Positions 1-34,273 of a stretch of 34,273 nucleotides of DNA are shown here, piece by piece. The stretch comes from Paludibacter propionicigenes. GTDB lineage: Bacteria > Bacteroidota > Bacteroidia > Bacteroidales > JAFGXI01. The notes under the pieces are model-generated. The model did no database searches. It saw nothing but the letters and a program-made list of their open reading frames with translations, and was not told where the DNA came from. Within the stretch, counting starts at the first letter, position 1. Every line of letters starts with the position of its first letter. The translations under genes and the position numbers were made by a program. The stretch spans positions 1 through 34,273 of the forward strand of contig DYMG01000020.1 of assembly GCA_020721655.1 (NCBI GenBank), in the 5' to 3' direction.

Positions 1-1142
1 CCCATGTGTCCATAAGAAGCACTTTCAGAATAAATGGGGTTTCTTAATTTTAATCGTTTTTCAATAGCAGCAGGTTTTAAATCAAAAATTGTTTTAATTT
101 TTTCTGCAATTTGTCCGTCTGTTAAGCTAACTTTTGAAGTTCCATAAGTTGAAACAAAAACACCAACAGGTTCTGCAATACCAATAGCGTAAGAAAGTTG
201 AACTAAAACTTCGTCGGCAACACCTGCGTGAACAATGTTTTTTGCTATATGACGTGCCGCATAAGCTGCCGAACGGTCAACTTTACTTGGGTCTTTTCCG
301 GAAAAAGCACCACCTCCGTGAGCACCTTTTCCTCCGTAAGTATCAACAATAATTTTTCTGCCTGTTAAGCCTGTATCTCCGTGTGGACCACCAATTACAA
401 ATTTTCCAGTAGGGTTTACATAATATTTAATATCATCGTTAAATAAAGCCTGAATTTTTTCTGGAAGTTGCTTTTTTACTCGTGGAATTAGAATATTTAT
501 AACGTCGTTTTTAATTTCTGCAAGCATTGTATCGTCGTCGTTTTCAATAAATTCGTCGTGCTGTGTAGAAACTACTATTGTGTCAATTCTTTTTGGGGTA
601 TTGTCGTCGTTGTATTCAATAGTAACCTGCGATTTAGAATCTGGACGTAGATAAGGCATATCTTGGTTTTCTCTTCTAATTTTAGCAAGCTCTACAAGTA
701 TAAGGTGCGACAAATCTAAAGATAATGGCATATAATTATCTGTTTCTTTACTTGCATAGCCAAACATCATACCTTGGTCTCCGGCACCTTGTTCTTTATT
801 TGCATTTTTGTTGTTATCGGAATCAACACCACGATTGATATCATCGCTCTGTTCGTGTATTGCCGAAAATACGCCACACGAATTGCCATCGAACATATAT
901 TCGCTTTTTGTATAACCAATTTTATTGATTACGTCTCTAGCAATTTTTTGAACATCAACATAAGCATTTGTGCTAACTTCTCCAGCTAAAACAACCTGTC
1001 CGGTAGTTACTAAGGTCTCAATTGCAACTTTCGACTTTTTGTCGTACGCTAAAAAATTATCTAATAATGCATCAGAAATTTGGTCTGCCACTTTGTCGGG
1101 GTGCCCTTCTGAAACTGATTCTGAGGTAAATAAGTATCCCAT
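1..1142 (-). CDS. metK: S-adenosylmethionine synthetase MetK, 3' end beyond window
   Basis: MetK makes S-adenosylmethionine from methionine and ATP in the cytosol. Translating the minus strand from ATG at 1142 gives about 380 residues without a stop before the window edge. The start [20 protein letters not shown] is the classic MetK N-terminus with its ATP/methionine-binding GHPDK. Further in are [12 protein letters not shown], the phosphate-loop segment [22 protein letters not shown] and, at the cut edge, YGHMG. Bacteroidota MetK proteins are somewhat longer than the E. coli one, so roughly 40-50 C-terminal residues should lie outside. The gene has its own promoter and a leader of about 130 nt resembling a SAM-II riboswitch, so feedback by its product is likely. 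Identification is near certain; only the 3' end is unknown. Confidence 0.97.
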
Positions 1143-1203
1143 TTTTAATAATATTAATTTGTTATTTTTTAATTTTACTGAAATTGTGGGAATTAACTAA
1201 ATA

Positions 1204-1270
1204 GACATCGAGAATGAAATGTCGGTTTAGCTTTTTTTAAGTGGTTGCAATCAACACAAATTATTCCACA
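1204..1270 (-). promoter_or_regulatory. SAM-II-type riboswitch in the metK leader, with competing hairpin
   Basis: Read on the minus strand, the leader carries the SAM-II pattern. P1 is GTGG (1269-1266) with CCAC (1244-1241). Its loop contains ATTT, a six-base strand GTGTTG (1257-1252) and then ATTGCA. This is followed by an A-rich joint and GCTAAAC (1231-1225). GTGTTG can pair with CGACAT (1224-1219) with two wobbles, giving the expected H-type pseudoknot. The order ATTT-N6-ATTGCA ... GCTAAA matches the SAM-II aptamer as I remember it from the metX-type and env9 examples. GACAT (1223-1219) can instead pair with ATGTC (1208-1204) in a separate hairpin, a possible expression platform. The position, just after the predicted transcription start of a SAM synthetase gene, fits. 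Covariance scoring was not possible here. Confidence 0.82.
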
Positions 1271-1280
1271 AAATTCATTG

Positions 1281-1313
1281 CAAAGGTATTAAATATTTAA
1301 TAATTATTACAAA
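1281..1313 (-). promoter_or_regulatory. metK promoter (Bacteroidota type)
   Basis: On the minus strand there is TACCTTTG (1288-1281), matching the Bacteroidota -7 box TAnnTTTG. TTTG (1313-1310) lies 21 bases upstream, the usual -33 element and spacing. Transcription would begin near 1276, immediately before the riboswitch P1 stem. Confidence 0.75.
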
Positions 1314-1435
1314 TTAATTAATGATAAAATTTAAAATATTAAGATAATTTAAATTTTTAGCAAGAAAAATAAGGCTACTTATCATAAAAATATAAAAATT
1401 AAATAATTTTAAATATTATACTAAAATATAAATAT

Positions 1436-1443
1436 TACCTTTG
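1436..1443 (+). promoter_or_regulatory. -7 box for the rsfS operon
   Basis: TACCTTTG fits TAnnTTTG and lies 24 bases before the rsfS start codon. No clear -33 TTTG is visible upstream. The metK promoter points the other way, so 1143-1467 is a divergent control region holding the two promoters and the riboswitch. The rest of that interval is plain AT-rich sequence. Confidence 0.6.
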
Positions 1444-1467
1444 CAAGTTAATAATTAAAACTTTAAA

Positions 1468-1839
1468 ATGGGTAGAGTAATAGATACAGATACTAAAAAG
1501 AAATTAAAAGTTATCTTAGAAGCAATAGACGATAAAAAAGGAAATAATATTGTAAGTATTGATTTATCGAATATAGAAACAGCAGTAACAGATTATTTTG
1601 TAATAACAAATGCCGATTCTACAACACAAGTAAGTGCAATTGCTCACGAAATTGAAAAAGCGACAAGTAAAAAATTGAAAGAAAAAGTTTGGAAAAGTGA
1701 AGGATACGAAAATTTACAATGGGTTTTATTAGATTATGGTTCAATAGTAGTTCACGTTTTTCAAACACCATACCGCGAATTTTATAAGCTCGAAGAACTT
1801 TGGGCTGATGCGAAAATTAAAAAACACATATTTAATTAA
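1468..1839 (+). CDS. rsfS: Ribosomal silencing factor RsfS
   Basis: RsfS (Iojap/YbeB family) binds ribosomal protein uL14 on the 50S subunit and blocks joining with 30S, which saves energy in starvation. The 123 residues match the family length. DYFVITNADS (about 41-50) and the C-terminal WVLLDYGSIVVHVF are the family signatures. The start is the ATG at 1468, preceded by an A-rich leader. The stop is 5 bases before ftsH, so the two are co-transcribed, as in other Bacteroidota where rsfS precedes ftsH. No unusual residue was noticed. Confidence 0.95.
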   Translation: MGRVIDTDTKKKLKVILEAIDDKKGNNIVSIDLSNIETAVTDYFVITNADSTTQVSAIAHEIEKATSKKLKEKVWKSEGYENLQWVLLDYGSIVVHVFQTPYREFYKLEELWADAKIKKHIFN

Positions 1840-1844
1840 ATTTT

Positions 1845-3944
1845 ATGGCAGAAGTAAACCATAATTCTGATAATAAGGAAAAAAAAGAAGAAAATAAAGA
1901 TAAATCTATTTTCGGAAAAAATCTAAAAAATAATATTACAAAAGGCGAAAATAAACCTAAATTTAGTCCATACTGGATTTATGGTATTATTGCAGTTGTA
2001 TTTATTATGTTAAATTTAATGAGTACAGGCTCAGATTTGCCAATAGTTGATTGGTATAAGTTTGAAGATACAATGCTTAAAACACACGATGTTTCAAGAA
2101 TTGTTGTTGTTAATGGGAAATATGCCGAAATTTATATAAAAAAAGAAAAATTAACCGAAGAAAAATATAAAAACGCAGCTAATAAGGAAAGTAATCCTTT
2201 AACAGGAGGTGGAGCACAATACAAGCTACCAATTTTAGATGTAGCAATTTTTAGCGAAAAATTAGACGAGGCTCAAAAAGATTTCAATAAAGAAGAACGT
2301 GTTTCTGTTATTCCGGAAGATAGAAAAGATTTTTTTGGTGATATTTTAAGTTGGCTTTTACCAATAATAATTTTAGTTGCTATATGGATGTTTTTTATGC
2401 GAAAAATGACAGGAGCAAATGGAGGAAATCAAATATTTTCTATAGGAAAATCTAAAGCAAAAATGTTCGATAAAGGAAACAAACTTAATGTAGATTTTAA
2501 CGATGTAGCAGGTTTAGAAGAAGCAAAAATTGAAATAAAAGAAATAGTAGATTTTCTAAAAAGCCCTGAAAAATACACTAATTTAGGAGGTAAAATACCC
2601 AAAGGAGCATTGTTAGTTGGTCCTCCGGGTACAGGAAAAACACTTTTGGCAAAAGCAGTAGCAGGCGAAGCTCACGTTCCATTTTTCTCACTTTCAGGTT
2701 CCGATTTTGTTGAAATGTTTGTTGGTGTTGGTGCTTCAAGAGTTAGAGACCTATTTAAGCAAGCAAAAGAAAAATCGCCATGCATTATATTTATTGATGA
2801 AATTGATGCAATTGGTCGTGCTAGAGGCAAAAACCCGAATATGGGTTCTAATGATGAGCGTGAAAACACTCTCAATCAGTTGCTTACCGAAATGGACGGA
2901 TTTGGAGATAACAGTGGTGTTATTATTTTAGCCGCAACAAACAGAGCCGATATATTAGATAAAGCACTTTTAAGAGCAGGAAGGTTTGACAGACAAATTC
3001 ACGTTGAATTGCCAGATGTAACAGAACGAGAACAAATATTTAAAGTTCACCTTAAACCATTAGTTCATTTAGATGCCGATGTAGATATTAAATTTTTATC
3101 AAAACAAACACCGGGCTTTTCTGGAGCCGATATAGCAAATGTATGTAATGAAGCCGCACTTATAGCTGCACGAAGAGATAATAAAACTGTTTCAAAACAA
3201 GATTTTTTAAATGCTGTTGACCGTATAGTTGGAGGATTAGAAAAAAGAAATAAAATAATAACAAAAGACGAAAAACGAACAATAGCATATCACGAAGCAG
3301 GACACGCAACAGTTAGCTGGCTTTTAGAATTTGCAAATCCACTAGTAAAAGTTACAATAATCCCTAGAGGAAAAGCATTAGGAGCTGCTTGGTACTTACC
3401 CGAAGAACGACAAATTACAACAAAAGAGCAAATGTTAGATGAAATTTGTGCAACACTTGGAGGAAGAGCTTCGGAACAAGTAAATTTTCAAAAAATATCT
3501 AGCGGAGCTCTAAACGACCTCGAAAAAGTTACAAAATACGCTTATGCAATGGTTAGTTATTATGGTATGAGCGATAAAATTGGTAATTTAAGCTTTTTCG
3601 ATTCTACCGGACAAAACGAATACGGATTTACAAAACCATATAGCGAAAAAACTTCCGAAAAAATTGATGCAGCAGCTCAAGAAATTATAGAACAACAATA
3701 TTTAAGAGCTCAAGATATTTTAAACCAAAATAAAGAGGGGTTAATCAAATTAGGCGACATTTTATTGGAAAGAGAAGTTATATTTGCGGAAGATTTAGAA
3801 GCAATTTTTGGAAAAAGAAATTGGGAAAGTAGGAGCGACGCACTTGACAAAGAAATAGAAAAAGATAAAAATGACGAAAAATTGCTTTCTGATAAAACTG
3901 AAACCATTAATAATAATTTAACCGATTCGGTAAATATTACTTAA
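1845..3944 (+). CDS. ftsH: ATP-dependent zinc metalloprotease FtsH
   Basis: FtsH is a membrane-anchored hexameric AAA+ protease that degrades misassembled membrane proteins and short-lived regulators. The 699 residues have a charged cytosolic N-tail, TM1 at about 43-60, a periplasmic stretch, and TM2 at about 165-187. The AAA module follows, with Walker A GPPGTGKT (259-266), Walker [13 protein letters not shown] and the second region of homology around RAGRFDRQ. The zinc site is HEAGH (483-487), with the later GALNDL supplying the third ligand. The C-terminus is Lys/Glu/Asp-rich and disordered. It lies between rsfS (5 bases) and the LUD gene (10 bases). All catalytic elements are intact, so the protein is expected to be active. 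Confidence 0.98.
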
Positions 3945-3954
3945 AAGTAAAAAA

Positions 3955-4563
3955 ATGAATGACTCAAAAGAAATAATAATTAAAAAAATAGCAAAAGAAA
4001 GACCTTTTAGTAAACTATTGGTAAAATCAAATGTTGAAATTTATAGCAATAAATCAACCGATTTGTTAAAAACATTTATTGCGGAAATAAATAAAGTTAA
4101 CGGAAACGTAATTGTTTGCAATAACTTTAAAGATGCACAGCAAAATGTACTCGAATACATAAAAAATAATAACATTGAAGAAGTTTATACATTTATTGAT
4201 GAAATTACCGAACTACTAAACACTAATGAAATAAAAGCATCAAATAATTTTAATGCAAACATACAAGCCTCAGTTACTTATTGCGAATATTTGTCGGCAC
4301 GAACTGGAACTGTTATAGTATCATCAAACGTTACAGGTAGAAGATTAAATATTTTTGCACCAACCCATATAGTAATAGCAAAAAAATCGCAATTAGTAAA
4401 CGATATAGCTCAAGGATTAGAAAAAATAAAAAATAAGTACGATTCATTACCAACACTTATTTCTTATATTACAGGACCAAGTAGAACTGCCGATATTGAA
4501 AAAACATTAATTATAGGAGCCCACGGTCCAAAAAAATTAATAGTATTTATTTATAACGATTAA
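3955..4563 (+). CDS. LUD-domain protein (LutC/YkgG family)
   Basis: The 202-residue protein matches the LUD (lactate-utilisation) fold. The C-terminal part has the family signature GPSRTADIEKTLIIGAHGPK, and the middle has SVTYCEYLSARTGTVIVSS, close to the LutC pattern. In lactate operons LutC works with LutA and LutB. Neither is here, and in Bacteroidota a lone LUD gene commonly follows ftsH, so lactate oxidation should not be assumed. There is no signal peptide or membrane segment. It begins 10 bases after ftsH and ends 5 bases before the exporter gene, clearly one operon. Family membership is firm; the biochemical role is unknown. Confidence 0.85.
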   Translation: MNDSKEIIIKKIAKERPFSKLLVKSNVEIYSNKSTDLLKTFIAEINKVNGNVIVCNNFKDAQQNVLEYIKNNNIEEVYTFIDEITELLNTNEIKASNNFNANIQASVTYCEYLSARTGTVIVSSNVTGRRLNIFAPTHIVIAKKSQLVNDIAQGLEKIKNKYDSLPTLISYITGPSRTADIEKTLIIGAHGPKKLIVFIYND

Positions 4564-4568
4564 ATTTT

Positions 4569-5198
4569 ATGCCGATACATTCATTAATACAAGGAATTGG
4601 TATTGGAATATTAGTATCGGCACCATTAGGTCCAATTGGTGTGTTAGTTATTCAAAAAACGCTTAATAAAGGTAAAACATCAGGATTAATAACAGGCTTT
4701 GGAGCCGCATCTGCAGACATATTTTATGCAATAATTGCAGCTTTTGGAGTAGCTATCATAACTAATTTTTTACAAACATACCAAAGCGAAATAAGGCTTA
4801 TAGGCGGAGTAGTATTAATGTTTTTTGCATATCACACATTTACAACTAATGTTTTAAAGCAATTTAAAGCTAACATAATTGGAAAAAAGAATTTTCTTGC
4901 TGATTATTTCTCTACGTTTTTTCTAACAGCCTCAAATCCAGTACCTTTTATTGTTTTTGGAATTTCTTTTGCTTCGTTAGATATGTCGAAAAAAAATATT
5001 TATGATATAATGATTATTGTTTTAGGAATTATTGCAGGAGCAGTCTTATGGTGGATATTTTTAGTGTCGATAATTAATGCATTCCGACATAAATTTAGGC
5101 TAAAACAACTTTGGTGGGTTAATAAAATAACAGGAGTACTTATAGCTTTATTTTCTATTTTTATAGTACTATCGGTTTTTTTTAATATTACACCATAA
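4569..5198 (+). CDS. LysE-family transporter
   Basis: This 209-residue inner-membrane protein has about six hydrophobic segments (roughly 6-26, 40-62, 72-92, 112-133, 144-168 and 184-205). The N-terminal pattern SAPLGPIGVLVIQKTLNKGK is the LysE/RhtB signature. The family exports amino acids such as lysine, arginine, homoserine or threonine; the substrate here cannot be told. A second family feature is the segment TASNPVPFIVFG near the middle. It is the last gene of the rsfS operon. Its last 30 bases overlap the 3' end of the convergent EgtD-like gene. Confidence 0.85.
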   Translation: MPIHSLIQGIGIGILVSAPLGPIGVLVIQKTLNKGKTSGLITGFGAASADIFYAIIAAFGVAIITNFLQTYQSEIRLIGGVVLMFFAYHTFTTNVLKQFKANIIGKKNFLADYFSTFFLTASNPVPFIVFGISFASLDMSKKNIYDIMIIVLGIIAGAVLWWIFLVSIINAFRHKFRLKQLWWVNKITGVLIALFSIFIVLSVFFNITP

Positions 5199-6116
5199 CG
5201 AATTTATAAAATATTCTTTATTGTCTGTGAAATTTTCAACTATTTCGAAGTCGTTTTTTTTAGCCAATTTATTTATTTCTAATTCCGTAAATTTTTTAGA
5301 TTGCCCAATATAAATAGGCTCAAATTTATCAAAATGAACTATTAAATTCAGATTTTTAATAAAAACATCTTGATTTAAAAGGCTAATAAAATACCATTTA
5401 AATTTTCCATTTACAGGATTGTAATTTGTGTAATACTTAAAATTATCAATAACTAAATTACCTCCAAGCTCAGAGTTTATTCTTGTTAGCAAATGCTTGC
5501 ACCATAAGTTGCAGGTATTATGATAGGCATTGTAAATAATTTCAGGATTCTTTTTTAAATCAAAACCAATAAATAAAAAATCGTTGTGATTTAAAATTGC
5601 AGAAAGTTTTTTTAAGAAAACAATAGTTTCGCTTTTGTTTAGCCCACCAATACTGCTACCAATAAATAAAACAATGTTTTTTAATCCGTCAGATTTAATA
5701 TCGTTTAAAGCATCAAAATAATCCTTTTTTTGGGGTAAAATATTTAGTTTTGGAAATTTAACCGAAAACTTTGATATTAAATCATTAATATACTTTTCAC
5801 TAAAATCTATCGGGATATAATTGAAATTGTAATTTAAAGATAACAGTTCATCAATCAATATAGAAGTTTTTGTAGCATCTCCGGCACCAAATTCAATCAA
5901 ATTAAATGGTTTGTTATCTAAATTTAATAGACCAATTATTTGCTTTTTATAATTATTAAAAATTTCAGTTTCACTTTTATAAACATAATAGTCTTCATTA
6001 ATCATTAATTCTTGAAAAAAATTACTACCAATTTCATCATAATAATCTCTATCCGGAATAAATTTATTTTTAGAAGTAAACCCTTTTTTAATATCATTTG
6101 CAAAAAAAATATCCAT
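5169..6116 (-). CDS. EgtD-like SAM-dependent methyltransferase (Methyltransf_33) with altered substrate site
   Basis: The 315 residues align over their length with EgtD, which trimethylates histidine to hercynine for ergothioneine. The N-terminal YYDEIGSNFFQELMINEDYY corresponds to the EgtD start, the SAM motif is EFGAGDATKTS (75-85), and the C-terminus has the family ending around FTDNKEYFINSLW. Two residues known from mycobacterial EgtD to hold histidine look changed. The Asn after GSTIG (N166) is Gly158 in GSSIGGLN, and Glu282 is Gly271 in IYIGQSKKF; Ser284 is kept as Ser273. No EgtB is nearby. I read it as a member of the fold with another substrate, not a safe EgtD. The start ATG at 6116 has a good -7 box upstream. 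It overlaps the LysE gene tail to tail by 30 bases. Confidence 0.82.
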   Translation of the reverse strand: MDIFFANDIKKGFTSKNKFIPDRDYYDEIGSNFFQELMINEDYYVYKSETEIFNNYKKQIIGLLNLDNKPFNLIEFGAGDATKTSILIDELLSLNYNFNYIPIDFSEKYINDLISKFSVKFPKLNILPQKKDYFDALNDIKSDGLKNIVLFIGSSIGGLNKSETIVFLKKLSAILNHNDFLFIGFDLKKNPEIIYNAYHNTCNLWCKHLLTRINSELGGNLVIDNFKYYTNYNPVNGKFKWYFISLLNQDVFIKNLNLIVHFDKFEPIYIGQSKKFTELEINKLAKKNDFEIVENFTDNKEYFINSLWCNIKKNR

Positions 6117-6135
6117 ACATCAATAAATTAATGAT

Positions 6136-6143
6136 CAAAAATA
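6136..6143 (-). promoter_or_regulatory. -7 box for the EgtD-like gene
   Basis: Minus-strand TATTTTTG fits TAnnTTTG and ends 19 bases before the ATG at 6116. The spacing gives a leader of about a dozen bases. Confidence 0.5.
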
Positions 6144-6342
6144 TAAAAACTATTTTAATAAAAAATAAATAGGCAATCAAAAATATTAAGTGTAATATCT
6201 TGTAAATAAGCTATATAATTAGCAATAATATTTTGTGAAGAAAAAAATGAAAATAATGTATATAAAACATTTATTTTTTTTTGTATTTATACTAACTTCG
6301 CAATGTTTTTTAAGAAAATATTTTTTAACTAAATATAATAGA

Positions 6343-9300
6343 ATGTCAAATAAAAAATTTATAACATGCGACGGTAATCAAGCAGCTGCACATGTTTCTT
6401 ACATTTTTAGTGAAGTTGCGGCTATTTATCCTATTACGCCATCATCAAATATGGCTGAATATGTTGATGAATGGGCAGCATCAGGAAGAAAAAATTTATG
6501 GGGAGAAACCGTAAGAGTTGTAGAAATGCAATCAGAAGGTGGTGCTGCCGGAGCTGTTCACGGCTCATTACAAGCCGGTGCATTAACCTCAACATATACA
6601 GCATCTCAAGGATTACTTTTAATGATCCCTAATATGTATAAAATTGCTGGAGAACTATTACCAGGCGTTTTTCACGTTAGTGCAAGAAGTTTAGCCGCTC
6701 AAGCATTATCAATATTTGGAGACCACTCCGATGTTATGAGTGCACGCCAAACAGGATTTGCATTTTTGGCAACAGGAAGTGTTCAAGAAGTTATGGATTT
6801 AGCTCCTGTAGCTCACTTATCAGCCATAAAAGGACGCTTACCATTTGTTCATTTTTTCGATGGTTTCCGTACATCTCACGAAATTCAAAAAGTAGAATAT
6901 TTCGATAACGATGATTTAAGAGATTTGGTTGATTACGAAGCATTGCAAAAATATAGAGACAACGCTCTTAATCCAGAACACCCAGTAACAAGAGGTACAG
7001 CACAAAACCCAGATGTGTATTTTCAAGCACGAGAGGCACAAAACAAATATTACGATGCTCTTCCAGATTTAGTAAACGAATATATGAAAGAAATTTCTAA
7101 ACGTTGCGGAAGAGATTACAAACCATTTACATATTACGGATCACCAGATGCCGAAAATATTTTAGTTGCAATGGGTTCCGTTACCGATGTTATTAAAGAA
7201 ACTATAGACCATTTATTAGCTCAAGGTAAAAAAGTTGGATTAATCTCAGTTCACTTATATCGCCCATTTTCAAGCAAATATTTCTTCAATGTTTTACCAA
7301 AATCAGTAAAGAAAATTTCAGTTTTAGATAGAACAAAAGAACACGGTGCAAATGGCGAACCTCTTTATTTAGACATAATAGAAATGTTCTATAATAGAGA
7401 AAATAAGCCAACAATAATTGGAGGAAGATACGGACTATCATCAAAAGATACAACACCTTCACATATTATATCTATATACAATAATTTAGAATTAAAAGAA
7501 CCAAAACACGGCTTCACAGTTTCAATTGTTGATGACGTTACATTTAAATCGTTACCAATATTACCTGAAATAAGCTTAAGTTCTGATGATACCTTTGAAG
7601 GTAAATTCTACGGTTTAGGTTCTGACGGAACAGTTGGTGCAAATAAAAACTCAATTAAAATTATTGGAGATACTACAGACTTATACGCACAAGCATATTT
7701 TGCTTACGATTCAAAAAAATCTGGTGGTTTTACAGCATCGCACTTACGCTTTGGAAAAGACCCAATACGCTCGCCATATTTAGTAGGAACACCAAACTTT
7801 GTTGCTTGCCACGTACCAGCATATTTAACTCAGTACGATATGCTTAGAGGAATTAAAGAAAACGGAACATTTTTAATGAACAGCCCTTGGGATACAGAAA
7901 CTACAAAAGCAAATTTGCCCGATTTCATTAAAAAAATATTAGCCGATAAAAAAATTAAATTCTACACAATTAATGCAACACAAATTGCCAAAGAAATTGG
8001 ATTAGGAAATATGACTAACACAATTCTACAATCGGCATTCTTTAAAATTGCAGAAATTATACCTTATCAACAAGCTGTAGAACAAATGAAAAAATTCATT
8101 GTTAAATCTTATGGCAGAAAAGGTGAGAAAGTTATAAATATGAACAATGCCGCTGTTGATAGAGGCGGAGAAATTACCAAAATTGAAGTGCCTTCAGAAT
8201 GGAGCAATATTAAAACCAACGGCTTTAAAATTGTAAGAGAAAAAGAAGTTCCAAAATTTATTTCAGAATTTTGCGATCCAATTAACGCACAAACAGGCGA
8301 CGATTTACCAGTAAGTGCATTTAACGGAATAGAAGACGGTACACTTCCTCAAGGAACAGCAGCATACGAAAAACGTGGAGTAGCAGTAAGCATTCCAGAA
8401 TGGAATTCAAGTACTTGTATTCAATGTAATCAATGCGCCTACGCTTGCCCTCATGCAGCAATTCGTCCATTCTTATTAACCGACCAAGAAGCTGAAAAAG
8501 CACCAAGCAATATGTCTGTAATTCAAGGCATTGGAGCAACAAAAGAGTACAAATTTAGAATACAAGTTTCCCCATTAGATTGTACAGGTTGTGGCGTTTG
8601 CGTTGATGTTTGTCCATCAAAACCAAACTCTTTAGAAATGAAGATGTTGCTTGAGAGGAAAGAAATAGAAGTTCCTCGTTGGGATTATTTAAACGATGTT
8701 GTAGGATACAAAGAAAATGTAGTTCCTAAAGATAAAACATTTAAAAATTCACAATTTGCACAACCACTTTTTGAATTCTCAGGAGCTTGTGCAGGTTGTG
8801 GAGAAACTCCATACATTAAAACCGCAACACAACTATTCGGAGAAGATATGCTAATTGCTAATGCAACAGGTTGTTCGTCTATTTATGGAGGTTCTAACCC
8901 TGCAACACCATACACCAAAAACCAAATTTCCGGACACGGACCTGCTTGGGCTAACTCATTATTCGAAGACAACGCAGAATACGGATTTGGAATGGCTTTA
9001 GCAAATAACAAACTTCGTGATAGAATTGCTGACCGTATGGAAAAAGCACTTGCAGAAAACATTTCTTCAGAACTAAAAGAAGGCTTTAAAGAATGGTTAG
9101 ATAACATTCATAGCACTTTAAGAACAAAAGAAATATCGGCAAAAATAATTCCATTGATGGAAAAAGAAAATAATGCTAACGTAAAAGAAATTATGGGATT
9201 AAAGCATTATTTAGTTAAAAAATCGCAATGGATTATTGGTGGCGACGGTTGGGCTTATGATATTGGATTTGGCGGATTAGACCATGTTCTTGCTATGGGC

Positions 9301-9885
9301 GAAGATGTTAATATTCTAGTTTTAGATACCGAAGTTTACTCAAACACCGGCGGACAAGCATCTAAATCATCACAAATATCGCAAGTAGCTAAATTTGCCG
9401 CATCAGGAAAACGTCCAAGTAAAAAAGATTTAGGACTTATGGCTGCTTCTTACGGACACGTTTATGTTGCACAAGTTGCAATGGGAGCAAGCTACGGACA
9501 ATATTTTAAAGCACTAAAAGAAGCTGAGGCTTATCCTGGACCGTCATTAATAATTGCTTATTCACCTTGTATTGCACACGGAATAAAAGGAGGTATGAGC
9601 CAAACAATGACAACAGAAAAAGAAGCCGTAGAATCTGGATATTGGACACTTTTTAGATACAATCCTATGTTAGAAAAAGAAGGTAAAAATCCATTTGAAA
9701 TAGACTCTAAAGAGCCTCAATTCGATAAATTTATAGATTATTTAAAAGGTCAAGTTAGATTCTCTTCACTTGCAAAAGTTATTGGAGACGAAGAAGCTAA
9801 TAAAGCTTTTGAAGCTTCAAGAAAAAGTGCAGAATGGAGATACAAACAATATAAACTTAAAGCAGCTCAAAATTATTCAATTTAA
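6343..9885 (+). CDS. nifJ: Pyruvate:ferredoxin (flavodoxin) oxidoreductase, single-chain
   Basis: PFOR oxidises pyruvate with CoA to acetyl-CoA and CO2, reducing ferredoxin; it is the key oxygen-sensitive enzyme of anaerobic pyruvate use. From ATG 6343 (MSNKKFITCDGNQAAAH) it is 1180 residues, the family size. Domains I-II bind pyruvate/TPP (YPITPSSNMAEYVDEWA). Two 4Fe-4S sites follow, C692/C695/C698 with C702 and C747/C750/C753 with C757. The TPP domain has C816, C819, C844 and C1076 for the proximal cluster and GGDGWAYDIGFGG for TPP. The frame is open upstream to GTG 6235, but those 36 hydrophobic residues look like a signal sequence that a cytosolic enzyme would not have. A weak promoter (TTG near 6199, TATTTTG near 6229) leaves a leader of about 100 nt. 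A terminator follows at 9905. Confidence 0.96.
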   Translation: MSNKKFITCDGNQAAAHVSYIFSEVAAIYPITPSSNMAEYVDEWAASGRKNLWGETVRVVEMQSEGGAAGAVHGSLQAGALTSTYTASQGLLLMIPNMYKIAGELLPGVFHVSARSLAAQALSIFGDHSDVMSARQTGFAFLATGSVQEVMDLAPVAHLSAIKGRLPFVHFFDGFRTSHEIQKVEYFDNDDLRDLVDYEALQKYRDNALNPEHPVTRGTAQNPDVYFQAREAQNKYYDALPDLVNEYMKEISKRCGRDYKPFTYYGSPDAENILVAMGSVTDVIKETIDHLLAQGKKVGLISVHLYRPFSSKYFFNVLPKSVKKISVLDRTKEHGANGEPLYLDIIEMFYNRENKPTIIGGRYGLSSKDTTPSHIISIYNNLELKEPKHGFTVSIVDDVTFKSLPILPEISLSSDDTFEGKFYGLGSDGTVGANKNSIKIIGDTTDLYAQAYFAYDSKKSGGFTASHLRFGKDPIRSPYLVGTPNFVACHVPAYLTQYDMLRGIKENGTFLMNSPWDTETTKANLPDFIKKILADKKIKFYTINATQIAKEIGLGNMTNTILQSAFFKIAEIIPYQQAVEQMKKFIVKSYGRKGEKVINMNNAAVDRGGEITKIEVPSEWSNIKTNGFKIVREKEVPKFISEFCDPINAQTGDDLPVSAFNGIEDGTLPQGTAAYEKRGVAVSIPEWNSSTCIQCNQCAYACPHAAIRPFLLTDQEAEKAPSNMSVIQGIGATKEYKFRIQVSPLDCTGCGVCVDVCPSKPNSLEMKMLLERKEIEVPRWDYLNDVVGYKENVVPKDKTFKNSQFAQPLFEFSGACAGCGETPYIKTATQLFGEDMLIANATGCSSIYGGSNPATPYTKNQISGHGPAWANSLFEDNAEYGFGMALANNKLRDRIADRMEKALAENISSELKEGFKEWLDNIHSTLRTKEISAKIIPLMEKENNANVKEIMGLKHYLVKKSQWIIGGDGWAYDIGFGGLDHVLAMGEDVNILVLDTEVYSNTGGQASKSSQISQVAKFAASGKRPSKKDLGLMAASYGHVYVAQVAMGASYGQYFKALKEAEAYPGPSLIIAYSPCIAHGIKGGMSQTMTTEKEAVESGYWTLFRYNPMLEKEGKNPFEIDSKEPQFDKFIDYLKGQVRFSSLAKVIGDEEANKAFEASRKSAEWRYKQYKLKAAQNYSI

Positions 9886-9904
9886 AATGTAGCTATTAAA
9901 AATT

Positions 9905-9938
9905 AAAATGCCGAATATATTTATTCGGCATTTTTTTT
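9905..9938 (+). terminator. Rho-independent terminator after PFOR
   Basis: A perfect stem, ATGCCGAATA (9908-9917) with TATTCGGCAT (9922-9931), has a 4-base loop. An A-run before and a T-run after extend it. It separates PFOR from cdaA. Confidence 0.9.
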
Positions 9939-9969
9939 ATAAAATAAATTAAGTCTAAAGTATATTTTG

Positions 9970-9977
9970 TACATTTG
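9970..9977 (+). promoter_or_regulatory. -7 box of cdaA, almost touching the start codon
   Basis: TACATTTG is an exact TAnnTTTG box that ends only 4 bases before the cdaA ATG at 9982. If used, transcription starts at or very near the A of the ATG, so the mRNA would be leaderless or nearly so. Confidence 0.6.
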
Positions 9978-9981
9978 TAAT

Positions 9982-10764
9982 ATGTTGCAAGCATTTATAA
10001 CATTACAGTTTTTTGATATTGTAGATATATTAATAACAGCATTCTTATTATATCAACTTTATTTGCTATTGAAAGGCACAATTGCAATCAATATTTTGAT
10101 AGGAGTAACAACAATTTATTTCTTTTATGTGCTAGTAAACGCACTAAATATGAAATTGTTAAGCTCAATAATTGGACAATTTATGGGTGTAGGAGTTATA
10201 GCTATGATTGTTGTTTTTCAACAAGAAATACGTCGCTTTTTTCTGCTAATAGGTTCACGTTATTTAAAATCATCAACAAAATTTAAACTAAATAAATATT
10301 TTTCAAGCTCAGAATTTAAACCAAATCTTCAAATTGCCAATATTTTAGGCGAAACATTAATAAGTATGTCTAAAAACAAAACAGGAGCTTTAATTGTAAT
10401 AACTAAGCACTCGGCATTAGAACATATAATTAATTCAGGGGTTAGAATAGATTCTGAAATATCAAAAAGTTTAATAAAAAGTATTTTCTTTAAAAACAGT
10501 CCTTTACACGATGGGGCAATGGTTATTTCAAAAAATAGAATTGCCGCAGCCAAATGTATGTTGCCAGTAAGTCAAAGAACCGATGTCCCTGCTCAATACG
10601 GTCTTAGACACCGCTCGGCTGTCGGAATTTCTGAAAATACAGATGCACTTGTGCTTATTGTTTCTGAAGAAACAGGTAGAATATCATATTCGCTTGAAGG
10701 AAAATTAATTAAATTATTTAGCATTGATGAAATAATAGACATTTACACACAAAATGTTAATTAA
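9982..10764 (+). CDS. cdaA: Diadenylate cyclase CdaA (DisA_N domain)
   Basis: CdaA joins two ATP to c-di-AMP, a second messenger for potassium and osmotic balance and cell-wall state. The protein is 260 residues from ATG 9982. The first 90 residues hold three membrane helices and the conserved GQFMGVGVIAMIVVFQQEIRR. The cytosolic cyclase domain has D177-G178-A179 (SPLHDGAMVI) and R209-H210-R211 (GLRHRSAVG), both required for catalysis. An in-frame TTG at 9967 was rejected because it lies before the -7 box and family members begin with the ML-Q-type sequence used here. A terminator upstream and the promoter at 9970 make it a separate unit from PFOR. It could run on into the next gene, as no terminator follows. 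Confidence 0.96.
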   Translation: MLQAFITLQFFDIVDILITAFLLYQLYLLLKGTIAINILIGVTTIYFFYVLVNALNMKLLSSIIGQFMGVGVIAMIVVFQQEIRRFFLLIGSRYLKSSTKFKLNKYFSSSEFKPNLQIANILGETLISMSKNKTGALIVITKHSALEHIINSGVRIDSEISKSLIKSIFFKNSPLHDGAMVISKNRIAAAKCMLPVSQRTDVPAQYGLRHRSAVGISENTDALVLIVSEETGRISYSLEGKLIKLFSIDEIIDIYTQNVN

Positions 10765-10788
10765 AATTAAAAATGTTAATTAAAATAA
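10751..10788 (+). repeat. 19-bp tandem duplication across the cdaA stop
   Basis: Two adjacent 19-base units (10751-10769 and 10770-10788) differ at one position. The first unit contains the cdaA TAA (10762-10764). It looks like a local slippage duplication; no function is apparent. Confidence 0.8.
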
Positions 10789-10808
10789 TTCTAAATAATT
10801 TTTTCACT

Positions 10809-10816
10809 TAACTTTG
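10809..10816 (+). promoter_or_regulatory. -7 box for the 297-residue membrane-protein gene
   Basis: TAACTTTG fits TAnnTTTG and lies 15 bases before the ATG at 10832. Confidence 0.6.
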
Positions 10817-10831
10817 TGGCAAAAATTAAAT

Positions 10832-11725
10832 ATGAATACTAGGAAAATCAAACACATATTTTTTTGGATAATAGCAATAACGATAACAGTTTCTTCAGCT
10901 ATTTATCAGAAAAAAACCGGACCAACTTATCCAAAAACAGTAGAAGTTAATTTTTCTGGCGAAAATTATAAATTTAATCTAATTAGAAGCTCCGAAATAG
11001 GAACACCTTGCGATATAAATATTGATTTAAAAGGAAATACAGAAATAACAGGTAGCGTATTTTATAAAAAATATAAAGTAAACGAACCTTGGACAGAACT
11101 AAAGCTAAAAGAAAAAACAATAAACAAAAAAGCTTTCTTTGGAAAAGGAGATGAACAAAAAGTGCTTTCGGAAACGTTACCATCTCAACAAGAAGCCGGT
11201 AAACTAGAATATTTTTTAGAACTCAATAAAAATGGAGCTATACAATTTGTGGAAAAAGAAAACCCAGTAGTTATTAGATTTAAAGGAGCAGTACCTACAT
11301 ATGTATTATTACCACATATAATATTTATGTTCCTTACAATGTTATTTGCGTCAATAACATTTATATATGTGTTGGCAAAAAATACAAAAAATACAAAAAA
11401 ATACGCATACTTCACATTTTTCTCACTAATAATTGGCGGAATGATTTTAGGTCCAATAGTTCAAAAATATGCATTTAGTGAATTTTGGACAGGAATACCA
11501 TTTGGTTGGGATTTAACCGACAACAAAACATTAATAGCCTTTGTTGCTTGGACTATAGCTATTATATTAAATTTAAAAAAACAAAGACCTTTGGCTTATA
11601 TTATATCAACACTAATACTTTACGCAGTTTTCACAATACCTCATTCTGCATTCGGGTCGGAACTAAACTACGAAACAGGAAAAATAACTCAAGGAATTGT
11701 AATACAGAATTTTATGATTTTTTAA
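10832..11725 (+). CDS. Unrecognised membrane protein with a periplasmic domain (297 aa)
   Basis: I do not recognise a named family. From ATG 10832 (MNTRKIKHIFFWIIAI) there is an N-terminal anchor (about 9-25). A periplasmic, strand-rich segment of some 130 residues (30-155) looks like an Ig-type domain. Four helices follow, at about 158-182, 192-212, 231-248 and 254-270. The best candidate signature is between helices 3 and 4, FWTGIPFGWDLTDNKTLIAF. It contains Trp, Pro and Asp residues of the sort conserved in a functional loop. A single Cys (C60) lies in the outer domain. TTG 10814 upstream in frame was rejected because it falls inside the -7 box. It follows cdaA, but it has its own promoter, so a shared role is only a guess. 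Confidence 0.75.
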   Translation: MNTRKIKHIFFWIIAITITVSSAIYQKKTGPTYPKTVEVNFSGENYKFNLIRSSEIGTPCDINIDLKGNTEITGSVFYKKYKVNEPWTELKLKEKTINKKAFFGKGDEQKVLSETLPSQQEAGKLEYFLELNKNGAIQFVEKENPVVIRFKGAVPTYVLLPHIIFMFLTMLFASITFIYVLAKNTKNTKKYAYFTFFSLIIGGMILGPIVQKYAFSEFWTGIPFGWDLTDNKTLIAFVAWTIAIILNLKKQRPLAYIISTLILYAVFTIPHSAFGSELNYETGKITQGIVIQNFMIF

Positions 11726-11801
11726 AACTATTTATACTTTAATTGCATTAAATTCAAATAAAATAATATAAATTCGCAAAAAATTTAATAAATAAAAAAA
11801 A

Positions 11802-12500
11802 ATGAAAACTTTTCCAATTTTATTAGCACTAGCATTTGCAGTGCTTGTTTCTTGCAATAAAGGAACAGACAAAAATGTGGCATTATCAACACAAAAAGAC
11901 TCAGTTAGTTATGCTTTAGGTATTGATATAGCTACAAACTTAAAAACATCTTTCGATACTCTTAATTTGGAAGCTTTTTATCAAGGTATTAAAGACATTT
12001 ATATTGATACTGCTGGATTATTTGACGACAAAAAAGCTCAAGAAATTATTATGAGATATATGAAGCAAGTACAAGATGAAAAAAGTAAACCACTTATTGC
12101 AGAAGGTGAAAAATTTCTCACAGAAAATGCAAAAAAAGAAGGTGTAAAAACAACACAAAGCGGTTTGCAATACGAAGTTATTTCTGAAGGAACAGGAAAT
12201 AAACCTGCTTTAACAGACGAAGTAAGCGTAAACTATACAGGAACTTTAATAGACGGAACTGTTTTTGACAGTAACAAAGATAAAGCTCCAGTTACATTTC
12301 CTCTAAATGGAGTTATTCCTGGCTGGTCAGAAGGTATTCAGTTAATGAATGTTGGCTCAAAATATAAATTTTATATACCTTACAACTTAGCTTATGGCGA
12401 AAGAGGTGCAGGAAATGTAATTAAACCATACTCAACATTAATTTTTGAAGTAGAACTTTTATCTTCAAAAAAAATTGAAGAAAATAAAGAAATGAAATAA
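11802..12500 (+). CDS. FKBP-type peptidyl-prolyl isomerase, lipoprotein
   Basis: The protein speeds cis-trans isomerisation of Xaa-Pro bonds in the periplasm or on the envelope surface. A lipoprotein signal ends at LVSC, so Cys18 should be lipidated. An FKBP_N dimerisation/chaperone domain (about 33-120) precedes an FKBP_C catalytic domain (about 125-221). The latter has [26 protein letters not shown] and [12 protein letters not shown], all normal. The architecture is that of FkpA/Mip. It ends 2 bases before a paralogue, and both share a 28-base identical stretch (12385-12412 and 13095-13122), which points to tandem duplication. The A-rich leader is typical, and a TAAATTCG box near 11768 may be the promoter. 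Confidence 0.93.
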
Positions 12501-12502
12501 TT

Positions 12503-13186
12503 ATGAGATTAGTAGCAATTATTTTAATAACTAGTTTAATAGCATTAACAAATGCTTTTTCACAAAAAAAAGGTAACGCAATGAAATTTAAAACCGAGTT
12601 AGATACAGTAAGTTACGCTTTAGGAATTGATGTTTTTAATAATTTAAAACAAAACGGATTAGATAATATAAATATTGAAGCATTTTCTCAAGCAATGCTC
12701 GATGCACAAAAAAACAATGAATTACCTATCGACCCAAATCAATCAAAACAAATTGTTCAAAATTATTTTGGTAAAATTCAAGCCGAAAAAAATAAACCTC
12801 TAATTCAAGAAGGAGCAAAATTTTTAGCTGAAAATGGAAAACGCAAAGAAGTTGTTACAACAAAAAGCGGTTTACAATACGAAGTAATAAAAGAAGGAAA
12901 CGGTACACACCCAACATTAACCGACAAAGTTAAAGTTCATTACCATGGAACTTTGTTAGACGGAACTGTTTTCGATAGCTCTGTAGATAGGGGAGAACCT
13001 ATAAGTTTTGGAGTAACTCAAGTAATTAAAGGTTGGACTGAAGCTCTTCAATTAATGAGTCCTGGTGCAAAATATAAATTGTATATTCCTTACGACTTAG
13101 CTTATGGCGAAAGAGGTGCAGGTGGAAGTATTAAACCTTTTGCAACATTAATTTTTGAAGTTGAATTAATAGAAATAGAAAAATAG
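12503..13186 (+). CDS. FKBP-type peptidyl-prolyl isomerase, secreted paralogue
   Basis: This is the second copy of the FkpA/Mip-like pair, 227 residues. It has an ordinary cleavable signal ([20 protein letters not shown]) instead of a lipobox, so it should be soluble in the periplasm. FKBP_N is at about 30-115 and FKBP_C at about 120-225, with [26 protein letters not shown] and [12 protein letters not shown]. The catalytic aromatic and Asp residues are kept. It is translated right after the lipoprotein copy (2-base gap) and ends at a strong terminator. The pair thus puts the same activity on the membrane and in the periplasmic space. Confidence 0.93.
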
Positions 13187-13210
13187 TAAATTTAATTACC
13201 ATACAAAAAA

Positions 13211-13240
13211 TAAAAAAGGCTCAATTTTGAGCCTTTTTTA
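13211..13240 (+). terminator. Rho-independent terminator after the FKBP pair
   Basis: AAAAGGCTCA and TGAGCCTTTT form a perfect stem around a 4-base loop (stem centre near 13225), with a T-run. Confidence 0.9.
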
Positions 13241-13300
13241 TTAATACCAAATTGTTAATATGTTGTACAAATCAATATAATAAAACAATCATTTATACTA

Positions 13301-13308
13301 TACTTTTG
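13301..13308 (+). promoter_or_regulatory. -7 box for the PafA-like gene
   Basis: TACTTTTG fits TAnnTTTG and lies 24 bases before the ATG at 13333. Confidence 0.6.
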
Positions 13309-13332
13309 TAAACAAATAAATTATAATAAAAA

Positions 13333-14988
13333 ATGAAAAACACAATTATATTAATTTCAATAATATTATTTATTAATAATAATAATGCCATAAGTCAGAA
13401 CAAAATACCATCAGAAAAACCAAAACTAATTATAGGAATAGTAATTGAACAAATGCGATATGACTACATAAACAGATTTTGGGAAAAATTTGAAAAAAAC
13501 GGATTTAAAAGATTAATAAACGAAGGCACATTTTGCAAAAATACAAACATAAATTATATGTTTACCCAAACAGCACCCGGTATAGCATCAATATATACAG
13601 GAACAACACCATCAATGCACGGAATAATTGCAAACGATTGGTACACATCATTAGGAAAAAAAGAAAAAAACGCAGTAGTTGATGCCAATTTTAAAGCAAT
13701 TGGAACAAATAATAAAAATGGGAACTTTAGCCCTGTAAACATCTTAACAACAACAATTAACGACGAATTAAAAATCTCAGACCGAAAATCAAAAGTATAT
13801 AGCGTATCTATTAGCGAACTATCATCAGTATTGGGTGGCGGACATTTAGCAAACGGCTCATTTTGGTGGGACGAAGAATCGGGAAAATGGATAAGCTCAA
13901 CATATTACTATAAAGACAGTTTGCCTAATTGGATAAACGAATTTAACAATAAACTATTTCACGAAACATATTTAGCAAAAGAATGGAACACACTTTTGCC
14001 AACAAACCAATATACCGAAAGTACTTTAGATTCAGCTAAATACGAATATGGAATAGGGAAAAACAGACAAACTTATTTCCCATACAATATTGCAGAAATG
14101 TCGAACATACTAAAAACCAACAAAAGCTACAGCTTACTTAAAGATATTCCTTTTGGAAATAATTTTACCAAAGACTTTGCAATAGCAACAATTGTAAATG
14201 AAAAATTAGGCAAAGATGAACATACAGACTTTATATCAATTTCGTTCTCTCCAACCCAAAATATTGGACAAAAATTTGGACCAAACTCTGTTGAAATAGA
14301 AGACACATACCTTAGAATAGACAAAGAACTATCACATTTTTTAACCTTTATAGACGAAAATATTGGCAAAGAAAATACACTTGTATTTTTAACATCAGAC
14401 CACGGAGTTGCCGAAATACCAAAATATTTAGACGAAATAAAAATACCATCGGGGAAATTTAATGCCAATTATTCAATGGCAATACTAAAAACATATCTAA
14501 ACGCAATTTATGGCGAAGGCGATTGGGTTTTAAAATATACCGACCAACAAATATATTTGAACACAAACTTAATTGAAGATTCTAGACTTTCTTTAAAAGA
14601 TATACAAGACAAAGTAGCTCTATTTATGCTTCAATTTGATGCCATAGCAAGTGCAATAACATCAACACAAATGGTACAATCTAACTTCACAGATGGAGTA
14701 TTCAAAAAAATGCAAAACTCTTTTAACCAAAAACAATCTGGCGATGTAATGATAAATTTAAAACCAGGATATATTGAAGATGTTAAATATGCAACATACT
14801 CAAACTCACCATACACTTACGACTCTCATATTCCACTTATTTGGTACGGTTGGAAAATAAATCGCCGAACAATTTATAGAGATATAAATATTACAGATAT
14901 AGCACCAACAATATCATCACTACTAAATATTTCATTTCCAAATGGATATACAGGTAAGCCAATTTTTGAACTATTGGAAAATAAATAA
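13333..14988 (+). CDS. PafA-like alkaline phosphatase homologue, probably inactive
   Basis: This is a secreted protein of 551 residues (signal 1-21) in the alkaline phosphatase superfamily, aligned throughout with PafA. Kept from PafA are the nucleophile Thr (T80 in QTAPG), the Asn of ANDW (N101) and the Zn2 ligands D356-H357 (TSDHG). Lost are the phosphate-binding Lys/Arg of KDR (S161-E162-L163) and all three Zn1 ligands. Asp and His of STDxxGH are Q309 and Q313, and His of THGSPY is S490. The Zn2 Asp of VDQMR is Glu39. Surrounding fold motifs (ASIYTGTTP, FGPNSVEIEDTYLRID, YDSHIP) are well kept. The frame is intact, so it is not simple decay. It may be a binding or regulatory pseudoenzyme, or a mono-metal enzyme. 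It has its own promoter and is followed by a dispersed repeat. Confidence 0.85.
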   Translation: MKNTIILISIILFINNNNAISQNKIPSEKPKLIIGIVIEQMRYDYINRFWEKFEKNGFKRLINEGTFCKNTNINYMFTQTAPGIASIYTGTTPSMHGIIANDWYTSLGKKEKNAVVDANFKAIGTNNKNGNFSPVNILTTTINDELKISDRKSKVYSVSISELSSVLGGGHLANGSFWWDEESGKWISSTYYYKDSLPNWINEFNNKLFHETYLAKEWNTLLPTNQYTESTLDSAKYEYGIGKNRQTYFPYNIAEMSNILKTNKSYSLLKDIPFGNNFTKDFAIATIVNEKLGKDEHTDFISISFSPTQNIGQKFGPNSVEIEDTYLRIDKELSHFLTFIDENIGKENTLVFLTSDHGVAEIPKYLDEIKIPSGKFNANYSMAILKTYLNAIYGEGDWVLKYTDQQIYLNTNLIEDSRLSLKDIQDKVALFMLQFDAIASAITSTQMVQSNFTDGVFKKMQNSFNQKQSGDVMINLKPGYIEDVKYATYSNSPYTYDSHIPLIWYGWKINRRTIYRDINITDIAPTISSLLNISFPNGYTGKPIFELLENK

Positions 14989-15017
14989 AACACTTATAAC
15001 TACAATTAAAATAATAA

Positions 15018-15169
15018 ATGAGGTCAGGCTAAAAAGTTATAAAGTTGAAAGTTTATAAAGTTAAATTATTGATAATAAGAGTTTTAATTCAAATTTACAA
15101 TAATACATAAAGTCCTGATAATTAAATACATAACCTATTTAATGAAAATTAAACTGACTTTTTATACCG
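15018..15169 (+). repeat. 152-bp dispersed intergenic repeat, copy 1
   Basis: The 152 bases recur at 22013-22164 in the same orientation, with 5 substitutions (all transitions) and no gaps. Inside are two near copies of AGTTTATAAAGTTRAA, a TTATTGATAATAA palindrome, and TTTAAT-GAAA-ATTAAA near the end, a 6-bp stem with a GNRA-type loop. The ends carry a weak inverted repeat (GGCTAAAAAGT with ACTTTTTATACC). There is no open frame of note. The repeat starts 29 bases after the stop of the PafA-like gene and ends 95 bases before the guaB -7 box. It fills about half of the 308-base gap between those genes. It may be a MITE-like element or an RNA/3' processing element. Confidence 0.9.
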
Positions 15170-15264
15170 TACTTATAAATTAATAAAAATGTTTTTAAAT
15201 TCTACACAATAAAAAAATGACACATATATTAACATTTATTACGAAAAAATTCCAGTAATTTTAG

Positions 15265-15272
15265 TACCTTAG
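15265..15272 (+). promoter_or_regulatory. -7 box for guaB
   Basis: TACCTTAG is one base off TAnnTTTG and sits 24 bases before the guaB ATG at 15297. Sequence 15170-15264 between the repeat and this box is AT-rich with nothing else recognised. Confidence 0.5.
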
Positions 15273-15296
15273 CAAAATTTAAAAATAAATAATTAG

Positions 15297-16760
15297 ATGT
15301 CGTTTATTGAAGATAAAATTATTAGTGAAGGCTTAACTTTTGATGACGTATTGTTGGTTCCAGCATACTCTGAAGTTATTCCAAGAGATACGGATATATC
15401 AACATTTTTTACCAAGAAAATTCAATTGAAAGTCCCAATTGTTTCGGCAGCTATGGATACAATAACCGAATCGGCACTTGCAATGGCTATTGCAAGAGAA
15501 GGAGGAATAGGTGTTATTCATAAAAATATGAGTATTCAAGCTCAAGCAAAAGAAGTGAAAAAAGTAAAAAGAGCCGAAAATGGAATGATTTACGACCCAG
15601 TTACAATAAATCCGAACGAAAACGTAGGCAAAGCCCTATTAATAATGAAAGAATTTAAAATTGGAGGAATACCTGTTGTTGAAAACACTAAACTAGTTGG
15701 AATTGTTACTAATAGAGATTTACGCTTTCAAGACAATTCTGATAAAAAAATTAGCGAAGTAATGACAACAAAGCTAATTACTACAAAATTAGGAACTAAC
15801 TTAGAACAAGCAGCCAAAATTCTTGAAGAATATAGAATAGAAAAATTGCCAGTAGTTGACGATAATTTTTCACTAAAAGGATTACTAACATATAAAGATA
15901 TTTTTAAAGCTAAAGACCGACCAAATGCTTGCAAAGACGAAAAAGGACGACTAAGAGTTGCCGCAGGTGTTGGAATTGCTGCCGATACCATGCAAAGAAT
16001 AGACGCTTTAGTTGCTGCCGATGTTGATGCAATTGTTATAGATACAGCTCACGGACATAGCAAGGGCGTTATAGAAATGCTTAAAAAAGCAAAGGAAAAA
16101 TATCCAAATTTGGAAATTATAGTAGGCAATATAGCAACAGGCGAAGCCGCTATTGCGTTAGTAAAAGCTGGTGCCGACGCAGTAAAAGTAGGAATAGGTC
16201 CCGGTTCTATATGTACAACCAGAATAGTTGCTGGAGTTGGAGTTCCACAATTATCAGCAATATACGACGTAGCAAAAGCCCTAAAAGGAACCGGAATTCC
16301 AGTAATTGCTGATGGAGGACTAAGATACTCAGGAGATATTGTAAAAGCATTAGCCGCAGGAGGAAATACTGTAATGATAGGCTCTATGATTGCAGGAGTT
16401 GAAGAATCTCCGGGTGAAACAATAATATTTCAGGGACGAAAATTTAAATCATACCGAGGAATGGGTTCAATAGAAGCTATGCAAAAAGGTTCTAAAGACC
16501 GCTATTTTCAAGATGCAGAAGATGATATTAGCAAATTAGTTCCAGAAGGAATAGAAGCAAGAGTGCCATTTAAGGGAAATTTATCGGAAGTAATTTACCA
16601 ATTAGTTGGAGGTCTTAGAGCTGGTATGGGATATTGCGGAGCAAGCTCTATTGAACAACTTCATAATGCACGATTTACAAAAATTACAAGCTCCGGAATT
16701 AATGAAAGCCACCCTCACGATGTAACTATAACACGTGAAGCACCAAACTATAGTAGATAA
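15297..16760 (+). CDS. guaB: Inosine-5'-monophosphate dehydrogenase GuaB
   Basis: GuaB oxidises IMP to XMP with NAD+, the committed step to GMP. It is 487 residues, full length. The TIM-barrel halves flank a pair of CBS domains at about 95-205 ([14 protein letters not shown] and [15 protein letters not shown]). The catalytic Cys is C306 in [14 protein letters not shown] binding is shown by [19 protein letters not shown] and the flap by [12 protein letters not shown]. The start [20 protein letters not shown] is typical. Its promoter follows the 152-bp repeat, and the next gene begins 32 bases after its stop with no terminator between, so guaB probably heads the operon with the SurA-type genes. 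Confidence 0.98.
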
Positions 16761-16792
16761 AATAAAACCAAATAAAAATAAAAATAAAAAAA

Positions 16793-18757
16793 ATGAAAAA
16801 AAATAGTGTAATAATATTATTTTTACTAACCTTAAGTTTTTCGTCGATAGCACAAGAAACAAATTACGACGACAATTCAATATTAATGACAATTGGTAAT
16901 AAAAAAATTGCAAAAGGCGAATTTTATAGAATTTACAGTAAAAACAACACAAATGCAGAAGTAAAATCGGTAAAAGAATATTTAACTTTGTTCGAGAACT
17001 TTAAATTAAAAGTTATTGAAGCCGAAAATTTAGGATTAGACACCCTCAAAAATTTTAAACGAGAACTAAGCGGTTACATAGTTCAGTTAGAAAAACCTTA
17101 TTTTACAGATAGTACAGTAGATGAGAAACTAATAGCAGAAGCTTACGAAAGATCAAAATACGATGTTAGAGTTTCGCATATTTTAATTAAATTAGCACCA
17201 GACGCACTACCAGCCGACACTCTAAAAGCATATAACAAAATAAAATCGTTGCTTAATTCAATAAACACCAAAAAAAGCACTTTTGAAGAAGTTGCCAAGA
17301 AAAACTCTGACGACACATACACAGCAACAAAAAAGGGCGACTTAGGCTTTTTTACTGTTTTTCAGATGGTTCATGAGTTTGAAACTAACGCATATAATAC
17401 AAAAGTAGAGGAAATATCCAAAATTTTCAGAACAAAATTTGGCTATCACATACTTAAAGTTACCGACAAAAGACCAGCTTTTGGAGAAATAAAAGTAGCA
17501 CACATTATGGTTGCAGTTCCCGAAAATGCCGACTCAACAAAAAAAATTGAAACTCGCAAAAAAATTGAAGATATATACAAACAACTACAAAATGGCGAAA
17601 ATTTCGCAAACTTAGCCTTAAAAAACTCAGACGATAAAGGCTCAGCATCAAAAGGTGGCGAGTTAGATTGGTTTGGAACAGGAAGAATGGTTCCCGAATT
17701 TGAAGCAGCCGCATTTAACTTGAAAAATAAAAACGATTATACACAACCAATAAAAACAAATTTTGGCTGGCACATAATTAAACTTATCGATAAAAAAGAA
17801 CCAAAATCTTTACAAGACCAAAAAGAATATATTAAAAATAAACTTTCTAAAGATGCTCGTGCCGACCAAAGTAGAGTGGTTGTAATTTCCAGATTATCAA
17901 AAGAATACAAACTTAAAACAAATACAGAACAATTAAAAGAAATTTATAAATTTTACGACACCAAATCAACAGACATTATAAAACTTACCGATTCTATTAT
18001 AAATACTTACACTGGTGTAGTTTTAACTTTAGGCGACACAATAATTTATTTGAAAGATTTTGCAAAATATATTAGAACTCATGCAGGCAAAGACGTTAGA
18101 AGCGAAAATCCAGACGTTTTTGTGTACAATAAATTTAAAAAATTTACTGATGATTGCGTAATAAATTACGAAAAAACAAAACTTGAAAGTAAATACCCCG
18201 ATTTTAAATACCTTGTAAAAGAATACCACGATGGCATTCTTCTATTCGATTTAACCGATAAAACTGTTTGGAGCAAAGCAATATCTGATACTGTTGGACT
18301 AGAAAATTTTTATCAAAAAAACAAAAGTAAATTTATGTGGGACAGTAGATTAGATGTAACATATTATACAGTTCCAAATACATACTACCAAAAAGCAATT
18401 AAAATAGCCGAAAAACAATTATCGCAAGATAAAGCCTTAGCAGAGCTACAAAAATTAGCAAAAAAAGATACATCTGCAGTTTTTTTAGTAGAAGACAAAA
18501 AAATATCTAAAGGCGATAACGAAAAAATTGATAACTCGACAATAGAAAAGGGAATTTTAGAACTAGAAAATGTTGATAATGTTGTAAAATTTATTTATAT
18601 AAAAGGTAAATTGCAACCAATGCCTAAAGAATTGAATGAAATAAAAGGCTTAATTACAGCCGATTATCAAAATTATTTAGAACAAGAATGGATAAAAGAA
18701 CTACGAAATAAATATAAAATTGAAATAAATAACGATGTTTTAAACTCGATTAAATAA
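16793..18757 (+). CDS. Periplasmic parvulin-type peptidyl-prolyl isomerase with two PpiC domains
   Basis: This is a secreted chaperone-isomerase for outer-membrane proteins, related to SurA. The 654 residues start with a signal (1-20, ending SIA-Q). An N-terminal SurA_N-like helical part (about 30-120) is followed by PpiC domain 1 (about 124-224: VRVSHILIK ... GDLGFFTVFQMVHEFE) and PpiC domain 2 (about 232-332: IKVAHIMVA ... GGELDWFGTGRMVPEFE). A long C-terminal helical region of unknown role (340-654) completes it. Both PpiC domains keep the opening His and the FGxHI end. It lies 32 bases after guaB and is followed by a terminator hairpin. Gene order guaB-PPIase-PPIase-SurA is seen in several Bacteroidota. 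Confidence 0.92.
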   Translation: MKKNSVIILFLLTLSFSSIAQETNYDDNSILMTIGNKKIAKGEFYRIYSKNNTNAEVKSVKEYLTLFENFKLKVIEAENLGLDTLKNFKRELSGYIVQLEKPYFTDSTVDEKLIAEAYERSKYDVRVSHILIKLAPDALPADTLKAYNKIKSLLNSINTKKSTFEEVAKKNSDDTYTATKKGDLGFFTVFQMVHEFETNAYNTKVEEISKIFRTKFGYHILKVTDKRPAFGEIKVAHIMVAVPENADSTKKIETRKKIEDIYKQLQNGENFANLALKNSDDKGSASKGGELDWFGTGRMVPEFEAAAFNLKNKNDYTQPIKTNFGWHIIKLIDKKEPKSLQDQKEYIKNKLSKDARADQSRVVVISRLSKEYKLKTNTEQLKEIYKFYDTKSTDIIKLTDSIINTYTGVVLTLGDTIIYLKDFAKYIRTHAGKDVRSENPDVFVYNKFKKFTDDCVINYEKTKLESKYPDFKYLVKEYHDGILLFDLTDKTVWSKAISDTVGLENFYQKNKSKFMWDSRLDVTYYTVPNTYYQKAIKIAEKQLSQDKALAELQKLAKKDTSAVFLVEDKKISKGDNEKIDNSTIEKGILELENVDNVVKFIYIKGKLQPMPKELNEIKGLITADYQNYLEQEWIKELRNKYKIEINNDVLNSIK

Positions 18758-18770
18758 TTAAAAAAATATT

Positions 18771-18802
18771 ACTTGCCTCATTATACGAGGCAAGTTTTTT
18801 TT
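18771..18802 (+). terminator. Rho-independent terminator adjoining the next start codon
   Basis: ACTTGCCTC (18771-18779) and GAGGCAAGT (18787-18795) form a 9-bp perfect stem with a 7-base loop and a T-run to 18802. The next ATG is at 18805, so the hairpin occupies the whole ribosome-binding region of that gene. Confidence 0.88.
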
Positions 18803-18804
18803 AA

Positions 18805-19659
18805 ATGAAAATAAAAATAATATATATAATTGTAATAATGCTTATTGTAACAATATTATCGTGCAATAACAACATTAAAAAAGAAGACGACAATTCCATC
18901 ATAGCAAAAATAGGAGAGAATTATCTTTATTATAATCAAATTTTTATACCAAATAATATAACAGACACAGCCGAATTTATAAAAAATGAAACTAACAAAT
19001 GGATAAAAAATCAATTGCTATACATAGAAGCTGTTAAATACCTGCCAAAAGAAGAAAAAGAAGCAATAGAACCTTTAATAAACGACTACAAACAACAACT
19101 TTACATTAATTCTTACATTGATTTGTACGTTAAAACAAAACTCGACACAATAGTTACAAACAATGAAGTTTTTGAATACTACAATAAAAATAAAATTTTT
19201 TACAAACTCCCAGAAAATATTGTGAAAGCAATATTTATAAAAATACCAGCCAATGCACCAAAAATAAACAAAATTGAAAATTTGTTGAAATCAAAAAAAG
19301 AAAAAGATGTTGAAAAATTGAACATTTATTGTGCAAAATACGCAGAAAAATTCGACGATTTTAAAGGAAATTGGGTAGAATTTTCAGAAGTATTAAAACT
19401 TATTCCCAATCAAATAGAAAATTCAACATCAACACTTAAAAACAAACATATTTTAACCTCAAAAGATAGTTTATATTACTATTTTATTGATATATATGAC
19501 TATAAACTAGAAAAAGATACAACACCACTTATATTTGTTAAAAATGAAATAATAGAACAAATAAGCAAAAAAAAGAAAAAAGATATCATAAAAAAACTCG
19601 AATACGATTTAATGAAAGATAACGAAAATAAAAAAACAATAGAAATACTTAATAAATAA
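18805..19659 (+). CDS. SurA/PpiC-related lipoprotein lacking a clear isomerase site
   Basis: The 284-residue protein has a lipobox ending ILSC, so Cys20 is the likely lipidation site. The N-terminal half (about 30-120) resembles the SurA helical region (IAKIGENYLYYNQIF, then long helices). A parvulin-like C-terminal half begins at AIFIKIPANAP. There the conserved opening His of SHILIK is absent and no GGELGFF-type strand follows, so I expect chaperone activity without catalysis. It sits between two clear SurA-type genes and ends 8 bases before the second. The ATG at 18805 is needed for the positively charged signal start; M12 would leave none. A terminator immediately before it suggests regulated read-through. 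Confidence 0.75.
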   Translation: MKIKIIYIIVIMLIVTILSCNNNIKKEDDNSIIAKIGENYLYYNQIFIPNNITDTAEFIKNETNKWIKNQLLYIEAVKYLPKEEKEAIEPLINDYKQQLYINSYIDLYVKTKLDTIVTNNEVFEYYNKNKIFYKLPENIVKAIFIKIPANAPKINKIENLLKSKKEKDVEKLNIYCAKYAEKFDDFKGNWVEFSEVLKLIPNQIENSTSTLKNKHILTSKDSLYYYFIDIYDYKLEKDTTPLIFVKNEIIEQISKKKKKDIIKKLEYDLMKDNENKKTIEILNK

Positions 19660-19667
19660 ATCATTAA

Positions 19668-21011
19668 ATGAAAAAAATAACAATATTATTATCAATAATT
19701 ATTTCACTAAATATTTTTTCACAAACCGAACAAAAAGTTATTGATAGAATTATAGCAGTTGTGGGAAAAAACATAATATTAGAATCAGATGTAGAAAACC
19801 AATATTTGCAATACAAACAGCAAGCTGTTGATTACAACGGCGATATTAAATGTAAAATATTTGAAGATTTATTATTTAGTAAACTACTTTTAGACCAAGC
19901 CCAATTAGATAGTATAGAAATATCGGAAAATGAAATTGAAGACAATTTAGACCGACGAATTAGATACTTTGTTGCACAAATTGGCTCTGAAGAAAAACTC
20001 GAAGAATTTTATGGCAAATCAATAGCAGAAATAAAACAAGAATTTAGAGACGTACTGAAAAATCAAATGTTAGTTGAACGAATGCAATCCGATTTAACAA
20101 AAGATGTAAAAGTTACACCATCAGAAATACGAAAATTTTACGATGAAATTCCTAAAGACAGCCTTCCAAAAATTCAAGCATCAACAAAATTTCAGCAAAT
20201 AGTAGTAATACCAAAAATAAGCGAAAAAGAAAAACTTCAGGTAAAAGAACAACTTCGCGATTTTAAAGAAAGAATTAAAACCGGCACTAAATTCTCCGCA
20301 TTAGCAGTACTTTACTCTGAAGATCCAGGCTCGGCAAAAAAAGGAGGCGAATTAGGCTTTGTTGGACGAACCGACTTAGTTCCAGAATTTGCAGCCGTTG
20401 CATTTAAACTAAAAACCCCAGACGAAGTATCAAAAGTTGTAGAAACAGAATACGGATTTCATATAATTCAACTAATTGAACAAAAAGGCGAAAAAATTAA
20501 TGTACGTCATATTCTACTAAAACCCAAAGTTTCTTTCGAAGAATTTAACAAAGCTCAAAGACGTATAGATAGCCTACACGCAATAGTTTTAGCAGATACC
20601 ATAACTTTTGAAGAAGCTGCAAAACGCTATTCTGACGACCGCGACACAAAATTTAATGGTGGTTACATAATAAACCAAGAAACAGCTACAACATCTTTTA
20701 CCGATGAACAAATTGACCCAGCTTTAGCATATAATATTAAAGGTGTTGCAGTTGGCAACATAACAAGAACTTTTAGAACAAAAAATGAAAAAGACCAAGA
20801 TGTTTTAAAATTTGTAAAAACACAATCTAAAACAAACGCCCATTCTGCAAATATTTCAACCGATTATAAAATAATTCAAGAAATGTGCATAGCAACAAAA
20901 AAACAAAAAGAAATACTTAAATGGGTGGAAAATAAACAAAAAAACACCTATATGAAAATAGATAAATCGTATTCAAATTGCAATTTTGAATCTAAAGGTT
21001 GGGTTAAATAA
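19668..21011 (+). CDS. surA: SurA-type periplasmic chaperone / peptidyl-prolyl isomerase
   Basis: The protein has 447 residues and a signal peptide (1-18, ILSIIISLNIFSQ). The SurA_N domain covers about 22-150 (IDRIIAVVGKNIILESDVENQ, the SurA hallmark). PpiC 1 is at about 172-270 (TKFQQIVVIPK ... GGELGFVGRTDLVPEFA ... YGFHIIQLIE) and PpiC 2 at about 278-375 (NVRHILLKPKVS ... FNGGYI). SurA escorts unfolded beta-barrel proteins to the BAM complex. It is probably translated with the preceding lipoprotein (8-base gap) and followed after 25 bases by moxR. The second PpiC domain keeps the His of RHILLK. Confidence 0.93.
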   Translation: MKKITILLSIIISLNIFSQTEQKVIDRIIAVVGKNIILESDVENQYLQYKQQAVDYNGDIKCKIFEDLLFSKLLLDQAQLDSIEISENEIEDNLDRRIRYFVAQIGSEEKLEEFYGKSIAEIKQEFRDVLKNQMLVERMQSDLTKDVKVTPSEIRKFYDEIPKDSLPKIQASTKFQQIVVIPKISEKEKLQVKEQLRDFKERIKTGTKFSALAVLYSEDPGSAKKGGELGFVGRTDLVPEFAAVAFKLKTPDEVSKVVETEYGFHIIQLIEQKGEKINVRHILLKPKVSFEEFNKAQRRIDSLHAIVLADTITFEEAAKRYSDDRDTKFNGGYIINQETATTSFTDEQIDPALAYNIKGVAVGNITRTFRTKNEKDQDVLKFVKTQSKTNAHSANISTDYKIIQEMCIATKKQKEILKWVENKQKNTYMKIDKSYSNCNFESKGWVK

Positions 21012-21036
21012 TATAAACAAATATAATTTTTTTTTG

Positions 21037-22002
21037 ATGAATAACTTTAAATCAGACACAGACGCAATAAACACTTTAAGAGACGATTATAAAAAATTAA
21101 CTCAAGAAATAAGCAAAATAATTGTTGGGCAAGACGAAACAATAAAAGAAGTATTGATTTCAATCTTTGGAAAAGGACATTGCCTACTAATAGGAGTTCC
21201 GGGATTAGCAAAAACGCTGTTAGTTACAACAATATCGGAAGTATTAGGCTTAGACTTTAAACGAATACAGTTTACACCCGATTTAATGCCATCAGACATT
21301 ATAGGAACAGAAATATTAGGCTCTGATAGAAATTTTAAATTCATAAAAGGACCAATTTTTTCAAATTTTATTCTTGCCGACGAAATAAACCGTACACCAC
21401 CAAAAACACAAGCCGCACTTTTAGAAGCAATGCAAGAAAAATCGGTAACAACAGCAGGCAGAACTTTTGAATTAGAAAAACCATTCTTTGTATTAGCAAC
21501 TCAAAACCCAATAGAACAAGAAGGAACATATCCATTACCTGAAGCTCAATTAGATAGGTTTATGTTTAACATAATTTTAGATTATCCAACCCTAAATGAA
21601 GAAATAGAAATAGTTAAACAAACAACTTCCGATTTAATAGTTGAACTAAATAAAATACTAACAGCCGAAGAAATAATATTCTATCAAAATTTAATTAGAA
21701 AAGTGCCGGTAAATAACAATATAGTTGAATATGCTGTAAACTTAGTTAGCAAAACACGCCCAAACACAAATTACTCTACACCCGAAGTAAACAAATATTT
21801 AAGCTGGGGGGCAGGTCCAAGAGCATCGCAATATTTAATTATAGGAGCAAAAGTAAACGCAGTAATAAACGGAAAGTATTCTCCAGATATTGAAGACGTT
21901 AAAGCAATTGCAGTACCAGTGCTTCGCCATCGATTAGTTAAAAATTACAAAGCCGATGTCGATAACATAACAATTGAACAAATAATAAAAGGATTACTTT
22001 AA
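21037..22002 (+). CDS. MoxR-family AAA+ ATPase
   Basis: MoxR ATPases act as chaperones, often loading metal or protein partners with VWA-domain proteins. The 321 residues from ATG 21037 contain Walker A GVPGLAKT (53-60), Walker B FILADEINR, and the segments PPKTQAALLEAMQE and LATQNPIEQEGTYPLPEAQ that define the family. An in-frame TTG at 20986 was rejected because it lies inside surA and would add 17 unmatched residues. MoxR genes are usually followed by a DUF58 protein and VWA (Bat) genes. Here a 152-bp repeat and clpS follow instead, so its partners must be elsewhere or lost. Confidence 0.95.
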   Translation: MNNFKSDTDAINTLRDDYKKLTQEISKIIVGQDETIKEVLISIFGKGHCLLIGVPGLAKTLLVTTISEVLGLDFKRIQFTPDLMPSDIIGTEILGSDRNFKFIKGPIFSNFILADEINRTPPKTQAALLEAMQEKSVTTAGRTFELEKPFFVLATQNPIEQEGTYPLPEAQLDRFMFNIILDYPTLNEEIEIVKQTTSDLIVELNKILTAEEIIFYQNLIRKVPVNNNIVEYAVNLVSKTRPNTNYSTPEVNKYLSWGAGPRASQYLIIGAKVNAVINGKYSPDIEDVKAIAVPVLRHRLVKNYKADVDNITIEQIIKGLL

Positions 22003-22012
22003 CTTTTTATTT

Positions 22013-22164
22013 ATGAGGTCAGGCTAAAAAGTTATAAAGTTGAAAATTTATAAAGTTAAATTATTGATAATAAGAGTTTTAATTCAAATTTACAACAATA
22101 TATAAAATCCTGATAATTAAATACATAGCCTATTTAATGAAAATTAAACTGACTTTTTATACCG
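22013..22164 (+). repeat. 152-bp dispersed intergenic repeat, copy 2
   Basis: This is the second copy of the element at 15018-15169, in the same direction and of the same length, with 5 transitions between the two. It begins 10 bases after the moxR stop and ends 72 bases before the clpS -7 box. Both copies thus sit between a stop codon and a promoter. No flanking direct repeat was seen. Confidence 0.9.
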
Positions 22165-22236
22165 GACACATTTATTATTAACACTAATATCTTTAAAAGT
22201 TTATAAATAAGAAACTTTATTACAAAAAAACTTTCT

Positions 22237-22244
22237 TATATTTG
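22237..22244 (+). promoter_or_regulatory. -7 box for clpS
   Basis: TATATTTG fits TAnnTTTG and lies 23 bases before the clpS ATG at 22268. Confidence 0.6.
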
Positions 22245-22267
22245 TATTGAAATAATTTTTTTGTGAT

Positions 22268-22549
22268 ATGACAAAAGAAAATACTAAAAGTAATAGTAAA
22301 GAATCATTAAACGAATCGTTGGGAAAAAATAGAATGCTAATTTTACATAACGATGAAATAAACTCGTTCGACTTTGTTATAGAAACACTCGTAAAAGTTT
22401 GTAAACACGACGAAATACAAGCCGAACAATGTGCATTTATAACTCACTATAAAGGAAAATGTGATGTTAAAAAAGGAAGTTTCAATTTGCTAAAACCAAT
22501 GAAAGATGAACTTATAAATAAAGGTTTAAGCGTAACAATTGAAGACTAG
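22268..22549 (+). CDS. clpS: ATP-dependent Clp protease adaptor ClpS
   Basis: ClpS hands N-degron proteins (bulky hydrophobic N-termini) to ClpA- or ClpC-type unfoldases with ClpP. The 93 residues have a disordered, Ser/Asn-rich N-tail (1-22), then the ClpS core: LILHNDEINSFDFVIETL, the helix EIQAEQCAFITHYKGKCDVKKG and the end GLSVTIED. HNDE fits the degron-binding pocket motif HNDD/E. It has its own promoter after the repeat. nfeD follows at 26 bases and may be co-transcribed. No clpA or clpC lies in the window. Confidence 0.93.
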   Translation: MTKENTKSNSKESLNESLGKNRMLILHNDEINSFDFVIETLVKVCKHDEIQAEQCAFITHYKGKCDVKKGSFNLLKPMKDELINKGLSVTIED

Positions 22550-22575
22550 TAAACAGTATAAAAAACAACCAATAA

Positions 22576-23037
22576 ATGACCATTTTCATAATAATTTTTT
22601 TAATTTTAATAGGAATATCACTGATATTGCTTGAGTTTTTGGTTTTACCGGGAACAATTATCGCCGCAGTTGGCGGATTTTTGTTATTAGGAAGCGGAAT
22701 TTATTTAAGTTACAGTTCTTATGGAATTATTTATGGACACATTTCTGTTGCAGCAGTACTAATATCTCTAATAATATCATTCATTATTGTTCTAAGATCT
22801 AAAACATGGAAAAAAATAATGTTGAAAACCGAAATTACAGGAGTTACAAACACTTACGAAAAAGAAAAAATTAATGTTGGCGATAAAGGTATTACAATAT
22901 CTCGCTTAGCACCAATGGGAAAAGTAGAAGTAAATGGGGTAGTGGTAGAAGCAAAATCAATAAACGATTTTATAGACCAAAACAAAGAAATTACAGTAGT
23001 AAAAGTAGAACAAGATAAACTAATAGTAAAAATTTAA
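22576..23037 (+). CDS. Short NfeD-like membrane protein
   Basis: The protein has 153 residues. Three hydrophobic segments (about 2-23, 27-46 and 54-76) precede a small beta-rich OB-fold domain (about 95-153: NVGDKGITISRLAPMGKVEVNGVVVEA). This is the truncated NfeD type without the N-terminal ClpP-class protease. It ends 21 bases before floA. In many bacteria short NfeD and flotillin are an operon that shapes membrane microdomains, so the partner role is inferred from neighbourhood as well as similarity. Confidence 0.9.
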   Translation: MTIFIIIFLILIGISLILLEFLVLPGTIIAAVGGFLLLGSGIYLSYSSYGIIYGHISVAAVLISLIISFIIVLRSKTWKKIMLKTEITGVTNTYEKEKINVGDKGITISRLAPMGKVEVNGVVVEAKSINDFIDQNKEITVVKVEQDKLIVKI

Positions 23038-23058
23038 TTTTCACATAAAAATTACACA

Positions 23059-24036
23059 ATGGATTATTCAGTATTATTATTTTCAGTAATTGGTAGTTTA
23101 GTGGCACTAATAGTGCTATTATACTTCATTCCAATTGGTTTATGGTTTCAGGCTCTTGTGTCGAACGTAAACATTTCACTATTACAATTAGTATTTATGC
23201 GTTGGCGAAAAGTCCCACCATCAAAAATTGTTAGCGCCCTTATTGAAGCCCACAAAGCTGGAATAAACACACTCTCACGTAATGAATTAGAAGCACACTT
23301 TTTAGCCGGAGGAAACATTGAACGAGTTGTACATGCTCTTGTTTCGGCATCTAAAGCCAACATCGATTTAGATTTTAGAATGGCTACTGCTATTGACTTA
23401 GCAGGTCGAGATGTTTTTGAAGCGGTGCAAATGTCGGTTAATCCAAAAGTTATTAACACACCCCCAATTACAGCAGTTGCAACTGATGGTATTCAGCTTA
23501 TTTGTAAAGCAAGAGTAACTGTAAGGGCAAATATAAAACAATTAGTTGGAGGTGCCGGCGAAGAAACTGTATTAGCCCGAATTGGCGAAGGCGTTGTATC
23601 TTCAATAGGTTCTGCAAAATCGCATAAAGATGTTTTAGAAAACCCAGATTCTATATCAAAATTAGTACTTTCTAAAGGATTAGACGCTGGTACTGCTTTT
23701 GAAATTCTTTCTATTGATATTGCAGATATTGACATTGGAAGAAATATTGGAGCCGTTCTTCAAACAGACCAAGCCGATGCCGATTTAAAAGTTGCACAAG
23801 CAAAAGCCGAAGAAAGAAGAGCTATGGCGGTTGCTAACGAGCAAGAAATGAGGGCTTTGGCTCAACAAATGAGAGCTCACGTTATAGAAGCTGAAGCAGA
23901 AATTCCAAAAGCAATGGCTGATGCGTTTCGCTCTGGCAACTTAGGAATTATGGATTATTACAAAATGAAAAACATTCAAGCGGACACCGAAATGAGAGAA
24001 TCAATTTCTAAGCAACCAAATAGTACCGAAAAATAA
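23059..24036 (+). CDS. floA: Flotillin-like protein FloA (YqfA family)
   Basis: FloA is an inner-membrane SPFH-type scaffold of functional membrane microdomains. The 325 residues have a re-entrant or transmembrane N-terminus (about 5-30), then the FloA core: [40 protein letters not shown] and the band-7 part RARVTV-type [20 protein letters not shown]. The tail is a long helix rich in Ala, Glu and Gln (about 245-300, [20 protein letters not shown]). The length is normal. It is the downstream partner of the short NfeD. A shared terminator hairpin lies between its stop and trmB. Confidence 0.95.
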
Positions 24037-24063
24037 ATAGTTTATTGCTAAAATAATTTAAAA

Positions 24064-24093
24064 TAGAGGCTATTATTAATTTAATAGCCTCTT
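24064..24093. terminator. Bidirectional terminator overlapping the trmB stop
   Basis: AGAGGCTATTA (24065-24075) pairs perfectly with TAATAGCCTCT (24082-24092) around a 6-base loop. The downstream arm is the coding end of trmB (Arg-Gly-Tyr-stop), so the terminator is built into the gene. It serves floA on the plus strand and trmB on the minus strand. Confidence 0.85.
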
Positions 24094-24791
24094 ATTATTT
24101 CTTCCGAAATTGGAGTATCAATAACAGGTTTGTCGTTAATTCTAAATTTAAGATAAGTTATTTTCTTCCCTTCTTTTAAAAACATTTGTTCGTAAAATGT
24201 TTTTATTGATAGTTTTTCATTGGCATATTCTGATGAATATAAATCTTCGGTATTTATAATTATTTCAAAATTATTTGTTTTTGCAAGTTCTAATGTATAA
24301 TAATACATAAGCCTACTATCGGTTTTTAAATTTATTATCCCATTTGGTTTAAGTACATTTTGGTATCGGGTTATAAACATTGGAGATGTTAATCGTTTTC
24401 TTCGTTTTTCTTTCTGAGGATCTGGAAATGTAATCCAAATTTCATCTAATTCGTTTTTTGCAAATATTTTCTCAATAAAATCTATTCTTGTGCGAATAAA
24501 TGCAACGTTATTAATTTTTAAATTATTAACAGTAGTTGCTCCACGCCACATTCTTGCACCTTTAATATCAATACCAATATAATTATTGTGGGTGTTTTGT
24601 TGAGCCAAACCAACTGTATATTCGCCTTTTCCGCAACCAAGTTCGGCAACTATTTTATTGTTGTTGTTAAAAAAATTTAACCAACTTCCTTTTAATTTAT
24701 AATCACCATTTTTTAGAACATCGTAAGTAGCATGAAAAACATGTTTAAATGTATCCATTTCGGCGAATTGTTGTAATTTATTTTTTGCCAC
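24081..24791 (-). CDS. trmB: tRNA (guanine-46-N7)-methyltransferase TrmB
   Basis: TrmB methylates G46 in the variable loop of many tRNAs using SAM. The 236 residues show the SAM motif ELGCGKGEYTVGLAQQ, the second loop GIDIKGARMWRGA and the family's catalytic segment IWITFPDPQKEKRRKRL. The ATG at 24791 follows gldH by 4 bases, so it is the third gene of the ricT operon. The stop codon and the last three sense codons form one arm of a terminator hairpin. Confidence 0.95.
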   Translation of the reverse strand: MAKNKLQQFAEMDTFKHVFHATYDVLKNGDYKLKGSWLNFFNNNNKIVAELGCGKGEYTVGLAQQNTHNNYIGIDIKGARMWRGATTVNNLKINNVAFIRTRIDFIEKIFAKNELDEIWITFPDPQKEKRRKRLTSPMFITRYQNVLKPNGIINLKTDSRLMYYYTLELAKTNNFEIIINTEDLYSSEYANEKLSIKTFYEQMFLKEGKKITYLKFRINDKPVIDTPISEEIIRGY

Positions 24792-24795
24792 GAAA

Positions 24796-25260
24796 TTAAT
24801 TTATTTGTTTAACGCTAATTCCTATTTTAGTAATTCCTATTAAGGTGTCTTCTCGCATACCTTGAATTATTGTTGTTTTGTAAACTCCTGATAATGGAAA
24901 TATTATCGCTTTTTTGAATAAATATTTCCCGTAATAATTATCGCCTTTTTTACTTCCAACCCACTTGCCTTTATAATCTGCCATAAAAACATCAATGGTG
25001 TCGATAATAGTTTTTTTATCGGGCGATTCAATTTTTACAAATAAAAATAAATTGCTATACTTAAAGTTATCAGTGTTTTCTATGTCTATAAAAACATTGA
25101 ATATTTGCTTAGTGTCTTTTATTTTTAAATTAAAAACAGCACTATCTTTATTTGTCCAATAATTTTCGTTTATTTCCTTTATATCTTCAAAAACTACTGA
25201 ATTACAAGAATATATGCTTGCAATTGATAGTAATATTAGTGATAAAAATGTGCGTCTCAT
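24796..25260 (-). CDS. gldH: Gliding-motility lipoprotein GldH
   Basis: GldH is an outer-envelope lipoprotein first found as needed for gliding in Flavobacterium and present in many non-gliding relatives. The 154 residues have a lipobox ending IYSC (Cys19 lipidated). A beta-rich body includes FVKIESPDKKTIIDTIDVFMADYKGKW-type strands and ends at GVYKTTIIQGMREDTLIGI, all characteristic. It lies 3 bases after ricT and 4 before trmB. No other gld or T9SS genes are here, so motility cannot be inferred. Confidence 0.92.
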   Translation of the reverse strand: MRRTFLSLILLSIASIYSCNSVVFEDIKEINENYWTNKDSAVFNLKIKDTKQIFNVFIDIENTDNFKYSNLFLFVKIESPDKKTIIDTIDVFMADYKGKWVGSKKGDNYYGKYLFKKAIIFPLSGVYKTTIIQGMREDTLIGITKIGISVKQIN

Positions 25261-25263
25261 TAT

Positions 25264-26589
25264 TTATATTAAACCATTATTTGTTGGTTTTGTATTGTTT
25301 CTATTATTATTAAAATTATTATTTCTATTGTTATTGTTGCTATTATTGTTTGGTTTTATTTTGTTATTTGAGTTTGGTTGAGCATTTTTATTTGCCGAAA
25401 CATTATTAATATTGTTTGGAGTTACAGTAATATTTTTTTGATTTGTGTTTTCTTCGGGTAAATTTTGGTTTGTTTTATTTCTATTCTTATTCCTATTTTT
25501 ATTCTTACTTTTCTTTTTAACATCAAAACGAGTTAAGCTTTCTTGACCTACAACTTCTAAGAAATCGTTGTCTCGCGACTTTTCAATTTTCTCGGTTATT
25601 TTTGGTTTTACACCTTCTTTGTTTAGCTTAATAATTTCCTTTACTTTTTCAATTTCAATAGGAGTAAGGTTCATTGCTCCAATTTTGCTAAAACTATACC
25701 AATATGTTTTCTTAAACACGTCTGTTTTAACATAGTATAAAGTTCCTTCTTCTACTTCTAAGTTTATTGAAGTACTAGGAAAATCTTTTTTTGTGTCTTT
25801 ATAGGCTTCAACTTCAAAATTAAGGCAGCATTTTAATTTGCCACATTGTCCGGCAAGTTTTTGTGGATGAAGTGAAATTTCTTGGTCGCGTGCAGATGTT
25901 GTTGATACAGAAACAAAATTACTCATCCATTTTGCACAACAAAGTTCGTTTCCGCAAGGACCAATTCCGCCAATTCTGCCAGCTTCTTGGCGAGCACCAA
26001 TTTGTTTCATTTCAATACGAACTTTAAATTCGTCGGCATAACGTTTAATAAGGTCTCTAAAATCAACTCGTTCGTCGGCAATATAATAAAAAATTGCTTT
26101 TGTTTTGTCGCCTTGGTATTCTACATCGCCAATTTTCATATTCAAATTAAGCTCTATAGCAATTTGACGAGAGCGAAGCATTGTTGTTTTTTCTAATTCT
26201 ACCGATTGTTTCCATTTTTCAATGTCTGTGTCTTTTGCTTTTCTATATATTTTTTTAAAAACAGTTTTTTCAGGATTAATTTTGTATTTTCTAAGTTGTT
26301 CGTAAACCAATTCTCCGGTAAGTGCAATTGTTCCAATATCGTGTCCCGGAAGAGCTTCTACGGCAACAATATCGCCTTCTACTATTGGTAAATCGTTAAT
26401 GTTTTCGAAAAATTCTATTCTTGTATTTTTAAATCGTATTTCAACAATATTCCTTTTGTTTTTAATACTCGGTATATCTGTAAGCCAATTATAAACGTCT
26501 AATCTAAAACCATTACTACAACAAGATGATATATTATTAGTTTCAAGTGTTTTATCATTTATATTGGCTCTGTTACTGCAACAAGCCAT
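25264..26589 (-). CDS. ricT: PSP1-domain protein, RicT (YaaT) family, with Asn-rich tail
   Basis: RicT belongs to the Y-complex in Firmicutes, which binds Fe-S clusters and affects mRNA maturation; the role in Bacteroidota is unproven. The PSP1 domain spans about 110-260. It has ADERVDFRDLIKRYADEF, then Cys motifs CGNELCCAKW and CGKLKCCLNFE that fit cluster ligands. The N-terminus holds two CC pairs (ACCSN and SCCSNG). After about residue 360 comes a Lys/Asn/Arg-rich stretch (KNKNRNKNRNK), then an Asn-rich disordered tail to 441, encoded by near-monotonous AAT/AAC codons. It heads the ricT-gldH-trmB operon and has a clear promoter at 26613. Confidence 0.92.
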   Translation of the reverse strand: MACCSNRANINDKTLETNNISSCCSNGFRLDVYNWLTDIPSIKNKRNIVEIRFKNTRIEFFENINDLPIVEGDIVAVEALPGHDIGTIALTGELVYEQLRKYKINPEKTVFKKIYRKAKDTDIEKWKQSVELEKTTMLRSRQIAIELNLNMKIGDVEYQGDKTKAIFYYIADERVDFRDLIKRYADEFKVRIEMKQIGARQEAGRIGGIGPCGNELCCAKWMSNFVSVSTTSARDQEISLHPQKLAGQCGKLKCCLNFEVEAYKDTKKDFPSTSINLEVEEGTLYYVKTDVFKKTYWYSFSKIGAMNLTPIEIEKVKEIIKLNKEGVKPKITEKIEKSRDNDFLEVVGQESLTRFDVKKKSKNKNRNKNRNKTNQNLPEENTNQKNITVTPNNINNVSANKNAQPNSNNKIKPNNNSNNNNRNNNFNNNRNNTKPTNNGLI

Positions 26590-26612
26590 ATTTTTATTTT
26601 TTAATTTAATTA

Positions 26613-26620
26613 CAAAGATA
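26613..26620 (-). promoter_or_regulatory. -7 box for the ricT operon
   Basis: Minus-strand TATCTTTG fits TAnnTTTG and lies 23 bases before the ricT ATG (26589). Confidence 0.65.
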
Positions 26621-26702
26621 TATTTTTTATGTTATAAATTATAAAAAGAATATTGCTAAAATATTAGTGATGATTAAAAACTCAATAACCAAAGTTTTTT
26701 AT

Positions 26703-26710
26703 TACTTTTG
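26703..26710 (+). promoter_or_regulatory. -7 box for tRNA-Ser
   Basis: TACTTTTG fits TAnnTTTG and ends 9 bases before the tRNA 5' end, giving a start a few bases before the mature end. Confidence 0.65.
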
Positions 26711-26719
26711 CAAAAGTAC

Positions 26720-26806
26720 GGAGAATTGGCCGAGTGGCTTAAGGCGCACGCTTGGAAAGCGTGTTTATTGGTAACAGTAACGTGGGTTCGAATCCCTCAT
26801 TCTCCG
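26720..26806 (+). tRNA. tRNA-Ser (anticodon GGA)
   Basis: Acceptor GGAGAAT pairs with ATTCTCC, with discriminator G. The D arm (GGCCGAGTGGCTTAAGG type) and the anticodon stem CACGC/GCGTG with loop TTGGAAA place GGA as anticodon. A long variable arm, typical of class II serine tRNA, and GGTTCGAATCC follow. CCA is not encoded in full (CA follows the discriminator). Confidence 0.96.
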
Positions 26807-26891
26807 CAAAGACATATAAATCACAAATTACAAAAAAAACATTAGCTATTGTTACTTTTATTATTTATTTTAGTGAACAAAATATTATTCT

Positions 26892-29378
26892 ATGCCTAAA
26901 AAAATATTTGTAATATTTGCTTTAATAAATTCAGTTGTATTTTCTCAAAATATTGATAGCCTCAAACTTATTATTGAAAAAAATAGTGGTTTAGAACAAT
27001 TAGATGCTTTATTTGATTTAGCTTATGTTTACGAAGACAAAGATTACGATTCGAGCATGTTTTTTTTCGACGAGTTATTAAAAATAGCAAACCAAACAAA
27101 AAATATAGAATTTATTGTAAAATCGCAAATTGGAAAAGGTAGAATTTACAAAAATAAGGGCGATTATCAAAAAGCAACAGAATTTTACAATAATGCATTA
27201 AAAAACAATAATTTAATTAAAAACAACGAATTATATTCATCAATATTTAACAATTTTGGCATACTATATAAAAATCAAGGAAATTATAGTAAGGCAATAG
27301 AATATTACAATAAATCCATTTTGTATTATAAGAAAAACAACGATAATAGCAGTATTGCTTATTCTTTCACAAATATTGCTAATATTTACAACATTCAAGG
27401 AAATTTCGACGAAGCATTAATATTTTATAACAAAGCAATTAAAATAGCCGAAAAAATTAAAGACAATACAATATTATCTAGTTCATATAACGGTATAGGT
27501 GTAATATATTATATGACAGGCAATTACAATGGGGCTATAAAGTATTTTCAAAAAACTCTTAAAATTAAAGAAATTATTCAAGATTTGAGAGGCGAATCTA
27601 TGTGTTATAACAATATAGGTATGGTTCATTATGAACAGCACAATTATATTAAATCTATAAAATATTACGAAAAAGCATTAGATATTTACGTTAAACTTGG
27701 CGATAAACAAGGAATTGCAGGTTCTTATAGCAATTTAGGAATAGTTTATAACGACATGAAAAAATTTGAAAAAGCTATTCAATATTTTGATAAGGCTCTA
27801 AAAATAAATACAGAAGTTGGAAATAAATTTGAAATGTCGAATGTGCTAAGCAACTTAGCTTCAACATACTTACATTCAAATAGAATTAGGAAATCAAAAT
27901 ATTATTTTGAAAAAGCACTTAAATTAAAAGAAGAACTTGATGATAAGGAAGGTATTTCATCTATTTTAATAAGTTTATCAAGTGTTTTTGAAGAAATTGG
28001 CGACTCTACTTTTAATAAATATTACTACAATATTTCAATAAGTTATGCCAAAAAAGGACTAATTATAGCAAATGAAATAGGTACAATTCCCGACCAAAAA
28101 ATTGCCTACGAAAGTCTTTATAAATCGTACTTTAAAATTAACGATATAAATAACGCATATAAATACCTAACTCTTTATACATCAATAAAAGATAGCTTGT
28201 ATAACAGTAGTAAAATGCAAGAAATTGAAATGTTAGAAGCAAAATTTGATACAGAAAAGAAAGAACAAGAAATAGAAAAAAATAAAATTGTAATTCAAAA
28301 ACAAAATGCAGAGGCAAAACAGCTTGAAGCGGAGGCTTCTAAACAAAAAATAATGAGAAATGCTTTTATTTTAGGCTTAATATTATCAATAATTGTAATA
28401 ATTTTAATTTTAGTTAATCTTAAAAACAAACGGAGAGCCAATAAATTATTAACCGAGCAGAAAAATCAGATAATAGAAAAAAATGAAGAGCTAAACCAAC
28501 AAAACGAAGAGATTTTAGCCCAACGTGATGAAATTGAAGTTCAAAAAGAAAAGATTGAAAAAATACACTTAAATCTTACCGAAAGTATTGATTATGCTAA
28601 AAACATACAATCGTCGGTTTTGCCAAGCCAGAATTTGCTGAAAAACAATTTTTCCGACTATTTTTTAATGTTTTCGCCAAAAGATGTAGTTAGTGGCGAT
28701 TTTTACTGGTGGACAAAATTAGACGATGTAATTATTATAGCAGTTGCCGATTGCACCGGACACGGAGTCCCGGGTGCATTTATGAGTATGTTAGGAATTT
28801 CACTTTTATCTGAAATTGTAGATAAAGAAAAAAATATAAATCCAAATATAATCTTAAATAAACTTAGAGAAGGTATAATTAAAGCTTTAGGGCAACAAGG
28901 TAGAGAATTAGAACAAAAAGATGGAATGGATATTTCTTTGGTCGCAATAAATACAAAAACATATTTTGTTGAATATGCGGGAGCCAATAACCCTTTGTAT
29001 TTTATATCAAAAACAGCAGAAATGGATAGTGAATTAATTGTTATTGATAAAAATTTAAAAAACAATTCAAAATTGTTCTACGAAATTAAGCCCGATAAAA
29101 TGCCAATTTCCATTTATTTAAAAATGGAAAGTTTTACAAATAAATCTGTTCAATTAAGCAAAGGCGATAAAATTTTCTTGTTTTCTGATGGTTATGCAGA
29201 CCAGTTTGGTGGCTATAAAGGTAAAAAATTTAAGTACGCACAATTAAAACAACTATTGTTTGATAGTTCTAATTTGCCAATGTTGGAACAAAAAAATATT
29301 GTAGAAAGCACCTTTGAAAATTGGATTGGTAATTACACTCAAATTGACGATGTGCTTATTTTAGGAATAACAGTATAA
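26892..29378 (+). CDS. TPR-repeat sensor with SpoIIE-type PP2C phosphatase
   Basis: This is an 828-residue membrane protein. A signal sequence (1-18, ending VVFSQ) leads to about nine TPR units (roughly 40-430, repeated pattern NNIGxxYxxxGNYxKAIxYYxKAL). A helix at 430-489 precedes one transmembrane helix (490-509). A coiled coil (510-560) is rich in Glu, Gln and Lys. The SpoIIE/PP2C domain is at about 565-828, with metal Asp residues in SGDFYWW (D603), VADCTGHG (D620), FSDGYADQF and QIDDVLIL, all present. So the TPRs face the periplasm and the phosphatase acts on a cytosolic phospho-Ser/Thr partner, probably an anti-sigma antagonist or similar. No partner gene is adjacent. It is the first coding gene after tRNA-Ser, with a 3' hairpin shared with the convergent neighbour. 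Confidence 0.93.
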   Translation: MPKKIFVIFALINSVVFSQNIDSLKLIIEKNSGLEQLDALFDLAYVYEDKDYDSSMFFFDELLKIANQTKNIEFIVKSQIGKGRIYKNKGDYQKATEFYNNALKNNNLIKNNELYSSIFNNFGILYKNQGNYSKAIEYYNKSILYYKKNNDNSSIAYSFTNIANIYNIQGNFDEALIFYNKAIKIAEKIKDNTILSSSYNGIGVIYYMTGNYNGAIKYFQKTLKIKEIIQDLRGESMCYNNIGMVHYEQHNYIKSIKYYEKALDIYVKLGDKQGIAGSYSNLGIVYNDMKKFEKAIQYFDKALKINTEVGNKFEMSNVLSNLASTYLHSNRIRKSKYYFEKALKLKEELDDKEGISSILISLSSVFEEIGDSTFNKYYYNISISYAKKGLIIANEIGTIPDQKIAYESLYKSYFKINDINNAYKYLTLYTSIKDSLYNSSKMQEIEMLEAKFDTEKKEQEIEKNKIVIQKQNAEAKQLEAEASKQKIMRNAFILGLILSIIVIILILVNLKNKRRANKLLTEQKNQIIEKNEELNQQNEEILAQRDEIEVQKEKIEKIHLNLTESIDYAKNIQSSVLPSQNLLKNNFSDYFLMFSPKDVVSGDFYWWTKLDDVIIIAVADCTGHGVPGAFMSMLGISLLSEIVDKEKNINPNIILNKLREGIIKALGQQGRELEQKDGMDISLVAINTKTYFVEYAGANNPLYFISKTAEMDSELIVIDKNLKNNSKLFYEIKPDKMPISIYLKMESFTNKSVQLSKGDKIFLFSDGYADQFGGYKGKKFKYAQLKQLLFDSSNLPMLEQKNIVESTFENWIGNYTQIDDVLILGITV

Positions 29379-29392
29379 AAAATAAAAATTTT

Positions 29393-29416
29393 AAATGGTT
29401 TATTTTGAAACCATTT
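29393..29416. terminator. Bidirectional terminator at 29393-29416
   Basis: AAATGGTTT and AAACCATTT form a 9-bp perfect stem with a 6-base loop. T-rich sequence follows on one strand and A-rich sequence precedes on the other. It also covers the end codons of the 66-residue gene. Confidence 0.75.
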
Positions 29417-29600
29417 TAATAGATTTATCTTCTATCATATTTTGCAACTCTGCTAATAATGTTTTTTCGTGTAAATCAATATAACCATCTTCTGTAGCAA
29501 TATCAATTATTTCGTCGTATTCTTCACGAGTTATTTTATGGTCTTCTATAGCTTTTAAAATACGCTCTCTTAACCTTTTAGCACTTTCACTTATTTCCAT
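29400..29600 (-). CDS. Small acidic helical protein (66 aa), function unknown
   Basis: The 66 residues have no signal peptide and a high content of Glu, Lys and Ile in helices. The middle reads DIATEDGYIDLHEKTLL. It resembles an EF-hand or TerB-type turn, with DG, I and a later E at the expected spacing, but it lacks the first two acidic ligands. I cannot name a family with confidence; a tellurite-resistance (TerB-like) or calcium-binding relative is possible. The ATG at 29600 opens with MEISESAKRLRERILKAIED. The 3' end is inside a bidirectional terminator. It is separated by 92 bases from the S46 peptidase, so it is likely transcribed apart or as a read-through from it. Confidence 0.7.
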   Translation of the reverse strand: MEISESAKRLRERILKAIEDHKITREEYDEIIDIATEDGYIDLHEKTLLAELQNMIEDKSIKMVSK

Positions 29601-29692
29601 ATTTGTGTAATTTTATATTTATACAAAAGAACTAAAATGTTTTAATTTTAAGTTTATAAATAATATTAATAAAATATAAAAAATGTTTTTTT

Positions 29693-31834
29693 TTATTTTA
29701 CAATAGTTATTTCGTCAATTAACCTTTGTGAACCTGCAAACTTATCAATAATAAACAAAGCATAGCGAATGTCTAAAGAAATATTTCTGCACTGATTTGG
29801 GTCGTACATAATGTCGCTCATAGTTCCCTCCCAATTTCTATCAAAATTAACTCCAATAAGTTCGCCATTTGCATTTAAAACAGGGCTTCCAGAGTTTCCT
29901 CCGGTAGTATGGTTTGTTGCAATAAAACAAGTGTGAAGCGTGCTGTCTTTATCGGCATATTGTCCGTAATCTTTAGATTTATAAAGTTCTTTCAGTTTTT
30001 CAGGAACATCGTAATCGTAAATTTCGGGGTTGTCTTTTTCTATAATGCCATCTAAAGTTGTAAAATATTTGTAAATAACTCCATCGTTTGGTTCGTAAGT
30101 GTCTACGTTTCCGTAAGTTACTCGTAATGTAAAGTTTGCATCGGGGTATAGTGTTTTTGTAGAATTAAATTCTATTATTGCTTTTAAATATTTTTTATTA
30201 AGACTTTGTAATGCTAAGTTTGCCTCTTTTGTTGTTGTATAAACTTTTTCTCTATAGAAATTAATTACTTCAATTGTTGATGAATAAAATGGGTCGGCTT
30301 TTAATTTTTTTAATGAAAAATTATTTAAAAAATTTTCTAATCGCATTTTATCTGTAAAAATACTTTTAGCGTAAATTTTGTTTGCATAAGCATAAAAATC
30401 GCCCTTATATTTTTTATTAACCTCTTCTATAAATTTGGGTTTGTATTCATTTGCAACAGAATCGGCATAAATTTTATATAAAGCTGCAAATATTTTTTTA
30501 TCGGTTTCCAAATTAAAATTTTTAAAATGCCCTTCTATTCCTTTTTTTAATTTAGTTATTAATTCTTTTTGGGCATTTTGGTCTAAGTTTTCTAAATTTT
30601 CAAAATCTAATGCGTAATCGTTTGTTTCAATGCCGAGTACTGCTTCTAACATATACTGTTCTATAAACGAATAAGGCTTAAGTTGTGTGTATATTTTTTC
30701 GTATTCTGAAAGTATATTTCCGTATTCCGCTTTTCGTTCTTGGTTAGAGTTTATCCAATTTGTGAGTTCTTTTTCAAATTGTTTCTTTTTTTCAATTGCG
30801 TTCAATTTTTTTAAACCTTTGTTTTCCCCAATCCATTTTTTCCAAGCATTAGAAACATTTGCAGCTTTAGAAGCATATTGAATTCTAATTTTAGCACTTG
30901 TTTCCATATCTGCTTTCATTATATTGAGTTTGGTGTCTCTAATTTTAATTCTATTGGGATTTATTATATTCATAATACTTTCTACTGCAAATGAAGATAA
31001 GTATTCTGAGGTTCTTCCGGGATAACCAAAAACCATAGTAAAATCGCCTTTTTCAACGCCTTTTAGCGATATTGGAAAATGCTTTATTGGCTTATACGGA
31101 ACATTTTCTGCAGAATAATTTGCTGGTTCGTTGTTTTTGTTAGCATAAATTCTGAAAAGTGAAAAATCGCCTGTATGTCGGGGCCACATCCAATTGTCGG
31201 TATCGCCACCAAATTTTCCTATTGATGATGGAGGAGCTCCAACTAAACGAATATCGGTATAAACCTTATTTATAAATAAATAGTATGCATTTCCGTTAAA
31301 GAAAGGCTCTAATTCGGCTTCGTATATTGTGCCTTTTATGGCTTCTTGCTTAATTATTTCTATGTTTTTTTTAATTTGTTCGTTTTGCAACTCTTCCGAT
31401 AAATTTTTATCTATTCCACTGAGAACTTTTTCTGTAACATCTTCCATTTTAACTAAAAAAGTAACAGTTAAATTTGGATTTGGAAGCTCATCTCCAATTT
31501 TTTCTGCCCAATAACCATTTGTTAGATAATCGTGTTCAACAGAGCTGTGAGATTGTATTGAGCCATAACCACAATGATGGTTTGTTATTAAAAGTCCTTG
31601 GTCTGAAATTAATTCGCCAGTACAACCACCCCCAAAAATTACAACGGCATCTTTCATCGAAGCTTGGTTTATGCTATAAATATCTTCAGGTGTAAGCTTA
31701 AAACCTTTTTTCTTCATATCTTCATAATTGTATTTTTTTAACAGCAATGGAATCCACATTCCTTCGTCGGCAATTAAAAAAATGGAACTGTTTATTGTAA
31801 AAACAACTAATAGTATAATTTTAATAAATTTCAT
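29693..31834 (-). CDS. S46 family dipeptidyl-peptidase, DPP11-like (Asp/Glu-specific)
   Basis: This is a secreted or periplasmic serine peptidase that releases dipeptides. It has 713 residues, a signal at 1-22 and the S46 domain throughout. The catalytic His is in TNHHCGYGS (near 85-90), Asp in GGDTDNWMWPRHTGDF, and the Ser is S648 in GGNSGSPVLN. In P. gingivalis enzymes the residue 18 after the nucleophile decides P1 choice, Gly in DPP7 and Arg in DPP11. Here it is Arg666 in FDRNWE, so acidic P1 residues are predicted. The gene starts after a run of 12 A bases in the coding sense, right before the ATG. With arginine deiminase beside it (divergent), it suggests peptide and amino-acid use, though not the same transcript. 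Confidence 0.95.
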   Translation of the reverse strand: MKFIKIILLVVFTINSSIFLIADEGMWIPLLLKKYNYEDMKKKGFKLTPEDIYSINQASMKDAVVIFGGGCTGELISDQGLLITNHHCGYGSIQSHSSVEHDYLTNGYWAEKIGDELPNPNLTVTFLVKMEDVTEKVLSGIDKNLSEELQNEQIKKNIEIIKQEAIKGTIYEAELEPFFNGNAYYLFINKVYTDIRLVGAPPSSIGKFGGDTDNWMWPRHTGDFSLFRIYANKNNEPANYSAENVPYKPIKHFPISLKGVEKGDFTMVFGYPGRTSEYLSSFAVESIMNIINPNRIKIRDTKLNIMKADMETSAKIRIQYASKAANVSNAWKKWIGENKGLKKLNAIEKKKQFEKELTNWINSNQERKAEYGNILSEYEKIYTQLKPYSFIEQYMLEAVLGIETNDYALDFENLENLDQNAQKELITKLKKGIEGHFKNFNLETDKKIFAALYKIYADSVANEYKPKFIEEVNKKYKGDFYAYANKIYAKSIFTDKMRLENFLNNFSLKKLKADPFYSSTIEVINFYREKVYTTTKEANLALQSLNKKYLKAIIEFNSTKTLYPDANFTLRVTYGNVDTYEPNDGVIYKYFTTLDGIIEKDNPEIYDYDVPEKLKELYKSKDYGQYADKDSTLHTCFIATNHTTGGNSGSPVLNANGELIGVNFDRNWEGTMSDIMYDPNQCRNISLDIRYALFIIDKFAGSQRLIDEITIVK

Positions 31835-31846
31835 TTTTTTTTTTTT
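31834..31846 (-). repeat. Poly-A tract just before the S46 start codon
   Basis: In the coding sense, 12 A bases run straight into the ATG (31834). It is an extreme example of the A-rich leader used for translation start in this group. A homopolymer this long may also vary in length. Confidence 0.8.
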
Positions 31847-31965
31847 GCTAAAATTAATTAAAATAAATTATTAAAAAATAAAAGCACTATATTTTCTGAT
31901 GTAAATTTTGGGATTAATTTAATTAAGAAAAATTAAAAATGGTTTATAAATATATATTTTAATGC

Positions 31966-31973
31966 TATTTTTG
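31966..31973 (+). promoter_or_regulatory. -7 box for arginine deiminase
   Basis: TATTTTTG fits TAnnTTTG and ends 15 bases before the ATG at 31989. Confidence 0.6.
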
Positions 31974-31988
31974 GAAAAAAAATAGTTT

Positions 31989-33251
31989 ATGTCAACCGAT
32001 TTTAATATAAATATTAATTCAGAAATAGGTAAGTTAAAAGGAGTAATACTTCACACACCGGGAAAAGAAGTTAAAAACATGATTCCCGAAAATGCCAGCA
32101 GAGCACTATATAGCGACATTTTAAACATTGAAATTGTAAATAAAGAATATTCTCAATTTAAAGGTGTTTTAGATAAAGTTACTAAAACATTTGAGGTAAA
32201 AGATTTATTTGCCGATGTTATAGCTGATGCGAATATTAAATCATCAATAATTTCGGAAATATTAAAAAATGAAAATACTTTTGATGAAGATCAATACATT
32301 TTATCGTTATCCGATAAAGAATTAACAAACCAGTTATTTGAGGGTGTTCTTATGAATAAAAATACGGTTTCAAAGTTTCTTAATAAAGACCGTTATTCAC
32401 TAAAACCTTTATATAATTTCTTTTTTACTCGCGATGCTTCAATTTCGTTTGGAAATAAAGTAATTATTGGCAAAATGGCAAGTCCAATTCGTGATAGAGA
32501 ATCATTAATAATGGATTATATTTTTAGAAATCATAATATTTTTAAAGCCAATACAATAAATCCAAACCTAAAAATAGAAAATGCAGATTTAAAAATAGAA
32601 GGTGGCGATATTTTAATTGCACGAGAAGATATTTTACTCGTAGGTATGGGAGCAAGAACAAACTCCGATGCAATAGACTTTTTAATTTCTAACATTAAAC
32701 AAGACAGAAAAACAAAATTTCATATTTTAGTCCAAGAATTACCAACTTCGCCAGAATCGTTCATACATTTAGATATGGTTTTTACTCTTATTGATAGAGA
32801 TAGATGCATGGTATATTCTCCATTAATTTTAAAATCAGGCACTTATAAAACAATCCACATTGAATTAGATGAAGGAAAAACAAAATCGATAACCGAAGAA
32901 AATAATTTAATAGAAGCATTGCAAAAATTGGGAATGGAGCTTAAGCCTATAATGTGCGGAGGAAATGCCGACAAATGGAGTCAAGACCGAGAACAATGGC
33001 ATAGTGGAGCAAATTTTTTCGCATTTGAACCGGGTAAAATTATTGGATACGGACGAAATATTAATACAATAAATGCACTAAACGACGATGGTTTTTCTGT
33101 TCTAAAATCAGAAGATGTTATATCTGGAAAAGTTAAAATTGATGATTATAAAAAATGCGTTGTAACAATTGATGGCTCAGAATTGGCAAGAGGTGGAGGT
33201 GGTGCACGTTGTATGACTATGCCAATTTATAGGGAATCGGTAATATGGTAA
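31989..33251 (+). CDS. arcA: Arginine deiminase ArcA
   Basis: ArcA hydrolyses arginine to citrulline and ammonia. The 420 residues are of family size. The guanidino-binding and catalytic motifs are FTRD (146-149), EGGD (204-207), HLD (260-262) and the nucleophile C408 in GGGARCMTMPI. The N-terminal IGKLKGVILHTPGKEV is the usual start. arcB and arcC do not follow; a peptidoglycan LD-carboxypeptidase does, 7 bases later. It may therefore act in acid or ammonia supply, or with unlinked arc genes, instead of a local ADI operon. It has its own promoter divergent from the S46 peptidase. Confidence 0.96.
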   Translation: MSTDFNININSEIGKLKGVILHTPGKEVKNMIPENASRALYSDILNIEIVNKEYSQFKGVLDKVTKTFEVKDLFADVIADANIKSSIISEILKNENTFDEDQYILSLSDKELTNQLFEGVLMNKNTVSKFLNKDRYSLKPLYNFFFTRDASISFGNKVIIGKMASPIRDRESLIMDYIFRNHNIFKANTINPNLKIENADLKIEGGDILIAREDILLVGMGARTNSDAIDFLISNIKQDRKTKFHILVQELPTSPESFIHLDMVFTLIDRDRCMVYSPLILKSGTYKTIHIELDEGKTKSITEENNLIEALQKLGMELKPIMCGGNADKWSQDREQWHSGANFFAFEPGKIIGYGRNINTINALNDDGFSVLKSEDVISGKVKIDDYKKCVVTIDGSELARGGGGARCMTMPIYRESVIW

Positions 33252-33258
33252 TTTAAAA

Positions 33259-34167
33259 ATGGGACACAAAAACATAATACCTAATTTTCTAAAAAAAGGC
33301 GATACAATAGGTATTGTGGCAATTGCTGGTAAAACAAACGAAACACATTTGGCAAATGCTATTTCTGTATTCGAAAATTGGGGTTTGAAAATTTTAGTTG
33401 GAAACCATATTTTCGACAATTTCAATCAATTTTCTGCTACAGATGAAAATAGAAGTAAAGATTTAAATTCAATGATTCATAATGCTTATGTTAAAGCAAT
33501 TATAAGCCTTAGAGGTGGTTATGGAACATCAAAAATTTTAGATTTAATCGATTTAAAATCATTAAAAGAATCGAAAAAATGGGTTATTGGATTTAGCGAT
33601 ATAACTGCTTTGCACTTGGCTCTTAACAATATTGGAATTTGTTCGTTACACGCAACAATGCCTACTAATTTTAACTCAACACACGTAATTTCATTAGAAA
33701 GTTTAAAAAATTCGCTTTTTGGTGTTTTAAATAAATACGAGGTAGAAATAAACTCGCTAAATGTTTTAGGTAAAGTTAGAGGCGAAATAGTAGGTGGTAA
33801 TTTATCGCTAATATATAGCTTAAATTCAACTAAATACGAAATAAATTGCAACAATAAAATATTGTTTATTGAAGATTTAAACGAACAACTTTATCACTTA
33901 GACAGAATGATGTTGAATTTAAAATTATCGGGTAAATTGGCTAAAATAAAAGGTTTGGTAGTAGGGGGTATGAGCAATATGAAAGATAGTGAAACTAATT
34001 TTGGAAAAACTGCTTATGAAATTATTTACGATTATGTAAAAGAATATAAATACCCTGTTTTATTTAATTTCCCCGCAGGACATATAGAAAAAAATTTCGC
34101 TTTAGTTATTGGTAGTGAGGTTGTTTTAACTGTTAATAAAAGTAATAGTTTATTAGAATTTGTGTAG
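33259..34167 (+). CDS. ldcA: Muramoyltetrapeptide (LD-) carboxypeptidase, S66 family
   Basis: LdcA removes the terminal D-Ala from tetrapeptides in cytosolic murein recycling. The 302 residues have no signal. The nucleophile Ser113 is in GFSDITALH, the catalytic Glu in FIEDLNEQLYHLDRM, and the His in FPAGHIEKN. ISLRGGYGTSKILDLID is the other S66 hallmark. It lies 7 bases after arcA, hence the same operon, and ends with TAG directly abutting the stop of a convergent minus-strand gene. Some S66 proteins are MccF-type resistance factors; the length and lone cytosolic form fit LdcA better. Confidence 0.93.
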   Translation: MGHKNIIPNFLKKGDTIGIVAIAGKTNETHLANAISVFENWGLKILVGNHIFDNFNQFSATDENRSKDLNSMIHNAYVKAIISLRGGYGTSKILDLIDLKSLKESKKWVIGFSDITALHLALNNIGICSLHATMPTNFNSTHVISLESLKNSLFGVLNKYEVEINSLNVLGKVRGEIVGGNLSLIYSLNSTKYEINCNNKILFIEDLNEQLYHLDRMMLNLKLSGKLAKIKGLVVGGMSNMKDSETNFGKTAYEIIYDYVKEYKYPVLFNFPAGHIEKNFALVIGSEVVLTVNKSNSLLEFV

Positions 34168-34273
34168 TTAATTTGTTATTTGCATTTGATAATCCATATA
34201 TAATTTATTAGCTAAATGTTTAGCAATAATGTATTCAGATTTATTTTTTTCCATATCTAAGTTAAAAACATAA
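34168..34273 (-). CDS. C-terminal end of an unidentified gene
   Basis: The minus strand is open from the window edge to TAA at 34170-34168, giving 34 residues ending YMDYQMQITN. It includes the Lys/Asn-rich MEKNKSEYIIAKHLANK. The stop directly abuts that of ldcA (convergent, no gap). The fragment is too short to name. It is coding by its codon-like open frame and placement only. Confidence 0.45.
   Translation of the reverse strand, partial: YVFNLDMEKNKSEYIIAKHLANKLYMDYQMQITN

Follow-up and report, generated by a model that had tools for sequence, protein, structure and literature searches.

An EgtD-family methyltransferase with a rebuilt histidine pocket in Bacteroidales may act on a non-histidine amino acid

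Introduction

The Pfam family PF10017 (Methyltransf_33) takes its name from histidine, and its members serve genome surveys as markers of ergothioneine synthesis. The 34,273-nucleotide stretch analyzed here (the window; contig DYMG01000020.1 of assembly GCA_020721655.1, positions 1 to 34,273) comes from an uncultured Bacteroidales bacterium (genome G000) and carries a member of this family in which, according to the original prediction, both histidine-recognition residues are replaced by glycine, raising the question of whether the enzyme still methylates histidine or belongs to a branch that acts on a different amino acid or amine. According to the available part of a structural report on Mycobacterium tuberculosis EgtD (PMC8593015), Asn166 binds the alpha-amino side of the substrate in bidentate fashion, the carboxylate is held by Tyr56, Tyr206 and Ser284, and Thr213 and the Ala205 carbonyl order a water that meets the imidazole; a review, in the part available, calls Asn166 critical in the methylation sequence (PMC9103826).

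Results

The gene lies on the minus strand at 5169..6116 and encodes, in an intact ORF with an ATG start, a 315-residue SAM-dependent methyltransferase of the EgtD family with an altered pocket. An EgtD-like enzyme had been placed here without its strand, and the PF10017 match indeed runs along the whole protein (residues 5-308, E 2.9e-68, 230.6 bits against a gathering cut-off of 23). The EgtD equivalog TIGR03438 gives 193.8 bits, below its curated cut-off of 290.9; four branch relatives score 191-225, and six relatives with the ancestral Asn/Glu pair score 279-348, four of them passing. The warning that domain matching would mis-annotate the protein as a histidine methyltransferase thus holds for Pfam-level names but not for the NCBI equivalog. 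The EasF family (TIGR03439), fungal N-methyltransferases of dimethylallyltryptophan, belongs to the same superfamily; the window protein scores only 125.1 bits there, weaker than with the EgtD model and below the cut-off of 205.55. An AlphaFold model built from a 73-row alignment (A1) has a mean pLDDT of 95.8 and a pTM of 0.91, and comparison with the PDB puts nine EgtD entries on top (Z 34.7-36.4, next family Z 17.7), with Z about 36 over 301 residues at 2.0 Å against the EgtD crystal structures. Given this model quality and the entries heading the comparison, the predicted protein is EgtD-like in whole fold and domain architecture.

Alignment with M. smegmatis EgtD sets GSSIGG158L opposite GSTIGN166L and IYIG271QS273KKF opposite MLTE282VS284CKF, placing Gly158 (codon 5643..5645, minus strand) at Asn166, the alpha-amine contact, and Gly271 (5304..5306, minus strand) at Glu282, on the imidazole side, as originally claimed; both glycines are encoded by GGG. 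The SAM site is retained, as is the carboxylate contact Ser284 (Ser273, codon 5298..5300, minus strand), again in agreement with that claim, and so are the other two members of the carboxylate clamp, Tyr56 and Tyr206. The description of both lost residues as histidine-recognizing needs qualification, as it suits Glu282 but not Asn166, which binds the alpha-amino group and is not side-chain specific in the available part of PMC8593015; its loss therefore bears on the amine position and not on the identity of histidine.

The two glycines stand, but the pocket change is wider than claimed. Thr213 is replaced by Cys202 (codon 5511..5513, minus strand), which directly follows a three-residue deletion, common to the branch, in the pocket loop after Tyr206; Met252, a Ser in the surrounding clade, is replaced by Trp241 (5394..5396, minus strand), and Leu254 by Phe243. 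The window protein hence lacks the residue set specific for histidine in EgtD/EanA enzymes (Asn166, Glu282, Thr213, Met/Ser252) while keeping the SAM site and clamp. Across the surrounding clade, all 62 rows have Asn at position 166 and Glu at position 282, so the double change goes beyond ordinary variation, and a sequencing slip is excluded because the separately assembled genome G001, of the same genus, also reads Gly/Gly and G004, of the same family, Gly/Ser. Asp22 (Pro35 in M. smegmatis, mostly Ser in the clade) could be a new pocket acid replacing Glu282; since it starts a short helix (22-25) in the model, a helix-capping role like that of Ser is more likely.

We searched for relatives of the window protein and found matches in 68 of 393 genomes of the order and 128 of 395 genomes of the phylum. 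Beside the window's genome, the closest are G001 (63% identity) and G004 (52%), and these three form a core of four with G014, which reads Asn/Gly at positions 166/282. The core shares D22, Y25, S155, C202, W205, C206, Y228, W241 and F243, together with the loop deletion, against the 62 clade rows. In a tree of 97 rows, computed with columns 166 and 282 removed and without fragments or very divergent rows (L011, L048, L095, L112, L113, L115, L117, L118, L119, L126, L134 and L139), the four join at 100/98 and are nested among Asn/Glu enzymes, with G184, which also reads Asn/Gly but has its own pocket residues, added as sister at 95/81. The altered enzymes thus form a real branch in the tree. 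Because G014 and G184 have Gly at 282 and yet keep Asn166, the alignment makes it most likely that Glu282 was lost first and Asn166 later, in the window's family; the deeper order of losses is less sure, since G014 and G184 have long terminal branches. A second order-wide search, which drew almost the same genomes, returned no further branch member, and a scan of the genome contigs found the G001 record alone. A sister clade (L050, L096 and others; about 25-30% identity) was considered as the source of the branch and set aside: it is a separate Asn/Glu group, in genomes mostly with EanB.

All five intact members (G000, G001, G004, G014 and G184, each an uninterrupted ORF) keep, in window numbering, the SAM-site residues Gly77, Asp104, Asp132 and Gly153 and the acceptor-site residues Tyr26, Tyr43, Tyr198 and Ser273. 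This conservation bears on two alternatives. The enzyme might methylate an amine, a modified thiol or the N-terminus of a peptide instead of a free amino acid: with Asn166 the anchor for the alpha-amine is gone, the loop at the pocket is shorter, and NmbA, which N-methylates bacillithiol in the available part of PMC6282198, is among the lower-ranked structural neighbors (9ri2, Z 17.3). A Z of 17 is, however, common to many unrelated methyltransferases in the comparison, and all three carboxylate contacts persist in every intact member, so that we consider such an acceptor unlikely. It seems very improbable that the protein binds SAM without methyl transfer, as a sensor or structural component; although Asn166, critical according to the accessible portion of PMC9103826, is gone in the window's family, such a role would not need the Tyr and Ser ligands of the acceptor carboxylate, and these are conserved.

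Could the gene instead be decaying, as a leftover of an EgtD/EanA enzyme after loss of the ergothioneine pathway? It is absent from three of six genomes of the window's family, a copy with pocket changes in G131 is broken by three stops, and the altered copies in G097, G198, G283, G022 and G200 have lost SAM-site residues too and have no partner enzymes. The window branch is set apart from these five copies by its retained SAM site, and it has new residues at fixed places as well as intact ORFs in its five members. Between the window and G001, identity is 63% at the protein level and 48% at third codon positions, with no stops, whereas drift simulated 200 times until third positions had diverged equally far left 16% protein identity (24% at most) and no fewer than 15 stops. 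NG86 dN/dS comes to 0.108 against G001 and 0.226 against G004, rough values given that dS exceeds 1.7 and is saturated. The methyltransferase gene is under strong purifying selection, and we regard decay as quite unlikely.

Three of the SAM-site-deficient copies, in G097 (L095), G283 (L112) and G198 (L113), are strongly diverged PF10017-related proteins from genomes of one family (f93), in three of which they persist despite loss of the Asp113 and Gly161 SAM-site positions. Separately, G001 holds a third, weak PF10017 match (37.9 bits) within a 507-aa frame (G001:C117:5751-6143, L014).

The gene neighborhood names no pathway. A convergent LysE-type translocator gene (4569..5198, plus strand; PF01810, 2.7e-22) overlaps the methyltransferase by 30 bases and, read as an operon, would suggest product export; this reading was set aside, as G001 has other neighbors, namely 4Fe-4S and NrfD-like electron-transfer genes, in place of the LysE gene, and the translocator, not being conserved there, is probably unrelated. 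On the other side, an intergenic region (6117..6345) separates the methyltransferase from a divergent pyruvate:ferredoxin oxidoreductase (POR) gene, an arrangement found otherwise only in G001; POR was likewise rejected as a conserved partner, for in G004 POR is found on a different contig, preceded by 4.7 kb. No conserved partner gene was found in the neighborhoods compared (G000, G001 and G004), and the neighbors thus reveal neither a pathway nor a substrate. Elsewhere in the window are two tandem FKBP-type peptidyl-prolyl isomerase genes (11802-13186, plus strand) downstream of a CdaA-type diadenylate cyclase gene (9967-10764), and an arginine deiminase family gene (31989-33251, plus strand) with an S46 peptidase gene (29693-31834) on the other strand.

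The absence of ergothioneine genes near the locus, noted originally, extends genome-wide: G000 (92% complete) has no EgtB match over the cut-off and no EanB match. A third ergothioneine synthase, the molybdopterin enzyme MES, is described in the available part of PMC9516567; the single molybdopterin enzyme of G000, a Tat-type protein of 757 aa, is too short for the fused cysteine-desulfurase part and hence not MES. No sulfur-inserting partner (EgtB, EanB or MES) was thus found in G000. Molybdopterin proteins of 1215-1245 aa in G001, G004 and G106 were discarded as MES candidates because, in sequences read by eye, they begin with a 2Fe-2S NuoG-like part; the exclusion of MES covers these three genomes and G000, and G184 also has a long frame.

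Relatives with Asn/Glu offer the opposite picture. EgtB adjoins them in 32 of 69 clustered loci, a few of which are overlapping stretches of one genome, and others adjoin a rhodanese-type protein of about 427 aa that passes no NCBIfam cut-off and is taken as EanB by fold class and position. EanB is the anaerobic sulfur-inserting enzyme of the EanA/EanB pair of Chlorobium, as described in the available parts of PMC9103826 and PMC6282198. We searched 77 Bacteroidota genomes for both partners, counting EanB at E <= 1e-70 and EgtB only over the cut-off. Among the 63 with Asn/Glu enzymes, 42 have EanB only, 13 EgtB only, 4 both and 4 neither, that is, a partner in 59/63 versus 0/10 genomes with altered enzymes only (Fisher's test, p = 1.6e-9, overstated because the ten genomes represent about four lineages); several of the ten are incomplete assemblies, and G131 is counted from a fragment covering residue 282 only. 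The remaining four are G017 and G093, which have a fragment without residue 282 and both have EanB, and G543 and G603, without sequence; no usable protein could be obtained from two weak matches, L127 (G356) and L128 (G346). Within G001, one contig carries an Asn/Glu copy (L050) clustered with EanB, and the Gly/Gly copy lies on another. The altered pocket goes with loss of ergothioneine synthesis.

These counts also weigh on the alternative that the enzyme still N-alpha-methylates histidine, to hercynine or no further than mono- or dimethylhistidine, and that no sulfur is then inserted. The overall fold has not changed, nor has most of the enzyme, and the 4/63 intact Asn/Glu genomes that also have neither EgtB nor EanB imply that hercynine-only genomes may exist. 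The imidazole-side residues checked (Thr213, Met252 and Glu282) have nevertheless all changed, and no altered genome has either partner, which makes continued histidine methylation distinctly improbable.

Several loci among the relatives deserve attention in their own right. In G262 (G262:C103:3112-6516, L156), which lacks EgtB over the cut-off and EanB, the Asn/Glu methyltransferase directly adjoins a molybdopterin enzyme that provides a lead as a candidate MES-type ergothioneine synthase, in a stretch containing masked bases. Apparent EanB-EanA fusions in one frame occur in Bacteroidales at G017:C693:8746-10734 (L011, 676 aa) and G349:C19:147672-149849 (L098, 747 aa). A conserved protein of about 286 aa, for which the single member searched has no Pfam hit, is encoded next to the Asn/Glu methyltransferase at 8 of 69 loci (L018:331-1191, minus strand, and similar ORFs in L019, L021, L022, L028, L037, L038 and L057) and is possibly an ergothioneine-linked gene; a short DUF427-looking protein recurs in eight loci.

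Discussion

The window protein appears to have EgtD-like workings yet should not be filed as EgtD, because the equivalog score falls short, the histidine-pocket residues are gone and the partner enzyme is missing. Against Mycobacterium EgtD (PDB 4pim, 4pio, 4uy7 and 7scf), with 23-24% identity in structural alignment, it has the same fold, SAM site, Tyr39, Tyr56, Tyr206 and Ser284 but differs at Asn166, Glu282, Thr213, Met252 and Leu254 as well as in loop 207-212, and EgtB is absent from its genome. The EanA-type enzymes that lie beside EanB in anaerobic Bacteroidales (for example L018, L020 and L031) are nearer, in the same clade and order at about 35-42% identity; they keep Asn/Asn/Thr/Ser/Glu at 163/166/213/252/282 and have EanB, whereas the window has neither.

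A real branch, purifying selection, retention of the SAM site and clamp, and the lack of a known ergothioneine synthase together make a different amino acid the best reading. We consider it somewhat probable that the protein is a SAM-dependent N-methyltransferase of a non-histidine amino acid, derived from a histidine-specific EgtD/EanA ancestor. The enzyme would bind SAM and clamp the alpha-carboxylate through Tyr56, Tyr206 and Ser284, as retained in the alignment, and transfer methyl onto the alpha-amino group of the new substrate. From alignment and tree, the imidazole sub-site (Thr213, Met252, Leu254 and Glu282) and the neighboring loop may have been rebuilt first, with the amine-holding Asn166 then lost as well in the window's family. 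Retention of the clamp suggests an alpha-amino acid as the new substrate; as polar Thr and Glu are lost and Trp and Phe gained, we would guess at a nonpolar or aromatic side chain. Counted against this reading of a non-histidine amino acid substrate are the lack of a pathway neighbor, the patchy presence in the family, the broken G131 copy and the saturated dS.

A tryptophan-specific EgtD was reportedly the subject of a 2015 paper by Vit. Positions 252 and 282 bear on side-chain choice, since engineered EgtD M252V/E282A was, by the title of its PDB entry (4pip), solved with tryptophan. Glu282 gives way to a small residue both there and in the window protein; the engineered enzyme, however, is laboratory-made, has a smaller residue at Met252 and keeps Asn166, while Trp at 252 in the window narrows the pocket, opposite to the engineered tryptophan-using enzyme, and this too speaks against the favored reading. 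Among the papers listed in our literature searches, no title or abstract opening reports Gly at positions 166/282 or the branch.

Residues 166 and 282 almost perfectly tell the presence of an ergothioneine synthase in the 77 Bacteroidota genomes compared, and a two-residue check would therefore clean up ergothioneine surveys. The branch is a natural counterpart to the engineered EgtD specificity change, with intermediates, Asn kept and Glu lost, still present in related genomes. We tentatively propose, as a possibility somewhat short of probable, a bacterial synthase of EgtD fold that makes an amino-acid betaine (or an N-methyl amino acid) and evolved naturally away from histidine in Bacteroidales by two-step remodeling of the imidazole sub-site and then of the amine anchor. 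The branch may point the way to a betaine or N-methyl amino acid that is new and, if the proposal is true, genomes with such a synthase would make an unrecognized N-methylated amino acid.

Follow-up and report, generated by a model that had tools for sequence, protein, structure and literature searches.

A putative PafA-derived pseudophosphatase in Paludibacter propionicigenes and its degenerate relatives in the Bacteroidales

The locus and the active site of its product

The window analyzed here, a 34,273-nucleotide stretch of a Paludibacter propionicigenes contig, carries at positions 13333–14988 (+) a gene for a 551-aa protein that sequence, profile and PDB searches and a predicted structure identify as a probable PafA-derived pseudophosphatase. 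The frame is open throughout, as the first-pass annotation had reported, and it is the only family member in this genome, which has no active copy. Genes for CdaA, a DUF6796-like product and two FKBP isomerases lie upstream, as they also do in the congener, and guaB, PPIC, SurA-like and MoxR genes lie downstream. Elsewhere in the window, a GldH lipoprotein gene (24796–25260, −) adjoins a PSP1-domain gene. Between the FKBP gene and the pseudophosphatase gene there is a terminator-like hairpin, AAAAAAGGCTCAATTTTGAGCCTTTTTT (13212–13239, +), followed by TACTTTTG (13301–13308, +), a match to TAnnTTTG, the consensus of the Bacteroidota −7 element; no TTG was found at the usual −33 spacing upstream of it. 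Hairpin and −7 element suggest that the gene is probably monocistronic.

The product matches the Pfam family Phosphodiest (E 1e-35). Its N-terminus (13333–13395, +) reads as a signal-like segment, MKNTIILISIILFINNNNAISQ, with no lipobox Cys and a cleavage site that may lie near the junction of NAIS and Q, in keeping with the preserved signal peptide noted at first pass; PafA, too, carries a signal peptide. The Elizabethkingia/Flavobacterium PafA entries 5tj3 and 5too rank first in a PDB search and align end to end (phmmer E 6e-122), and a profile search against PafA returns an E-value of 8e-155. On the NCBIfam PafA model (NF042991) the protein scores 633.4 bits, just below the cut-off of 650. 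An AlphaFold model with 14 window-like relatives as input (mean pLDDT 79.5) matches 5tj3 with TM values of 0.81/0.86, and sequence and predicted structure together indicate full-length homology to PafA and the same fold. Model confidence falls below 50 at residues 76–79, by the nucleophile, and at residues 486–497, around the lost H486, a pattern that is weakly consistent with relaxed constraint.

The ten mapped active-site positions read E T N S L Q Q D H S in the window protein and D T N K R D H D H H in PafA, a match at four of ten. The nucleophile T79 is kept as T80 (13570–13572, +), N100 as N101 (13633–13635, +), and the Zn2 ligands D352-H353 as D356-H357 (14398–14403, +). The Zn2 ligand D38 is replaced by E39 (13447–13449, +), the phosphate clamp K162-D-R164 by S161-E-L163 (13813–13821, +), and the Zn1 ligands D305 and H309 by Q309 and Q313 (14257–14271, +), while the remaining Zn1 ligand, H486, aligns with S490 (14800–14802, +). 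The two-metal site (D38, D305, H309, D352, H353, H486) hence retains D352 and H353 only, and N100 is the sole survivor among the phosphate-binding residues N100, K162 and R164. This catalytic map against PafA and its homologues, proposed as a check in the first-pass annotation, confirms the losses described there and places every listed residue where it had been placed; the retention of N101 had not been mentioned. There is no Asp or His in SISFSPTQNIGQKFGPNS, around residues 309–313, and no His in the loop ATYSNSPYTYD around residue 490, so that no register shift restores the Zn1 ligands. Nor are the losses a sequencing error, since the congener, an independent sequence, shows losses of the same kind. 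PhoK (SPAP, PDB 3q3q/5xwi), which belongs to the same superfamily and appears to share the fold of the predicted structure (TM about 0.72), differs in that none of its ten positions is changed (D T N K R D H D H H).

Extent and course of active-site loss

In a survey of Bacteroidales-type genomes, the family was found in 239 of 392, with 22 above the PafA cut-off. Among listed, higher-scoring matches, from which both samples were drawn, 39 of 40 members below the cut-off were degenerate, and 17 of 20 above it were canonical, the other three (L240, L242 and L243) being degenerate. These three exceed the cut-off despite their altered sites, and the NF042991 equivalog model can thus mislabel pseudoenzymes; the lowest-scoring members seen elsewhere, in a lineage where the gene adjoins secA, are the most degenerate. 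Half of a class-wide sample (200/396 genomes) scored above the cut-off, and the members inspected from other orders, all of them high-scoring, kept 10/10 catalytic residues. Closer to the window, the family is present in 37 of the genomes of 60 relatives and is nearly always degenerate. An active-site table built from 80 named loci on genome contigs and 30 high-scoring genomes of the class is bimodal, with 0–6 of ten residues kept in 79 non-redundant degenerate relatives, 9–10 in 25 canonical proteins, and nothing between. These distributions support the view that active-site loss is neither isolated nor special to the window gene but affects most of the order.

Different subclades have lost different catalytic residues. 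Within the window's own family, six members carry QxxxQ, ExxxQ, ExxxE, KxxxN, KxxxN and KxxxD as the Zn1 motif; SNS, with Ser at the H486 position, is common to all six, and YSNS is confined to the window protein and its congener. A clade sharing QxxxQ and YSNS, as envisaged at first pass, was not found, QxxxQ being absent even from the congener. None of the catalytic residues has been lost from all degenerate lineages, retention ranging from R164 (3/79, the lowest) to H353 (40/79, the highest), a pattern that points to piecemeal decay with no replacement set.

In a tree computed without the catalytic columns, a single branch with support 81 separates the 79 degenerate from the 25 canonical rows. 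When PhoK is added, one canonical row, L071, moves among the degenerate rows and the root is unsupported, so that inactivation may have occurred in one or in several events. PhoK was rejected as a root on account of its long branch (3.0) and unsupported attachment. The L071 gene (7917–9587, +) itself combines a complete canonical site (10/10) with a sequence that otherwise resembles the degenerate group (FTQTG motif), and may represent an active intermediate. One Bacteroidales genome (G007) encodes both a canonical PafA and a degenerate relative (L060 and L061), and the grouping of its canonical copy with Elizabethkingia PafA suggests that the active copy was acquired later.

Constraint on the fold and competing readings

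The losses are concentrated at the active site. Of the 80 columns outside the catalytic set that active PafAs conserve, 69 are kept in the window protein, against 4/10 of the catalytic ones (Fisher p 0.003), and the 79 degenerate relatives retain 77% at such columns versus 27% at catalytic positions; none of 100,000 random 10-column sets showed retention as low as the catalytic set. Furthermore, of the 20 columns that canonical PafA conserves at ≥95% but the degenerate group has lost, most are catalytic or adjacent. The selective loss reported at first pass is upheld in this respect, and falls only as a peculiarity of the window gene. Comparison with the congener gives dN 0.195 and dS 1.06 (dN/dS about 0.18), close to the values for the adjacent FKBP gene (dN 0.174, dS 1.08), and places the gene under purifying selection. 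In a subdomain at residues 374–438 (14452–14646, +), positions F376, L384, Y388, G396, W398, Y402, L413, E415, F431 and Q434 vary among active PafAs but have become conserved in the degenerate group. Most of them carry hydrophobic or aromatic residues, and their conservation may reflect core packing rather than an interface.

We read the protein, with a probability of roughly 0.7, as a periplasmic pseudophosphatase, a PafA descendant that would be kept for binding and whose catalysis has most likely been lost. It would have arisen by vertical descent from PafA, shedding the phosphate clamp and the Zn1 site, and with them, most likely, the hydrolysis of phosphate esters; the gene would have been retained because the alkaline-phosphatase fold, including the newly constrained subdomain, binds something. 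A homologous fold that lacks the conserved catalytic motif and is maintained by selection is what characterizes pseudoenzymes at large, such as pseudokinases and pseudoproteases (PMC5106787, PMC10211241). Sequence comparison favors the pseudoenzyme advanced in the first-pass annotation, and broadens it to most of the order; a binding role, one of those attached to it there, would account for retention of the fold. Some residual activity is possible, given that the nucleophile, N101, D356 and H357 remain.

The alternative that survives best, though improbable, is a one-metal enzyme in which E39, T80, D356 and H357 would bind a single zinc and Thr80 would act as nucleophile on a phospholipid or lipoprotein substrate, after the manner of the phosphoethanolamine and phosphoglycerol transferases of the superfamily. 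The residual E-T-D-H pattern is that of the zinc ligands of LptA/EptA (E240, T280, D452, H453; PMC5153839), and three proteins among the six in the window's own family have it exactly. Yet orthologues do not preserve the four residues together: the congener carries Asn in place of D356, and elsewhere Ser stands at T80 or Asn at D356. Across 121 degenerate proteins, D/E-T/S-D-H is jointly retained in 18, against 16.3 expected under independent decay (p 0.34), and this lack of excess stands even though shared ancestry alone should inflate joint retention. EptA and LtaS carry an N-terminal membrane domain, whereas the window protein has one N-terminal hydrophobic segment only, followed directly by the PafA fold; its sequence is moreover remote from those of EptA/LptA and EptC, and its phosphate clamp is gone. 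With the four positions not co-retained beyond independence and Asn at 356 in the congener, one-metal catalysis is a minority option, and the novel one-metal chemistry suggested at first pass finds no positive support.

A subclade with the pattern ESDKxDHAHH, with some variation (L084, L086, L089, L090, L104, L106, L110, L113, L117, L118 and L133), keeps the Zn1 ligands, has lost D352, and carries Ser and Glu at T79 and D38, respectively. The Zn1 triad is co-retained in 19 cases against 1.6 expected, largely through shared descent, and by its residues this subclade appears to be a better one-metal candidate than the window protein.

A weakened but otherwise ordinary phosphatase or phosphodiesterase, with residual alkaline-phosphatase-type activity at a poorer site, is distinctly unlikely: the fold, T80, N101, D356 and H357 are kept and the model matches PafA, but the Zn1 ligands and the two clamp residues have all gone, and relatives have lost the nucleophile too (T79 is kept in 16/79). 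A decaying pseudogene on its way out, to which the lost catalytic residues might point, can be set aside as very improbable in view of intact frames in dozens of species, a dN/dS of about 0.18 and a well-kept non-catalytic core.

Genomic associations and implications

The gene neighborhoods of the putative pseudophosphatase differ between lineages. In the window, the neighbors relevant to the envelope are the FKBP and SurA-type isomerase genes. Other genomes present the order ychF, an M14 peptidase or CrcB gene, and the pseudophosphatase gene, followed by convergent genes for GGGPS, a phosphopantetheinyl-transferase-like protein, GldD and GldE; in others, the gene lies near GldJ-MurF instead. 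Some canonical pafA genes also adjoin CrcB-cluster genes, which suggests a shared ancestral locus. In a second lineage, spanning six other families, the relative lies directly between the genes for Lnb, a lipoprotein N-acyltransferase, and SecA, in the order Lnb, pseudophosphatase, SecA. One case among the Lnb matches listed in the order survey (L067, 9139–11916, −) is a single 926-aa frame without internal stops in which Lnb_N and the Lnb transmembrane domain are fused to a degenerate PafA domain; it comes from a draft genome and may have arisen through misassembly. When kinship is ignored, Lnb and the family are found together in the 392 genomes more often than expected by chance (both in 176, Lnb only in 28, the family only in 63, neither in 125). 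A search of the window genome, however, found Lnt instead of Lnb, and the link is therefore not directly transferable to the window protein. Among the 60 relatives (G000–G059), Lnt and Lnb are nearly complementary, with at least one in every genome and both in only five.

These settings tentatively place the family in envelope or lipoprotein biogenesis, where the protein might conceivably act as a periplasmic, non-catalytic partner; the variation of the neighborhoods between lineages and the apparently monocistronic window gene weigh against this. The more specific proposal of an undescribed non-catalytic component of Bacteroidales lipoprotein maturation or export, whose partners would be Lnb and Sec in one lineage but other envelope factors in that of the window, is doubtful. 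Two other associations were considered and rejected. Dependence on the T9SS could not be judged from presence or absence, SprA occurring in 59/60 relatives; the window genome encodes about 70 T9SS tail domains. For BAM involvement, a term search of two papers on Bacteroidota BAM structures found no mention of PafA or phosphatase.

A search of the open-licence literature found no described PafA-lineage pseudoenzyme family, and one under presumed locus tags of Bacteroides and Porphyromonas returned nothing relevant. In a survey of the whole phylum, 78.7% of Bacteroidetes were reported to carry pafA (PMC8115612). The follow-up to that survey, in the sections available, required key catalytic residues and retained 423 isolate ORFs, with the bank given as n = 468 (PMC8812569); such a filter would drop degenerate PafA-like proteins, and those sections describe none.

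An enzyme that is widespread, with its catalytic residues intact, among other orders of the Bacteroidota appears to have become an ex-enzyme through most of one order. The many partly decayed sites in living lineages make the family a good system for the study of active-site decay in a protein that stays needed. For annotation, the catalytic residues of Bacteroidales entries named PafA or alkaline phosphatase family protein should be inspected before these are taken for phosphatases. Lastly, the Lnb-SecA linkage offers a lead on lipoprotein biogenesis that can be put directly to the test.
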